Assembly: GCA_020975725.1 (NCBI GenBank)
Contig: QXJR01000003.1
Location: 434,001-498,000, forward strand
Direction: 5' to 3'
Origin: Picocystis sp. L7
Taxonomy: Eukaryota > Chlorophyta > Picocystophyceae > Picocystales > Picocystaceae
Length of the DNA: 64,000 nucleotides
The position numbers were made by a program, and so were the translations under genes. Position 1 is the stretch's first letter, and each line of letters starts with the position of its first letter. Under the pieces are notes generated by a model. It was not told where the DNA came from, searched no databases, and saw only the letters and a list, made by a program, of their open reading frames with translations. Shown here one piece after another: positions 1 to 64,000 of the stretch.

Positions 1-1194
1 TACATGTGGGGCCACGGCCCCTCGGTTCACCTTGGCCATGGCTTCTGCTATACATGCACATGCTGCTTCCCTTACTGCATGGTTGTCGGCCTTGCATTGC
101 TGTACGTAGTACTTGGCAACATGTGGGAATACCTTGGCCATCCATTCCCTCCCGTGGTTTCCCATGACCGCTTCCCAGGTCTCCTGCGAATAGTTGCGCA
201 CCCCCTCTGCCACGTAATGACGATTGAGTGCCATGCGCGGTAGTAGCAGCTCAAAAAACTCGGGCTTCTTACCTCCCACGTGAAGGAGGAACGCACGCGT
301 GGCTGTACTGGCCGCGTATCGTACCTGGGACCAGTTGTCACCCAATCCCCGGGCCAGGAAGGATGCAAACGCGTGCCCGAGGGCGTACACGTCTTCTTCA
401 CTGGATCCTTCGCACAGGGCTGCTACGACACGATGCGCCGCTTCGCGCACGAACCGATTCTCGTGGAGCATGGCTTTGGCCAACAACGCCAGCGTCTCTT
501 CGTCGGCCAAGATTCGGTCCTCTTCCACCTCTTCCTTCGGTCCTGCCTCGATTCGGTGATGGCGTCGCATTGCTCGACCTTCCGCCATGCTCTGCAGCGT
601 CCTCAGCGACGTCTCCAAGCACCTCCAGCCTTCGGTGCTTGGCCGGAACGTTCCTGTTCCTGGTTTGGGTGCAGCGTTGGCACGACGGAGCATGTCCACC
701 AGCCATTCGTCTTCTTCGTCGCTGTCTTCGTCTCCTGGACCTGGGTTCGTGCGTGAGATGGGGCTTACCTCGCCTCCATCGTCCACCCTTTCGAAGTTGT
801 CGCGAACGCTGCGCACGGCGGCGCTTCGCACGTTTCGAACCGCGTCGGCACGTCCACGTGCGCCCACGACACGCGCGGCTTCGGCGACCGCCTCTCGCAC
901 GCGTGGTTCTGGATCCTCCAGGTGTTCCAAGATGGCGTGAACCATCTCCTGCGTCCTTTCTGCAGCTTTGACGACGTCTTTCTCCGCCATCGCCAAGGCG
1001 GAAGCGACGTGCATCGCCGATGCACGCGCCGTCCAGGCGTCTCCCTTCCTCCCTCGTTCCAGGAGCACCTGGAAGGCCTCTTCGGCACGTGCCATGTCCT
1101 CTGGTCGATCCAGCTGTCCTCTCAGCTCCTCCAAAGCCGCATCTCGTTCGATCTGACGAGGCGCGCAAAGGCGTTGCGCCAAATCCGACGCCAT
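1..1194 (-). CDS. HEAT/ARM-repeat protein, 3' part beyond the left edge
   Basis: An open frame runs without a stop from an ATG at 1194 to the first base of the window, giving 398 residues of an incomplete protein. It is made of helical pairs typical of HEAT/ARM repeats, for example residues that read MVHAILEHLEDPEPRVREAV and YYVQQCKADNHAVREAACAC. The repeats are interrupted by an acidic linker (GDEDSDEEDEW). Such proteins are usually scaffolds or transport factors; I cannot assign a subfamily. The ATG is the first one in the frame and lies 53 bp from a GTTAAC site. The gene is head-to-tail with COG4, whose stop is 120 bp upstream of this start, so its promoter must be short or overlap the COG4 3' end. 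Frame and gene are clear; function is unknown. Confidence 0.8.
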   Translation of the reverse strand, partial: MASDLAQRLCAPRQIERDAALEELRGQLDRPEDMARAEEAFQVLLERGRKGDAWTARASAMHVASALAMAEKDVVKAAERTQEMVHAILEHLEDPEPRVREAVAEAARVVGARGRADAVRNVRSAAVRSVRDNFERVDDGGEVSPISRTNPGPGDEDSDEEDEWLVDMLRRANAAPKPGTGTFRPSTEGWRCLETSLRTLQSMAEGRAMRRHHRIEAGPKEEVEEDRILADEETLALLAKAMLHENRFVREAAHRVVAALCEGSSEEDVYALGHAFASFLARGLGDNWSQVRYAASTATRAFLLHVGGKKPEFFELLLPRMALNRHYVAEGVRNYSQETWEAVMGNHGREWMAKVFPHVAKYYVQQCKADNHAVREAACACIAEAMAKVNRGAVAPHV

Positions 1195-1314
1195 AGCCGC
1201 AGCTGCGAATATTCGCGAATGAAACCTCCGGCTCGTGGCCCGTGGGAGTTAACCCAAAAGTTCACGATACGGTGGGGTGGGGGAGGACCTGTTGAGAGAC
1301 CCGACCCCAATCGG

Positions 1315-3651
1315 TCACAAGGACAGACGGGCGATGTCTTCAGGACGAAAGTCAACGCGTAAGCTCATGACCTTCTTCACCTCGGCCGGGCTCAAACGCC
1401 AGGAAAGAGAACCAGCGTTGTCTCCCCAGCTGTCCAAGATCTCCTGCACGCTCTCCAGGTTCAAGATGATGGCGATCTGCTGAAGGCGGGAAAACTTGTC
1501 CCGTACCGTGCCCTGGGTCAAGCCGCTCAACCGACCGATCAAGTTGCGAACGTCCTTGTCAAACTGAAGGCCACCCAGCGGATTGAAGCGCTTCTGCATC
1601 ATCATCGCATCCAAACGCGACGTCAGGCTGTCCGCTAGACTCTGGATCAAACGGTCGTACAAGGTTGTGGTCAAGAGAGGCTGCAGCCATTCCACGGTAG
1701 ATTCCACTGTCTCTACCAACTTCACGGCCCATGGATCGTTGACTTCGTATTCTCCATATGCCTCCTCGCTCAACTCGTACGAAAATTGGGACACCTCCGC
1801 AAAGACAGGCTTTACCTTGGACAGTATGCCCATGGAAAGCTGCTCCAGACTGGACTTGGACATGTGAGAGAAATCTGACGCAGCCTTGCCCAGTTCCGAT
1901 AAGGCAGACTTGATGCGGTCCTGGTCCGTGGGCATGCTGAATACCTCCATCGCAAACTCCTCCAGTTCCCGCCTGAGCTTCTCTGCATACTCTGCACTCA
2001 CGTCCAAATCGTTCATGGGGGCCGCATGCATGCCAGCCTCCTCCGCAGGTGGGAGTCCATATTCAGCAGGAGCATCGGCCAGCAGCTTTGTCGCCCTGCC
2101 TCTCACTTCCTGGGCCAGCTTTTCTTTGTACTTGTTGGTCAAAGTGTTCGCTGCGAAGCTCAAGGTGGCCAGAATGCACTGCACATTGCCAGAAGCAATG
2201 GCCCGACGACCGCATTTTTTCAGGATGTAAAATACGTCGTCCACCATGGAAGTTGTCAGAGAGCCTTCAGCCGCCTCGGAGATACGGATTGCGGTCCCCA
2301 CCGTCTCTTCCATATAATATTCTTCCAATGCAATGTAATAAGAGATCAGTTCTTTCACTGCGACGCTGAATGCACCGCCCCGCACGCGCCCTGCCTCTTT
2401 AGGGCTGATCACCTGCCCAGGGCTGGCACTACCGATTTTCGCCAAGATGAATGAAAGATACTCTTCGCTGCGTTCACAAAGCAGGAGAATTTCCTGCAGG
2501 TAGGACTCTACCTCCCGTGGATCCACATCTCCAGTCTGGGCATGCATCGATGACCTAGATCCAGTATCCTTGACCAGCTTTTCGATGGAGTTGTGCTCGC
2601 AGAAGCGTTTGATGACGGCCGTGCCCCTAACATCGCACTCCTCGTGCATCGCTGCCACAAACGACAGCAGCGCTTCATTTCCAAACGAACCTATCAGCAT
2701 AGGTTCGTTCTCTGATATTGCAGCCCCAATATCTTTGAAATGGGCAGTGAGCACTCCCACGAAGTCTGCTTTCTGCCTTTCATTTCCTGCGTTTCCCAGC
2801 TCGTCTGAGAGCGCCTCGAACTGTGTGCGTGCTCTCCCGGAGACGACGCTGCGCACATATGAGGTGACCGCCTGCAACCCTTCGTCTCTGATTCCCAGGA
2901 GCGGGTACAGCTTTCCGAACCGGAAGGCTTCTGTGTGGTTGTTGTTATTGGCCGCTTCCTTGAACTTTTCCCTGACAATTTCCTCCAGTCTGGCACGCGA
3001 GGCCATCATGGAAGTTTTCTGGTCCGAGAGCTGTTTCGTGTCCAGGAAAGGCAGGTTCCCTACGTCGCTGTCTAGTTCGATGAATTTGCTGACGTACTGA
3101 GCGGCTCTTTCGTAGTCTTGTTCGTCCATGGCTTGATTCACTCCGTTCAAGCAGTTGGATCGGTCGAGGATGGCGTCGATCCTCGCCAGTGTGCTTTTTA
3201 TCTTGGATTGCACGCTGTCCAGCCTCTTGACCCTCGAGCTCAGCCTGGAGGCCAGCTTGGAAGTGTGTGCGACATTGTCTGCGACCAGCTTGGCGTCGAC
3301 TTCGAGCTTTTCGATGACCTGTGGCGCGCCAGCCGGTCAGCCTCAACCATCACCTTCCTCCATTCATTCACCTCGTCTTTCGTTTCTATCGCTCGAGACT
3401 TGCCTGGGAAGAGGTCCTCAACGTGCTGAGCCCTTGTTCGAGCTCGCCTCTCCTCTCGAGCAGCTGTTCGAGCTCGTCGTCCACCGCTCTCTCCTTGGCG
3501 ACGACTTCCTGCGTTCGGGCGAGGTTTCCGTCCGGTCAGATCCTCTGCACCTTTGTTCGATGAGTCGATCTGCTTCCTCTTCGTCTTCGATCCTCACCTG
3601 AAGTGCTTTGTGGACGTCGTGCAAGTCCGTGATGGCGTCCACTTGCGCCAT
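1315..3651 (-). CDS. COG4: COG4, conserved oligomeric Golgi complex subunit 4
   Basis: Subunit of the COG tethering complex, which acts in retrograde vesicle traffic within the Golgi. I read three exons: 3651-3598, 3508-3404 and 3318-1315, giving 720 residues. Exon 1 encodes MAQVDAITDLHDVHKALQ and exon 2 continues the N-terminal coiled coil (VVAKERAVDDELEQLLERRG), matching the start of animal COG4; exon 3 carries the rest, including a segment resembling FCMDGVQTALRSEDYEQAA of animals (here CLNGVNQAMDEQDYERAA). Both joins are phase 0. Intron 1 (89 bp) is GTGAGG...CAG. Intron 2 (85 bp) begins GCAAGT and so is a GC-AG intron. A GAGAATAAACTCCC element lies 196 bp before the ATG in sense orientation, and a 30-bp palindrome lies 38 bp before it. 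The product is confident and the splice sites are inferred from frame and homology. Confidence 0.92.
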
Positions 3652-3689
3652 CGTCGGTGCACCACCAACGCGTCCCATTGGAAACCAAG

Positions 3690-3719
3690 GATCGAACCGG
3701 GATCCATCCCGGTTCGATC
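3690..3719. promoter_or_regulatory. 30-bp perfect palindrome
   Basis: Arms GATCGAACCGGGAT and ATCCCGGTTCGATC are exact reverse complements separated by CC. It sits 38 bp before the COG4 ATG, so it could be an operator-like protein site or form a hairpin in the 5' leader. Confidence 0.7.
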
Positions 3720-3847
3720 GGATCCTCGACCCGATGGAACCCCGGACAGAACCGTGAAGAACCCAGGGGAAGGACGTCTCTGCCCGATTTTTGAACCGAG
3801 AGGAGTTTCGTTCGATTTCGGGGGCATGGGAGAGAAGAGGAGCAAGC

Positions 3848-3861
3848 GGGAGTTTATTCTC
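3848..3861 (-). promoter_or_regulatory. GAGAATAAACTCCC element upstream of COG4
   Basis: Variant of the element shared by several promoters in this window, in sense orientation 196 bp before the COG4 ATG. It includes AATAAA, but no gene ends here, so a polyadenylation role is unlikely. Confidence 0.55.
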
Positions 3862-4446
3862 AAGGGTTTAGGGTTTCGAAGACCCTACTTTCGGTCCTAG
3901 CTCCGAAATCGAAACGCTTCTCATGGCGAGGCGGGAGCAGCAAGAGTGCGTTTCGTCCATGCCATGCTTTCAAGCAACCTTGGCCGCTGGGATCAAAAGG
4001 GAATCGTTTCACCAAGGAACGGGTGCCGATTGGTACGGCGTAGATCGAGCCACGGTGAATCGGAGATGGGAGAAGAGGAGAGATTCCTCCACTTTCCCCC
4101 ATCGTTGGCGCGACAGTTCAAGCAAGGCACGAACACGCGGCTGCTTCGGGCGAGAACCTCCTGCCATCGGACAAGACAAGACTCCGTCGCATCGCGTCTC
4201 GTCTCGTCACTTGCCATGGTACATGATGCCATCCTTTCCCATGCTCTTCCCTCGCCACGCTATGCCATCCCAACCCACTCAACTCACCCCGCCCCGTGGT
4301 ATGCAATGTCCTTCCATGCAGAGCCCGTGACCTGGAAGCCATCGGGTGAGATGTGGCCCCATTGGAGGGTGGGGAACCATTGTCGATGGGATCCACCGAG
4401 ACAGAGGAAGGAGACCGACACCACCGGTGAAGGACCACCACACAAC

Positions 4447-5352
4447 ATGCGCGTGCTGGTGACGGGTGCTGGCGGCGCATTGGGCCGACAGCTGGTGGAG
4501 GGATTGCAGCAGGAACACGAGGTGCTGGCTGGGTTCCGGACGAGAAAGCCCGAACATGCGCGTGGAAGAGTCGTGCAGTTCGACCTGGAAGAACCGACAG
4601 GCATACGGCAGTTGCTCCGAGACGTAGGCGAAGTGGACGCCATCGTGCACTGTGCAGCCATTGCGAGACCCAAGGAGTGCGAGGAAGATCCGGAGAAGGC
4701 TAGGAAGATCAACGTACCCAAGCAGATCGTGGAAGCGCTCCAAGAATCGGGAAGGGAAGCGTGCCTGTTCATCCAAATCAGCACCGACCAAGTGTACGAA
4801 GGTACCGGTACCATGTACAAAGAAGTAGATGATACCAAACCGGTCAACGTCTATGGAAAGACGAAGCTCGAAGCCGAGCAGTACCTCAGAGAAAACTGGC
4901 CCAACCATGTCATCCTACGGTCCAGCATGATCTACGGGAAAGCCATCCAAGGGGTGGGATTCTTCACGGATTTCGTTCAGGAGGCCCTCTCAACGTACGC
5001 CCCAGGAGGGCAGCCCACTGATTTCTTTGAAGACGAATACAGATGCCCCATATATGCACCAGACATTGCTGCCATCATCTCCATTGTCCTACGGAAGAAC
5101 AAGGAAGGAACCCTCCACAACCGCACCTTTAACATGGGAGGGCCGCAACGACTCTCTAGAGTTGACATGGCCTGCCTGATCGCAGAAGCACGTGGTTACT
5201 CCAAGGAGGCTATCCGCTGCGTGCGCAGTGCATCCATTAGTCGAGGCGTGCAAAGCCCGCTGGATATCAGCATGGACATCACGCGTCTTCGAGAGGAGCT
5301 GGGCTTCACCCCTACGGCTTTCGCGGATGCTTTGAAATCCATTTATTCGTAG
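4447..5352 (+). CDS. RmlD/MAT2B-like NAD(P)-dependent reductase (SDR superfamily)
   Basis: A 301-residue extended short-chain dehydrogenase. It begins MRVLVTGAGGALGRQLVEG, the Rossmann dinucleotide motif (TGxxGxxG) at the extreme N-terminus, which fixes the start at 4447. The active-site YxxxK is present as VYGKTKLEAEQYL after a TDQVYEG segment. Full-length similarity is to dTDP-4-dehydrorhamnose reductase (RmlD) and its eukaryotic relative, the regulatory beta subunit of methionine adenosyltransferase (MAT2B). Sequence alone cannot separate sugar-nucleotide reduction from a regulatory role. No signal or transit peptide is seen, so it is probably cytosolic. It is single-exon and diverges from COG4. 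Confidence 0.85.
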   Translation: MRVLVTGAGGALGRQLVEGLQQEHEVLAGFRTRKPEHARGRVVQFDLEEPTGIRQLLRDVGEVDAIVHCAAIARPKECEEDPEKARKINVPKQIVEALQESGREACLFIQISTDQVYEGTGTMYKEVDDTKPVNVYGKTKLEAEQYLRENWPNHVILRSSMIYGKAIQGVGFFTDFVQEALSTYAPGGQPTDFFEDEYRCPIYAPDIAAIISIVLRKNKEGTLHNRTFNMGGPQRLSRVDMACLIAEARGYSKEAIRCVRSASISRGVQSPLDISMDITRLREELGFTPTAFADALKSIYS

Positions 5353-6452
5353 AGCATGCTGCCCATTCTCTTCATGGTGCTGCGCAGCTCCGCTCATGAC
5401 ACATAACAGGTCCCACTGCCCGTCATGTGGTACAGCAATAGTTTTTGTTTGTTGATTCCCAAGTATATCACGAGGTTTCTTATACGATTCCTGTATGCCT
5501 ACTTGCGAAGTTCAATTCAAGCAAGCACTCTGGGGATGCAGGGTAGAGCCTAGAAGGGAGCTCAAGATGGCCCTCGGAGTGAGGCATTTGTAGGTTGCGC
5601 ACTTGGCCAAGAACCTTTACTGCCGGCCCGCTTAGGTTTCGTCTGGTAGGAACGCTTTGCCAAGCATCAAAATCCACAGCACACTGAGCTTGTTTGGAAA
5701 CTGCTGTGGATCACGTTTGTTTCTATGACTGAGTATCTCGCAAAGTCAACAATTCCTCGAGGTCAAACTCTTGGCACCGAGCCACATGATCAGGATCGGT
5801 TTTGAACCGCTCGCTTGGTGTGCCACCAGGCCGTGAACGAGTCCGCATGATGGTACACCTTTCAAGTGGCTAGTTGAATAGGAAGGCATCCGTCAGTTTT
5901 GTGCTTGCTGCAGAATCCTTGCATGGCCGATCCTTTCACTACGACCAAGCACCACAACAATAAATTCGCCGTCATCGTTTGAACTAAAGTCAAAGACCTT
6001 GGCATGAGTCGTTGGCGATCATACTACCTTGAAGGCATCACCTTAGTATAGACCTGGAACGAAAGTATCCCTGGTAGGTTGTGCGGTCGAGGGTGGTTTG
6101 GAAACTTCTATGTACAATTGTTCCGTTCATTCGTTCGGTGACAAAGGCATCGAGTGCACCTTCTAGGTCAATCGATTGGAGAGCGTCAGGTCTTGTCACT
6201 TGTTGGACACACTTGCTATCATGCGGCACACCATCCGTTTGATCCATGTCCACGTTCCCCATACACCCTCGTTGGACGTATCTCCTCTCCCCTCGAGGAG
6301 AAGAAACTCCCCATTTCTTCCGCCCCTGTAGTGACCAGGGGCAACCAGACGGGAAGCGACCGAGGTCGCATGGGCGATCCCGATCCCATCGTCGCACTTT
6401 TCCACGTCGCATTCGATCTCGTGAGGTCGAGACACCTCGAGAACGCACCGCC
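5353..6452. other. Intergenic region without a supported gene
   Basis: About 1.1 kb, less GC-rich than its flanks in the first 700 bp. Short open frames on both strands lack recognisable domains. The right end is the VPS28 promoter with one GAGAAGAAACTCCC copy at 6298-6311. Confidence 0.6.
6298..6311 (+). promoter_or_regulatory. GAGAAGAAACTCCC element upstream of VPS28
   Basis: Exact copy of the shared element, in sense orientation, 141 bp before the VPS28 ATG. Flanking bases allow a short stem: GGAG, loop AAGAAA, CTCC. Confidence 0.6.
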
Positions 6453-7237
6453 ATGGCGTCGAACAAGACGCAAAGACCCGTGGTGCTGCACCAGGACAAG
6501 CGAGAAAAGGCGATGTACGAGGACTTCGCGGACCTCTTCGCCATCATCAAAACCACCGAAAAGCTCGAGAGGTGTGTCCGAACGAAACGAAATGCAGCTC
6601 GATCAAGTGTGCGAAAGGCACCGCTACGAAAGTTCGTACGAGGAGACGTGCGTCGATTCTGACGATACTCCGGGACGCGGGGACATGCAGGGCCTACGTG
6701 CGAGACGCAGTCTCCGCCAACGAGTACGAACCGGCGTGCCAGAAGCTCCTGGCCCAATTTAAAACGCTTTCTGCGTCGCTCAAAAACACCGTGCCGGATG
6801 TGGAAAGGTTCATTCAAACCTACAACCTCGACTGTCCCTTGGCCACGAGACGGCTCATCCACGTGGGCATGCCAGCAACCTTGGAACTCGGTAGAGCAGG
6901 AGTGCCGGAAAGCAGAAACTCTGCTGTGAGTGTCGCTGAGACCGTGCAGTACTTCATTACAGCAATGGATTCGCTCAAGCTGAACATGGTGGCCGTGGAC
7001 CAAGTTTTCCCTATACTCAGCGACTTGTTGCAAAGCATGCACCGTGTGGCCGAGCTGAAGCCAGACTTTGCAGGAAAGATCAAAATGAAAGAGTGGATCA
7101 CAAAGCTCCATGCCATGCCGGCTAGCCAAGAGCTTCAAGAGGACGAAGTAAGACAGCTGTTATTTGACCTCGAGTTCGGATACAACGCGTTCATGGCGTC
7201 GCTTGGACCACAGACATCGTTTGGCCAATCTTCCTAG
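6453..7237 (+). CDS. VPS28: VPS28, ESCRT-I subunit
   Basis: ESCRT-I component acting at endosomes in sorting of ubiquitinated membrane cargo and in scission events. Two exons, 6453-6571 and 6691-7237, give 221 residues, the normal VPS28 length. Exon 1 ends ...FAIIKTTEKLE and exon 2 resumes AYVRDAVSANEYEPACQKLL; the arginine codon is split (phase 2). The 119-bp intron is GTGTGT...CAG. The N-terminal core domain contains DCPLA (in LDCPLATRR), and the C-terminal four-helix domain includes MDSLKLNMVAVDQVFPILSD and a final LLFDLEFGYNAFMASL. The junction restores the animal LEKAYIKD pattern, which supports the splice model. It converges with COX19, with 155 bp between stop codons. Confidence 0.93.
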
Positions 7238-7392
7238 GCTTGATGTCCTCCCTTTTATTCTTTTGTGTATAGGCCTCTTGCCGGTGCTGTGGCAAGATCA
7301 GTGTAAGATAAGTTGCGTTTGGAATGCGAGTGAGTCGTGCCTTATGCTCTTGCCTTGTGTCTACCAGGTGTACCCCTGGGATCCACACGGTG

Positions 7393-7917
7393 TCATTGTT
7401 TCGGGATCCCTGCGACGAAACCCCCTCTGGGCTTCTTCCCATCGGATCGAACCTCTCGACCTTTCTGGTCTGCGTGCTTGTCACGCTCCTTGAACCCCAG
7501 CTTCGAAAGATCTTCTTGTGCCATCAAGTTCCTAGGATAATCGAGTGCATTTGAGTCAGCAAAATCGCACATACTCCGGGTGCCGAAGCTTTCGGCCTTG
7601 CACTTTGTCCGCAGCTGGCCACTCACTTGCTCATCCGACACTCCAGGTACTTCTTCGCCACTCCTTTGCACTTTTCGGAGTCCTGCTTGTTCTCCTTGAG
7701 GCATTTCATGTACTCGTCTTTGACCTGAACGGATCGATTGCCGCATCAGTCGCCTGCACTATAGCTATCCATCGCCTCTTTCCGACGGCGTCGTCTTCGT
7801 CGCGAACAGGATGCGCACCGCTTTGCATTCTCCGAAATGGTCCAGTGGGAAAACACCTTTTTCTGGGGGCTTCGGCTGCAGACCTCTTGCGCCTCCAAAT
7901 GCTCCGCCACTCGCCAT
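7393..7917 (-). CDS. COX19: COX19, cytochrome c oxidase assembly protein (twin CX9C)
   Basis: Small mitochondrial intermembrane-space protein involved in copper handling during cytochrome c oxidase assembly. Three exons (7917-7819, 7724-7627, 7531-7393) give 111 residues. The N-terminus contains [19 protein letters not shown], matching the animal PRPPDKGSFPLDHLGECK. The two CX9C motifs are C31-x9-C41 and C52-x9-C62 ([11 protein letters not shown]). They are followed by [12 protein letters not shown], also conserved. Introns are 94 bp (GTGCGC...CAG) and 95 bp (GTGAGT...TAG). The C-terminal tail after LGF is longer and more basic than in animals. The coding sequence is invisible as one open frame because all three exons are short; the model rests on homology and exact splice consensus. 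Confidence 0.92.
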
Positions 7918-8423
7918 CGAGCGGTGTCGCAACGTGGTGCTGTTGTCGCGGTTTCGATCCGACTCAGCTCCGATCCAAGGTTTACGATCGATTTCACTGA
8001 CACCTGGACCAAGAGGTCATAGGCCGAGAGGACCGACGAGGCTGGCCAAGCACAAGGCGATGCAGGAACTCACCCGCACGGGTCCAATGGTGCATGTGAG
8101 GGCAATCAAAGGTCACTGTGTCGATGCAGGGATTGCACGAACTTCGAAATTGTGACATGGCTCGTGGCTGGGTGCTACTGCTCAGACGAAAGCGTGCGCG
8201 GCACATGCATTTGCATTGCAGGAGCCACGCGGTGGAGCTGGGTCATGTGGAGGGTTCAGAGCGTATTCGTAAAAGAGACGGTGAAAACACGTAGTTCCCT
8301 GGTCAAAACGCTTACCATACCCACAAAGACAGAGAAACGCTTTGAATTACTCCCTTCACCTCTTGCTTGGTGCAAACTTCAAAGTCGATAAAACATCCAT
8401 GCCTTTCCCAAGGTAGTTTACCC
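7918..8423. other. Intergenic region 5' of COX19 and 3' of secreted paralog 1
   Basis: About 500 bp holding the COX19 promoter and the 3' flank of the next gene. I see no gene or repeat in it. Confidence 0.6.
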
Positions 8424-8948
8424 TTAAGCTTCAAAAGGCAATGACGAGTGATGGGCAGAAATTCTCAGGTTCCCATCCTCGTCCTCGGTGTACACAAAGG
8501 TGTACTCCACTGCTGTTTCTCCCCCGTCCGTGTCTGTAAAGACGTACACGCCACCTGCGATTGCTGCGTCATCCAGGAGTACGATCCCCTTGTTGTCGAA
8601 CGCAACATCCGTCCAAGGCTCCAATGCAAAACCACCATCCTCTGGGTATTCGTCGTTCTGACCGACAAAGTAGGATAGGGCGCTGTCGAAGGTGTTGCGG
8701 AATGGCACATCACTGGCCTTGGTCGGCTTGAACACTACACCAGTAGTATCATAAGCATAGAGCGTGTTGATGTGCTCCTCGGCTGCTTCTTTCGATTCTT
8801 CCCATGTCTCCTGCGCACCGATGTTGACGATGCCAGCACCCCACATGGCCTGGGCTTCGAGAACATCCTCTTCTTCAATGGCTTCTACCGACCACACGGC
8901 GAAGCAACAGGCGAGCACGGCTAGGATCCAGCATGCGAAGTTGGCCAT
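8424..8948 (-). CDS. Small secreted protein, paralog 1 of a pair
   Basis: 174 residues starting MANFACWILAVLACCFAV, a clear signal peptide with probable cleavage after VEA. The mature part contains WGAGIVNIGAQETWEESKEA, YDTTGVVFKPTKA, ALSYFVGQNDEYPEDGGFAL and a C-terminal ISAHHSSLPF. This pattern, ending in HHSSLP, resembles small bacterial secreted proteins of SnoaL-like or CaMKII-association-domain shape, often labelled phosphoribosyl-AMP cyclohydrolase by transfer; I do not endorse that enzymatic name. A paralog lies 1.5 kb away on the other strand. TATTTAA at about 9018-9025, some 70 bp before the ATG, looks like a TATA box. The function is unknown; it is exported or resides in the endomembrane system. 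Confidence 0.8.
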   Translation of the reverse strand: MANFACWILAVLACCFAVWSVEAIEEEDVLEAQAMWGAGIVNIGAQETWEESKEAAEEHINTLYAYDTTGVVFKPTKASDVPFRNTFDSALSYFVGQNDEYPEDGGFALEPWTDVAFDNKGIVLLDDAAIAGGVYVFTDTDGGETAVEYTFVYTEDEDGNLRISAHHSSLPFEA

Positions 8949-10458
8949 GGCGGCGGAAGGATGTGGTTCGACTGGAGCGGCGCGGGATTTCTGACAACCT
9001 CCTTTGTCCCGTGCTCCTTAAATAAGGTTGTTTGTGGATAAGGTCGCACCACCCTTCGTACGGATGGTTTCCAGGAGTTCATTACAGCCACTGAGAGGTC
9101 CGGTGACCGTCCGTACCCCGGCCGACCGCTCCACGTCGGTTCATATCCTAGACGAATCGCTCAGCCCGTCGAGGAGATCCCTCTACGTCGTACGGCGGTG
9201 GCCTCTCCTCTGCGCCATATGGCCCGGGTCGGTTCGATCGACTGGATAGACGGATAAGGTGGTTTTCTCGGCACGATAAAAAACGTGTTGGCTGCCTCGA
9301 TTCGAAGATTCGAATCGGCCCGATACGGTTCGTCCACGTTGCCTATGCGACACTTGCTTTGCCTTCTTCGAAAGGATCCGTGGAAGCCCCGACTCTCGAC
9401 GTCAAGCAGACCGTGGTTGGTGGAGGGGTGAATCCTGGCGAAGGGCCAGCAAACCGTGTCTTCTTCAGGTGGGACTAGGGAGCTGGTCAGGCACGAGGCC
9501 GGGGACGAGTTGCTGAATGGTACGATCGATCCGAGAAGACGTACTGTCTTCCTCGGATTCGTACGTCCAGGCCACTCATGGAAACATCTCCTTGAATCGT
9601 TCTCTCATGAAACCGTCCGAACGATGGACATGTGTAACAGGAAGATGCGAGCAACGCCGTCCCACTTCAACAAAACCGAACTCAGTCCTGGACCTCGTAG
9701 ACACATTCGCAAGCCAAATGCGGTCCGGCGCTGCACTTGGCCCTCGTCCGGGCTCCCTTTCTGAAAGGGCTTTGACACGTCTCCTGGGGATTGCGTTAGG
9801 TGTTCGTGCCCTTGGTGTGACCGTGTTGGCTGGGAAAGACGTGGCCGCGGAGCCACGTGGCAGCAGGCCCATAACCATGCTGCGACGGGTGGAGCAGGGT
9901 GTCGACATCGATTTCCGACACGTAGGACGACGAATTCGTGGCCAAAATGGTTCCAGGCAAACCCACCTCCCTCGCCTTGGACCGGAATCCGTCTGCGGAC
10001 GGACCTGAAGCAGCGTGTCAGGAAGAGCAGATCCGGAGATGCAGGCTCTGCACCCTGGCTTCTTGCCGTCGACCATCAGGTGTCGTCCATTGTCTATGTT
10101 GTCGGCTCGCTTTCCCGTCCATACCGTCGATCTCTTCGCGGCGGAGGCGTTCCAAGACGATACTTGGCACGTTCCATCTCTCCCACCGCCAGGAGACGAA
10201 GGTTCTACGCCCATGCGCCGCAGCAGCGCCGCGTCCACTTTCGTGCGGACGTACGGAAGCCTTATCTTCTGGCCCGTCTCTTGCACCTTGGGGGTACGGT
10301 CTCGCAGAGGAGGGGCGGAGGAGCGCCTGAACTCTCCCCCATCCCACAGGGAGACCTATGAGGTGGAGCGACATTTGAGACGGCGTGCAGGGTGGGGCGA
10401 GGGGAAGGGGTGTTACGACATCGACTCGAAGGACCGACCACGGGACACTTTGGCCAAC
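8949..10458. other. Intergenic region between divergent secreted paralogs
   Basis: About 1.5 kb. It contains a TATA-like TATTTAA near 9018-9025 for the left gene. Between about 9480 and 10290 both strands stay open for 150-240 codons, but no frame shows a domain and the composition is low in hydrophobic residues, so I make no gene call. An unrecognised exon of the right-hand gene could lie at its end. Confidence 0.5.
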
Positions 10459-11181
10459 ATGAAGAGCGTCGCTACACGTGCACCGCTGTCGCACGTGTCC
10501 GGGAGGAAGGAAAAGAGCGTCCAGACGCCCAAGGCCACCTGCAGTGGAAGGCACGAGGTCGTGGCGAGCCGCATCCGAAGCGCAAGCGGGACTTTCCGAA
10601 AGAAACGGTGGGAACCTGCCACCGACGGTACAGGCTCGCAGAGTTGGGCTCGCGTTTCGAAAGCTCGTGCTGGGCTGTTTGCCACGCTCGTGGCTTGTGC
10701 TATGGGTGTGGGACAAGCTTCGGCGGTCGAGGAACGAGAAGTTCTGGAAGCACAGGACTTGTGGGCCTCCGGTGTGGTGCAGATCGGTGCACTGGAAACG
10801 TGGGACAAATCGAGAGAAGCAGCAAGCAAGTTCATTCGAGACCTCTACGGGTACGACACGACTCGGGTACTCTTCAAGCCTACGTTGGCACGCCAAGTGC
10901 CTTTCCGCCACACGTTCGAGGGTGCGCTCTCCTACTTCGTGGGAAGGAATGATCAATTCCCCGAGGACCAAGGCTTCGCCTTGCGGCCATGGTCCAGCAT
11001 TGCGTTTCATAACTCCGGCATCTTGACGTTTGAGGACTTTGCCATGGCATCCGGGATCTACACCTTGACCGATCTGGAGGGCGTTCAGACGGATGCAGAG
11101 TACAGCTTTGTGTATCAGAAGGACGGGGAGGGAAAGCTGCACATCGTCGTGCATCATTCATCTCTCCCATTTGCTGGATAA
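10459..11181 (+). CDS. Small secreted protein, paralog 2 of a pair
   Basis: The C-terminal 155 residues align with the 8424-8948 protein end to end: LEAQDLWASGVVQIGALETW, YDTTRVLFKPTLA, GALSYFVGRNDQFPEDQGF and a final HHSSLPF. It is preceded by a hydrophobic stretch AGLFATLVACAMGVGQASA, a signal peptide. The start is uncertain. The frame is open from an ATG at 10459 (240 residues), which would put the signal peptide far from the N-terminus. A likely alternative is removal of a 147-bp intron (10495 GTGTCC to a CAG ending at 10641), giving MKSVATRAPLSH joined to SWARVSKARAGL and a normal signal peptide. The role is unknown, probably the same as its paralog. Confidence 0.72.
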   Translation: MKSVATRAPLSHVSGRKEKSVQTPKATCSGRHEVVASRIRSASGTFRKKRWEPATDGTGSQSWARVSKARAGLFATLVACAMGVGQASAVEEREVLEAQDLWASGVVQIGALETWDKSREAASKFIRDLYGYDTTRVLFKPTLARQVPFRHTFEGALSYFVGRNDQFPEDQGFALRPWSSIAFHNSGILTFEDFAMASGIYTLTDLEGVQTDAEYSFVYQKDGEGKLHIVVHHSSLPFAG

Positions 11182-11471
11182 TTGAGATATCTCGCGGAGG
11201 CACGCTTTTTCCTGTGCGCTCTGGGCGACTGCCAGGATCCCCATCGGTTCGATTTCCTCGGCGACCGTCATTCATCGCCTGCAGAAAGCAGCAAGGTGGC
11301 TCACTCTCCTGTTGCACTGCCTCTTCCCTCGACCTTTCCCTTGTGCTGGGCTCGTCCCCATGCCCCCCCCCGACCCGTGGCACCGTACCGAGCACCGAGG
11401 ACCTGGGACCGAACCTGACTCGAAGATCTCATTCCTTCGTCGATCCTTCCATCGCACTTTGCTGCGTTTCG

Positions 11472-12416
11472 ATGGCGCATGTGGAGGGGTTGGAGACGAA
11501 AGCAAAGGTCCAATGGCGGGACGAGATGGTGGAAGTGCAGGTGAACGACCAGACGCGGGTGGGAGAGCTGCTGGACTCGGTGGTGGAGAGGACGGGATGC
11601 GATCCCAGCACCGTCAAGCTCGTGCAAGGCAACGTGGTGCTCACGCAAGTGGAACGCGAGAAGCGAATCGACGACTGCGGCGTCAAAGCGAAGAAAAAAT
11701 TCATGGTCGTGGCCAGTGCGGCAGGGGACGTGGTGCGCGTGAGGGAGGCCAAGACGGAACGACTGAGGAGCTTCGAAGAAGAAGCAGACATCGTACGGAG
11801 GAGAGCCCAGGTTGGACCCTCGCAAACGAACGCAGCCACGACCTGCGATCGTAAGTTCGGAGAATTTCGTGCATTGGACGTACCCGAGGGATGTCCACCC
11901 AAGGAGCAAGCGCTCGAACTGCTGAAGAATTTGGCCATGGATCCGGGCGTGGTGGGTGTGATGCAAAAGCACGGTTGGAAGGTCGCTCTGATGTCCGAGA
12001 TGCCACCGGAAGGAAAGGTAGGCCTGAGCGAAAAGTGCTTGTTGGGTTACAACAGGAATCGCGGCCAAGAAATAGCACTGCGCTTGCGAACAGATGATTG
12101 GAGAGGCTTCAGGAAGTACCTCACGGTACGCCAGACACTGCTTCACGAACTCGCACACATGGAGTATGATGAACACGATAATCTATTTAAAGCATTAAAC
12201 TCCAAGATCAATAAAGAGTGCAACAGTTTTGACTGGAGAAATGTGCCAGGAAAAAAACTTGCAGGTGATGCGTTTATGGGGCCCGGTCAACAGGAAGTTG
12301 CCGATGCTTCCCAGGGGATGCCTAGGAAAGTGGGGGGCACTCTGGAGGAGAATATCTCCCCACAACATGCAGCAGGATTGGCTGCCATGCGGAGGCACCA
12401 ACAGCAGAAGGAATGA
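11472..12416 (+). CDS. Ubiquitin-like plus WLM-domain metalloprotease (WSS1-like)
   Basis: 314 residues. Residues about 5-80 form a ubiquitin-like fold (KVQWRDEMVEVQVNDQTRVG ... KKKFMVVAS). The rest is a WLM (Wss1p-like) domain with the zinc-protease signature HELAHMEYDEHD, in which two His of HExxH and the downstream His-Asp pair are intact, followed by the family's FKALNSKINKEC. Family knowledge: WSS1/SPRTN-type proteases cleave DNA-protein crosslinks, and plants and algae have UBL-WLM forms. The UBL may recruit p97/CDC48 or proteasome partners. The start at 11472 directly precedes the UBL; an in-frame upstream ATG would add a stretch without features. It converges with the TALE gene, 98 bp between stops. 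Confidence 0.88.
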   Translation: MAHVEGLETKAKVQWRDEMVEVQVNDQTRVGELLDSVVERTGCDPSTVKLVQGNVVLTQVEREKRIDDCGVKAKKKFMVVASAAGDVVRVREAKTERLRSFEEEADIVRRRAQVGPSQTNAATTCDRKFGEFRALDVPEGCPPKEQALELLKNLAMDPGVVGVMQKHGWKVALMSEMPPEGKVGLSEKCLLGYNRNRGQEIALRLRTDDWRGFRKYLTVRQTLLHELAHMEYDEHDNLFKALNSKINKECNSFDWRNVPGKKLAGDAFMGPGQQEVADASQGMPRKVGGTLEENISPQHAAGLAAMRRHQQQKE

Positions 12417-12514
12417 TTCCTGGCAATGTCGATGCATCGACCCGTCTGTGCAAACTTCCCTGCTGTACACAAATCTAGTGATCCAATATCACATCGGAGG
12501 AAGTACTCGTGCGG

Positions 12515-14048
12515 CTAACTTGCATTAATGTTCATGCAATATTGCCCAACTTGAGCTTGATTGACTGTTGGCCACTGCAAGATGGCCCTTTCCCCTTGGT
12601 TTCTGACGCTATCCATGGCCTTCCTTTTGAATCTCATCCTTTTATTGCCAAACCAGTTGCTCACCTGATTGACAGAAATTTTGCATTCTGTGGCTAGTGC
12701 TTGCTTTTCTTTCTCACATGGGTAAGGGTTGTCCAGGTGCTCTGTAAACCATTTGTCCAATATCTGGATCACATTAGAAGAGAGCTTCTCTCGTGTCTTT
12801 CCCTGCCTTGCAGGTTTCACATTGCTGTCACCAGATACGGCCGCACGTATTGCATCAGCAATGGAGAATGAGGAGGGAGCAACGGTTCCCCCCCCCTGCT
12901 CGTTGACATTCAGGTCCGGAATATTGGGTGCTTTCCGTGTCCCTATTTCATTGTTGTGCACACCAGGATTGCCTCCCAGAGTAGCATGTCCTTCCTGCGG
13001 CGTGACCCTGCAAGTCGCTCTTGAAACTTGCCCACGTTGATTTGCACTTTTGGAAAGGAAATTCGAGATCTTTTGCAGCGGGCCATTCGGAGGGACGCTT
13101 TGAGGTGCTAGCTTCTGACGTATTTTGTCTTGAGTGTCTTGCTCCCGTTGGGGCCAATTGCGTCGGTTATATTGCTTTGTACCATGCGAGGGGCCGTGCT
13201 GAGTGGACCTGTCCAGGAATGGCTTTCCAGCTACGCCTTGTGTGTAATCTCTGAAGCATTGAGAAGGCGCACTCTCGGGAGCGAGGTACAACAGACTTCC
13301 CTTTGCTAAGACTTGGCATGCACTGTAGGCGCCATTCTGTCGCAGAGAAGAGAGGGCTGCCTCCAGCATCGGGTTTTCCTGTGCTGGACGGATGGGCACC
13401 AGTACCTCTCTGGCAGGAGCCTCATGACGGCCACAAGCATCTGTTTCAATCTTGGGGCGTTTCGGCTGAGGTTTCCTCAGATGGTTTTCCAGTGCATGCT
13501 CAGAACACCTCTTCACCGCTGCCTCTCTCTGTGCCTTCAATCTGGCAATGTAGTTGACGCAGAATTCATCCAGCTCTGGATAGTCTCCAAAGCTGACATT
13601 TAGGCGGGGCATTTGCAACGGATTCGAGCTGTTCATTTCCGTTTCCTTCCTCGTCGTAGGATCAAGCTTGTTCAGAAGCTCAGCAGTTTCTCGAAACTGT
13701 GCAGGTGATTGTAAGTTTCGCGAACGCAGCAAAGACATCTGGTCAGCACACTTGGAGAAGCACGTTGTGAACTGTCCTGTCGTTCATGGAACAGGCAACA
13801 CTGCCTCGACCTCATAGCACCATGGTAACAAAATCATCACGTACCTGCTTCATCAGGGAAGGAAACAGGGGGTGTGAGGTGAGGACCACCCTGAAACGCT
13901 GCAATTCCTCCGGGGTGTGAGCATGTCCATGCTCTGACGGATTCTTCCCTCCATCCAGCAAGACTGCCTCTGCCTTGACCAAATTAGGCTCGCTTTCTAT
14001 TGATTCGAGCCCTCCATCTGTTCCGCTGCTTCCCTCTAACTTCGACAT
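12515..14048 (-). CDS. TALE-class homeodomain protein (MEINOX-like N-terminus)
   Basis: Probable sequence-specific transcription factor. Two exons, 14048-13845 and 13738-12515, give at least 475 residues; the 106-bp intron is GTACGT...CCAG. Exon 1 ends HPLFPSLMKQ, and exon 2 contains PELDEFCVNYIARLKAQREA, which resemble the KNOX1/MEIS HP(L/Y)(F/Y)P and KNOX2 DPELDQFM elements. The homeodomain spans roughly residues 380-441. It has the TALE three-residue loop extension (LDNPYP) and recognition helix ISVNQVSNWFGNKRMRFKRK, close to PBC/PBX. Family knowledge: in green and brown algae such factors set sexual identity or life-cycle phase. The frame is open further 5', and another exon is possible, so the start is provisional. 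Confidence 0.85.
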
Positions 14049-15671
14049 ATCGATGTTTCGGCAGCTGGTCCGCCTCAACTGCTTGATTCCAATCCTGTGC
14101 TGGCCAGCTCGTTGCCTTTGGACACGCACCTTCGCCAGGCCGTTCCTCCACCCCTGAAGGTCGCTTGTCGCGTTTCGAGCTCCTGTACGATCCGAGAGAG
14201 TCGTGGACCCGAGAGATGCGCGTTCGGACGGATCCAAGCGCGATTTCGGAGGTCGCACAGGCGTGCTCTTCGCTTCGTTGTGTCCGTCTCGTACAGTCCG
14301 AGGTGCGTTGACGAATCGTCTCATCCTCGGTGCCCCCCCCCCTCGGGACCCGAGGGAGACGGACCCCCCCTCTGCGCCACGCGCTTCCCGACGGGGAGAG
14401 GGAAGGGGCAATCGCCTTGCGGAACGATGCGAAAGGGCGTGGTACTCAGAGGAAGGGGGGTCGTGCCCGTCGGGAGTGGGGGATCTGGACCGGCTACAAC
14501 CCCCCTTCCCTCTCGGGTCGTGGGAAGAGCAACGGTCGGACTGAGAAACGCTCCCTCGGACGGTCGGGGAGAGGTGGATTCGGAAGGTCCGAGAAAGAGG
14601 AAGGGACGGAGGGAAAGGGGAGGGGGAGGCTTTGGATCCGTCCGAGAAAACGGGGGACACGTGGCAGGGTCCTGGAAGGGGGAGGATGTGGACCGTCGCC
14701 ACATCGACCGAGAAGGAACCGAGACAGAAAGGGGAATGGGGGCCGTCTAGAAGGGAGAAGCAGAGAGTCCAGAAGGTGCGACTTACGGGATCCACCCTGC
14801 CGTGCAGGAAAGATTCGCCGGTGCGCGAAACCTCTCGGATGGACAAAGGAACCAAAGAAGATCCTCGGCGGAAGCAATCAGGGCCAAGCAGTCGCACATG
14901 CAGGCCGTCCGCTTCGTGCTTCTTGTCTCCAGGCGCGTCGCAGCGGACGTCCCTCGTGTCTGCGGCGTCTTCGGAGGTATCCCGGACCGTACGGTACCTT
15001 ATCCACGGGACGGGGACTCCCGCCGAGCACCGTGCCAGGCTGTAGCTTCGTCTGTAGTCCCCTTTTGGGCCTCGTCCTCGAGGAGCAAGGATCATGTGAC
15101 CCTTCCCCTGATTCCCAGCACATCGGCTTGTATGCCCCCCTTTCCTCCCATCCGGTGAGGGGCGAAGCAGCCCCGCCTCCAAGACGACGATTCACGACCC
15201 CCCTTCCTCTCGGATCGACGTCTCGGACCGACCGAACCCGCCCCATCCAGGCACCGAAGGGGGGGGGGTCACGCCAGCCACATTCCATCCCTGGCATGCA
15301 CATTTCTGGACATGGCGGTGTCCAAGAGCAATGCAAAGAACGAAATGAGACGGTCGGCGGTCCTGCGAGAGGTGAAGATGGCCGCCTGACCCCCCCCCCC
15401 CGAGGATGACGTGACACGACCCCAAGCGGTCGCCATGAGCTGTGCACAGGGCACACCTGCGCTGGTTCCATGCGGATGAAAGCGTCTGCCATCGTACCAT
15501 GGGACGGCAAGGAATCAATTCAACGGAGCCGTGCGAAACGGGAGGAAGGCACACGAGGAATGCGTGGTTGTACCTGCTGCCAACACGGTGAGCACAGAAC
15601 GGCAAGCTGGGCGGGTTCTGTGCGTTCAATGGCCCTGACGGGAGTGCTGTGCGGAGCTCTACAAGGCAACA
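14049..15671. other. GC-rich intergenic region with long G and C runs
   Basis: About 1.6 kb between the TALE gene and the 3' end of rnpA. It contains homopolymer runs: C10 near 14333, G10 near 15259 and C12 near 15390. Open frames up to 456 codons exist on both strands but encode proline, arginine and glycine-rich sequence with no domain; I read them as by-products of base composition. Part may be 5' leader or first exon of the TALE gene. Confidence 0.55.
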
Positions 15672-16418
15672 TCACGATCGCTGCGGCCTTCGTGTACCAC
15701 CAGTGCGCTTCGGATACCTGCGACTCGACTTGGGCTTGGCGTTGGGATCGAACGATTGAGCCCATGCCAGGACGTCCTGTTCCAGCTCTGCATAGGTGGC
15801 GTCGACCACAATTCCACGTGGAATGAAAACGACGTCATGGCGAGCCGGGAACTTCGTCTTATTCTTCCGAAAGATGTCACGGATGCGCCTCCTCACGCGA
15901 TTGCGGACCACAGCCTTCTTGGAGATTTTTTTCGAGACGACCATTCCAATGCGCGTGCAGTAGACCCCTTCGGACTGCTGGTGCGTGTTGCTGACGCAAT
16001 TGATCACGAAGTACTTCAAGTGCGCCGTCTGACCTTTCCGCTGCGCATGGTGGAACTCTGCCGAGGTCTTGATCCGCTCTCGTTTCCGGTACCGTTCGCC
16101 TGCAATGGACGGTAGGAGCTTCCCGTTGTGGATCACTTGGGTGGCGTCTCCTTTCGGTTCTTCGATGGCGACGTCTTCCACTTGCTGCGAGCTCCTCATC
16201 TGATCGCTCCGTGCGTCCGATGTGCAACGCATGCTCCTCCAGTGCGTGCAGTTCCAACTCGACCTCGACCACGAAGCTTGGTTTCCCGCCGCCACCACCC
16301 TCTCCCACGGCTTTCCGACCATCCCGTGCGCCTTCCCACGTTCCCGGAGCCTCCTGCATCCCGCCAAGGACACCGCACGGGTCGCAGAACGCGCCATGCG
16401 CGCCAGCGACCTCGCCAT
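15672..16418 (-). CDS. rnpA: Bacterial-type ribonuclease P protein subunit (RnpA), organelle-targeted
   Basis: 248 residues. The last ~140 form a complete bacterial RnpA domain starting at ERYRKRERIKTSAEF (residue ~108). It has GVYCTRIGMVVSKKISKKAV and the RNR signature VVRNRVRRRIRDIFR (residues ~170-184), followed by DVVFIPRGIV. In bacteria this protein binds the RNase P RNA and helps recognise the pre-tRNA 5' leader. The first ~105 residues are an added extension that begins MARSLARMARSATRAVSLAG, rich in Arg, Ser and Ala, lacking acidic residues, as expected of a mitochondrial or plastid presequence. It therefore probably acts with an organelle-encoded RNase P RNA. Most eukaryotes lack this protein. 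The start at 16418 is chosen because the presequence begins there. Confidence 0.88.
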   Translation of the reverse strand: MARSLARMARSATRAVSLAGCRRLRERGKAHGMVGKPWERVVAAGNQASWSRSSWNCTHWRSMRCTSDARSDQMRSSQQVEDVAIEEPKGDATQVIHNGKLLPSIAGERYRKRERIKTSAEFHHAQRKGQTAHLKYFVINCVSNTHQQSEGVYCTRIGMVVSKKISKKAVVRNRVRRRIRDIFRKNKTKFPARHDVVFIPRGIVVDATYAELEQDVLAWAQSFDPNAKPKSSRRYPKRTGGTRRPQRS

Positions 16419-17152
16419 CGCCGCCTCCACCGGCGCCTGGTCGGTCGGGTTCCCACTCCACTCCACTCCACTCCGATCCTGTCGATAGGAGGTTCAAAGG
16501 AGGATGGGTCCTCCAATGCACCGTGCAAGGGTAGAGCAAGCAAGGTGAGCTACGTGCATCGGACCGATGGAAGGGAAGGGCAAGGTGGGAAGATCTGCCA
16601 GAGAAACACGCATGTGTTGGACAAGGTTGGTACGGTGCCGTGCATGGAACGGGCGACGATAAAGTACAAGGGTCCTCGCGTCGTATCTCCTTGCCCGTAC
16701 ACCCCGCATCGTCTTCCGCGCTTTCTTGCATGCTCCCTTTGGAACCGATTCCGGGTTCCCTAATCTCGGAGTACTTCTCCTTGCATTGGCTCGTTCAGTG
16801 CGAATGTCTCCCCTTGCAAGTCTTTTCCTCTACATGGGATCACACCTAGTTCCCTTGCCGGACAGGACCTGCCGCAATGTAGCATCGCACCCTACGTGCG
16901 AAATGTTCCCATCCATTCCAGGACTCATCTGACCTCGCATTGCGTCCACAAGTGCGACCTCCCCGTCCTCCCTAGCCCCGCGGCCAAGGCCATCTCTTCC
17001 ACCACCATGCTCTTGCGCTTCCTAGGACGTCCATGGCCTTCCTACTCGAGTTAACTTCGATGTTTATCGAAAACCCAGGTCCTTCAGGGGTTCACACCGT
17101 GGTTCCGACGATCGGCATTTCGGATCGAAAAAGTGCGCCTGAAGCAGGAAGG
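16419..17152. other. Divergent intergenic region rnpA / USP5
   Basis: About 730 bp. It includes CTCCACTCCACTCCACTCC, a short tandem repeat near 16456-16474, immediately upstream of rnpA. The USP5 frame is open upstream to 17033 with another ATG, but the conserved region starts after 17153. Nothing else is recognised. Confidence 0.6.
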
Positions 17153-19687
17153 ATGGCGACGGATTCCACGATGGCCATGGCCGTGGTGGTGGATCAGACG
17201 TCCCAGGTGCGCGTTCCAGACGCCCAGGCGCGGGTGCATCGCGACGAGTGCGCCTACAGCTTCGACTCGCCACTGTGTTCCACGGGCATGTACGTCAACC
17301 TGCACACGTGGATCGCAGTGGGATCCGATTACCTGCAGCTGGACCACCACAAAACAGGCGGCAGGATCTACCTCTGGATCAAACACACCAAAGTGCCCAA
17401 AAAGAGCGATCCGGACTCGACCGACGGTGCGGCAGGGGAAGAAGAGACCATGCCGACGAGGCTGGCCTTGGGAGGTCCAGGAGGATTCGCCACCAAAGCA
17501 GACAAATGGGACGTGGAGAAAGAACACGAGATTATTGTCATGCCCGAAGGATGGAAGATGCCCTACCCTTGCCCAGGTTTGCCCGATCAGGTGGTGAACG
17601 CCGTGGAAGCCATCCTGGCTCATGACGAAGCGCTGGACGAAAAGGAAGCCACCACCTGGCAAGAGGACATCCTGCCCAGCAAGTACGCCGAAGATTTGGT
17701 GCAGCTGGACAATGGGAAGAAGATTTCTTCTGATCCATCCAACTGGGAGTGCGAGGAGAGCGGAAGCAAAGAAAACCTGTGGTTGAATCTGTCCACCGGA
17801 TTCATTGGATCGGGGAGACGCAATTGGGACGGATCCGGAGGAAATGGAGCAGCTATCCGGCATTTCGAACAGACCGGGAAAAAGTATCCGCTCGCAGTCA
17901 AATTAGGAACCATCACGCCTCGTGGGGCAGATGTGTTCAGCTATGCAGAGGACGAGAATGACATGGTAACAGATCCATACCTGGCGGAGCACCTGGCCCA
18001 CTGGGGCATCGATATCATGCAAATGGAAAAGACCGAGAAAACCATGACGGAGCTTCAGATTGAACTGAATAAAGGTTTCGAATTTGACAAGATCACGGAA
18101 GCAGGGGCGGACTTGCAGCCCGTGACCGGGGCAGGGTACATGGGATTGCGGAACCTGGGAAATACCTGCTATATGAATTCCATGCTGCAAGTCTTTTTTG
18201 CGCTGCCAGAGATCGCTGCGAGGTATCATGTCATGTCAGATCGAATTTTTGCCACCGCGCCAGAGGATCCAACCTCTGATTTTGCAACGCAGATGGCCAA
18301 GCTTGGGGTAGCACTATGTTCAGACCGCTACGCGAGCATCGATCCTGAGCGGGCGTTCAAGAATGGGGGTCTTGAACCCAGGATGTTTAAGCACCTGATT
18401 GGCAGGAACCACGCTGAATTCTCTTCCAATCGTCAGCAAGACGTGGTGGAATTTTTCCAGTATATGCTCGAAGTTGCGGAGCTTTCCGAAAGCTCGGCTC
18501 CTTCTGGAGAGCTCATTGACGCCGGGCAGCCCAAAACGTCACATCTTTTCACATTTTCGTTCGAAGACCGCTTGGAAGATTGTCAGAGCAAAAAAGTGAA
18601 CTACACCACCCGAACGGACAATGTCCTTTCGTTGGGTATACCGATGAAGCAAGCTACCAACCTAGAAGACGTGGAACGGTTCAAGGAGAGAGAAAACAAG
18701 CGCCAACGGTTGAAGACTGAAAACGCCGAAGCGTACATTGGAAGCGAGGAGTCCACATTGAAGGATTCCGAGGAGGAGGCAATCATACCCAATGTCCCAT
18801 TTGCGGCATGCATGGAACAGTTTGCGGACACGGAGAGTATTGAGGGCTTCGTTTCTCCCGTGACCCAGCAGCGTGGGATGGCAGAGAGAAGAGTACGGTT
18901 CAAGTCTTTCTCGCCCTATCTGATCGTGCAGATGAGACGTTACTACATCGATCAGAACTGGACACCAAAGAAGTTGGATGTATTAGTTGAAGCTCCGCAG
19001 GAGCTGGATCTAGAGCATTTACGCTCCACCGGTCTCCAGTCGGGAGAAGATCTTCTGCCAGAAGAGGCCACGGGAACCAGCTCTTCCGAAGCGGCACCCC
19101 AACCGGATGAGGCCATCGTTGCCCAGCTGGTTTCGATGGGCTTCAGCGAGAACGGCAGCAAAAGGGCAGTCTTGGCCACCGGCAACAACTCGGTTGAAGC
19201 AAGCATGGAGTGGGTGTTGGCTCACATGGGAGATTCAGACTTCAACGATCCTCCAACCTCTTCCGTGGTCCCCCAACGGCCGGAAGCGAATCCCGAGGCC
19301 GTGGGCATGCTGACTTCCATGGGCTTCACTGTCGAACAAGCTAGTGCTGCGTTGCAGGCCTCGAATCAGAGCCTAGAGCGTGCAGCGGATTGGTTGTTCA
19401 GCCATTCGGACGACCTCTCCTCCGCGGTGCAAGCTGTCCAGTCCAAGGCTGGCGAGGAGAGCCATCCTGCAGGTGGCGTTGACCTGTCCCTTTCCGACGG
19501 TGTGGGTCGTTACCGGCTGGTTGGCTTCATCAGCCACGTGGGTAAGGACACTGGCTGTGGCCACTATGTGTGTCACATACGCAAGGAAGATCGTTGGGTG
19601 ATTTACAACGACGAGAAAGTGGCCTTTTCTGCACATCCACCGATTGGTTTGGGCTATGCGTACGTGTACCGTCGGATCGACTTGTAG
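17153..19687 (+). CDS. USP5: USP5/USP13-type ubiquitin carboxyl-terminal hydrolase (isopeptidase T)
   Basis: 844 residues, single exon. It disassembles unanchored polyubiquitin chains, recycling ubiquitin. Domain order: variant zinc-finger UBP near the N-terminus (VHRDECAYSFDSP), canonical ZnF-UBP (CEESGSKENLWLNLSTGFIG ... GNGAAIRHFEQTGKKYPLAV), then the UCH catalytic core. The Cys box is GLRNLGNTCYMNSM with Cys339 and the His box is GCGHYVCHI with His804. Two UBA domains, QLVSMGFSENGSKRAVLATG and MLTSMGFTVEQASAALQAS, are inserted in the core as in animal USP5. Residue spacing is close to human USP5 throughout. I chose ATG 17153 (MATDSTMAMA) over 17033 because it gives the family N-terminus. 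It converges with the YJU2-like gene (82 bp). Confidence 0.95.
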   Translation: MATDSTMAMAVVVDQTSQVRVPDAQARVHRDECAYSFDSPLCSTGMYVNLHTWIAVGSDYLQLDHHKTGGRIYLWIKHTKVPKKSDPDSTDGAAGEEETMPTRLALGGPGGFATKADKWDVEKEHEIIVMPEGWKMPYPCPGLPDQVVNAVEAILAHDEALDEKEATTWQEDILPSKYAEDLVQLDNGKKISSDPSNWECEESGSKENLWLNLSTGFIGSGRRNWDGSGGNGAAIRHFEQTGKKYPLAVKLGTITPRGADVFSYAEDENDMVTDPYLAEHLAHWGIDIMQMEKTEKTMTELQIELNKGFEFDKITEAGADLQPVTGAGYMGLRNLGNTCYMNSMLQVFFALPEIAARYHVMSDRIFATAPEDPTSDFATQMAKLGVALCSDRYASIDPERAFKNGGLEPRMFKHLIGRNHAEFSSNRQQDVVEFFQYMLEVAELSESSAPSGELIDAGQPKTSHLFTFSFEDRLEDCQSKKVNYTTRTDNVLSLGIPMKQATNLEDVERFKERENKRQRLKTENAEAYIGSEESTLKDSEEEAIIPNVPFAACMEQFADTESIEGFVSPVTQQRGMAERRVRFKSFSPYLIVQMRRYYIDQNWTPKKLDVLVEAPQELDLEHLRSTGLQSGEDLLPEEATGTSSSEAAPQPDEAIVAQLVSMGFSENGSKRAVLATGNNSVEASMEWVLAHMGDSDFNDPPTSSVVPQRPEANPEAVGMLTSMGFTVEQASAALQASNQSLERAADWLFSHSDDLSSAVQAVQSKAGEESHPAGGVDLSLSDGVGRYRLVGFISHVGKDTGCGHYVCHIRKEDRWVIYNDEKVAFSAHPPIGLGYAYVYRRIDL

Positions 19688-19769
19688 ATTCGTGGGCGTT
19701 TCGTCCTCTTTTTTCTTTCGTTCGTTTCCGACGCCTCTGTGTGTCGTTACCATTCCATTCGCCGTTCCA

Positions 19770-20495
19770 CTAGTACGCGCGTCTCTTTCCGGTTCGTAGG
19801 ACGTCCTTGGCGGTTGTTTTGCCGAAGATGGAGGTCTTCCGCACGTCTCGTTTCGCGTTTCTCACGTGGTCGCGATCCCTCCTTGCGCATTCCACCTTAC
19901 TCATCGCGTGGTTGGCTTCCCATTCGTCTTCCGATTCCTTCGGCAGCAGTTTCACGTGTTCGGCGAGTCCCAGCTGCGCGGCTTCTCGTTCGCATCGGTC
20001 CCGTTTCCTTCTTGCCATCCTCAGCTTGGCCTTGGCCTTTTCGGCGTCTCTTCGTTCGTCCATCCTGGACATGTTGGCCTCTACCTTTCGTGCCTCTGTC
20101 TTCTGTTCGAGTTCTCTCATGGCGGATCTCTTGGTCCTTCCATCTTCGACGTCGGAGTGCGCTTCCACCACCAGTTCGGCTTCCTCGTGTTTCGCCACGA
20201 GTCCGCTGACGGCTTCGTAGGTCCCTTTCCGTACGTCTGCTCGTACGATCGCTTCTCCTTGGCAGCACTTGGATCTCGTCCGGAAGGTCCACGTCCATCC
20301 TTCCTCTTCCACGCCTTTCACGGCGTTGCTTCTGGTCCCTTGCGTCAGGTGTGCGCCGCAGTGTGCGCATTGGGCGTGGAAGGGGAGTTCGAACCGCACT
20401 TTGGTGGGTTGGCACGTCTTCTTCTTTCCTCCCAGTGCGGTTTGTCCGTCTGGCATCCACTTGTTGTCCGCACAGGTGGCTTGCAGCGTCGACAT
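19770..20495 (-). CDS. YJU2/CWC16-family (CCDC130-like) splicing factor
   Basis: 241 residues. The N-terminus MSTLQATCADNKW matches the MSxLxAxxADN start of plant and fungal CCDC130/YJU2 proteins, and KVRFELPFHAQCAHCGAHL followed by GTRSNAVK matches their IRFEMPFNIWCGGC...GVRFNAEK zinc-binding core. A second cysteine pair is in RTRSKCCQGEA. The C-terminal half is a charged helical region (AKAKLRMARRKRD). Family knowledge: CWC16 proteins join the spliceosome around the first catalytic step and bind near the branch site. The protein is divergent: about 25 residues present in relatives between the ADN start and the RFELP core are missing, which may reflect real shortening or an unrecognised exon. 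Confidence 0.72.
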   Translation of the reverse strand: MSTLQATCADNKWMPDGQTALGGKKKTCQPTKVRFELPFHAQCAHCGAHLTQGTRSNAVKGVEEEGWTWTFRTRSKCCQGEAIVRADVRKGTYEAVSGLVAKHEEAELVVEAHSDVEDGRTKRSAMRELEQKTEARKVEANMSRMDERRDAEKAKAKLRMARRKRDRCEREAAQLGLAEHVKLLPKESEDEWEANHAMSKVECARRDRDHVRNAKRDVRKTSIFGKTTAKDVLRTGKRRAY

Positions 20496-20798
20496 CCTTT
20501 CCTCGTGGACGTGTCCCACACCGGCAGGGACCACCCAGGTCCCGGTTGTACAATGGTGGTCCTAGGGGTGGGGCGGGGGAACACAACCACCCACAACGCC
20601 CCTTGGGATTGGGGGGGGGGAACCGGGTGGATCCACGGGGTGGTTCAGTCGGGTCGACCCAAGGTGGAAAAGAGACGCCCATCCCTTCTGAAAGGAGGGA
20701 GATGGGCGGTCTGGAAAGGGATCCGACTGGCCGGTTCCCTGTGCAGGGAGAAGGGGTGCGTGGTGTTGAGAAGGGGAAAAACTTGCACAAGCTTTGGT

Positions 20799-20828
20799 AA
20801 GCTTATATGGGAATTTCCACATAAGCTT
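20799..20828. promoter_or_regulatory. Near-perfect palindrome with 12-bp arms
   Basis: Arms AAGCTTATATGG and CCACATAAGCTT flank GAATTT; one base of twelve mismatches. It lies between two divergent genes in an AT-rich island within GC-rich DNA. Confidence 0.6.
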
Positions 20829-21258
20829 TTTCACAACACTGGTGTGGAGTGCATGGGACACGGTGGCACTGCCTTCACTGGATGGATTCGTTCCCGTGGA
20901 GGGTCAGAAAAGGTGTGGGAGAGAGAAGCGTGGACGCTCGTGGATGTGCTGGAAGCGTGGACCGACGAGCGGGATCGGAAGGACAAGGCAAGTGGAGATG
21001 CCGTCGGTACGCGTGCACACGCCATCGGAACTTGGTGTTGGGTGGATCGCCTGCTGGTGCGTTTGGCAGGGTCGTACCAGGTAGCGAAGGAAGGAGGATC
21101 ACGATCGACCTCTCACGTCCAAACCCACCGAGAAAGACGATTCGGCCAACCCCCAGCACCACTGCGCTGTGGGGTTGGTCGAAAGGAGGCATCCCCATCG
21201 ACGAGGGAGTTTCTTCTCTCCCGGGATCGGTGGTCTGGGTGGGGGAGAGGACCGAACG

Positions 21259-21530
21259 GAGAGAAGAAACTCCCTGGTGGAGCCGGAGAGGGAAGGGAGA
21301 GAAGAAACTCCCTGGTGGACCTGGAGAGCGAGAGCAAAGGGAGAGAAGAAACTCCCTGGTGGACCTGGAGAGCGAGAGCAAAGGGAGAGAAGAAACTCCC
21401 TGGTGGAGCCGGAGAGGGAAGGGAGAGAAGAAACTCCCTGGTGGACCTGGAGAGGGAGAGAAGAAACTCCCTGGTGGACCAGGAGAGGGAGAGGGAGAGA
21501 AGAAACTCCCTGGTGGACCTGGAGAGGGAG
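21259..21530 (+). repeat. Seven-copy tandem array of the GAGAAGAAACTCCC element
   Basis: Cores at 21261, 21299, 21343, 21387, 21425, 21458 and 21497, spaced 33-44 bp, each followed by TGGTGGA. In copies 2-7 the sequence reads GGGAGAGAAGAAACTCCC, which can fold as a GGGAG/CTCCC stem with an eight-base purine loop; copy 1 lacks the first G. The spacers are purine-rich GGAGAG repeats. The array ends 5 bp before the start codon of the F-box/WD40 gene, so most of it must be promoter and some of it 5' leader. Confidence 0.85.
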
Positions 21531-21535
21531 AGAGG

Positions 21536-23077
21536 ATGGACGATGGCGACGTCGGCATGGACACCACAGCTGTGTGCATGGAGGAGGAAGGAAGAGAAAG
21601 GGAAAGAAACGTGCACGATCCGCAAGTGATGGCCGCACTGGGACCCTACCTGGGAGAAAAGGAACTGGACGCACTCGAAAGGACCTGTCGAACCAGTCGA
21701 GACGCACTGCGAAGGGATGCAGGGATATGGATCGATCTCTATCGCAAACGATGGAAGCAAGTGCCATGGAACGATAGAGGAAACGTGGAAGAGGAATGGA
21801 ACGCCAGGAAAAGGTTCTTGCAACGCATAGAAGACACGAAAAAGTGGAAGTTCGCCGATCCCAAGGTGCACCTGGGAGAAGGAAAGCACAGCGCAAGACC
21901 AGGAGGTGCGAAGAACAAAGGGACGCGCGTCAAGGTGGTCGCGTCCACGCGCGTGGTGGTGACGTGCAGAGATACCTACGTCCTGCTGAATGCGGTGGAT
22001 AACAACCACCTCGTCGTGCAAGAAAGAAGGAGCCATGCAGACGCCATCGCGTGCCTGGAGACCTGGACTGGAAAGGATGGACAAGGTGGGACAGCCATCG
22101 GTGGACGTGATGGAGGGGTGAAAACCATCCTCCAAGGAAACCGTCCCAAAATCCTGCGTGGACACACCAAAAAAGTGACCTGCATCAAAGCTGGGCCCGA
22201 AGAAATACCCTGCATATTGGCCACTGGAAGCGGAGACAGCACCATCGTGCTGTGGAACGTGCCTGAAGGAGGCGACTTCGCGAAAATCACCAAAAAGGCG
22301 ATCATGCGAGGACATGGCGAAGCAATCGTCCATCTGGCATGGTCCGGACCGTACCTGGTCTCCGCCGGAGCGGATGGAAAAGTGAAACTGTGGGATGTCG
22401 ACAAAGTACAATGCAAGCAAACAGCCAAGTTCCCTGCGCCCATCAAGTACATGAAAGGCGTGGGCCAAGGAGGTGTGGTGCTTGCAACTGCCAAGACCTT
22501 CGTAGTGCTTGCTCCTGGGGAGCTCCGAGAAAGATACACCTTTGCTGGAGAAAACTTCCTGTCCATGGATGCAGCATGTGTCCATGGGATGCCAGTTTTC
22601 GCCATTGGGAGGGAAAACGGGAGTGTGAAGATCTGGGACTGCGAAAGAAAGGAACCCTGCACCCTCGCCTTCAGTGATGGGAATACACCCGTTTCTCACC
22701 TCAAAATAGACGGTGGAAAGGTTGTCGCTGCATCAAAAGCTAGCAGCACCATCAAAGTCTGGGAGCTGCCTGGCATGGGTGTCATACACGACGATGTCTT
22801 TGGCTGCATAGCTAGACGGGTGCAGCTGGACACTGTAGGAACATTGAACTTTCAAGATCCATGCAGTGCCTCCATCCAGGATGTCGATGCGAAAGGGAGC
22901 GTACTTGCAGCACTGGTGACATGGGAGGAAGATGAAACAGCTTTGGTGGTGGCAAGCTTTGAGCAATCGTTCCAATGCTTGAATGGACAAAGTGAGTATG
23001 TGCAAGGTTCGGTGAAAAGCAAATTCTGGCAGTATGAACAATATGATGAAGACATGTGTGGCTTCGTGGTGGATTGA
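21536..23077 (+). CDS. F-box plus WD40-repeat protein
   Basis: 513 residues from the ATG at 21536, the first after the upstream repeat array. After an acidic N-terminus, residues ~30-75 look like an F-box: MAALGPYLGEKELDALERTC then SRDALRRDAGIWIDLYRKRW. From about residue 140 there are WD40 blades, among them LRGHTKKVTCIKAG...LATGSGDSTIVLWNVPEG, MRGHGEAIVHLAWSG...VSAGADGKVKLWDV, ENGSVKIWD and SSTIKVWELPG. Family knowledge: F-box/WD40 proteins are substrate adaptors of SCF ubiquitin ligases. The target cannot be inferred. Expression is probably governed by the tandem element array, which is unique to this gene in the window. Confidence 0.85.
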   Translation: MDDGDVGMDTTAVCMEEEGRERERNVHDPQVMAALGPYLGEKELDALERTCRTSRDALRRDAGIWIDLYRKRWKQVPWNDRGNVEEEWNARKRFLQRIEDTKKWKFADPKVHLGEGKHSARPGGAKNKGTRVKVVASTRVVVTCRDTYVLLNAVDNNHLVVQERRSHADAIACLETWTGKDGQGGTAIGGRDGGVKTILQGNRPKILRGHTKKVTCIKAGPEEIPCILATGSGDSTIVLWNVPEGGDFAKITKKAIMRGHGEAIVHLAWSGPYLVSAGADGKVKLWDVDKVQCKQTAKFPAPIKYMKGVGQGGVVLATAKTFVVLAPGELRERYTFAGENFLSMDAACVHGMPVFAIGRENGSVKIWDCERKEPCTLAFSDGNTPVSHLKIDGGKVVAASKASSTIKVWELPGMGVIHDDVFGCIARRVQLDTVGTLNFQDPCSASIQDVDAKGSVLAALVTWEEDETALVVASFEQSFQCLNGQSEYVQGSVKSKFWQYEQYDEDMCGFVVD

Positions 23078-23976
23078 GCGTGCTTCCAAGTAGACTTTTA
23101 CCAGTCTGTAAATGTCAGACATTGGTTCTGAACCCGAGAAGGGTTGTTTGGATGTTTTGCTATCGCAGCTTTGAGGGGTCTCCTATTAGATAGATCCCAG
23201 TACCGTCGAGAAGACGATTGAATGGGTAGGAATTCGCACAGCTGCAAAACGACGGTAGATGGCACCTGTACATAGGCCAATGTGGAGTGCAAATTCCCAG
23301 CTCATACCAGTAGCTGATGGTTCATGGCCTGTACGAGGCAGACCTGGCATGTTTTTCCAACCTTTCGGTCGAGGGAACTAGAATGGCCGAGGGCCTTTCT
23401 GGATTTCTCAGCATTTCCGGGCAACAACAGTTTGTTTCCTTACAGACTCTTCTGCCTTACGACCTGAGCACGCGCACAGCTCTGCCCATTGCGGTAAATT
23501 GTAAATAATGGAATTCAGCTTCCTTTTCTCTGGTTTGCTTGCTGCCACGCCGATCAACTGTTGCTGGCCCCTTGGGCAATGAAACATAGTCAGCCATCCC
23601 CGAAAAGGATGAAATCATTTCCCTTTCAGCCAGCCTTGCCAAAAACGTGTATCGCAAGGTCCCGCGCCCACATCAACGCCTTCTCTATCCAATGAGTTAT
23701 GCAGCTTGGGAACCACGAAACAGATGATGCATGCTCATGCACCGACAGCGCGTGGACTTGTGATGGCATTACATCTGCGAAGCTGCTTGGAGTCCTTCAC
23801 TTCCCTTATTTGATTGTGCCACTCTGAATGCAATAGAGCCTGGGATGCAACGCGCCCATTTGGCAATGCCTTCTTGTATACTGGTTAGGAGGAAGCACTG
23901 CATGAAACAGCATATGTTCCAACCATTGCCCGTCACACCACCCTGATGCTAGAAACTCAAGCTTAGAAACTTGATG
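23078..23976. other. Intergenic region without a supported gene
   Basis: About 900 bp between convergent genes, less GC-rich than coding DNA. TGTAA occurs about 30 bp after the WD40 gene stop and could be its polyadenylation signal in the green-algal style. No gene is seen. Confidence 0.55.
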
Positions 23977-25254
23977 CTACTTTTTCTTCTTCCTTCTCTT
24001 CCGCCCACCTTCTGCCCTCGTACGAAGTGGCATCTTTTTGCCCGGTCGATCTTTCTCGTTTTTCTTTCCCTTCCCATTCCCCTCACCTTTTGCCCGTGGT
24101 TGGGGTCCGACGCCCATCCCTTTTTTCAAGCTTGGCTTGCTCTGCTGGCGCACACCGGCCGGTTTCAGATCTGCAACTTTCCGTTTCCTTGATTGGGTGA
24201 TGTCGGTGGAGGGTCTACCTGCCTTGGGTGGTTGGACAACCTTCGGGTCTCGTCTGCTCCTTGAATTGAAGCGAGGTTCCATTCCAGTGTGCGGTTTGTT
24301 TGGGCCAAGGCCACGATACCGGATCAGCTCGGGTTCGCTCTCGCTGGAGGGAGTAGCGATGGCTTCCTCACCACCATTGCCTGTATGGCTGGGTTCCGAT
24401 TCTTCTTCCCCTTCTTGGAGGAAGAAATCATCGTCTTCTACCTCCTCGGAGGCGGAGCGCAACGGGTCGGATGTTGTGGGTTCGGCCTTGGGATCGTCCC
24501 AGTCGTCTGTCTCTTCATCTTGTTTTCTTCCTTCGGAGGATGCGCTGGACGCATCCCAATCCTGGCTGTTGTCCGATCCTTCGTGCTCCGACGCAGCGGC
24601 GTGGATTTCTTCTTCGGCCATCCGTCTCAAGTTCTCTTTGATGATTCTGCGCCATTCCTCTCGCTTTTGCTGCACTTGTTCGTCTCCTTCCACGAGTATG
24701 GACACGTACTTCTCACCTGGAGGGAAGTGACGGACGTATTCCAGGTCTTCCAAGAGTTGCTTCCTACTCTGCACCAAGGTTGGATCGTCTGGACGTTCCT
24801 TCTGTTCCCTGTCTATCTGTTTCAGCCTTCGTTCCAGCTTCCTGCGTTCGAAGAACTTCACTCGTTTGTATCTGGCGTTGATCTTCTTCACTCTGGCTTG
24901 CTTGCGTCGATCTTCCGCTTCGGCTTGCAAAGCTTCCAGCTTACGTTGCAGCACCTCTTTCTTCTCCAGATCATCGCCGGCCTGTTTCCATCCACGCAGG
25001 GATCTCGTCAGCTCCTTTTCGTTGTCTCCAGCATCGTCTACGCGGCCACGGATGCGCGAACACCTGTGGTCTCTAGACGCCGTGCTGGATCGTCGGCCAG
25101 CCTTCGACGACCTCCTGTGCGTCCTCCGCCTTCCTCGAGTGCGGTTTACCTTGACCATGCATCGCATCAGGTCCCTCGTGCGCTGTTTCGTCGATCGAAC
25201 GCGACGGCGATCCTCGGAAACCGCGGATGCGACGCCATCGCGTGCCGACGCCAT
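23977..25254 (-). CDS. EFG1-domain rRNA-processing protein
   Basis: Two exons, 25254-25150 and 24981-23977, give 369 residues. Exon 1 ends RSTKQRTRDLMRCMVK and exon 2 begins AGDDLEKKEVLQRKLEALQ. It continues KINARYKRVKFFERRKLERR and LEDLEYVRHFPPGEKYVSI, the hallmark of the EFG1 (DUF2361) family, whose yeast member is needed for 18S rRNA maturation in the nucleolus. The C-terminal half is acidic, then basic, ending KRRKKKK, a likely nucleolar signal. The 168-bp intron (GTAAAC...CAG) is a multiple of three and stop-free, so an unspliced frame also stays open; the spliced form gives the family spacing. The ATG at 25254 opens the conserved region. Confidence 0.83.
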   Translation of the reverse strand: MASARDGVASAVSEDRRRVRSTKQRTRDLMRCMVKVNRTRGRRRTHRRSSKAGRRSSTASRDHRCSRIRGRVDDAGDNEKELTRSLRGWKQAGDDLEKKEVLQRKLEALQAEAEDRRKQARVKKINARYKRVKFFERRKLERRLKQIDREQKERPDDPTLVQSRKQLLEDLEYVRHFPPGEKYVSILVEGDEQVQQKREEWRRIIKENLRRMAEEEIHAAASEHEGSDNSQDWDASSASSEGRKQDEETDDWDDPKAEPTTSDPLRSASEEVEDDDFFLQEGEEESEPSHTGNGGEEAIATPSSESEPELIRYRGLGPNKPHTGMEPRFNSRSRRDPKVVQPPKAGRPSTDITQSRKRKVADLKPAGVRQQSKPSLKKGMGVGPQPRAKGEGNGKGKKNEKDRPGKKMPLRTRAEGGRKRRKKKK

Positions 25255-26891
25255 CGTCCAAACTCCCTCGCTCCCAGTCCACACACAAACGTCCTCTTGG
25301 TCCCAAAGGGGGAGCAACCACCCAGTGGTTCCTTTTGGTCCAAACGCACCACCACACGGTCCAACCGGAAACGGGCAGTGGCGTGTCTCGTTCCACCACA
25401 GTTTTGCATCCGGCAGGTTTCTTCCCGACGTGAAGGCTCGACGCCGAGGTGCGTGAATGATGTGCCCCTCCCATCCATTCGTTGGCGGTGCCTCCTTAGG
25501 TTGCTCGAACGGTTGTCTTGGAGGAACCGCGAAGGGACGCTCTCTCGCCCATTGTCCATCCGTCGACGTTCGCGCGTCTTCGAATCCATTGCACATGTGC
25601 TTGGCCCGGCGCAAACGATAAATCGAGCTGGGATTGGACCGAGGAGATCATCGCGAACACATGGCGGAGGGATCTATTTTGAAACTCGTTGGACAATCGC
25701 AAACCATCACGAAGCAAAGGGGCAACCTCATAAACAGAGCGCCAAGCTTCTTCCTTCCACGGCATCGAATGGTGCATGAGATAGTCCGTGCGTGTTAGCA
25801 CAGGGAGGATGCTAACGCTCTCTTCCGTTTCGTTGCTAGAGATCGATCGTCGGGGCTTGTACGCGAAATGTCACGCAACTTCCGTGCTAGGCACTGCGGA
25901 ACGATCCAAGGGCGGTGACACTCTTGCCCCAATCTTGACATTTCGTCGACGGGCACGAATGGGGGCGACACTCCAAGCATGGCGTTGTGGTAGGTCCCAC
26001 AAGCAAGAGCGGAGGAAGACGACGCGAAGGTTTACCTCTGCACGCATCGTTTTCTCCGACCCCCCTTTCCATCGGTCCAGGCGAAGGGGCAGCGTGGAAG
26101 GGTCCATGGGGTCATCGCACAACCCCCCAACCTTGGCGAGTGCAATGCTTGGGGACGGGAGCGATGTGCACGGGCACGTTACTAGGGCACACGCGCGACC
26201 TTCTGGTTCCTCTTCCAAGTCATCGCATCGTTTCGCCTCGCACACGTACGAAGAAAGGAGGTCGACGCTCTCCGTTCCACAAAGGTTTGCATGGGTTCGT
26301 CTTTCCACGTTTCCATGTTCTTTGGATGGACCGGGGTCGACGTGCGGGTCCTTGCTCCGTGTTTGGCTTTTTGGTTGGCGCTTGGGCCGTCGTTTCTCGC
26401 CCGCCTCGACCATGGCCAGGGTTTGGTTGGGTGGTTGACGGGAACGCTCCATGACCTCCGCGTTGCGATCGTCTCCGCTTCCGATGGGGGCCACGTCCTC
26501 CAACCGCGACCGCTGCACCTGGCCCACCTTTTCCTTGGCTATGGCTTGTGTTCGTCGCGTTCGCCCTGCGCAATCGCGTGTGCGCGGATTGGATGGCGCA
26601 CGTTGTCCTTCCCTCCACGCCACGAACGGGGTCCAAGGGTATCGATACCTCGTCCCCATCGCATCGATACCTCGTCCCTTGGGCATCGATATCCATCGAG
26701 GGACGTGGCATGGCGCAGCACGCGCGCAGCACGCGCGTCGCCTTCGGATCCGCTGGAAGACGGCATGGCGTCGCCATTTGGCGTGGTTGTTGGACCCACG
26801 TGCACGTGCGTTCCCTTCCGGACGCGGTCGATGCAGCGAAGGAGGCGTCGAGACGGGCCTCGTCCACGTCCATCGACGTCATTCGGCGAGG
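25255..26891. other. Divergent intergenic region EFG1-like / TPP2
   Basis: About 1.6 kb. Near 26638-26690 it holds a 12-bp palindrome, a 16-bp direct repeat and three ATCGAT sites. Open frames of 150-270 codons on both strands have no recognisable domain, and I make no gene call. Confidence 0.55.
26638..26690. promoter_or_regulatory. ATCGAT-rich cluster upstream of TPP2
   Basis: GGTATCGATACC is a perfect palindrome (26638-26649). ATCGATACCTCGTCCC occurs twice (26641 and 26663, 22 bp apart) and a third ATCGAT follows at 26685. The cluster lies about 200-250 bp before the TPP2 ATG. Confidence 0.6.
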
Positions 26892-29800
26892 ATGCGGCGC
26901 ACGTCGCGTGCGCCTTCGCCGCGCGCGTGCTCCCCTCCGAAGGCGTCCAAGCCCTCCACGGACGCGTTCGGACGCGCCATGCCCAAGCAGGAGGTGGGTG
27001 CGACGCGTTTCGAGCGCGGGAACCAAGGTCGCGACGTGCGCATCGCCATCTTCGATTCCGGCGTGGATCCTTCGGCGCACGGTTTGCGCTTCACGTCGAA
27101 CGGGAGCGTCAAGGTGGTGGATGTGATCGATTGCACGGGAAGCGGAGACGTGGACACGTCCCAGGTGGTGCGTCTGGACGCGGAAGGGACGCTGTGGAGC
27201 GCACGTGGACGTGCTTTGTCCGTCCATCCGGCATGGACCAATCCCAGCGCGGAATGGCACGTGGGCACGAAGCGCATGTACGAGCTGTTCACGTCCTCGA
27301 CCGTGTCCAGGGTGAAAGCGAAGAGGAAGGAAAGATGGGAACACGTGCATCGAGACACGTGGGTCCACGCCAAACGCGCACTGGTGGAGGCGAAGAAAAG
27401 CGACGCGATGGCGAAAGAGGACGTTCGTAAGCGCGTGAAGGAGCTGGAAGCGCGCCTGCACGTGCTGCAGGAAGGTGCAGAGAAGCACGTCGATCTGGGA
27501 CCCGTCCTGGACGTCGTGTGCTGGCACGACGGAGACCACTGGCGCGTCGCACTGGAGATCGACGACGCGTGCGAAAGGACGGACGAAGAAGGAAAGACGA
27601 AGCTCAAAGAGTTCGCACCCATGGCCGATTACCACGTCGAACACGATGCGAGGCAGTTCACGTCCTTAGACGCATGCACGTACTGCATCCACGTGTACGA
27701 CGATGGAAACGTCGTCTCCATCGTCACGGATTCCTCCGCACACGGCACACACGTGGCCGGGATCGCTGCAGCTTACCACGAAGACACGCCAAGCATGAAT
27801 GGAGTGGCACCAGCAGCAGAAATCGTCTCTTGCAAGATCGGAGATTCCAGGCTTCAAGGGATGGAAACAGGCGTGGGCCTCACACGTGCAGCCATCGCCG
27901 CCATCCACGCCAAAGCGGACCTCATCAACATGAGCTATGGAGAAGCAGCCCATACGCCCAACGTAGGAAGGTTCGTGGACATCGCAGAAGAGCTGGTCTG
28001 GAAACACAACATCACCTTCGTGTCCTCGGCAGGGAACGAAGGACCCGCGTTGACCACCGTCGGAGCGCCTGGTGGGACCAGCACGGCTATCTTGGGGGTG
28101 GGTGCATGGGTCTCTGCAGACCTGGCCAAGGTCGGCCACAGCGTTCGAGAACTGCCCCCTCTGCTGGATAGAAAGGACGGAGGATTGCAGTACACGTGGA
28201 GCTCCAGAGGACCTACCACAGATGGGGATGTCGGGGTGGACATTTCCGCACCGGGTGGAGCCATAGCACCCGTACCCCAGTGGTCCCTGGAAAAACGGAT
28301 GCTGATGAACGGGACGAGTATGAGCAGCCCTTGCTGCTGCGGTGCCATTGCCTTGCTACTTTCCGCACTGAAGGAGGAAGGTGTGAGTGCCAGCCCCGCA
28401 AGAATCAAGCGTGTTATCCAAGCCACGGCGAAGGCCCTTGGCGAAGGGGCCCCCGACGCTGTCCTGAGTTCAGGAAGTGGATTGATCGACATTCCAGCTG
28501 CCTTTGAATATGCTATGAAGGAAGAAAAATCAGAGTTTTGTGCAAAGGATGCTTGGTTCAAAGTTCAGGTGGCCCGGGCAGATGGTGGTACGCCTGCTCG
28601 GGGGATTTACCTCCGTGATCCTGCTGTTGCGTTCCGCGAAAACGATTTTTTGGTCAAGGTGGTTCCGCATGTGCATGAAGAGGCTGATCACCTTCAGCAC
28701 CGGATCCCCTTGGAATTGAAACTGGAAATGAAGTGCAAAGAGCCGTGGGTCTCATTTCCTGATTACCTCCTACTCACTCACGGAGGGAGAAGCTTCAGTG
28801 TACGCGTGGATCCTACCAAGCTAGGTGAAGGCCTGCACTACACTGAGATCCAAGGCTTCGATCCACACACAACCGGCCCGGTATTCAAAATTCCTGTCAC
28901 AGTCACAGTGCCGTCCATTCCAATGGAGGGTCAAGGCACAAGAATTCAATACTCGGATGTTCCCATGCAAGCAGGGCTTGTGGAGAGGCGATTCATTGCC
29001 GTTCCAGATGGAGCGACAAGGGCAGAGGTAACCCTGAAAACTGGGAACAACGACACGTCCCGTACCTACATACTGCACATTGCCGACTCGAAGCCTGGCA
29101 AACGGCACACGGATACGAGCAAGCGTCATTTTCTCACCCTTTCTCCCAATGACTCTAAAGTGTTTTCGCATGCTGTTTACCCAGGAACAACATTGGAGTG
29201 CACCATAGCGCAGTTCTGGGGTTCTTTGGGTGACAGCAGCGTGGAACTTGAAGTACAGTTCCATTCGCTGCAGTGTTCAAGCAAATCGGTTGTCATCTAC
29301 GGTTCCTCGGACATGGCCAGGGTAGAACTTCGGACCCCCCTTTTGCCTCAAGAGTTGAAGCCTGACCTGAAGCTGCAAAAGCTCCGTATCCCCCTGAAGC
29401 CATTCTCACATACCCTGGAACCAACAAAAGGGGAACGGGACCTACTGCCACAGGGCAAAAGAATTTATTTCCTGCTGCTGGAGTACAAATTGAAGCTCGA
29501 CGTTGCAGGCAAAGTCACTCCAACCCTTCCCACTATCAATAACTATGTCTATGATGGAATCTTTGAGGCTCAAATGTACATGGTTTTTGACACAAACAAG
29601 CGCTTACTTGCCGTTGGAGACATCTATCCGGATCCTGTAAAGCTTACAAAAGGCACTTACATCATCCGCCTTATGCTCAGGCATGATAACCCGGAGCTGC
29701 TAGAAAAGTACAAGGACCACGTCCTGATTTGCGAGAGAGAGTTGGATGAGCCGATCCCCCTCAAATGTTTCAGTAGGGCTGGGAATTTAGTGACAGATGC

Positions 29801-30722
29801 GGACGAATTGAAGTCTGCCAAGATGTTCCGTGGGGAGCACAGAAGTCTGTTCATCGCAGCCCCATCCAAGGATAAGTTGCCAAAAGATGCTGCACCAGGA
29901 ACCTCTTTGGTAGGGAAAGGCACTTGGACGAAGTTGACACACAATGGAGGTACATCTACCCCAGATCATTGCGACTTGACCTATGTAGTACCAGTCAAGC
30001 CAGAGTCAGAGGCCGAGAAAGAAAGCTTTGATGAACTGGAAAAGAAGACCCTTGACCAGCAACTTGAAGAGTCCTTGCAGAATGCTACCATTAAGTTTGT
30101 CAAAGAAGCAAAGTTGGAGACAGAGGAAGAGAAGGAACAATTTTTGTCTCACGTCACAACCATGTTGGATAAGTATCCAGAAAACATAAACATTCTTTCT
30201 TCCATTTTGAACAAATTGGTGGAGGTAGGCTACTTTGAAGACAATTGGAACAAGATCATCACCGTGTGCGACAGTATCATACATTCCATCGATACAGATG
30301 AGCTTGCAAAGTATTTCGGTACTAAATCCACAGACGAGGGTGCAGAGAATACAAAGAAGAAAAAGGATATGGAGGAAAAGAAGAAGGCACTTGTGGATGC
30401 TCATTTTCAAAAAGCAGCAGCTTACATGGAACGCGACATGCATGAAGAGTTTGAAGGCTCCTTCTCGAAGTTGAGGGAATGGGAAGACACTGAAGAGCTG
30501 AAGTTCTGCATTCTTCACGCCAAACGAGAAATTCTTGCAGAAAATTACGGCCTTGCAATCAAGACGCTCAACAAGGTTATTGAGATGCCAGACGAGCCAG
30601 CAAAAAAAGAGCTCTACCAACTGAGGCAAGAATGTTACGAAAAACTCAATTGGGATCACATGGTCTGCCAGGAAAGCTCCACTATTCTGGATCGCTTCCC
30701 GAAAAATTACCCCTTGTTCTGA
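26892..30722 (+). CDS. TPP2: Tripeptidyl-peptidase II (subtilisin family S8)
   Basis: 1276 residues, single exon; human TPP2 is about 1250. It is a giant cytosolic exopeptidase that removes tripeptides from peptides downstream of the proteasome. The catalytic triad is intact: Asp55 in IAIFDSGVDPS, His284 in SSAHGTHVAGI, Ser476 in NGTSMSSPC. The DVIDCTGSGDVDTS and LVWKHNITFVSSAGNEGP segments are TPP2-specific, and the large insert between Asp and His is present. The C-terminal half contains the beta-rich TPP2 domain and a helical end with TPR-like pairs. The start at 26892 gives MRRTSRAPSPRA before AMPKQEVGATRF; a later ATG at 26979 would also fit. TGTAA occurs 60 bp after the stop. Confidence 0.95.
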   Translation: MRRTSRAPSPRACSPPKASKPSTDAFGRAMPKQEVGATRFERGNQGRDVRIAIFDSGVDPSAHGLRFTSNGSVKVVDVIDCTGSGDVDTSQVVRLDAEGTLWSARGRALSVHPAWTNPSAEWHVGTKRMYELFTSSTVSRVKAKRKERWEHVHRDTWVHAKRALVEAKKSDAMAKEDVRKRVKELEARLHVLQEGAEKHVDLGPVLDVVCWHDGDHWRVALEIDDACERTDEEGKTKLKEFAPMADYHVEHDARQFTSLDACTYCIHVYDDGNVVSIVTDSSAHGTHVAGIAAAYHEDTPSMNGVAPAAEIVSCKIGDSRLQGMETGVGLTRAAIAAIHAKADLINMSYGEAAHTPNVGRFVDIAEELVWKHNITFVSSAGNEGPALTTVGAPGGTSTAILGVGAWVSADLAKVGHSVRELPPLLDRKDGGLQYTWSSRGPTTDGDVGVDISAPGGAIAPVPQWSLEKRMLMNGTSMSSPCCCGAIALLLSALKEEGVSASPARIKRVIQATAKALGEGAPDAVLSSGSGLIDIPAAFEYAMKEEKSEFCAKDAWFKVQVARADGGTPARGIYLRDPAVAFRENDFLVKVVPHVHEEADHLQHRIPLELKLEMKCKEPWVSFPDYLLLTHGGRSFSVRVDPTKLGEGLHYTEIQGFDPHTTGPVFKIPVTVTVPSIPMEGQGTRIQYSDVPMQAGLVERRFIAVPDGATRAEVTLKTGNNDTSRTYILHIADSKPGKRHTDTSKRHFLTLSPNDSKVFSHAVYPGTTLECTIAQFWGSLGDSSVELEVQFHSLQCSSKSVVIYGSSDMARVELRTPLLPQELKPDLKLQKLRIPLKPFSHTLEPTKGERDLLPQGKRIYFLLLEYKLKLDVAGKVTPTLPTINNYVYDGIFEAQMYMVFDTNKRLLAVGDIYPDPVKLTKGTYIIRLMLRHDNPELLEKYKDHVLICERELDEPIPLKCFSRAGNLVTDADELKSAKMFRGEHRSLFIAAPSKDKLPKDAAPGTSLVGKGTWTKLTHNGGTSTPDHCDLTYVVPVKPESEAEKESFDELEKKTLDQQLEESLQNATIKFVKEAKLETEEEKEQFLSHVTTMLDKYPENINILSSILNKLVEVGYFEDNWNKIITVCDSIIHSIDTDELAKYFGTKSTDEGAENTKKKKDMEEKKKALVDAHFQKAAAYMERDMHEEFEGSFSKLREWEDTEELKFCILHAKREILAENYGLAIKTLNKVIEMPDEPAKKELYQLRQECYEKLNWDHMVCQESSTILDRFPKNYPLF

Positions 30723-31172
30723 TGGGTGCATCTGCTAGCAAATCTGCGATGAAAAAACACCTGTCAGACACAATGCTCCTCTTGTAAGAATTAAAGACGG
30801 AAGGTTTATGGATTTGTTAGGGAGATTCTAGGCAGCGCAGCCCATAGCGAAGTGCAGTACGTTGCAAGCGAGGGGTCGCATGCCGACTGATCTCTCATGA
30901 TGTTGATTTCGCACGGGCAATGTACCCAAGGCTCTCGCTCAGTGGAAGGAATGGACGACCTACACTGGTACTACTGAACCCCACCTGTGCACGAGCAGTG
31001 TTTGTTCGCAAAACTGATACCTTACCTTTGCATCGCTATGATTTCCCCACTTCCTTGTATCCATATTCCTGGAAACTTTATTGTCTCATTTGCGCCGTGG
31101 CCCCCAAAGCTTCGATAAGGTTTAGAGACTGGTAATATTGCTCAGCTTAGTACCCAGGGACTCTTGTCTGCT
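30723..31172. other. Intergenic region between convergent TPP2 and QSOX genes
   Basis: 450 bp, AT-richer than the genes. Only the TPP2 3' flank with TGTAA is recognised; no gene. Confidence 0.6.
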
Positions 31173-32624
31173 TCAGACTGCCAATCTAGGCGGGTGTGGC
31201 CGTTTCCCAGGAGGTGGGCTCCGCGTCATCACGCGAAGAAGGGTAAAGCATGCGAGAAGCATCAGTGCAAAAGCAAACATGAGTCCTTGCTGTCTTGGCA
31301 AGTCTTCGACCTCCTTTTCTTCGGCTTGATTTGCGTTGGGACGCTGTTCCTCCTTAGACTTGAGTTCAGGAGGTGGGCTGGGTGAGGGGGGCAAGGGGGT
31401 TCCCTCCATGGAGTAAACTTTCTGAAGCAGCTCCAGTACCACTGATTGATTCCAACCTTGGTCTGCAGTCGTCGTCTGACTTCCCAAGTAACATCTCCGG
31501 CATAGCTCCTTGGGAGGCCACAGTGATTTCTCCAACCTGGCGTTCACTGAGTTGTGGGCCGACCACAGCCACAGGATGGCTTCCGTCCGGGTTTGAACGA
31601 GGTCGGATCGGCGTTCTCGTGCCATATCCAAGAAGTGCTTCTTGCAATCTTCGCAGGGGAAAAAGTGGCGCACGTATCCCACGATTGCATCCATCATCTT
31701 TCTCCCCGCTTCTGGCTTGTCCTCCATGCGCACGCTGGCCACATGGAAGAGCAACCATGCCCCACAAGTGAATCCTCTGCACCGCACCCAATCTGTTGGC
31801 ACAGCCACGCCATGGCAGGATCTCCACCGCAGAGGTGGGAACAATTTGTCGTCTTTGGCTTCCACGAGCAGCTTGAAGGACTTCCTGCACAGTGGTTCTG
31901 GATGCAGATCCTTGATTGCTTCAGCCCAGTTCACCAGGGCCTCTTTCGTGTCCCCCACCATCCTTCTCTTTAACGTCACCGCGTCCATGAACATATCCAC
32001 CGTGACACGCAGTAGATCGTCGTGGTGTGCCAGCCACCCTCCGGGCACTTGTACCTCTGCTTTAGACGCTTCATTGGACTGGGTTTGCAGTTGGAAGTTC
32101 TCGGAATGCTGTATGACAGGGGCCATGGTTCCTGACATTCGCAATTCCTCGGCCAGAAACTTCGCGATGGATTCTGCTTTCATGGAACTCGCTTTAGGGA
32201 TATCTTTGGCCGTGCTGGGTTTCTTTTGGAAGTCTTCTTTGCTTCCAAAGCGCACCGTCGGATAGCTGCGCACGCTGAATCGGGTGCACAGGTCGCGGTT
32301 GGTGGCGCAGTCGGCTCGTGCCACAACCACGTCGGCGTGTTGCTTGGATTCCTGGGACGCAAAGAACGCACCCAGTCGTCCATATTCCGGTGCGAATCGT
32401 TGGCAGTGCGGACACCAAGACGCGTAGTATTCGAACACCAAGGTGGCGCCGTCCTGCAGATCCGACAGCTTGGCGTCGAACTCCGCGCCGTTCCAGTCTT
32501 CCACCGCGCCCATGGCCACCTGCACCATCCACAGCACCGCCGCGATCGCGAGGAACGGCCTCGTGTGCCACGCGAGGCGTCGTTTCGCCATGGCCATGGC
32601 CACGCGATCGTCGCGATGAGGCAT
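31173..32624 (-). CDS. QSOX: Quiescin-type sulfhydryl oxidase (QSOX)
   Basis: 483 residues. It introduces disulfides into secretory proteins, passing electrons from a thioredoxin domain to FAD and O2. It starts with a signal peptide (MAMAKRRLAWHTRPFLAIAA...VAMG; a second in-frame ATG at 32597 may be the true start). The thioredoxin domain has the active site WCPHC (residues 70-74). The C-terminal Erv/ALR domain has CRGFTCGAWLLFHVASV, the redox pair in FFPCEDCKKHF and the FAD-binding WSAHNSVNARL, then a CRRC pair. A transmembrane segment GLMFAFALMLLACFTLL near the C-terminus anchors it in the ER or Golgi, as in animal QSOX. It diverges from the TPR gene. Confidence 0.93.
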   Translation of the reverse strand: MPHRDDRVAMAMAKRRLAWHTRPFLAIAAVLWMVQVAMGAVEDWNGAEFDAKLSDLQDGATLVFEYYASWCPHCQRFAPEYGRLGAFFASQESKQHADVVVARADCATNRDLCTRFSVRSYPTVRFGSKEDFQKKPSTAKDIPKASSMKAESIAKFLAEELRMSGTMAPVIQHSENFQLQTQSNEASKAEVQVPGGWLAHHDDLLRVTVDMFMDAVTLKRRMVGDTKEALVNWAEAIKDLHPEPLCRKSFKLLVEAKDDKLFPPLRWRSCHGVAVPTDWVRCRGFTCGAWLLFHVASVRMEDKPEAGRKMMDAIVGYVRHFFPCEDCKKHFLDMARERRSDLVQTRTEAILWLWSAHNSVNARLEKSLWPPKELCRRCYLGSQTTTADQGWNQSVVLELLQKVYSMEGTPLPPSPSPPPELKSKEEQRPNANQAEEKEVEDLPRQQGLMFAFALMLLACFTLLRVMTRSPPPGKRPHPPRLAV

Positions 32625-33206
32625 CCAATGGCGAATCGACCTGGGTCTCCCACGGACTTAACTTCTCGTAAACTCCTTTCTTTCTTGGTTACCCTTTCGT
32701 TGCGGATCAGAAACATCGGAATCGTGTGAGAAGGGAGGGGCCTCTTCGGTGGTGAATCCGAGGTTAACGGTTCGGAACGGTGGAGAACTGGACGGTTAAG
32801 TCGGGGATGGGGTGCGAAGGAGACCGGGACCCAGGCGTGGACCGAACCCACGGCCCCCAGGGACCGATGGGGTGGATCCCCTTTCAAATGCCATCTAGAA
32901 GGGAAACGCGGAAAGGGAAGGGTCTCGGATCCCTCGGCCACGCCCGAAGGAACCCCCCCATCGGACGCCGTGGAAACGGTTATTTCGACGATAACCGCTT
33001 CATCGAGCCTGTTGTCGCCCATAACCGCTCGATGTTCGAGACCGTTGCCGACGAGGAGCGGGTCACGTGCAAACAGACGTCCTCTGCGGGTTCATGCCCG
33101 AGGTGTCGTGGTCGTTTCGGGACCGACCCTGTGGACGTGCGACTTCGCATGTCGCGGCGCATGTGCATCCACAGCACACAGGAGCTTCCGTCGTGAGGGA
33201 GAGGAG
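32625..33206. promoter_or_regulatory. Divergent promoter region QSOX / TPR gene with AACGG cores
   Basis: 580 bp. It contains at least seven AACGG/CCGTT or CGGTT/AACCG cores: near 32766, 32776, 32792, 32975, 32993, 33023 and 33042. Such cores are bound by R2R3/R1R2R3 MYB proteins, and the AACGG version is the core of the plant mitosis-specific element. This is pattern matching only. Confidence 0.35.
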
Positions 33207-34622
33207 ATGTCCAGAAGCGCCAGGAAAGATCCCAAAGACCTCAAAGCGCGAAAGGAACCGTCCAAAACTCCGACCCTGGACAGCAAGAGAGCGAGTCGAA
33301 CGGAATCGACGCGACCAGCACAGGCCCGTCCGACCGCGGAGAGGAGACTGCGCAATTCCTTCCAGCAATTCAGGGAGAGAGCGGAGAAGGAGGACGTGGG
33401 AAAGGAAAAAGAGAATGCTCAAGAGCAGGCCCAAGTTCCTGCCCGGCTCGTGAAGGGAGAAGCAACAAGTCAGGCCGTGCCGCGTGCGTCGGTGCTTGGT
33501 ACCTTGGGATCCAACAAGGAAAGCATCGTGCAAGAGGTGCCTCAAGACGGAGAGAGGAGGAGAAGTTCCTTGGCAACGTATCACCGGAAGAGCGTCCAAG
33601 CGTCCGAGATGCTATGTGCACCCCTTGGAAAGTGGATGGCCACTGGATTGGCACAATGGGAACCGGTGCCGTCGGACCTCACCGAAAACTTCGCCATTCC
33701 TGAACGGACCACCAGACCACTCACGAGGATGGAAGCAGATTCAGCCAGGAGGGATGTGCAGGAAAACGAGTTGCTCCTGCCGGCTGTGGAGAAGAGGCTG
33801 AAAGAGCCACAGACGAACGACCTCCAAAACATCGCAGTGTACTACAGGCTGGGCATCTTACACGACAATTTGGGCAAGTACACCCAATCCGTCCGCATGT
33901 ACGAACGCATGCGTGACGCAGCCATTAAGATGGAGAGAGAAGATCTAGTGAACATATCCAACAACTGCATTGGGGTTGCACTGCAACGGAAGGCGGGCGA
34001 AGGCATGCTCCCGGCGATGCTTGGACAGTTCAAGCCAAGACCCTCCATCAAGCAACTGGCCGACCCCGCCATGATTGAAGAGGCAATGTTGCACCATGAA
34101 GAACACATGGGCAAAAGCTCGGTTCTCACAGGGAAGTTTGTTGCTTCCACAAATATGGCGATCTGCTCCCTTCAAATGGGGGGTGCTGGTGAAGGCCTCA
34201 TTCACACCGAGAAAGCAGTGAAGCTTGCCAAATTGATGGCAGACCAGAAGGCTATGCAAGTGGCAATTGGGAACTATGCGTGTGCTCTTGGTAATTCGCG
34301 GGACAAAGAGTTAGAAGAAGCCCTGCTCGAGTTTGTTTCTTTGTCCATGGAATTAAAAGACCTGGATGCCCGAGCATGGGGGCATTTCATGCTCGGACAG
34401 TGTGCAGAGAGAAACTCCAATCTCCCAAAGGCTGTGCAGGCTTTTCAAGCTGCGAACAAGATTGCCATCGAGGCTGGCAACTTCTTTTTGGAGAGTAAAG
34501 CTTTGCTTTTGCTAGGAATAGTAAGGGGAAAGATGGAGTTCATGAAGTGGAAAGCGACTGCGGGCGGAGAGCCGGACCTAGTCGATGACATTGTAGAAGA
34601 AATTGCATGCAGCAGCAATTGA
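33207..34622 (+). CDS. Tetratricopeptide-repeat protein
   Basis: 471 residues from ATG 33207 (MSRSARKDPKDLKARK). The N-terminal ~170 residues are charged and probably disordered. The remainder is TPR helix pairs, including AVYYRLGILHDNLGKYTQSV, MAICSLQMGGAGEGLIHTEK, AWGHFMLGQCAERNSNLPKA and LESKALLLLGIVRG. No enzymatic domain, signal or membrane segment is visible. TPR proteins mediate protein contacts. I cannot assign a subfamily; the arrangement of charged N-terminus plus TPR resembles some ciliary TPR proteins, which is a weak guess. It converges with pyruvate kinase (118 bp). Confidence 0.78.
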   Translation: MSRSARKDPKDLKARKEPSKTPTLDSKRASRTESTRPAQARPTAERRLRNSFQQFRERAEKEDVGKEKENAQEQAQVPARLVKGEATSQAVPRASVLGTLGSNKESIVQEVPQDGERRRSSLATYHRKSVQASEMLCAPLGKWMATGLAQWEPVPSDLTENFAIPERTTRPLTRMEADSARRDVQENELLLPAVEKRLKEPQTNDLQNIAVYYRLGILHDNLGKYTQSVRMYERMRDAAIKMEREDLVNISNNCIGVALQRKAGEGMLPAMLGQFKPRPSIKQLADPAMIEEAMLHHEEHMGKSSVLTGKFVASTNMAICSLQMGGAGEGLIHTEKAVKLAKLMADQKAMQVAIGNYACALGNSRDKELEEALLEFVSLSMELKDLDARAWGHFMLGQCAERNSNLPKAVQAFQAANKIAIEAGNFFLESKALLLLGIVRGKMEFMKWKATAGGEPDLVDDIVEEIACSSN

Positions 34623-34740
34623 GCAAACATTGCAATGACTTCACAGGAGGTGACTGTATCGCCAGGCTCCTCGAATGAAGGTGTTCCCATGCAATGCAGC
34701 ACAGAAAGAAAATGATAGATCAACCATGGACACATTGTGC

Positions 34741-36390
34741 CTATGGGATGTGGCAGATCTTGATCACAGAGGCAGCGCCAATACGGTGCAGGGCCACGAT
34801 AGCATCACCCTGTTTGCAGCATCCAGATGTTTGAGCATGCTGCAGAGCAGCAGCCAAGATTCCATCCACAGTGTCTATGTCACTCGACCTTGCTGAACCC
34901 TCCGCAAGCATAGGAATCACACCACGCGTGATGAGCGTCTGTCTGGCAGGTGCTTCACCACTGCAGCTCCAAGTCAAGTCATCAGTGGTGAGAAAAGGGA
35001 CAGCCACAGAAAGCACTGGCATGGACGGACGGTATTTGGCAACCAACCTTGATGTGGAGCCACCGCGGGTCAGCACAATGATCAGGCTAGCGTTCACTTT
35101 GTGTGCTGTCCGAACTGCCGAGGAGGCGAGCGACTCCAAAGGCGACATTGGGACGGGTGCCTGCTTCATAATGGCCTTGAACAAAGAATAATAGTCTAGA
35201 GAGGCCTCTGCCTCTCTACATATACGCGCCATGATCTTCACTGCCTCCACCGGAAAGTTTCCGGCTGCGGTCTCACCAGAAAGCATTACACAATCTGTGC
35301 CATCCAGTACGGCATTGGCTACGTCTGTAGCTTCTGCTCTTGTGGGCCGAGGGTTCTTTATCATGGACTCAAGCATCTGGGTTGCTGTGACAACAGGTTT
35401 CCCTTTCATATTGCACTTCTGTATCATCATCTTCTGCGCCAAGAAGATTTTCTCCGTGGGGATTTCCATTCCCAGGTCTCCACGGGCTACCATGACTGCA
35501 TCTGTTGCATCCAGAATCTCATCGAAGTTGATCAGGCCTTCCTGATTCTCCACCTTGGAGATGATCTTGATGTTCTCTCCAGCACTCCCCAACACCTTCC
35601 TGATATTATGCACATCTTTAGCCTTCCGAACAAAAGAGGCTGCTATGAAATCGACCTGATTGGGCACTCCCCACTTGAGCAAATCTTCCTCGTCCTTTTT
35701 GGTGGTGGTGGGAAGGTCCACCATCACTCCTGGCAAGTTGACATTCTTGCGTTCTCCAAGAACTGCCGTGTTGTTGCACCTGCACTTGACCGTTCCTTTT
35801 TCCGGGTTGCATTCCAGAACGTGGAGAACGATGCTTCCGTCTGCGCACAGGATTTGCTGTCCAGGTTTGACGTCTTGGGCCAGCTTGGCGTAGCTCATGG
35901 AGATGGTTTTCTCATCCCCTTTGATGGTGTAGTCTGTCGTGACTATCACTTCGTTCCCTGCCACCAGCTGCACGGGTTTTTCGTCTTTGAGGAATCCTGT
36001 GCGTATCTCTGGTCCTTTGGTGTCGAGCATGACCGCGCACATGATCTTGGTCTCGTTGGTGGCCTGTTTGAGGTTATCGAGCGTCTCCTGGTGGTACTCG
36101 TGCGAACCGTGGGAGAAATTGAACCTTGCCACGCTCATTCCTGCACGCAGAAGATTCTTGATCGTTTCTACATCGCGTGAGGAGGGTCCGAGCGTGCAAA
36201 TCACCTGCAAGTTTCCCGTCCGTCAGTCCCACCGTCGGCATCCCTTCTCTCCGTCCGCGCGCGTCCTTCGACCCACCTTGGTCTTGGCCAGCGTGCATGG
36301 ATCTTCTTCGAGGATGCTTCCCAGGTTGCGCAGCTTCAATGCAGGCGTCCCGCTCTCTTCCATCCGCTGCGGCGGCAAGCTTTTTTCCAT
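34741..36390 (-). CDS. PK: Pyruvate kinase
   Basis: Two exons, 36390-36277 and 36204-34741, give 525 residues. It converts phosphoenolpyruvate and ADP to pyruvate and ATP. Exon 1 ends EEDPCTLAKTK, exon 2 begins VICTLGPSSRD. The 72-bp intron is GTGGGT...GCAG. Conserved features: ARFNFSHGSHEYH, MLDTKGPEIRTG, FIAASFVRKAKDV, VMVARGDLGMEIP and MLSGETAAGNFPVEAV. The C-terminal domain ends in a plant-cytosolic-like helix. The N-terminus is short, without a clear transit peptide, so cytosolic glycolysis is most likely; the first in-frame ATG upstream adds only 12 residues. Three copies of the shared promoter element lie 190-272 bp upstream. Confidence 0.94.
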
Positions 36391-36737
36391 CGCGAAGAAA
36401 CCCCACGTCCGTCGGTTGTGTGGCATCCGTTCGCCCCCTCCCTCCCCCTTGGCGGCTGCCCTGTGTTCTTCCCACCACGAGATCGTCAGAGAATCAGAGG
36501 GGATCCCGTAGGAGATATCGATGCCTCCGCCGAAGGGGAAGGGAGGGCCGGACCCAACCACCACCCTCCCCGCCGGAGAGGGAGTTTCTTCTCCCTCGGA
36601 GGCGAGCGGGGGAGTTTATTCTGGGGTGGGGGGAGGAAGGGGGAAGGGGGGAGTTTATTCTGTGGTGGGGTGGGGGGGGGTCGAACCGACGCCAACAGGG
36701 GACAGAAGGACGTGGCCAAGGCGGATGGACGTGTCCA
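36391..36737. other. Pyruvate kinase promoter and G6PDH 3' flank
   Basis: 347 bp holding three promoter-element copies and G-rich runs. G6PDH ends at the right edge of this stretch, so its 3' UTR must lie here. Confidence 0.7.
36580..36662 (-). promoter_or_regulatory. Three copies of the shared element upstream of pyruvate kinase
   Basis: In the sense of pyruvate kinase: GAGAAGAAACTCCC (36593-36580), CAGAATAAACTCCC (36623-36610) and CAGAATAAACTCCC (36662-36649). The first sits in GAGGGAG-AAGAAA-CTCCCTC, a seven-pair hairpin. The outer two contain AATAAA 80-120 bp past the G6PDH stop in its sense and could also serve as its polyadenylation signals. Confidence 0.6.
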
Positions 36738-38354
36738 TCAGTCCTCCTGACCTCCCCATCGCACGCCATACTTGGAAGCGAGGTAGTGTGCGCCGATGGG
36801 ACCGCGACTGCCGAAAGGATAGAGCTCCGGTGAGACGCGATCCTGCTCCAACGAGGCCAAGAGAGGATCGAAACGCTCCCAAGCCGCCACCAGCTCGTCG
36901 TTGCGGATGAAAAGGCGCTTGTCCCCGTTCACCACGTCCAAGATGAGGCGCTCGTACGCGTCCGGAAGCTCCCGGTCGTACCGCTGGCGGTACTGGAGGT
37001 CCAATTTGCTCTGGTCCAAACGCACGCCCAATCCAGGAATCTTGTTGTTGATCTTCATGTAGATGGCCTCGTCGGGCTGCACCCGAATCACCAGCTCGTT
37101 CGTCGCCTGGTCCAAGTCGGCGCCGAACTTCGAACGGTACAAGTTCCCTGGCACGTGGCGGAACTGCACTCGTATCTCCGCCAAACGACGGTCCAAGGCC
37201 TTCCCAGCCTTCATCAAAAAAGGTACCCCATCCCAACGCGCATTGTTGATGTGCAATGCCACCGCTGCGAACGTTGGAGTGATGCTGTCGTCGGGGACTG
37301 TGGGGTCGTCCAAATATCCCGGATAATGGCGACCACCCACTGTGCGGGACTTGTACTGTCCAATGACCACGTCTTCGATGGAGATGTTCTGCATGCTCCG
37401 CAAGACCTTCACCTTCTCGTTGCGGACGTCCTCAGCGCTCAAGCTCACAGGTGGCTCCATGGCAAAGAGGGCCACGATCTGGAGCAAGTGATTCTGCATG
37501 ATGTCCCGTATGATGCCGTAGTGGTCAAAGTAACCGCCACGGCCCTCTGTCCCAAAAGGTTCTGAAAAGACAATCTGCACGTTTCTGATGAATTGACGAG
37601 ACCAAAGTGGCTCAAAGATGAGGTTGGAGAATCGCATGACCAGCAGATTGTCAATCAGCTCCTTCCCGAGGTAGTGGTCAATGCGGTAGATCTGCTCCTC
37701 CTCCAAGTAATTGTACAGGCAACGGGACAGCTCCTTGCTGGATTCCAGGTCCCTTCCAAAAGGTTTCTCTACAATCACACGTGTCCATCCCTTTTTGCTG
37801 GAGGCCTGGGACCCAACCCCTCGTGCCACGTCCACGAACACCGTCGGTGGAATGGACATGTAGAAGAGCCGATTGGCCTTCTCTCTTCCCTGCTCATGCA
37901 CGCCCATCTTTTCGCTCAGAGACGCGAAGTCCTCATCGCAGTCGTATTTGCCTCGGTGGTAGAAGCATTTGGATAGGAAGGATTCGACTCTTTCTTCGCA
38001 GTCGGCGCCGGCGTCGATCCTGCACGAGAGGTTGCCGAGGATGGAGGTTCGAAAGTCCTCGTCGCTCATGTCGCTCCTTGCGTACCCAAAAACCGTGAAT
38101 TGTTCGGGCAGGCATCCTTCGTAGTACAATGCGAACAGAGAAGGGAAGATCTTCTTCTTGGCCAGATCGCCAGAAGCACCAAACACCACGATGCTGAGCA
38201 CAGAAGCGGTCGGCGTTGCGGTGGGTTCGACGGCGGTCTGCGCGGCTCCATCCGTCGACACGGCTCGTCTCGCTCTCAACACTTCCTTCCTGCCCTTTCT
38301 TGTCCCGGAAGATCGAGGAACGCACGCTCTCGGTGCGCAGCACGCGCGCCTCAT
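36738..38354 (-). CDS. G6PD: Glucose-6-phosphate 1-dehydrogenase, plastid type
   Basis: 538 residues, single exon. First enzyme of the oxidative pentose phosphate pathway, making NADPH. NADP-binding motif [20 protein letters not shown], substrate site [13 protein letters not shown] and [11 protein letters not shown] are intact. [20 protein letters not shown] and [20 protein letters not shown] follow the plant plastidic isoforms. The N-terminus from ATG 38354 ([17 protein letters not shown]...) is basic, Ser/Arg/Ala-rich and lacks a hydrophobic core, as for a one-part transit peptide of a primary plastid. The frame is open upstream, so a longer start is possible. It is head-to-tail with pyruvate kinase, 347 bp apart. 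Confidence 0.93.
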
Positions 38355-40064
38355 CGTCGCGTGTGCTTTCAGTTGTGTCGTTCGTCGCTTCAACCACTGG
38401 AAAGGACCCCTCGGGTCGGTCCCAAGGCAACCCTTTCCCATGGAAACCGGATCCTCTTCCCTTTGGAAATACGGCCGAACCCGGGGAAGACCAGCCCTAA
38501 CCAGGCAAGGATCGGATCTGAAGGGAGCGGGTCGAATGGCCGTTGGGAGACTCGAGGAGACCAAGGGAGGAACACCCAGGATAGAAGGGTATCCATCCGT
38601 GACAAATGCGGGAGACAAATGCATCCAAGCATCCATGGATACGCCCAAGGAAACAAAGGCATCGACCTGCTTCTTGGCATTGGAATGCGGACCAGAAAAA
38701 GGCAAATACATGTGTGGAGGGCAGGGATGCTTTTTCGAAAACTCCAATAGGAGTAGGAAACCTTGCACCGGGGATTCATTCGCATAGAAATAGGGCTGTC
38801 TTGTCGTCTTCCCGTGCAAAGAACGCCTAAACTAAGGTTCATTCATCCAACATCTGAATCAAGGCGCAACTTGAGCAACTACACGTAAGCAATGCTTCCT
38901 CAACGGTCCTACCCTAGCATATCAAGGGTTGCCCGTGAGGGTTGAATTCACCCTGCCCGGTGGGGAATAATGCCATTGTGAACAAAATCTCGCAAATGTG
39001 AGATGCTGCAAGGACAAACCATAGCACAAAACTGTTTCGAGGTAGGATCACATTCTTCGCCCTATTTGTTCCATTCTTGCTTGGCTCAAATCATTGATGG
39101 TCCAAGAGGGGCAAACCTTTTTTTATTCCTTCAATGTTCAGGCACATAAAGATTCCTCATCATAGGATGATCGGTAAAGATGGATTTTCTATCCGAAGCA
39201 CCTCTCGCTGTGGAATGTTCAGCTGCCATGACCCAAGAAATAGCGTGGACTTGCCCACACAATGTCGATCCATCCTACACAGAAATCCTTTCATTTTATT
39301 TCAAGGACACAGACAGACCAGGAACGGAACATCATTCAACACGAAGGAGTACTTCAACGGTTACCCATGGACCGATGCACTCGCTGAATCATCTGGCGTC
39401 ACTCCACTTCGCAACAGGGATTCTTACGGGTTGATCAGCTATTCCAAGGGCCGTCGACACGCTCACCTGTAGTAAAAAAAGAACGTTTTCTCATTGGAAA
39501 GACGATGCTCTGTTCCTTTTACCCATGTCACCCTTGCTTCGTGAAGAAACTGGAAACTCCACCTTTTAGTTGATCGGCGTAGCATCTCTACGCATCCTAC
39601 TTCGCGCTCAGGATTAGAGAATCCATGCCTTGTACAGGCTCAATGTCATAAGTCAAACACGTGCATCAAGGGTCTGCCTTTGGGCTTGCCGCTGTACCAT
39701 GGCACATATCAAGCTAGGTAATCGTGAGCTTGGCCACAATGGTATTGCTATGAACCTTGAAGGGAGGAGTTCACCACCCGGGTGTCCAGTGGTGGTGGCA
39801 TGTGCAATCAGCAGACTCGAAGGAAAGTAATGCTTGTGCCCGTCAGACAACCATTGTGGTCTGCTCGATTCTCTTGCAGAAACATGACAGGGTGAAGCAT
39901 ATTTCTGATGTTAGGTTCCGCAAACATGTAGCTGGTACCACGAAATATGGAAAAGTGTTGGTCGAGTGGGGCAAGTGCTGCAAGTGCCAGATTGGTTGCA
40001 GTCGACATACCCTGCTGTGGAAAGTATCAGTGCATGCAATCAGGAAACCTACACCCCATGCGAC
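38355..40064. other. Intergenic region without a supported gene
   Basis: About 1.7 kb: the G6PDH promoter and then about 1.2 kb of AT-richer DNA reaching the 3' end of the carrier gene. Short frames only; no tRNA, repeat or domain recognised. Confidence 0.55.
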
Positions 40065-41505
40065 TTAGATTATCCCCAGGAACATCCACCAAAGGATCCC
40101 AACCGTATTCCACACGAACAAGTTGAGCATGCTTACCATGAAGCCTACAAGCAACCATGTGCGGACATTCACGTAACCGCTCTCCAGAAAGAGGGGAGCA
40201 TGAGACATGCCGTAGTGGGTGATCCCACCCATCATGTTGGAGAAGAAGCAAAGTGACAGGGCTGCAAGCATTGCTGGGTACCGCACGCAATGGCTGCCGA
40301 CAAAAATGCTCCATACATTGCTGTCACGTGGGACAGGTTGCTGGCAAAAAAGATGTGGCTGTAAACATACATAAGCAGTATAAAAAACCATGAGACTTGC
40401 CATGACACACCAAGTACTTGAATTCCACCGGCGAGGAATTCTGTGACATGGCTGATTAGACCCATCTTTTTGAGTTGACTTGCCAAGGCTATAAGCGAGG
40501 AGAACCAAACCAATGTGTTCCAAGCAGACTTATTACCCAGCAAATCATCCCACCGTGTCACATCGGTCAGAAGCAGAATTGCCAGTGCAAAAATGGCGGA
40601 CGTTGTCGTGTCCAGACCCCACACACCTCCTCCGATCCACAGCGCTACCGTACCGCACAAGGTAGTTGCCAGTATTTTTTCCTCTCTCGTCGCTGCCCCC
40701 ATGTCCACCAGCCTTTGTTTTGCGTCGGCCTGGCAAACTGGCTGTCTTTGATGGAGGGCGGCAAAACGACTGAAACGAGCTGGGGGATCAGAAGAATGGA
40801 GACCAGCCCTGGCACACTCGCGGCAAGGGCCCACGTGGACCAGCTTAGGTCCTTTCCCAAGAGCGAGCCGGCGAAACTTGCACTGAGGGGGTTGGGACGG
40901 TTGGGGGTCAGGAACATGGCCGACGTAACGGCCGAACACTGAAAGCAGGATGCGACAAGAAAGGCACCCATCTTGGCTTGGGCGTCGTCCTCTATCGTGC
41001 TTCCACACACTCTGCTCATGGACACGATGATGGGCAGCATGATTCCTCCTGCCCTGGCTGCAACGGAGGGGATCAGTGGAGCCAGCAGCGCTTCGCTGAA
41101 GACGAGGCTGTAGCAGAGTCCCATGGTTGTTTTTCCGAACCTGGCCACTGCAGCAAACGCGATTCTTTCTCCTAGTCCCGTGCTCTTCATGGTCTGTGCC
41201 ATCGCCATGGCGCAGAAGATGAGCCACGGCACTTGCGTCGCGAACGCCGAAAACGCATCCTCGAAGGCGAGTGTCTTGGTGGCGACAGACACGTCGAGTG
41301 CGATCAAGGCACAGGCGCCTGAGGGAAGGGGTTGGGCGACCATCGCTACGATGGTGGCCAGGAAGATGGCCAGCAGTCTCCACGCTTTCGCGTCGATTCC
41401 TATCGGGCATGGGATCCCGGCCAGGACGGCACCGGTGGCGAGGGTCGCCACGCTCCCTTTCCATCGCCTCTTCCCCGTCTCTCTCCTCCTCCGTCTTCTT
41501 CGCAT
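40065..41505 (-). CDS. DiT-type dicarboxylate/anion carrier (DASS family), reading frame broken twice
   Basis: Similar along its length to plant plastid inner-envelope 2-oxoglutarate/malate translocators. From ATG 41505: PCPIGIDAKAWRLLAIFLAT, VFSEALLAPLIPSVAARAGG and SAMFLTPNRPNPLSASF; then in a second frame DAKQRLVDMGAATREEKI, AWNTLVWFSSLIALASQLKK and FFASNLSHVTAMYGAFLS; then in the third frame PAMLAALSLCFFSNMMGGIT and WNTVGILWWMFLG. About 12 membrane segments are expected. The frame changes lie near 40727-40743 and 40276-40278 and each behaves as one missing base beside a short G or C run; no GT-AG intron fits either. Sequence error, recent decay or frameshifting are possible. Without them translation would stop at 40645. 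The N-terminus is basic but short, so a 5' exon with the transit peptide may be missing. Confidence 0.75.
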
Positions 41506-41862
41506 CCCGTCCGTGCTGGACCTTCCCACCTCGTTCCCTGATCCTCCTCCTCCTGATCCTGCTCGCCTCCCTCCATCGCTGGCCCGTCCCCGTCCATCGC
41601 CATGCCCCTGTCCATGGGTGCGTCCCCATCACCCCTCTGCCAAAGCGGGCATTCGAGTCGTCCCCTCCCCTTCCCCCAAAGGGGGGCATACACCTCCGCG
41701 TCCCTTCCGGGCATCTCCCCCCTCCCATGCCCCCCTTCTCTCTCCCCCCCAGGCAGTGGGTGTCGGTGTGGGTGTGAGGGGAAGGGAGGGGATTGACCCT
41801 GCAACGGATTGGGACCGACGCAGTTGGCGGATGGGAGAGGAGGACGGACCACTGCCGACGCG
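41506..41862. other. Divergent promoter region carrier / SEC14-like gene
   Basis: 357 bp of C-rich DNA with many CCCC runs (41660-41760). An unrecognised 5' exon of the carrier gene could lie here. Confidence 0.5.
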
Positions 41863-43023
41863 ATGGGCGCCTTTTGCACGAAACCGACCGTGACATCGGA
41901 CGAATGCGGGGGAGAGAAGACGAGCCTGGGACTGGAAGACGTCGAAACGGAAGGGGAAGGGGGGCAGACCGAAGCCCTGTTCCGCGGAGTGGGCACCCAA
42001 ACGTTCTCGGCGGAAATGGCAGAGAAATGGCTGCGTGGCGAAAGGAGTCCCTCCGAAGACGAGATTTCGGTGGAAGAGCTGGACGAAAAGATGAACGAAC
42101 TGGACAGGTTCGCCACCGCGAGGTTCTACGCGCTGGGCGTGGACGAGGACGTGGGAAGGGCCGTGGACGAAATGAGGAGGGAGCTGAGAAAAAAAAAACT
42201 GGATGACAACCGTCTTGGAGACGATGAAATGCGCCGCTTCTACGTCGGAAGAGGCAGAGTGGTCCAAGACGCGATCGAATACGTCGCTGAAATACTGGAG
42301 TGGCGCCAAAAACATCAACCGAACGGCCACTTTGAATTCGAGGAGTTCGAACCGGAATACCGACGAAACAAAGTGGCGTTCCTAGGATACGATCGATTGG
42401 GAAGGGCGTGCTTGCTAGTGCGAGCCAAAATGCACGATGGGTCCCTGTATAAACTCAAGACCGATGAGGCCACAAAGACATTCTCAAAGTACGTGATTCA
42501 TGTGTTCGACAGCGTCATCGCTGCCACGGACAGGAAGGGATTGTCGGATCGTTTCGTGATGGTGGTGGACCTCCAAGACAGCAACAAAGCCCTCGTGAAA
42601 GGCGCAACGATCGAAACGCTTCTCTACCTTGCGAAATTCTTCCCGGAAAGGCTTGGGGCCGTCTGGGTCTTAAATGGTAAGCGCTACCCCTCTGTCCGCA
42701 CACGAGTGATGCAAAGAATCACCCCATTGAGCACAAGAACTGACCACAAGCACTCCGTTATTCTCTCTTATGAAGCACCCATGAGATTCTGGGCCCTTTA
42801 CAAGATTGTGAGTCCATTCCTTACCAAACAGCAAAAGCAAAAAATCCTTTTCGTGTCCCAAGGCGACGCTAAAAAAATGCTGTCCGAACACATTTCCATG
42901 ACCTACCTCCCCATGGAGTATGGTGGAGAACTTGACCTGTCCTTCCATGATGACTTTGCACACCCTCTGATGGAAGAGCCAAACCCACCATACTACCTGC
43001 CCATATGCCAGCAAGATGATTGA
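41863..43023 (+). CDS. SEC14-like CRAL-TRIO lipid-transfer protein
   Basis: Two exons, 41863-42676 and 42776-43023, give 353 residues. A CRAL-TRIO N-domain (RRFYVGRGRVVQDAIEYVAE) precedes a SEC14 lipid-binding domain with VVDLQDSNKALVKGA, FFPERLGAVWVLN|APMRFWALYKIVSPFL, LPMEYGGELDL. The bar marks removal of a 99-bp intron (GTAAGC...AAG, 42677-42775), which restores the family's NAPxxFxxxWxxVxPFL motif. The intron is a multiple of three and stop-free, so retention would add 33 residues inside the lipid-binding domain. The N-terminus MGAFCTKP fits N-myristoylation plus palmitoylation, suggesting membrane attachment. The role is probably phosphoinositide or lipid exchange. Its stop codon is 6 bp from the stop of the convergent gene. 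Confidence 0.88.
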   Translation: MGAFCTKPTVTSDECGGEKTSLGLEDVETEGEGGQTEALFRGVGTQTFSAEMAEKWLRGERSPSEDEISVEELDEKMNELDRFATARFYALGVDEDVGRAVDEMRRELRKKKLDDNRLGDDEMRRFYVGRGRVVQDAIEYVAEILEWRQKHQPNGHFEFEEFEPEYRRNKVAFLGYDRLGRACLLVRAKMHDGSLYKLKTDEATKTFSKYVIHVFDSVIAATDRKGLSDRFVMVVDLQDSNKALVKGATIETLLYLAKFFPERLGAVWVLNGKRYPSVRTRVMQRITPLSTRTDHKHSVILSYEAPMRFWALYKIVSPFLTKQQKQKILFVSQGDAKKMLSEHISMTYLPMEYGGELDLSFHDDFAHPLMEEPNPPYYLPICQQDD

Positions 43024-43029
43024 TTTCGA

Positions 43030-43971
43030 CTACGCGCTAGTGTTGGAAGGCCAGGCCATGCCTACGGTCTGCAACACTGCGAGACAGCCGAGATTTCTCA
43101 TGTAATTTATTTCTTCCACACTTCGAAGCAGAAAGGTCCCAGCAAATCCGAGTGCATTGACTGATACTGGACCGGCCTTTTCTTGCTTTCTTGGTACTGC
43201 CATCATCCAGTCGGCTGTGAGAAGCAGATTATATGAAACGGGTACGCTGCCCGCCTGCTGAACTACGCTTGCAACAAGGGCCTGGTAACGACGGTGGACT
43301 TCAGAGCTTGACATCAAAGCATCGAGCTTGCAGGCGTAGTTGACAAAAGGAAGTGTTTTTACCGGAAAACATGTTCCGTCCTCATGTGTGCTGTCGCTGT
43401 CGTTCGCCCTTTCTGTCCATGCTGCTTCGAACAGGTGTTGAAAGGGAAGCATGGACAGTCCGTCCGCCAAGGGAAGCGGGATTACCTGCACGTGTTTGTG
43501 TGGCTGACTTTTACCGGAATGCGGTCCAGAATTGTAAAACGCCAGGGATCCGGAAGGATAACACAGTAGCGTATCCCACAGTGCTTTCACATCATCGATT
43601 TCCAGTGGGTCTTCTTGCGACTTGAACTCTTTGGTGACGACGAGTGTATGGTGCGGCACGACGTTGAATTTGTTCAGGAGCAGCACATGCGTTTCAGACA
43701 GATCGCAGCACCACAAATCTTCATCGTAGGGCAGGAAGGGATTGCGCCAATTTCCTTTCGGTGTCGTCGGCTCTGCTTTGGGCTTGTCTCGGAGTGCAGT
43801 GGCGACGCGAAGGACCACCGTCGCGTCGATCGTGGGTTCGCGCAGGAACTCCGCCCTTGTGTCCGTCTTGTAGGCCGATCCATTTCGTTCGGCTCTCGCA
43901 TAGGCGTCCACGATGCTTCGCCATGTGTGCGCCTGCTTCGCCGTCGCATGCGACATGGCCATGCGACGCAT
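43030..43971 (-). CDS. ATP adenylyltransferase / Ap4A phosphorylase (HIT superfamily)
   Basis: 313 residues. It phosphorolyses diadenosine tetraphosphate to ATP and ADP. It has the family N-terminal part (NPFLPYDEDLWCCDLS...HVLLLNKFNVVPHHTLVVTK) and the HIT-like active site SGKSQPHKHVQVIPLP, in which the HxHxQ nucleophile histidine is intact. The C-terminal part has VSYNLLLTADWMMAVPR and NALGFAGTFLLRS, as in yeast APA1/APA2. The first ATG in the frame is at 43971 (MRRMAMSHATAKQ); any start further 5' would need GTG. No targeting signal stands out, so it is probably cytosolic. A run of 11 G lies 80 bp upstream. Confidence 0.92.
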   Translation of the reverse strand: MRRMAMSHATAKQAHTWRSIVDAYARAERNGSAYKTDTRAEFLREPTIDATVVLRVATALRDKPKAEPTTPKGNWRNPFLPYDEDLWCCDLSETHVLLLNKFNVVPHHTLVVTKEFKSQEDPLEIDDVKALWDTLLCYPSGSLAFYNSGPHSGKSQPHKHVQVIPLPLADGLSMLPFQHLFEAAWTERANDSDSTHEDGTCFPVKTLPFVNYACKLDALMSSSEVHRRYQALVASVVQQAGSVPVSYNLLLTADWMMAVPRKQEKAGPVSVNALGFAGTFLLRSVEEINYMRNLGCLAVLQTVGMAWPSNTSA

Positions 43972-44762
43972 CTTCGTCCCATGGCCTTGCACACCTCCCA
44001 GAAGAAAAGCGTCAGACAGTACAAGTTGTGACTTTCACTACTATGTTCACCTCTCGGGGGGGGGGGTCCGGACGGCCACCGTTTGTGGGAGTCGAGGATG
44101 GAGGTGTTCTGTAGGGCACTTGGAGGCGATGGTTGGTGGTGATTCATCCGCCTCCTCCTCAACGTAGCATACGCGGAGGACGCTGTCTTGGTGCGTCCTG
44201 GAAGGGCGGTAGAGAGCACGTGAGCCATCGATGTGTCGCACCAACCTCAATTCACACCCAAAGGCGGTCTCCCCTCGCACAAACGAGGACATTGTGCACA
44301 CTCCAAGGCGTTTGATCTCGGCTTGGTTTCCCCCCGTTTTCGAAGCTGTTTGTGCCTTCCACGGAATTGCCGATGCTTCGGAGGTGCACTCCTGTCGATT
44401 TGGTTGTTCAACATGCAACGATGGAGACGATGAGTTCGTGAAGTTCGTCCATGGTTCAACGCTCGCCGACCTCTGCGAAAGGACGACTCGAAAGAACGGC
44501 ATTCCTGCAGCACATGCATGTTAACGTGGACCATGGCATCCGCCATGGCCACTTTTCCGTGTTTTCCTCCTCCACGTGCACGTGCGTCCGCCATGGCCCC
44601 ATGTGGGATGGGGATCCTTGTGGACTCCAACCCACCCCTCGGAGAGAAGAAACTCCCCCTGACGAGGACCCTGGAGTGCCATTTCCGGTTTCGATTGAAA
44701 ACCACGAGGACGTGTCGCACCGCGACGAAGGGAATTGCGAAGCACGAACGCTTCGACGCGGG
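43972..44762. other. Divergent promoter region Ap4A phosphorylase / UCHL3
   Basis: 790 bp. Contains an 11-G run near 44056 and one copy of the shared promoter element at 44644-44657. Overlapping open frames have no domain. Confidence 0.6.
44644..44657 (+). promoter_or_regulatory. GAGAAGAAACTCCC element upstream of UCHL3
   Basis: Exact copy in sense orientation, 105 bp before the ATG, in GGAG-AGAAGAAA-CTCC context that can pair as a short stem. Confidence 0.6.
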
Positions 44763-45535
44763 ATGGCCATGCGCTGGAAGCCTCTCGAGGCGAACCCGGT
44801 GCGTGGTGGGGAATCGCGTGGACCGAAGAGGAAGGAGACGAAGCGTGCACAGGCGTGGACGAGGCTGACGATGGGGAACGTGGACGCGAGACCGACTTGC
44901 AGGATGTGCTGACGTCGTTTGCGGCTTCCATCGGCGCAAACGGAGGAGATGTGAACTTCCAAGACGTGTATGGACTGGACGAGGAGCTCCTGGCGATGGT
45001 TCCGACGCCCGTTCTGGCCGTGGTGGTGCTCTATCCTCTGACGGAGGCGACAGAAGCCATCCAACCAAATCCAACGGGGCAGAAGCCCACAGACCTGTTC
45101 TACATGAAGCAAACGATTGGTAATGCATGCGGAACCATTGCCGTGATGCACTGCCTCACCAACAACACGGAAAGGATCCGTCTGGAGGAAGGATCCTTCC
45201 TGGACCGATTCATCAAGGACACAGTCAACATGACCCCAGAAGCCAGAGGAAAGTTCCTCGAGGAGCAGAGTGATCTGGAATCAGCCCATGCAGGAGCGGC
45301 ATCAGAAGGGGACACAGTTGCTCCAGGGGTAGACGATGAAATCAATCTGCACTTCGTAGCCCTCGTCAACAAAGGGGGGCGACTGCTGGAGTTGGACGGA
45401 AGGAAAGCAGGACCCATAGATCACGGTCCTACTTCAGAGGAGACGCTCCTTCAAGACTCGGCCAAGATAGTGAAAAACCTTGTGCAGATCACGAATAGCT
45501 ACAATTTTTCTATCCTGGCCCTCTGTAAAGCATAG
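44763..45535 (+). CDS. UCHL3: UCHL3-type ubiquitin carboxyl-terminal hydrolase (C12)
   Basis: Two exons, 44763-44798 and 44903-45535, give 222 residues; human UCHL3 has 230. It cleaves small adducts from the ubiquitin (and NEDD8) C-terminus. Exon 1 encodes only MAMRWKPLEANP, matching the human RWLPLEANP start; exon 2 begins DVLTSFAASIG and continues FQDVYGLDEELLAMVPTPV. Active-site residues are Gln82 and Cys88 in MKQTIGNACGT, His in NLHFVALV and Asp in LDGRKAGPI. The 104-bp intron is GTGCGT...GCAG, phase 0. The short first exon would be missed by frame scanning but is demanded by the family. The protein is cytosolic. Confidence 0.94.
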
Positions 45536-46563
45536 GCCGATGTTTTCACGAACGAGAAGTTCCGTGCTGTCCCTGCACATTCCGCCCCTCCACCTGAAAT
45601 GTTGCCTTCTAAGACACAGTTTGCAACAAACCTGATGACAAACGTGCCATGGAAAATGTACGATGGCTTGAGTAGAAACTGCAGAAACGGGACTTCACTA
45701 AAAGCGTGTTGTACCTTACCAATTTCACCTGGTAGCAAAGCACATGGCTAGGAGGAACAATCAAGCCGTCAGCTTGTTCTGTCTTGGCATCCTTTGCGTG
45801 CAATCCGTCTTTGGTAAACTGCAGCTGCTATCTTGCTCGTGTGAAATCGTTAGAACCGACCACAATATGTAATCTTGACGAGGGGTATGTACCTGGACAG
45901 CATGGTAAAGTGGTGCACATTGGAGAAGAAAAGCATGAGATAATTTGCTTGTGTAGGACCACTGCGCAGCGACAGCAGGTACCGCATCTTTCTTCGTGGT
46001 GCAGCTCAACAGCATCTTATCAACATTGCAGGTCCAGCTATCCACGGAACGTTCATTTCCTGTGCATTCTCGCATTACTCTTCAAGTCGCATGTTGTTAC
46101 TGTGCTGGGTCCCGTGCACATGCCATGGCTCTTTCAGTACTCCTTGTGTCTCAGCAAGCAGACATGCCATCTCCGCGGTGCTTTTGAGTCCCGCCTGTTT
46201 CTTCTTGGCACGTTCACCAATCTCCTTCGCCCATCCATGGTCCCGGTGACCTATACAGTTCAATCGTTTCATTGCTGTGGAGCTGTTCCTGCATCCCTGA
46301 AATGGGATGGATGCACCAGGTGTGGACCCACGGTTCGCCAGGGTCTTTCGGTCCTGCGACAAAGCCGACACCGATTCCCACTGGGACCTTGATCGACGCG
46401 CATCCGCCATCGTTTCCACGTCGCCCATCGCGGTGGAGAAGCACAGGAACGTCTGGAAGGAAGGTCTTCCATTGGTGCGCGCTTTAGCGTGCGGAGATTG
46501 CGATCGGAGAACCGACATCGAGCTGGCTGGGAAGCCGACGAAGCTCTTCAACACAAATCCAGG
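45536..46563. other. Intergenic region UCHL3 / THOC3
   Basis: About 1 kb. The right part carries a possible minus-strand gene (46075-46428, listed separately). The rest is AT-richer DNA in which I see nothing. Confidence 0.5.
46075..46428 (-). CDS. Possible small protein, low support
   Basis: A 117-codon frame starting MGDVETMADARR and ending with the charged stretch DHGWAKEIGERAKKKQAGLK and STAEMACLLAETQGVLKEPW. The amino-acid composition of the last 60 residues is protein-like, but the first half is serine/arginine-rich, and a second frame is also open over 46214-46444. A short intron joining MADARRSR to the second half is conceivable (CAG near 46300). No family is recognised. It would diverge from THOC3 with about 135 bp between starts, closer than other divergent pairs here. 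Confidence 0.25.
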   Translation of the reverse strand: MGDVETMADARRSRSQWESVSALSQDRKTLANRGSTPGASIPFQGCRNSSTAMKRLNCIGHRDHGWAKEIGERAKKKQAGLKSTAEMACLLAETQGVLKEPWHVHGTQHSNNMRLEE

Positions 46564-47585
46564 ATGGAAGCCAACCGCGACTCTGCGGGAATTGGAGACA
46601 AGGCGAATCGGGAGCTGAAGGCTCACAAGGAGCAGGTGAGATCGAACACGATGCGTTGGGATGCGTCGGGATGCGTGGAACGAGAGGAACTGACCTGGTG
46701 CGCTTCAACACAACCCGAAAGGTGACTACTGTTGGTTGGAGCTGTGATGGAGAGAAGCTTGTTTCTGGATCCACAGACCAAACCCTGCGAACGTGGGACT
46801 CAGAAACGATGAAGGAAGAAAAGGAGCTGAAAGGACATAAGAACAGGCTGAACATGGCTCAATGGAACCCACAACTGCCTCACACCGTGGCCAGTGTGTC
46901 CTCCGACAACTCCTTGCGAATCTGGGACACTAGATCAGCCAAAGTGGCACATATCATCGCCATTGATGCCGAACCATTCTTGGTTGCGTGGAGCCCAGAT
47001 GGGGCAACCATCTGTGTGGGAAACATGAAAGAAAACATAAGCTTCGTGGACTTGAAAAAGTGCAAAGTCTCCACCACGCTGGACAACTCCCAGCAGCTCT
47101 ACGGGTTCACTTGGAACTGCACCGGAAATCGCTTCTTGTGCACTATCAAGGACACAATCAAACTTCTGGAGTGGCCTTCACTTGCCGAGGTGAATGTTGG
47201 TCGGGTACAAGGAAAGGCACACTGTATCCACGCTCATCCCAGGGAAGGTGATGTCTTCGCTGTGGGGAGCTCTGATGCCATTGTCAGTTTCTGGGAAGCT
47301 AGCGACATGATTTGTTTTGGCGGCTACACGTCGCCGGAAAGCGAAGTGCGCAGTTTAGCATATAATAGTACTGGCCAGCTTATGGGCCTTGGGGGGCGAG
47401 CAGGAGACGTTGGCATCCTCGACATCGACAAGGATGAGATAAAGCACAGTACACAGGTCCCAGGTAGGATTTCCTCTCTCTTTGTGACTTGGAATCCAAA
47501 GAGGAATATTCTGGCTCACATCGGCAGGCAATCTACTGCGCACGGCGGGTACCGTGGCATCGTCAGCTTTCTCGAAGACAATTAG
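46564..47585 (+). CDS. THOC3: THOC3/TEX1, WD40 subunit of the THO/TREX complex
   Basis: Two exons, 46564-46635 and 46722-47585, give 311 residues. THO couples transcription to mRNA packaging and export in the nucleus. Exon 1 ends NRELKAHKEQ, exon 2 starts VTTVGWSCDGEKLVSGSTD, restoring the animal GHKAKVHSVAWSCDG motif. Six to seven WD40 blades follow, with LKGHKNRLNMAQWNP, VSSDNSLRIWDTRSAK, ENISFVDLKK, AVGSSDAIVSFWEASDMICF and FVTWNPKRNILA. SWNP-type HPKRPLLA and SADALVSLWD segments of human THOC3 have direct counterparts. The intron (86 bp) is GTGAGA...AAAG, phase 0. The total length is slightly shorter than human THOC3 (351). Confidence 0.92.
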
Positions 47586-48221
47586 CCTGCTTTTCAGAGC
47601 ACTGAGCACAAGATCTGATGATGCATTCCTTAGAGGATATGATGCGAATTCACTCGTGTCTGGAAGCTGGTTTGCGAATGATGGATGGAATCTGAATTGC
47701 AGCATTCCCATGGACACAAGCGCTGTTTTTGGCCAGGGTGATGCGCCTAATTTTCCTTACTGATCAACTTTGAAAAGGGGACTGTGTTCGCCTTGCTTTT
47801 GTGGACGCTGGACAGTTGCGGGGCGTAGCCCTCACTCATGAGGCACATGTCCAGGTCTTGACCAGCCGTCTCGGGTATTGCCCAGGCCACTGGGTAGCCC
47901 TGGATGCCGTGGCTTTCTCTCACGAGGGGCTGCTACCCATTTAATCTGCGGCGGACGTGTTCGATCATTCAAGCTTGCAGCGGTTGTTTGGCCATCTCCT
48001 TCAGCACATGGATGGCTTGTGACAGGGACATGACCTTGTATCCTTTTCCCTTCCGTTCCCATCTCTCTTCCTTTGACCCGCACCGTTGTTGGGACGTTGT
48101 TCCCTTCTCTCCCATCAAGCGTTTCCAATCAAACCCGGGTTGCCTTCGGGTCTCTTTCGTCGAGGCGAGGTTCGACTTCCTTCCATCTGTTTCCCGCGCA
48201 CTTGCGACGCAGGCATTCGCC
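47586..48221. other. Intergenic region THOC3 / HAT1
   Basis: About 640 bp between head-to-tail genes. It must hold the THOC3 terminator region and the HAT1 promoter; I recognise no specific site. Confidence 0.6.
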
Positions 48222-49616
48222 ATGGAAGAACACGATCCTCCGAAGAAGCGGTCGCGACTGGAAGCTTTGATGGCCGGCAGTGCACCTCTGGTTCCACCCG
48301 TCGAGAGAAAGAGCGACGGTGGAGATGAAGGTGGCGAAGGTGGGAGCGGAGGTGGTCTCCCACCGTGGCACGTGCGTGCCAACGACGTGCTGACGTTCCA
48401 TCTAGTGGACGAAGCGGACCAAATCGAGCGTCCGGAAGGAGGAATGACGTTTCCGCCGAGCTACACACACCAGGTGTTCCGAGAAGACGAGACAATTCGC
48501 GGCTACGAAGGGCTGAAGATCGACGTCTGGCTGCACGCCACCACGATGCACGCGTTCGTGGATGTGCGCTACGATAGAAAGATGCCTGCATTCGGTTCCA
48601 TCACGGAACAACCAGACGACGTGGTGGCCTTGCTCAAGGACAAATGGCCCTGTGGATTCACAAGGGACCCAAGTGAATTCAAAGCACAGTGCGGCACCCG
48701 CGGAGGTGCCACGTTGGGCGCATTCGGCCAGGTGGTGGCCGGCGCGGGAGGCAAGGCCGAAGTGCTGCATGCCAGGTTTTCGGACGAAAGAGTGCGTGAG
48801 ATACATGCAAGGATGGAACCGTTGATACTCTACCTGATTGATGGGTCCAGTTTCATCGATCTAGACGACGACCGCTGGGAGCTACTCCTGCTGATTGAGA
48901 AGTCGGGTGACACAGAGAGGATAGCGGGGTACTCGACACTCTACAAATTCTATGCCCATCCAAACAGCGCAAGAATAAGGCTGAGCCAGGTTGTCATTTT
49001 TCCACCGTTCCAAGGTCGCGGGTACGGAAGCACTCTGATCGAGGCAACGCACACGATTGCTGCTTCGTCGCAAGCTTTAGATGTTACCGTTGAAGATCCC
49101 ACAGTAGATCTTCAGCGCCTCAGAGATGTGCATGACCTCAAACGTTTGGTTGCCGTGCCGAAATACAGAGCAGCAGCTGCTGCTGCCATTCAAGCCGCCG
49201 CGGCCAACGGGGGATGCTTGGATTACTTGAAGACTCCTCTGTCGCTTCTGAAGCAAGGTCAAGCAGAGTTCCAAATTTGTCGCCCTCAAATGAAACGGTG
49301 TTGGGACGCACTGCTCTTTCTGGAGGCGCAAGAAACGCCATCCTTTGTGCCGCTAGTGCGCACGTTCCTTAAGAGTAGGTTGCAAGCAGAGTTTTTTTCC
49401 TCGGAACGGAAGAAGGCGGACGGCAAGAAGGTGATTGAGACTGCTTCTGGCTTCCTCATGTTGTCTGGCTTTGCAGGAACGTCTGTCCAGCTGGAAACAG
49501 CAGAGGCTGACGAAGCCCAGAAGCAGGAGGAGGCACTGCAGCAACTCTTGGAGGACTCCTGGTCGGAATTTGAACGCCTTTCCTCTTCCCTTGCTCGTCA
49601 AACAGCTGTTCAATAA
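48222..49616 (+). CDS. HAT1: HAT1, type B histone acetyltransferase catalytic subunit
   Basis: 464 residues. It acetylates newly made histone H4 (Lys5, Lys12) before chromatin assembly. The N-terminal HAT1 domain contains FHLVDEADQI, FPPSYTHQVFREDETIRGYE and YDRKMP. The GNAT core has SRLxxLLxLEx-type ELLLLIEKSGDTERIAGYST, YKFYAHPNSARIRLSQVVIF, and the acetyl-CoA loop PPFQGRGYGSTL (QxxGxG). The VTVEDPTVDLQRLRD segment contains the family glutamate. A C-terminal extension with alanine repeats (RAAAAAAIQAAAA) follows. The start at 48222 gives MEEHDPPKKRSRLEALM, with a PPKKRSR nuclear-localisation-like stretch; the frame is open further upstream without conserved sequence. Single exon. Confidence 0.93.
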   Translation: MEEHDPPKKRSRLEALMAGSAPLVPPVERKSDGGDEGGEGGSGGGLPPWHVRANDVLTFHLVDEADQIERPEGGMTFPPSYTHQVFREDETIRGYEGLKIDVWLHATTMHAFVDVRYDRKMPAFGSITEQPDDVVALLKDKWPCGFTRDPSEFKAQCGTRGGATLGAFGQVVAGAGGKAEVLHARFSDERVREIHARMEPLILYLIDGSSFIDLDDDRWELLLLIEKSGDTERIAGYSTLYKFYAHPNSARIRLSQVVIFPPFQGRGYGSTLIEATHTIAASSQALDVTVEDPTVDLQRLRDVHDLKRLVAVPKYRAAAAAAIQAAAANGGCLDYLKTPLSLLKQGQAEFQICRPQMKRCWDALLFLEAQETPSFVPLVRTFLKSRLQAEFFSSERKKADGKKVIETASGFLMLSGFAGTSVQLETAEADEAQKQEEALQQLLEDSWSEFERLSSSLARQTAVQ

Positions 49617-50892
49617 AACGCCTGCATACACTCATTTTGTGTCTAGTTTTCCATCTGCTATGATATTGTATTTGAAGGAGCACTTCTCTGAGTGTCTTCT
49701 CTTCAGCGCAGAGGTTGCTTTGTGTCAAGTTTGGGTGACCCAGGCACGTTGCTTCCAGCGTGCCGGGTGTAGGCATGAAGCGTAGTGTTGCTCGGTCATG
49801 TGCTTGCAACACGTATCAACCTTTCGAACACATCGATAGAACTAACATAGACCGGCTTTTTCTTGTTACCCATGAACTCGATGGAATGGATTGTTTTCAT
49901 CTATATGCCTTTGTTGATTCGCGAGTGACCCATCTCTACACATTTGTCCTCGCTTGCTCAATTCAAGCCATTCTGGCGACAAGGGCTCCCCCCCAACTTG
50001 CCAACATCTTCGTTTCGAAGACATTCTCTCCACCGTGATTCCTTGGTGCGAACGCGTTTCAATGCTCCTCGGTAGCCACCCGGATCATCGAGGATCGCGG
50101 CTTTGCGTCTCCTCTTGTGGAAGTTGTTTGTCACATGGGCTACTTTGTTTCATGGCGTATCCGCCATGGGGTGAGTAGTGATGCCGAATTGACAAGGCGT
50201 TGGTTGCCACAATACCCATTACAGTTTACCTCACAAAACACGCGGAATGTTCATGTCGCATTTGTAGCGTTGGAAAGGAGAACTCGGAGAAGAAATCTTT
50301 CATGCCCCCAAATGTTTATGTTCCAAGGTGGGATTCATTCATTACTCCATGATTCCCCATTGTTCATGTAGAAAAGTGGTCGGGACTCATCGAACACGTT
50401 TCATGCATTCCGTTTTTCACCTAGATCATGGACCAGATAGCGCGGTAGCCATCGAGGAAAAATCATCGTAACGAAGGAGTTGCAAAGCGGCACGTCTAGG
50501 ACCGGTTCCTCGACGAAGAGATTAGCGGTGGGCCGCTAAAGATTAGTATTGGCTTGAAAACGCGGTGTCGTGGGAGACAATCCGAGGAAGAGAGCACGGG
50601 AAGATGGACAGCAACGGGATCCTCTCGAGCAGATCCATGGATAGAAAAGCACGTGCAATGCCATCTGGATGTGATGGAGGGTGAAGATCCTTCCCTCGAG
50701 TCCAGCCACGAATCCGAATCTCTCCACCTACGTGGGTTGGTCCCACTTCCTTCCGGGTCCAGGATTCGGTTTCAGTCCCGATCTGTTTCGGGTTCGAACC
50801 CGCTGGGAACCGGGTTCGGAGGGAAGGAGAAGGGATTCCCTCGGTTTCGAACCCAGACGGACGACAGATCGCGTTGGCGCGCATCGTCGGCG
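49617..50892. other. Intergenic region HAT1 / EXO1
   Basis: About 1.3 kb. The left half is AT-richer with no gene. The last 250 bp are GC-rich and contain the palindrome CGGGTTCGAACCCG (50789-50802) and a related TTTCGAACCC about 50 bp later. These resemble a tRNA B-box but no cloverleaf can be drawn around them. Confidence 0.55.
50789..50802. promoter_or_regulatory. 14-bp perfect palindrome upstream of EXO1
   Basis: CGGGTTCGAACCCG equals its reverse complement and lies 90 bp before the EXO1 ATG. Its GGTTCGA core recurs in the COG4 promoter palindrome. Confidence 0.55.
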
Positions 50893-52747
50893 ATGGGCGT
50901 GCAAGGATTGCTGCCGCAGCTGCGAGACGTGGCACGTCCGACACACGTGAGCGAGTACCAGGGAAGGAAGGCAGCCGTGGATGCACACGGATGGCTGCAT
51001 CGAGGGGCGTACGGATGCGCAGCGGAGCTCTGCGAAGGAAAACCCACGAGGAGGTGCGTGCAACGTAATGCCAAGAGGAATGGTTCAAAATAGAGGCGTG
51101 AGACGACAAGAGGCGTGAAAAGGAACGAGAAGAGAAGTGAAAGAAGGATGATGACCGAGTGGGGATCCGTCGCGCGAACGGACGGTCGAACACGACAGGC
51201 ACGTGGAGTACGTCCTTCATCGCGTAGGCATGCTCCGTGAGCATGGTGTGGAACCTCTCCTTGTGTTCGATGGAGGAAAGTTGCCTGCAAAGGCAAGGGA
51301 GGAGAGCGTGAGGGAAGAGAGGCGTGCTGCACACCTCGAGAAGGCGAGGAGGCATGCCAAAGAAGGGAACCACAGGGCAGCCATGGAATGCTATCAAAAG
51401 GCAGTGGACATCACTCCAGAAATCGTGGCCAACCTGGCACGTGAGCTGGAACAGGTCAACGTCAAATACATCGTGGCGCCGTACGAAGCAGATGCACAGA
51501 TGGCCTACCTGCTGAAGAGGGGGCTCGCGGACGTGGTTATTACGGAAGACTCCGATTTGCTTGCTTACGGGTGCGCACGCGTCTTTTTCAAAATGGACAA
51601 GTTTGGCCACGGGCAAGAGATCGTGTATGAAAATTTGCCAAAGAATAAAGCGATCGACCTTTCAGGGTTCACGCCCCAGATGTTCCAAGAAATGTGTGTG
51701 CTTTCTGGTTGTGATTTCCTGCAGACCATTCCTGGCGTCGGACCCAAGACAGCGTACCGCCTGATGAACCTCAGCAAATCGTACAAAAAGGTCCTGAGAA
51801 GACTTAGATATGACGGGAAATCTGTTCCTGATGGGTATGCTGAAAGCTTTGAGAAGGCACTGATGACCTTTCGTCATCAAAGAGTGTTCGACCCAATCCA
51901 GAAGCGGCTCGTACACCTTGAACCCGTGCCCACAGATGTCCACTCATCCCTGAATCTGGATTTCCTTGGACCCCTCATCACAGACAATGTTGCAGCAGCC
52001 ATCGCCGAGGCCAGAATAGATCCTATGACGTTCAAGGAGTTCAAGGTGGTCAGCCAAGCAACGAAGGAGAACCGCGATACTGCTCCAGGATCAACCATCG
52101 AGAATGGGGACGTAGCTGCACGGAAGTACAGAAAAAGCCCTTCACCACTGAAGAGCATCAAGAAGCTCTTCGCATCAGCGCAGTCAACGGGAATAAGAAA
52201 AGGGGTTCTGAGTGAAGCAAATTTTGCCTTCAGGGTGGAACAAGCTTCTTTTGATCGCTTTGGGAAAGCATCTCATGCTTTTCAAGGTAATGAGTTAGCT
52301 GCAAGCCACTCGGAATTGCAGAGTCTTGGAAAGCGTATCAGAGATGATGTAGAGAACCAGGAAAACAATCTTGGAGGACTAAGTTTGGGTAGAAAGGCTA
52401 GCAAATATTTTGATGGAAAGCATTCTTACAATGGCAATACATACGATCGTGTGAAGGGGGGTGCTCCTGCAGACTCGAAACTGGACAACGAGCATTGCGA
52501 TCCTAGGGACATGGCTGTACACAGTGAACCAAATGGTCGAAAACAAGTCAACTGTGATCGACTCTTGGGGGGATCATCTTACTCTTCCCAAGAGCATGCA
52601 AGAGATGCCCTTCGAAAGTTTTCGTGCTCAGGAAAGCTAAGGGCCAGTGGTCTTCGCAAACCCAAGCAGGAGAACATGGGGACTGGTGAGAAAAGCATGA
52701 AACAGGTCAGCATCAAGAGCCTTCTGGGCTTCCGCTTTCAACCTTAA
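50893..52747 (+). CDS. EXO1: EXO1, 5'-3' exonuclease 1 (XPG/FEN superfamily)
   Basis: Two exons, 50893-51053 and 51199-52747, give 569 residues. The nuclease acts in mismatch repair, end resection and recombination. Exon 1 starts MGVQGLLPQLRDVARPTHVS and includes AAVDAHGWLHRGAYGCA (XPG-N). Exon 2 resumes HVEYVLHRVGMLREHGVEPL, then VFDGGKLPAK, the XPG-I region YIVAPYEADAQMAYL and ITEDSDLLAYGCARVFFKMD, and a helix-hairpin-helix GCDFLQTIPGVGPKTAYRLM. All metal-binding acidic residues I can place are intact. The arginine codon at the join is split (phase 2); the 145-bp intron is GTGCGT...ACAG. The C-terminal 200 residues are unstructured. The last residues, SIKSLLGFRFQP, resemble a PIP-like or MLH-binding tail, which is inference. 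Confidence 0.94.
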
Positions 52748-52919
52748 AGTTGGGAGAAAGAGCAGGATGCGACCTTGAATCTACGACCTGAAACAAGTCA
52801 GTCCCAGAGGGGAAGGAGAATGGTTTTCACTAGGCACAGTCAACACCATCATGCACTACAGTGCAATGCATCACTATCGGTACACCGCGTGACCCAAGAA
52901 AAGGTGATGTGCGAAGTTT

Positions 52920-53543
52920 TCAGTCCCCTCGTTGAAAGCTAGGGGAATCTTCAGAGAAAGTTGTTTCACCTTCCCTCTGGGGTATGGGCACTCTATGCCA
53001 CGTGTAACCTGCTATCAGGCTACGATCACGCTCGGGACTTGGACCGAAGGGAGGCGAGTACAGGTACACTGTTCCTCCCTCGTCTGCAAACTTCGACACC
53101 GCGATTTGTTCGTTGGAAAACCCACACCCAGCATCATTCGTCTGCTCATAGATGACAAGTGCATAATCAGGCACATTCCTTTCCCGCACAGCCCTTCGTA
53201 AGTCAACCGGTATGCCGCTACGTGGTTGTAACCGTAACTTGCATAGATTTTGAGGGCTGTGTTGTAGCACGTATCCGACGCTCCCGACCGCACCTCCGAA
53301 CTCCAGTCTTCGGTCGGTCAGCAGGTAATTTTTCAGGAAAAAGCTCTGATCCTTCACGTTGTTTTGCAGCACGACGAAAAAACGGAGGCCTTGTTCGGTC
53401 CTCCTGTATCCTACGAAAGGTATCTGGACTTGTCCAGGTTGGGCCACGATGTCCGTCACGATGGACCCCTGTCCTTGCACCCCTCTCAGCACGCCAAGCA
53501 GTACCAGCAGCACCACCACCACCTTGTGCTTTTCTATTCCCAT
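52920..53543 (-). CDS. Secreted protein of unknown family, tandem paralog A
   Basis: 207 residues from ATG 53543. The signal peptide is MGIEKHKVVVVLLVLLGVLR with likely cleavage after VQG. The mature part shares a pattern with its neighbour at 54014-54610: VQIPFVGYRRTEQG, FFVVLQN, YLLTDRRLEFG, an internal cysteine near QNLCKL, a second in GCGFSNEQIAVSKFADEGG and VYLYSPP. Two cysteines are shared with paralog B (about residues 102 and 142), suggesting a disulfide. I know no family with this combination. Product likely secreted or in the endomembrane lumen. The frame is open further 5' but a hydrophobic start at 53543 is the natural choice. Confidence 0.78.
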   Translation of the reverse strand: MGIEKHKVVVVLLVLLGVLRGVQGQGSIVTDIVAQPGQVQIPFVGYRRTEQGLRFFVVLQNNVKDQSFFLKNYLLTDRRLEFGGAVGSVGYVLQHSPQNLCKLRLQPRSGIPVDLRRAVRERNVPDYALVIYEQTNDAGCGFSNEQIAVSKFADEGGTVYLYSPPFGPSPERDRSLIAGYTWHRVPIPQREGETTFSEDSPSFQRGD

Positions 53544-54013
53544 GGCATGTGGTCTTCCCATCACAGCGCCATTGCACCTGTTCACCATGACTTGTCGGAC
53601 AGGTCGTTCAACTACGACGTCGAAATCGACGCCCCAAGGTCGGATTTCAGACACCACCCACGTCGTCCACCCCCGTTCGGAACAAACTGGGCTTCGGGAC
53701 CACCGGTGAGGCTGAGATCCTCCGGGGCAGGCACCCCGGGGCGTCGGGGCCTCTCGATCGTGTCACCCACCTCGGAAGATATCGATATCTCGATCAAGAT
53801 ATCGAATGGAGGCCGAAGTTCCCCTGGTTTCGGGGCATGGAACTTGTGGATGGTGGCCGGTGCTTTGGCTCGTCTTGCTGTGCAAAAGCCAAAGGGAAAG
53901 GCTTCTTGGAGAGCGGTGCGGAAGGCTCACTGGTGTGAATTGGAGGAGGTCTACTGGTGCAACGCAACGACACTCGGGGATCGCTCCCGAGGAGAGCACC
54001 AAATGCAATCAGA
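53544..54013. promoter_or_regulatory. Promoter of secreted paralog A with GATATCGATATC palindrome
   Basis: 470 bp. GATATCGATATC (53778-53789) is a perfect palindrome followed by GATATCGA at 53798, about 235 bp before the paralog A ATG. Plus-strand open frames across here have no domain. Confidence 0.5.
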
Positions 54014-54610
54014 CTATCCGGAAGAATCCGAGAACGTCACCCCTCCGTCCTCATCAGGCAATCGCAAGGAGGTCCACTTGTGCGCGGCAACCAGGTCCCT
54101 CCTTCCTCCTTCGTCGAGCGGTGAGTAGAGGAACACCTGCCCGCCACCTTGGGCAAACTTTGACACTAGGATGTCCTCTTCGGAAAAGTCACATCCATTC
54201 GGATTCCTCCTCTCTTCCACAACAAGCAAGTAGTCAGGAGGATTTCCCTCCCTTACTTTTTGCTTTAAATCACCCGTGGAGCCTTGCACAGGAGCAAGCT
54301 GTGTCGCGCACCAGTTCCCATGTCTGTCCTGGAAGAAGTACCCGGTGTCGGAGGAGCTTGGTCCGTATTCGAGGGACCTATCTGTGAGCAGGTAACCTTC
54401 GAGATCGTAGCTGTTGTACCGATCCATGTTCTGCAGCGCCACGAAGAAGAGCGTTCCATGATCGTCGGAGCTTCGAAATCCTACGAACGGGATGGAGACC
54501 TGGCTTTCTCGCGAAAAGACTTCGGCAAACGTCGTCTCTTGTCCTTCCACTCGACTCGGAATCGAATGGACCGCCGCTACGAACGCGCAAAGCCGCACGA
54601 AAGCGCGCAT
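54014..54610 (-). CDS. Secreted protein of unknown family, tandem paralog B
   Basis: 198 residues from ATG 54610: signal peptide MRAFVRLCAFVAAVHSIPSR then VEGQ. It aligns with paralog A over the whole mature region: VSIPFVGFRSSDD, LFFVALQN, GYLLTDRSLEYG, WCATQLAP, NPPDYLLVVEERRNPNGCDF and VSKFAQGGGQVFLYSPL. Both proteins have same orientation, similar length and the same two cysteines, so this is a local tandem duplication, well diverged (roughly 35-40 percent identity by eye). A hydrophobic core is otherwise absent, indicating a soluble exported protein. The function is unknown. Confidence 0.78.
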   Translation of the reverse strand: MRAFVRLCAFVAAVHSIPSRVEGQETTFAEVFSRESQVSIPFVGFRSSDDHGTLFFVALQNMDRYNSYDLEGYLLTDRSLEYGPSSSDTGYFFQDRHGNWCATQLAPVQGSTGDLKQKVREGNPPDYLLVVEERRNPNGCDFSEEDILVSKFAQGGGQVFLYSPLDEGGRRDLVAAHKWTSLRLPDEDGGVTFSDSSG

Positions 54611-55026
54611 TGAGGTGCGTTGTCGACGCTGGTCGGCGTCGGAATGATCATCGAGGTTAACACGAGTGTTAATTTCAGCCCCTTCCCGACTGGAATCCGA
54701 TCCAGAATATCCGATGGTGGGGGTCACCAAGAGTCAAGTACAAGGAACTGTGCAGACCAGGCAACAAAACGCACGGTTGAGAAAAGCGTTTGATACAGAC
54801 GTGTGAATGCCACACTGCAACGTGGATGGCTCGACGCGAAAGAGGCTATCGTGGCGCGATGGACCTTGCCTTTCTCCCTGTCCGGATGCTCGGGAAAGGG
54901 GAGAACCTGCACCAGGATTCAGGCAAACAGAGGATTTACACATGAACCAACGCGAGTTTCGAAGAACTCGCTCCTTGTCACCATCGACAGGGCATACAAG
55001 GCTGCAACTCGGAGCGCCTCCTTCCC
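54611..55026. other. Intergenic region upstream of secreted paralog B
   Basis: 416 bp, with a GTTAACACGAGTGTTAA partial inverted repeat near 54657-54673, 47 bp before the paralog B ATG. Nothing else recognised. Confidence 0.5.
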
Positions 55027-55500
55027 TTAGATATCCACCGCAATGGCTCCGCCCTCTTCGATCTTGATCGGAAACGTGGGCAAAGGCTTCTCGGGGGGTC
55101 CCTTACCAACCAGGGGTAGGTTGGGTAGCTTGGGACACCATTCACCACGAACGTCACCGGATTTGAGATCAAAGGCAGTTCCGTGCGCGGGACAGACAAT
55201 GCATCCACTCTGCACCTGTCCTTGGAAGAGGGCGGTCTTGCCCACGAGCGGCAGTCCCAAGTGAGGGCATTTGTTCGACACGGCGTAGATCTCCCCTTCC
55301 AACTCTTGCAGCAGGACCCTTCCCTTGCTTGTCTCGACCACCATGCGTCCACCATTCGCCTCCAGGTCCGATTTCTGGGCGACCTGGGTCCAGGCGGCTC
55401 TTGTGATGCTTGCAGAGCCTCTACCCCGCGCCAGGCGGCGGTTCCCCGTCCTCAGGTGCGTTCCACGCACGCTCTCCACTGCACGCATGGCTTTGGCCAT
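55027..55500 (-). CDS. Rieske [2Fe-2S] ferredoxin-like protein, plastid-targeted
   Basis: 157 residues. The C-terminal ~110 form a Rieske domain with cluster ligands in KCPHLG (Cys78, His80) and CPAHGTAF (Cys103, His106), and a downstream KSGDV. The N-terminal ~36 residues (MAKAMRAVESVRGTHLRTGN then RRLARGRGSASITRA) are basic, Ser/Arg-rich and free of acids except one Glu, a plausible plastid or mitochondrial transit peptide. The length and lack of other domains resemble small plastid Rieske proteins of algae and plants that act as electron carriers; it is not the cytochrome b6f PetC, which has a membrane anchor and paired disulfide cysteines. The partner enzyme is unknown. It diverges from the R3HCC1-like gene across a repeat-rich promoter. 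Confidence 0.88.
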   Translation of the reverse strand: MAKAMRAVESVRGTHLRTGNRRLARGRGSASITRAAWTQVAQKSDLEANGGRMVVETSKGRVLLQELEGEIYAVSNKCPHLGLPLVGKTALFQGQVQSGCIVCPAHGTAFDLKSGDVRGEWCPKLPNLPLVGKGPPEKPLPTFPIKIEEGGAIAVDI

Positions 55501-55830
55501 GTTTCTTGACGCTTGCGACCTCTTGGTGTGGATGATTCGCGAACCAAGTCGTTGTGCCCAAATGTGGATCCTTCTCCACCGTCCCTACGTCATCCCCCGA
55601 CGGTCCCTTCACGGTCTTCTGACGGTCTTTGGATCGGTCTTTCGAGGACCGAACGATCCACACGGTCCCCGACGGTCCACGAACGGTCCACGGTCGCCTT
55701 CGAGGCACGTCACGTGGTCGGCATTGCCGCGCAAGCGCCATCCTCGACGTGCAATCGCTCGGAGGAGATCGAATTAGGAAGGTGTACGAAGCTTGAATCC
55801 TCCTGAGATCGATCCGCATCGGATTCGACG
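55501..55830. promoter_or_regulatory. Bidirectional promoter with a nine-copy ACGGTC cluster
   Basis: Between 55597 and 55700 there are about nine CGGTC-containing sites: ACGGTCCC, ACGGTCTT (twice), TCGGTCTT, one inverted GGACCGA, ACGGTCCCC, ACGGTCCACG, ACGGTCCACGG and ACGGTCGCC. Spacing is 9-16 bp, about one helical turn. It lies about 100 bp from one ATG and 130 bp from the other. Confidence 0.65.
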
Positions 55831-56598
55831 ATGGCGGAAGACTTGTCGATCGTGCCGGAAGGCACAGCTCGAGCCCAGGCCGTTGGAAACGACGAACAAG
55901 TCGCCACGAACGGAACGAACCATGAAGACGTGCAGTTGTTGCAGGAACGGCTGGACGGCCTTCGAGTCGATTCGGAAGAATGCGGTTCGTCAACCAAGGA
56001 TAGTGGATCGGTGAGAAGGTGGAAGGAAAGTGGCGGGGAAGTCTCTGCGGGCAGCTCTCGAACCGTCGGCGAAATGGAACGGAAGATGCCATACACCTGC
56101 AGAAAAGACCGTACAGATGTCGAAGCAGCGAGGAATCAAGACGTGCGGATATCCAAAGTAACCGCCAACCATTTGCTGGAGATGTATGACTTCGATCCTT
56201 CGTCCCATGCTAGAGATCTAGCTAGCCACCTCAGAACCACCTTGGGAGCCGGCAGTCGAGTCGCCGTGCAATTTAGCGACCGAAAACATGCACTGGTCGT
56301 ATTTGATACCGAAGAAAAAGCAAAAGAGGCGTTGGAGAAGGTAGTCGGCGCACCACAGGAGCTTCGCTTTCGAATTCGCGGATGGCACCAGGCTTCAGAA
56401 GCCAGCCGAAACTATCCCATCCACAGGCTGGCATTTCCTAGTGGGAGGACAAGAACATCTGCAGTAGCAGCAAGAAGAATGATTGCAGGTGCGCTGCAGA
56501 TGAATCAAGTGACGAGGAGTGATTTAGCTCGAAGAGAATCGAAGCTCCTTGCAGAGGAGAGGAGGGCGCAGAACGGCAGCATCCGGGACAGGGAATGA
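55831..56598 (+). CDS. R3HCC1/R3HCC1L-like protein with C-terminal RRM-like domain
   Basis: 255 residues. The C-terminal half contains HLLEMYDFDPSSHARDLASH, then FSDRKHALVVFDTEEKAKEA, RFRIRGWHQASEASRN and RTSAVAARRMIAGAL. These match in order the xxIEIYDFP...DDTHALGVF...RPLSQAT...RPETSAALARRLVIGALG pattern of R3HCC1, R3HCC1L and plant relatives, an RRM-like fold that in animals is found in exon-junction-associated proteins. The N-terminal ~100 residues are acidic and variable; the R3H domain of animal members is absent. A nuclear RNA-related role is inferred. Its stop is only 18 bp from that of the convergent gene. Confidence 0.72.
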   Translation: MAEDLSIVPEGTARAQAVGNDEQVATNGTNHEDVQLLQERLDGLRVDSEECGSSTKDSGSVRRWKESGGEVSAGSSRTVGEMERKMPYTCRKDRTDVEAARNQDVRISKVTANHLLEMYDFDPSSHARDLASHLRTTLGAGSRVAVQFSDRKHALVVFDTEEKAKEALEKVVGAPQELRFRIRGWHQASEASRNYPIHRLAFPSGRTRTSAVAARRMIAGALQMNQVTRSDLARRESKLLAEERRAQNGSIRDRE

Positions 56599-56616
56599 AC
56601 ACTCCACGAACGGGGA

Positions 56617-58296
56617 TCAACGTCTGTCCTTGCTTTTGAACTCTACCACCGTGCAGCCATCATTTCCCTGATCTAGGTAAAAGTGGTAGCCTTGTGCTTG
56701 GAGGAAGTCATGGACAGCTGGTCGCAGCCGCGGGCCACCTTTGCCGCTCCGGTTCCCTTTGCCAGTAATCACTTTGGCCCCTATTATTGTTGTGCTCTTC
56801 TTGAAGATCTCCAGCTCTCTCCCAAGGGTTTGGATTGCTTCTCTCACGTGCAGACCGTGCAAATCAATCGGAACGAAGCTGCCAGTGTTGATTTGACCGA
56901 ATATATGAGTTGCTGCTTCCTCGCGAGCCTCGAGGGCAAGTCGACGATAAAGCAGTGCTTTTTCACGAAGCACCTGTGCCCTAGCCTTGTGCCCTTGAAT
57001 CCCTACCTTCCTCGAAGATTCCATTAGTGCACAGTAGTTTCTGAAGTATTCCAAAGGAAGCTTTTGGTATTGCTTGTATACCAGTTGCTTCTCTGTCAGC
57101 TTCTCTGCCTGCTGTCCGCTTGGCCCTGCCTCGTTGTCCTTACCTTCTGGAGAAAAACCTGCCTGATCCAGCTTCGCACAAGCAGACCGGAAGTTTCCTT
57201 TGCAAACAAGTAGGACCTCTTGCACCAATTCCTCGTCGCAAGAAGGGTACTTCGCCATTAAGGATTCCATTTTTCGCTGTCTGGTTTCGGAGGGTTTCCA
57301 TGCCATTGGGTCATCGTGGGGATCTTGACTGAAAGGATCGGATCTGGCTTTGTCTTCTGAAGTATCTGTGAATGCTGCAGTGCTGGAACCAAGTCCCTGC
57401 TTGGCACCCCTTCTTTCCAGAAAGCAATAGGCATGTTTCGTGTCATAATCAAAATTCTTTAGCGCATCGATAATTTCGTCATAGGTTACGTGAGGGAGCA
57501 GTTGCTCGACTGCTTCGATGAATTCGAATTGTTCTGCCAGGTGGTTCAGCTCCTCTTCTTGCATTTTCGTATCCTCTTCCTCCATCTCGACATTGGCCTG
57601 CCCAAACGATACGTCTGTGAGCTTGTCCATCGCCTTTTGAAGATCTCCCTTGAAGTACACCAGTACATCAAGCACTGTTTCCCTTCCAATGTCTTGAAAC
57701 ATCTCTAGCAACGCATCCATCATTTCCTTGTCCACCTTGTCGAGGATGGCAATGGCTGATTCTGGTTCTGTAGTTACATTCGTCCTTTGGGTTGTGTGCA
57801 ATGGCAATTTTGTTGGGGTGTTTCCTGGTCGTTTGACGACCGCGTCCTGTATTTTCTCTTTCCGAATTTTCTTTTTAACCCTTTTCCAGTGCGGCCAGTA
57901 CAAGCGCACGAGCTTTCCATGGCATGGACACACAGTGGCTCCAGGAGGTGCGTTTGGGCTCTCTTGAAAAGTCACCAGCATCCTTCCTTTGGATTTCGGT
58001 TTCATCGTCTCGGCATTTCGGAGCACCTCGGCCATGGTGGGTTTCTTGACCTCGCTGTCTTCTTCTCCGGCGGCAATTTTCCTTGCGAGTGCTTCGTCTG
58101 CGTCCCAAGTCTTCCCATCTCGGTGTGCTTGGTCTCCTTCCACTTCCGCCGCCTGCGACAGCAGGGTCAGCGCCGCACTCGCCTCGTCCAGCCTATCCTG
58201 GCATTCCTGCACCACCGCATGCACCACGGCCATGTCCAGGCGCGGGAACGCCTCCGCCATGGTCTCCACGATCCTCGCTTCGTCCATGCCATCCAT
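56617..58296 (-). CDS. CUE-like plus DUF1771-SMR domain protein
   Basis: 559 residues from ATG 58296 (MDGMDEARIVETMAEAF). The N-terminus looks like a CUE domain (FPRLDMAVVHAVVQECQDRL ... AALTLL), and a second CUE-like unit is near LLEMFQDIGRETVLDVLVYF and KYPSCDEELVQEVLLVCKGN. Between them is a CHC-type stretch ATVCPCHGKLVRLYW. The C-terminus has a DUF1771 helix (RAQVLREKALLYRRLALEAR) followed by an SMR domain with the signatures IDLHGLHVREAIQTL and ITGKGNRSGKGGPRLRPAV. Family knowledge: SMR domains are nucleases or RNA binders, and CUE-SMR proteins such as N4BP2 and CUE2 relate to ribosome-stalling mRNA cleavage. That role is a plausible inference here. Confidence 0.85.
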   Translation of the reverse strand: MDGMDEARIVETMAEAFPRLDMAVVHAVVQECQDRLDEASAALTLLSQAAEVEGDQAHRDGKTWDADEALARKIAAGEEDSEVKKPTMAEVLRNAETMKPKSKGRMLVTFQESPNAPPGATVCPCHGKLVRLYWPHWKRVKKKIRKEKIQDAVVKRPGNTPTKLPLHTTQRTNVTTEPESAIAILDKVDKEMMDALLEMFQDIGRETVLDVLVYFKGDLQKAMDKLTDVSFGQANVEMEEEDTKMQEEELNHLAEQFEFIEAVEQLLPHVTYDEIIDALKNFDYDTKHAYCFLERRGAKQGLGSSTAAFTDTSEDKARSDPFSQDPHDDPMAWKPSETRQRKMESLMAKYPSCDEELVQEVLLVCKGNFRSACAKLDQAGFSPEGKDNEAGPSGQQAEKLTEKQLVYKQYQKLPLEYFRNYCALMESSRKVGIQGHKARAQVLREKALLYRRLALEAREEAATHIFGQINTGSFVPIDLHGLHVREAIQTLGRELEIFKKSTTIIGAKVITGKGNRSGKGGPRLRPAVHDFLQAQGYHFYLDQGNDGCTVVEFKSKDRR

Positions 58297-59224
58297 CCCT
58301 TCCGACGACAAGTGTCGGTCCCTTCCTTCCCCCTTGTTTACAACTGTGTTCACTCCACCCCCACCTCCTTTGTGGCTCCAGCACAAGCAAGGAAGAAGCA
58401 TGGACACATGGGGATGGCTTGCCCATCCATGTGGTCCGAATGCGGGCCCACCACGATGAGAACCATGGAGGAAAGCCGAATTGCGTGATGGGAGGCGTCG
58501 CCTTGACGGAACACACACGTCGTGAAACGATCGTCTTTGCACGCGAAGGAGTGGTGACGTTCATGCGCGTCCAAGGGTCCGTCGAGGTCCCAAGACCGAG
58601 TAGGGCATGGAATCACGCTTGAAAGCGCATGTGATTTTCCATGCACCTTGGATTTCAATGCAAGCACGGCGTCGACGGGCCGGCTTTTTCCAGAGGCACC
58701 AAACCCAAATTATCGTTCAACTCCATCGCGAGTAAACGGAGCCGCACCCATTCCTGTGCAACCAAGGCCTCCCAAGCTCGCCCACGAGGCACGTTTGTTC
58801 TAGACGCACGTCCCCTCCTTTGCGAACGGAGCAAACCATCGAGCCGCATAAGAGGACGGTAGGAAACAAGGTGTTGGTCGAGGAGCGGCCGAGCATCCGA
58901 GAGGCGTGGGAGGCGTCCTTGGAGAGGACGAGTCATTGAAAATCACGGCATGGTGTTGGCCTGCTTTCCCCGCGAAGGACGCACGTGCCACCCGTGGGAT
59001 CCGCACCACGTGCAAGTGCGCGTCAGATCCTGCATCCCCGTGGGTAGAAGGGGCGGATGGAACCACGTGATGACACGTGTGCTTGCGATGGCCACGTCCT
59101 CGCCACGTGGCAGGGAGGGGTCCTTCCCTCCCTTTTCCCCTCGGCGCTTCCCCCTTCGCTGGGGAGGTCGGGTCCAGCTCGGAAGTTAAGCGAACGAGTT
59201 AACTCGACGTGGCGGCGTGTGGCT
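58297..59224. other. Divergent intergenic region CUE-SMR / coiled-coil gene
   Basis: About 930 bp. CGAGTTAACTCG, a perfect 12-bp palindrome, lies at 59195-59206, 18 bp before the right-hand ATG. Open frames on both strands show no domain. Confidence 0.55.
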
Positions 59225-61177
59225 ATGGCGTCCTCTCGGCGCGCTCTTGCATGGCCATGGCGCACGCGTCGGGGATCGGACGAGGGTCAGGAGAAGGCAG
59301 GAAGGGAGGAGGGGATGCGAAGGAGCGGAGAACGGATCCTGCGGGTGCTCTGGCCCGGCGTCGGCGGTGTGGGATTGCCCATGGCACGTGTCGGTGGACG
59401 TGGAAGGCGCATCCGACGCAAAGGAAAAGCCACGCAGGAAGAGAGGGACGAGGAGCTCGTGGAGAAAGTGGAGACCGTCCTGGACAGGATGAAGGCCAAA
59501 GTGAAAATGATGAGAGACACCCTCGTGGCTTCGTTCGAGGACGTGCCTGGGATGGAAGACCTCGAAGAACGGTTCGAAATCATCGAAGAGAAATTCATGA
59601 GCCCTCAAGACAGAGAAGCGTCCGTGAAGAGAAGGGAAACGAAGAAGATGGAAAAGATGAGCCAAGAGGAGAAGGAGGAGTTCCTGAAGAAAAAGGAAGA
59701 AGAAACCATCCGCAAGCTTCGAGAAGAGGAGGAAGAACGTAAGAAAAAGGAGGAGGAATGGCAAAGCACCATGGAAGAACTGCAGCTCTACCTCACTGGA
59801 GCCCTGAACCAAGAGTTGACCTCGAAGAGCATGGCAGAACGGAAGGAAATGCATCCATCCTATCTCAACCGTCCCAATGCTATTAAAATGCAGCTACCCC
59901 ATGACGAGGAACGAAAACTGGAGCTGGATAAGCTGGGATGGGGGATGCAAGGGAGCAAGATCTTTGGCAAAATTTTGCCTGGTACGCAAGAGTATGCATG
60001 GGCCATCTATGGGAATTGCAACAATGCCCAGGCCGTGCTCCAGAACAAGTGGGCAGGGAGGGACCCGCAAGAGGTCCTCTCGGACTCTACCTACTACCAG
60101 GACATCGTCAAGCATGCGCCTCTGATGGAACTGACCTTGATGGTTAAAACGGCTAGAGACTTGTCTCTGCCAAAATTTAGGAGAGAGTACGGCGAGCGAT
60201 TGTATAGGAAGCTCGAATCGTACGGGGCGAGCGTCGCAGAGGGGCATGCTCTGGCAGAATGGCTGGGTCTATTTCACGAGGAGCGCCTCAAGGGCCTACC
60301 CTTCATGAAAGAAAACAAAGTAGCAAAGGGTACGCACTTGATTTTCTCGGTCAATCTGAAAGGGGAACTTTTGGCCGAGGTCCAAGATCCCAGGGAGATG
60401 CGCCAACGCCAGCAGTTTAGATTGGGGGTTAGTGAAAACAAGCAGATCTCTCGTGCCGTCTTCGACATGTTCCTGGGAGAAGATGCCATTCAAAAGGAGG
60501 GCAAGCAGTCAGTAGGTAACGGGCTCCTCTATGCTTTAAATGGATTCACTTGGTATGAGAATCCAAGCAATCCCAGGCAGCAGCCTGCCGATCCATCTCG
60601 TAAGTTTAGTTTCGAAGAACTTCGCAGCGGAAAGAAGGACTTCACTGCAACGAGAGTCAAGGCTAAGCCAGAGCAATTCGAGGTCCCGGTGAATGCTTTG
60701 GTCGCGGCAGCAGGAGAAGGACAGACACTGAAGGGTCTGTTAGTTCATCAATTGTCGGATGCAATGAAGGAAAAGGAGGAAGCACGCACCGCTGACCAGC
60801 GGGTGGCAGTAGAGTCAGAAGAGCGGTCGATGGAAGAGTCATTTAGGGACATGCAGAGCAAGTTGATCGAGTCTCTTCCGAGGCTTATTGACGAGGAAAT
60901 ACAGAAAGCGGATGAGTTGGAGATGCTGGGTCCCTATTCTCCAGCCTTGAACCGTATGCTTGTGACTCCCGATCCAGAAAAGGCCGAAGAAGTCCGCGAA
61001 CTTTCGGAGTCCTTGGTCGCCAAGCCCCTGAGAGATCATCTGATCAAGACGGGGCAGCTGGAACCCGGCAGCAAGGAAGACAAGGAGCGCTTCCAGGAAT
61101 TTTTCAAGCCAGCACGTGATGAAACCAAAGTGCCCGGTAGTAGCGCCGGCCTGAGTGCTGCATCCTCTCCAAAGTAA
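59225..61177 (+). CDS. Long coiled-coil protein of unknown function
   Basis: 650 residues from ATG 59225 (MASSRRALAWPWRTRRGSD). The first ~80 residues are strongly basic and could be an organelle presequence. Residues ~90-200 are a highly charged coiled coil rich in Glu and Lys (EERDEELVEKVETVL ... KKEEETIRKLREEEEERKKK). The middle is a compact region: LDKLGWGMQGSKIFGKILPG, YAWAIYGNCNNAQAVLQNKW and AEWLGLFHEERLKGLPFMKE. Then FEVPVNALVAAAGEGQTLKG and a second helical region. I do not recognise the family. The compact middle with many Trp, Tyr and Gly residues looks folded and conserved. It converges with the methyltransferase-like gene (83 bp). Confidence 0.7.
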   Translation: MASSRRALAWPWRTRRGSDEGQEKAGREEGMRRSGERILRVLWPGVGGVGLPMARVGGRGRRIRRKGKATQEERDEELVEKVETVLDRMKAKVKMMRDTLVASFEDVPGMEDLEERFEIIEEKFMSPQDREASVKRRETKKMEKMSQEEKEEFLKKKEEETIRKLREEEEERKKKEEEWQSTMEELQLYLTGALNQELTSKSMAERKEMHPSYLNRPNAIKMQLPHDEERKLELDKLGWGMQGSKIFGKILPGTQEYAWAIYGNCNNAQAVLQNKWAGRDPQEVLSDSTYYQDIVKHAPLMELTLMVKTARDLSLPKFRREYGERLYRKLESYGASVAEGHALAEWLGLFHEERLKGLPFMKENKVAKGTHLIFSVNLKGELLAEVQDPREMRQRQQFRLGVSENKQISRAVFDMFLGEDAIQKEGKQSVGNGLLYALNGFTWYENPSNPRQQPADPSRKFSFEELRSGKKDFTATRVKAKPEQFEVPVNALVAAAGEGQTLKGLLVHQLSDAMKEKEEARTADQRVAVESEERSMEESFRDMQSKLIESLPRLIDEEIQKADELEMLGPYSPALNRMLVTPDPEKAEEVRELSESLVAKPLRDHLIKTGQLEPGSKEDKERFQEFFKPARDETKVPGSSAGLSAASSPK

Positions 61178-61260
61178 AGGACGTGTGCATCTTACGAACC
61201 GTCCATGTGCGGCAAATTTTATCCCGAATGGATGGACGAGAGGGGTAGGCACGAGGGTGG

Positions 61261-62067
61261 TCAAGCGACTCCAACCATCAGGAAGAAAATGCCTTGGTAA
61301 CGAAACAAGCATGGGAACCCGAGGGCTGGTTCCAACAAGTCCCCTCCGTCCTTGCAGTCGCCCCGGCTTTGATCCAAGGCCGGCACCAGTTCGTAGCCGT
61401 TTGCACAGGCTGCCTCTTGGACGACCTTTAGGCAGAATTCGATCGGTTTCGTGGGATTTGGATGCGTTGCCAAGGCCGAATCTTGGCTGCTGAAGGCCAC
61501 GGCCAGCACCCCCCCTCTGGCCACCACTCCACGTGCAAACACCTGCTCGACTTGTGGTGTCCTTTTGCTGATTCCTCCGCAGTAGTCCAACCACACCCCT
61601 TCGAAGCTCCCCCATTTCGTTTCCCATCGTTCGAGGATGTCTTTGACGTCTCCGAACCACGCGAAGACGCCCCTGCGACGCAGTTCCGCGACGGTGGGCG
61701 AGGCGACGTTGGGCACGAACGCGTTCTCCAGCGGCATTCCGGTGGTCGCACGCACCGCGCGTGCGCTGTTCGCTCCTCTTGCGTCCAGCATGAGCACGTG
61801 CGCCTCTTTCGCCACCGTTCTCCTCCTTTGGATCGACCTCTTCACCGCACATGCGAACATCCTCCGTGTCCTCCGCTTGTCGGCGTCCTTCCTGTTGGCG
61901 CGTGCATCGTATCCATCGGCCCTCCACGCGCACTGTTTCGTCCCTCGGGTCATCCTGCGCACGTGTTCCACCTCCATCCGACCTGCACAGCTCCTGGCTT
62001 CCATCCAATCCCCCCTCCAGGTCCGTCCATGCGTCCATTCCGCCGCCATGCCCGACGTTCCCCCCAT
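61261..62067 (-). CDS. Possible SAM-dependent methyltransferase-like protein
   Basis: 268 residues from ATG 62067 (a second ATG at 62049 is equally good). The part from residue ~95 reads as an alternating alpha/beta fold: AHVLMLDARGANSARAVRAT, NAFVPNVASPTVAELRRRGV, GSFEGVWLDYCGGISKRTPQ, RGGVLAVAFSSQD and a C-terminal strand FRYQGIFFLMVGVA. A first strand ending in Asp, a later LDYCGG acidic strand and a hairpin C-terminus suit a Rossmann methyltransferase, but the usual GxGxG loop is not clear. An Arg-rich N-terminus (RANRKDADKRRTRRMF) suggests nucleic acid or organelle. No family is claimed. Confidence 0.55.
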   Translation of the reverse strand: MGGTSGMAAEWTHGRTWRGDWMEARSCAGRMEVEHVRRMTRGTKQCAWRADGYDARANRKDADKRRTRRMFACAVKRSIQRRRTVAKEAHVLMLDARGANSARAVRATTGMPLENAFVPNVASPTVAELRRRGVFAWFGDVKDILERWETKWGSFEGVWLDYCGGISKRTPQVEQVFARGVVARGGVLAVAFSSQDSALATHPNPTKPIEFCLKVVQEAACANGYELVPALDQSRGDCKDGGDLLEPALGFPCLFRYQGIFFLMVGVA

Positions 62068-62128
62068 GCGTTTGGCGGGTACGTGCCTCCGATCCACCCC
62101 TTCGGCGAAGAGGGGAAGGGAGGGGGGA

Positions 62129-62210
62129 GAGATGGCGGGAAAGGGAAGGGAAGGGGGGGAGAGATGGCGGGAAAGGGAAGGGAAGGGGGGAGAGATGGCG
62201 GGAAAGGGGG
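62129..62210. repeat. Three tandem 31-32-bp repeats containing E2F-like sites
   Basis: GAGATGGCGGGAAAGGG occurs at 62129, 62161 and 62192 in G-rich spacers. Each copy holds GGCGGGAAA (62134, 62166, 62197), the reverse complement of TTTCCCGCC, a textbook E2F/DP site. It lies between divergent starts, 50-130 bp before eIF2A. Confidence 0.6.
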
Positions 62211-62257
62211 ACTGACGAGGGAGAGACGCACCAGTGCGAGAACGAGATGGACTGCAG

Positions 62258-64000
62258 ATGGCCGACGTGTCGCCGCCCAAAGTGGAACGAGACGAAGGAT
62301 TCGAGACCCAAGCGTGCTTGGGTGTGCTCGTGAGCCGAGACGGTGAACGGATGGCCGTGTGGAAGGAAGAAGAAGTGGGGGTGTGGGATCCAAGGACCAA
62401 TCGGAACCTACGCCGCCTGGAAATCCACAAGGTCGTCGCCGTTCACTTCTCGCCCCATCAAAAGTACCTCCTCACGCTGCAGAAACCCAGAGCACAAGGC
62501 GTGCCGGAAAAGAACCTCAGGGTGTGGAACCTCGAGACCGGAGAGTGCGCGTTCCAAACGCAGCAGAAATCATACAACAAGGAAGATTGGCCCTACCTCC
62601 AGTGGAGCTCGGACGGAAAGACCGCCGTCAAACTGGTGAACAACGAAGTGCACTGCTACGATTGCCCCGGCTTCGGTGAAGGACAACCGGCACGCCGCCT
62701 GCGTCTGGAACACGTGACCGGATTCTCCTGCTCGATTGGACCTCTGAACCACGTCGCCGTATACGTGCCGGAGGTCAAAGGCGCGCCTGCAAGCGCACAG
62801 CTCTATGACCATTCAGAGTTCCCATCCAAAGTGGGCAGTAGCATCCCCAGGGCGATCGGCCGTCGTAATTTCTTCCGGTCGACCGCATGCGAGTTCCGCT
62901 GGGCCCCGAAGACCGGATCGGCCTGCCTCGTCTTGGCTGTGAGCGATGTGGATGCCACGAACAAGAGCTACTATGGCGAACAGTCGTTGCATTACATAGC
63001 CGCAGATGGATCCAACGATTGCAAGGTCGATCTGCAGAAGGACGGCCCAGTCTACGACGTCCAGTGGTCTCCTCTTGGGACCCATTTCGTCGTCGTGTAC
63101 GGGTTCATGCCGGCAAGGGCCACCCTATTTGACGCCAAGTGCAATCCGGTGTTTGAATTTGGAAGCGGTCCGCGCAACATTGTGAGGTGGAGCCCCCTTG
63201 GCAGATTCCTCTGCTTGGCAGGGTTTGGCAACCTCCCAGGCGATGTGGAAATGTTCCAAAAAGGAGGCGACGGTAAGTGCAGGCCGATCGGCCACATGCG
63301 TACGCACTGCACAGTCCACTGCGAGTGGGCACCTGATGGCCGTCACATCTTGACCTCCACCGTTTCCCCAAGGCTGCGTGTGGATAACGGGTACAAGCTT
63401 TGGAAATACACCGGAGAGCTGGTTCATGAGTACTTGGTGGATGAGCTGTATCAGGTTGAGTGGGTTCCTGCCCCTGAAGATACCTACGAAGACCGTCCCA
63501 TCTCCCCGACGGCGAAGAAGATCGCTCGGGCGCTCGAATCTGGTGACGTGGCTGGCGCAGGCAAGCCGGAGCCTTACCGGCCTCCTAGTGCCAAACAGAT
63601 GCCTTATCGGCCGCCTCATGCTAGCGGCGATCGATCGGGAGGGCCAAAATTCAGCCTTGCCAGTGATGAGAACGACAAAGCTGGGAAAGTGCAGCCCTTC
63701 AGGCCCTCGGCAGCCTCCTCAGCCATTCCAGGAGCAGAATTCCAAGATTCCGCTTCGAAGACTGCAGAGAGGAACCGTAAGCGACGTGCAAAGAAGAAGG
63801 AACTGGAGGCCCAGCAAAAAGCAGAGGATCTTGCAAAGGAAGTGCAGAGCACCACGATCTCTGCTCAAGAAACACAGGATCCTGCCAAAAAGCTGCGCAA
63901 TCTTCAAAAGAAATTGCGCCAAATTGAAGACCTCAAAGCCAAGGCAGCTTCGGAAGGAGATGGTGTTCTGACTCCAGAGCAGCAGGCAAAGATCCAAACA
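62258..64000 (+). CDS. EIF2A: eIF2A, eukaryotic translation initiation factor 2A, 3' end beyond the window
   Basis: 581 residues, open to the last base of the window. It starts MADVSPPKVERDEGFETQAC at ATG 62258; an ATG at 62247 is out of frame. The nine-bladed beta-propeller is evident: GVLVSRDGERMAVWKEEEVG, FSPHQKYLLTLQKP, WPYLQWSSDGKTAVKLVNN, GRRNFFRSTACEFRWAPKTG, VYDVQWSPLGTHFVVVYGFM and RWSPLGRFLCLAGFGNLPGD, the last being a family signature. The C-terminal part is a basic and coiled tail (RKRRAKKKELEAQQKAED). Family knowledge: it can deliver Met-tRNA to the ribosome independently of GTP and acts in special initiation or stress. The right boundary is truncation by the window, not by the gene. 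Confidence 0.94.
   Translation, partial: MADVSPPKVERDEGFETQACLGVLVSRDGERMAVWKEEEVGVWDPRTNRNLRRLEIHKVVAVHFSPHQKYLLTLQKPRAQGVPEKNLRVWNLETGECAFQTQQKSYNKEDWPYLQWSSDGKTAVKLVNNEVHCYDCPGFGEGQPARRLRLEHVTGFSCSIGPLNHVAVYVPEVKGAPASAQLYDHSEFPSKVGSSIPRAIGRRNFFRSTACEFRWAPKTGSACLVLAVSDVDATNKSYYGEQSLHYIAADGSNDCKVDLQKDGPVYDVQWSPLGTHFVVVYGFMPARATLFDAKCNPVFEFGSGPRNIVRWSPLGRFLCLAGFGNLPGDVEMFQKGGDGKCRPIGHMRTHCTVHCEWAPDGRHILTSTVSPRLRVDNGYKLWKYTGELVHEYLVDELYQVEWVPAPEDTYEDRPISPTAKKIARALESGDVAGAGKPEPYRPPSAKQMPYRPPHASGDRSGGPKFSLASDENDKAGKVQPFRPSAASSAIPGAEFQDSASKTAERNRKRRAKKKELEAQQKAEDLAKEVQSTTISAQETQDPAKKLRNLQKKLRQIEDLKAKAASEGDGVLTPEQQAKIQT

Follow-up and report, generated by a model that had tools for sequence, protein, structure and literature searches.

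A near-invariant, directional word upstream of Picocystis genes and its repeated tandem amplification

Known promoter elements and promoter repeats

Motif 1 of Drosophila is a housekeeping core-promoter motif bound by the zinc-finger protein M1BP. Plant promoters carry the Y patch and GA-rich elements, which are rich in purines or pyrimidines, sensitive to direction and situated near the start, the Y patch being short and degenerate. In yeast, tandem repeats and minisatellites in promoters affect expression. The element described here, GAGAAGAAACTCCC, stands in seven tandem copies upstream of a WD40 protein gene within a 64-kb stretch of DNA from the alga Picocystis, which was analysed over its full length and is called the window below. 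It resembles Motif 1 in being a rather invariant, direction-biased word near what appear to be housekeeping starts, but differs from it in sequence and lineage, and its binding protein is putative. We know of no long tandem arrays of M1BP sites. Like the Y patch and the GA-rich elements, the algal word is purine/pyrimidine-rich, direction-sensitive and apparently start-proximal; unlike the Y patch, it is a near-exact 12- to 14-mer.

Promoter tandem repeats, as treated in the available part of a plant and algal survey (PMC3887541), share with the algal arrays units of tens of bp near the gene start. In contrast to these, one native 14-mer forms the core of at least 20 arrays in the alga, and their spacers differ. 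The same part of the survey places the densest repeats of two green algae in introns and coding sequence. A transcription-factor site multiplied at its target gene is also described, in the excerpted account, for the fuzzy tandem repeats of p53 response elements (PMC3386156), which are intronic and belong to one mammalian factor, whereas the algal arrays lie upstream of many genes. By title, no core-promoter study of prasinophyte-grade algae was found among the literature matches listed, and no algal-promoter paper among those listed for the motif strings. Picocystis is a primary producer of saline soda lakes, and the draft genome of Picocystis sp. ML comprises 29.6 Mb at 53.6% GC, according to the portion of the report at hand (PMC6346183).

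The seven-copy array and other copies in the window

Exact matching in the window locates seven copies of GAGAAGAAACTCCC on the forward strand between 21261 and 21510, namely at 21261-21274, 21299-21312, 21343-21356, 21387-21400, 21425-21438, 21458-21471 and 21497-21510. They follow each other at 38, 44, 44, 38, 33 and 39 bp and are separated by spacers of 19-30 bp, and TRF delimits the tandem array as 21244-21533 (+). The seven copies at a spacing of 33-44 bp that an earlier note on this DNA had claimed are thus borne out. The note had also let the array stop 5 bp short of the ATG at 21536, which holds for the repeat as its reader drew it; the TRF repeat ends 2 bp and the last exact 14-mer 25 bp ahead of that codon. 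With up to two mismatches allowed, the window contains 15 matches to GAGAARAAACTCCC, whereas 100 shuffled versions average 1.49 and reach 6 at most.

The gene downstream of the array (21536-23077, +) encodes a protein of 513 amino acids. Of its earlier designation as F-box/WD40, the WD40 part is confirmed by Pfam; an F-box family is absent both from the 22 Pfam families at an E-value of 0.001 and from the best 25 of 29 at an E-value of 10, and the N-terminus has a pattern that we take to be F-box-like. It shares 58-59% identity with the corresponding P. salinarum protein, and another product of the window, of histone-acetyltransferase type, shares 80% with a protein from a P. salinarum transcript; we take these values to indicate a Picocystis-like chlorophyte other than P. 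salinarum itself. The frame upstream of the ATG at 21536 stays open across the array, back to 20849, and a first, cruder codon model called the WD40 frame coding from 20882, through the array. A coding array was rejected, as four of the six spacings are not multiples of three, P. salinarum P0008 and the protein P0007 start at the same methionine (21536), and the retrained codon model likewise sets the start at 21536. The open frame upstream of this position is taken as incidental.

A sister-strain protein, P0006, is 98% identical, and its N-terminal run corresponds to the array region translated in the open upstream frame. This extension contains two motif copies compared to the seven of the window, and the letters of the inverted copy described below are preserved in it at the protein level. 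Since all 25-, 31- and 41-mers of the two-copy path are also present in the seven-copy array, a short-word assembly could have shortened the P0006 contig, and the lower copy number may stem from such a collapse or from a difference between strains.

Copies of the element ahead of other genes, which the earlier note had pointed out, are real. A single copy at 6298-6311 (+) lies 141 bp before the start of VPS28 (ATG 6453), and the variant GAGAATAAACTCCC, with T at its sixth base, lies at 3848-3861 (-), 169 bp before the start of COG4 (ATG 3676-3678, -). An exact single copy at 36580-36593 (-) is located upstream of pyruvate kinase; two ATGs, at distances of 153 and 189 bp, are candidates for the uncertain start of this gene. 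These starts were assigned by eye, from N-termini that we take to be those of the proteins named; the first exons proposed for VPS28 and COG4, both short, gave no Pfam match to either family. The single copy at 44644-44657 (+) precedes the by-eye ATG (44763) of a UCH-type ubiquitin hydrolase by 105 bp, the next coding start according to the codon model being 338 bp away. Finally, one inverted copy at 21205-21218 (-) is situated 709 bp from the nearest predicted sense exon, that of a Saf4/Yju2-like gene (19770-20495, -; Pfam PF04502), which may not contain the gene's true start.

Mismatch-tolerant matching adds two diverged copies, both CAGAATAAACTCCC, at 36610-36623 and 36649-36662 (-), beside the exact copy upstream of pyruvate kinase; they carry C for the usual G. 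A repeat of 200-290 bp (window 20951-21229, -) recurs with 67-81% identity at two further loci (L062, 1249-1526; L064, 1279-1479). At three genes that are unrelated to one another, it directly follows the motif on the downstream side. It contains a GTGAG-type site and is possibly an introner or else a repeat of the 5' leader.

Abundance, position and amplification across the genome

The genome search, which the earlier note had suggested, covered 20.5 Mb in 30 contigs and returned a large excess of the word. GAGAAGAAACTC occurs 314 times on one strand and 338 times on the other, 652 in total, compared to 8 for the reversed control, and the excess disappears when another first base replaces its own (34 versus 25). 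GAGAARAAACTCCC occurs 244 + 272 times versus 1 + 0 for the same letters in reverse order. At two mismatches, the 14-mer yields 1258 matches versus 294, so that about half of the excess is exact and the remainder near-exact. The T variant AGAATAAACTC is itself abundant (100 versus 1). The tandem motif pattern gave 0 matches in viral contigs. The finding is larger than first noted: a near-invariant, directional, gene-upstream word with about 650 copies and at least 20 amplifications.

Position and direction relative to genes were determined for 51 motif clusters (31 single, 20 arrays) that follow the pattern GAGAA[GTA]AAACTCC in the window and in loci L001-L005 and L039-L078, leaving out L057 as a duplicate and L058 and L066 as retrotransposon sequence. 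The sample covers the listed sites of the window's contig, C1, except 1334751, 1361267 and 1410555. Its arrays are 19 of the 20 listed ones plus the longer-spacer pair L005; the twentieth listed array (36580) was scored as a single, its other copies being diverged. Genes were predicted by a codon model that had been trained on these very sequences, which makes individual predicted starts uncertain.

A predicted sense start is found within 400 bp of 34 of the 51 clusters, compared to 8.1% when 40,000 positions are drawn at random from the 46 sampled sequences. The median distance between motif and start is 122 bp in these 34 clusters, most of which are 25-240 bp from the predicted ATG, and in 15 of the 20 array clusters such a start lies no more than 400 bp from the last copy. 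Inside a predicted reading frame there is a single cluster (1/51), compared to 49.5% at random placement; in this sample, the motif is thus not equally common inside genes. Of the other 17 clusters, four were assigned a start by eye, at the distances given above for VPS28, COG4 and pyruvate kinase and at 228 bp for a methyltransferase gene (L049), and 13 remain without; at the second site of L042, a predicted sense start is absent within 3 kb. The word points only toward a start in 26 clusters, only away in five, both ways in eight and neither way in 12 (p = 2e-4). An orientation preference near starts can arise from sequence asymmetry alone, according to the part of the source available (PMC4778318).

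Downstream genes with Pfam names include COG4, VPS28, Sec6, Sec10, Sec20, an adaptor small chain, SNF2 remodellers, ESCO, PRORP, CAF1, pyruvate kinase and a Toprim/DnaB helicase, among others. They are diverse housekeeping genes, serving vesicle tethering and traffic, chromatin, cohesion, RNA processing, ubiquitin and metabolism.

Tandem arrays number at least 20, and the 20 listed ones contain 63 adjacent copy pairs; the listing took spacers of 8-38 bp only and missed longer ones. Fetched arrays range from two to 24 copies, and two of them span 1089 and 1164 bp. By eye, the spacers differ between the 20 arrays, which suggests separate amplifications. The presence of the element genome-wide, upstream of genes and in at least 20 arrays supports the view of the earlier note that the window's array is an amplified native element and not random satellite DNA. 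In arrays of at least three copies, adjacent copies differ at 11 of 1106 motif positions, eight of the 11 in array L054, compared to 114 of 2180 spacer positions plus 328 gap columns. Spacers thus diverge faster than the motif (Fisher p = 5.5e-11, sites taken as independent), in a comparison biased toward intact motifs by the choice of arrays through exact copies. Decayed copies with up to five mismatches lie between the outermost exact copies of L039, L040 and L050 (one each) and of L054 (three). In L049, all 19 motifs are exact, and the spacers of 34-58 bp have diverged. A predicted frame of 599 amino acids crosses much of this array before reaching the methyltransferase domain; the by-eye ATG, 228 bp past the last copy, was taken as the start of the gene.

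The composition of the flanking strands changes at the motif. GC skew is -0.23 over the 60 bp that precede it and +0.18 over the 60 bp that follow, and the second value exceeds the first in 45 of 51 clusters. At starts lacking the motif (n=38), the rise is weaker, 0.20 compared to 0.40 at the motif; this 0.20 belongs to a cut 120 bp before the ATG and is the largest of four cuts tried, those at 60, 180 and 240 bp giving a rise near zero. A position table of 59 clusters reveals a change from C-rich to G-rich around the motif, the motif alone supplying the conserved letters. The motif therefore lies roughly at the point where strand composition changes in genes of this alga, and the change is more abrupt where the motif is present. 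For Arabidopsis and rice, the available part of PMC555766 describes a C-over-G skew with its maximum around the start of transcription. The algal pattern, C-rich before and G-rich after the motif, differs from this, which leaves the analogy loose and a lead rather than a mapped start. ATG triplets between motif and start are not clearly depleted (23 versus 27.5 expected from dinucleotides, 27 clusters), and this count gives the reading that transcripts start at the motif no support.

The preferred reading and its alternatives

Taken together, we consider it probable that GAGAAGAAACTCCC is a directional, protein-bound promoter element near the transcription start that has been locally amplified many times. 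A sequence-specific protein would recognise it as double-stranded DNA, close to where transcription begins in several hundred genes, most of them with housekeeping roles. Along with a bit of flank, the element would have been duplicated in tandem in at least 20 promoters by slippage or unequal exchange. These amplifications were apparently independent, and the seven-copy array of the WD40 gene would be one case among them. We postulate that selection preserves the array copies, most likely because additional sites strengthen or stabilise transcription, and copy number is a plausible, putative knob of transcription strength. A wider proposal, to which we give only tentative credence, is that a lineage-specific core-promoter word sets the start of several hundred genes, that copy number, from 1 to 24, acts as a heritable dosage knob, and that copia-type LTRs took the word up. 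A near-invariant, directional, gene-upstream word would offer a handle on core-promoter evolution in the early-branching green lineage; some twenty amplifications of one word represent natural experiments on site number versus expression, and the element could supply a promoter part for Picocystis work.

An alternative that we regard as unlikely places the action of the element in the 5' leader of the mRNA, where it would be single-stranded and would influence translation or stability through an RNA-binding protein or a small RNA. Being read in the leader, the element would have its direction fixed by the transcript, and both the preferred direction and the short distance to the predicted ATG in most of the 34 clusters agree with this. 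The AAGAAA core is predicted to be unpaired (0.85), and the skew change could mark a transcribed leader beginning at or before the motif. However, the two arrays exceeding 1 kb would demand long leaders, the copia-type end repeat treated below holds the element near its outer end as an inverted pair, and the change from C-rich to G-rich looks as if transcription began near the motif, not far upstream.

That the dispersed copies are remnants of mobile elements, or that the arrays are neutral minisatellites near genes by chance, appears improbable to us, even though a retrotransposon does carry the word. Locus L058 (G000:C3:884001-894000) contains a copia-type frame with gag, reverse transcriptase and weak integrase matches, flanked by direct end repeats of 305 bp that are 100% identical (2372-2676 and 7067-7371). 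Each repeat has the 12-mer as an inverted pair at nucleotides 23-52; this 30-bp pair occurs 21 times exactly in the genome, and L066 includes a 299-bp stretch 97% identical to the L058 end repeat. Such an origin could also draw on the 200-290 bp repeat beside the motif at three loci. Yet the inverted pairs explain only about 42 of the 652 12-mers, and shared sequence beyond the motif is absent from the 59-cluster table, except in the copia-type end repeats and the three common-repeat loci; pairwise flank comparison covered one 300-bp stretch of the window. A transposon remnant was therefore rejected for most copies, and differing array spacers, non-random position and direction, and the faster divergence of spacers speak against both versions. 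As a copia-type element needs the host transcription machinery, its bearing the same word would fit the promoter role we prefer.

Somewhat less probable still is a site of chromosome biology located in promoters, be it an insulator, a nucleosome-free spacer, a replication origin or a recombination site, from which arrays would grow by the site's own breakage or recombination. A long, near-invariant and repeatedly amplified word could be expected of such a site, but the direction toward the start codon and the median of 122 bp fit a promoter better.

Hairpins of the form GGGAG-loop-CTCCC, strung along the array in RNA or DNA, are already largely refuted and scarcely credible; the earlier note had suggested that the array could form them in the 5' leader if transcribed. 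The stem can be drawn for six of the seven window copies, which GGGA precedes (copy 1 reads CGGAG), but stem length, folding and compensatory changes give no support. Mean stem length in the 51 clusters is 3.98 both in the native sequence and with permuted flanks, 23 clusters have only the 3-bp GAG/CTC arms, and native folding is somewhat weaker than permuted (z +2.26 in all 51, +0.75 in singles, +1.35 in arrays). Compensatory GAG/CTC changes are not enriched: GBGAAGAAACVC has 73 matches (control 38), of which 27 by hand count carry compensatory arm replacements, about the third expected if arms vary independently with equal base use. At gathering score, no Rfam family matched the window or any of 11 loci.

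Two further repeat patterns were observed. Several AGAATAAACTC sites are paired at exactly 4580 or 4719 bp, which suggests further LTR families carrying the T variant. Furthermore, a second array in the window (62113-62208) consists of three 31-32 bp repeats with GGCGGGAAA, presumably an E2F-like sequence, some 50 bp upstream of where an eIF2A gene is predicted to begin. The 16-mer of this array is present four times in the genome, three of them here, and the array is therefore not of the same genome-wide type as GAGAAGAAACTCCC.
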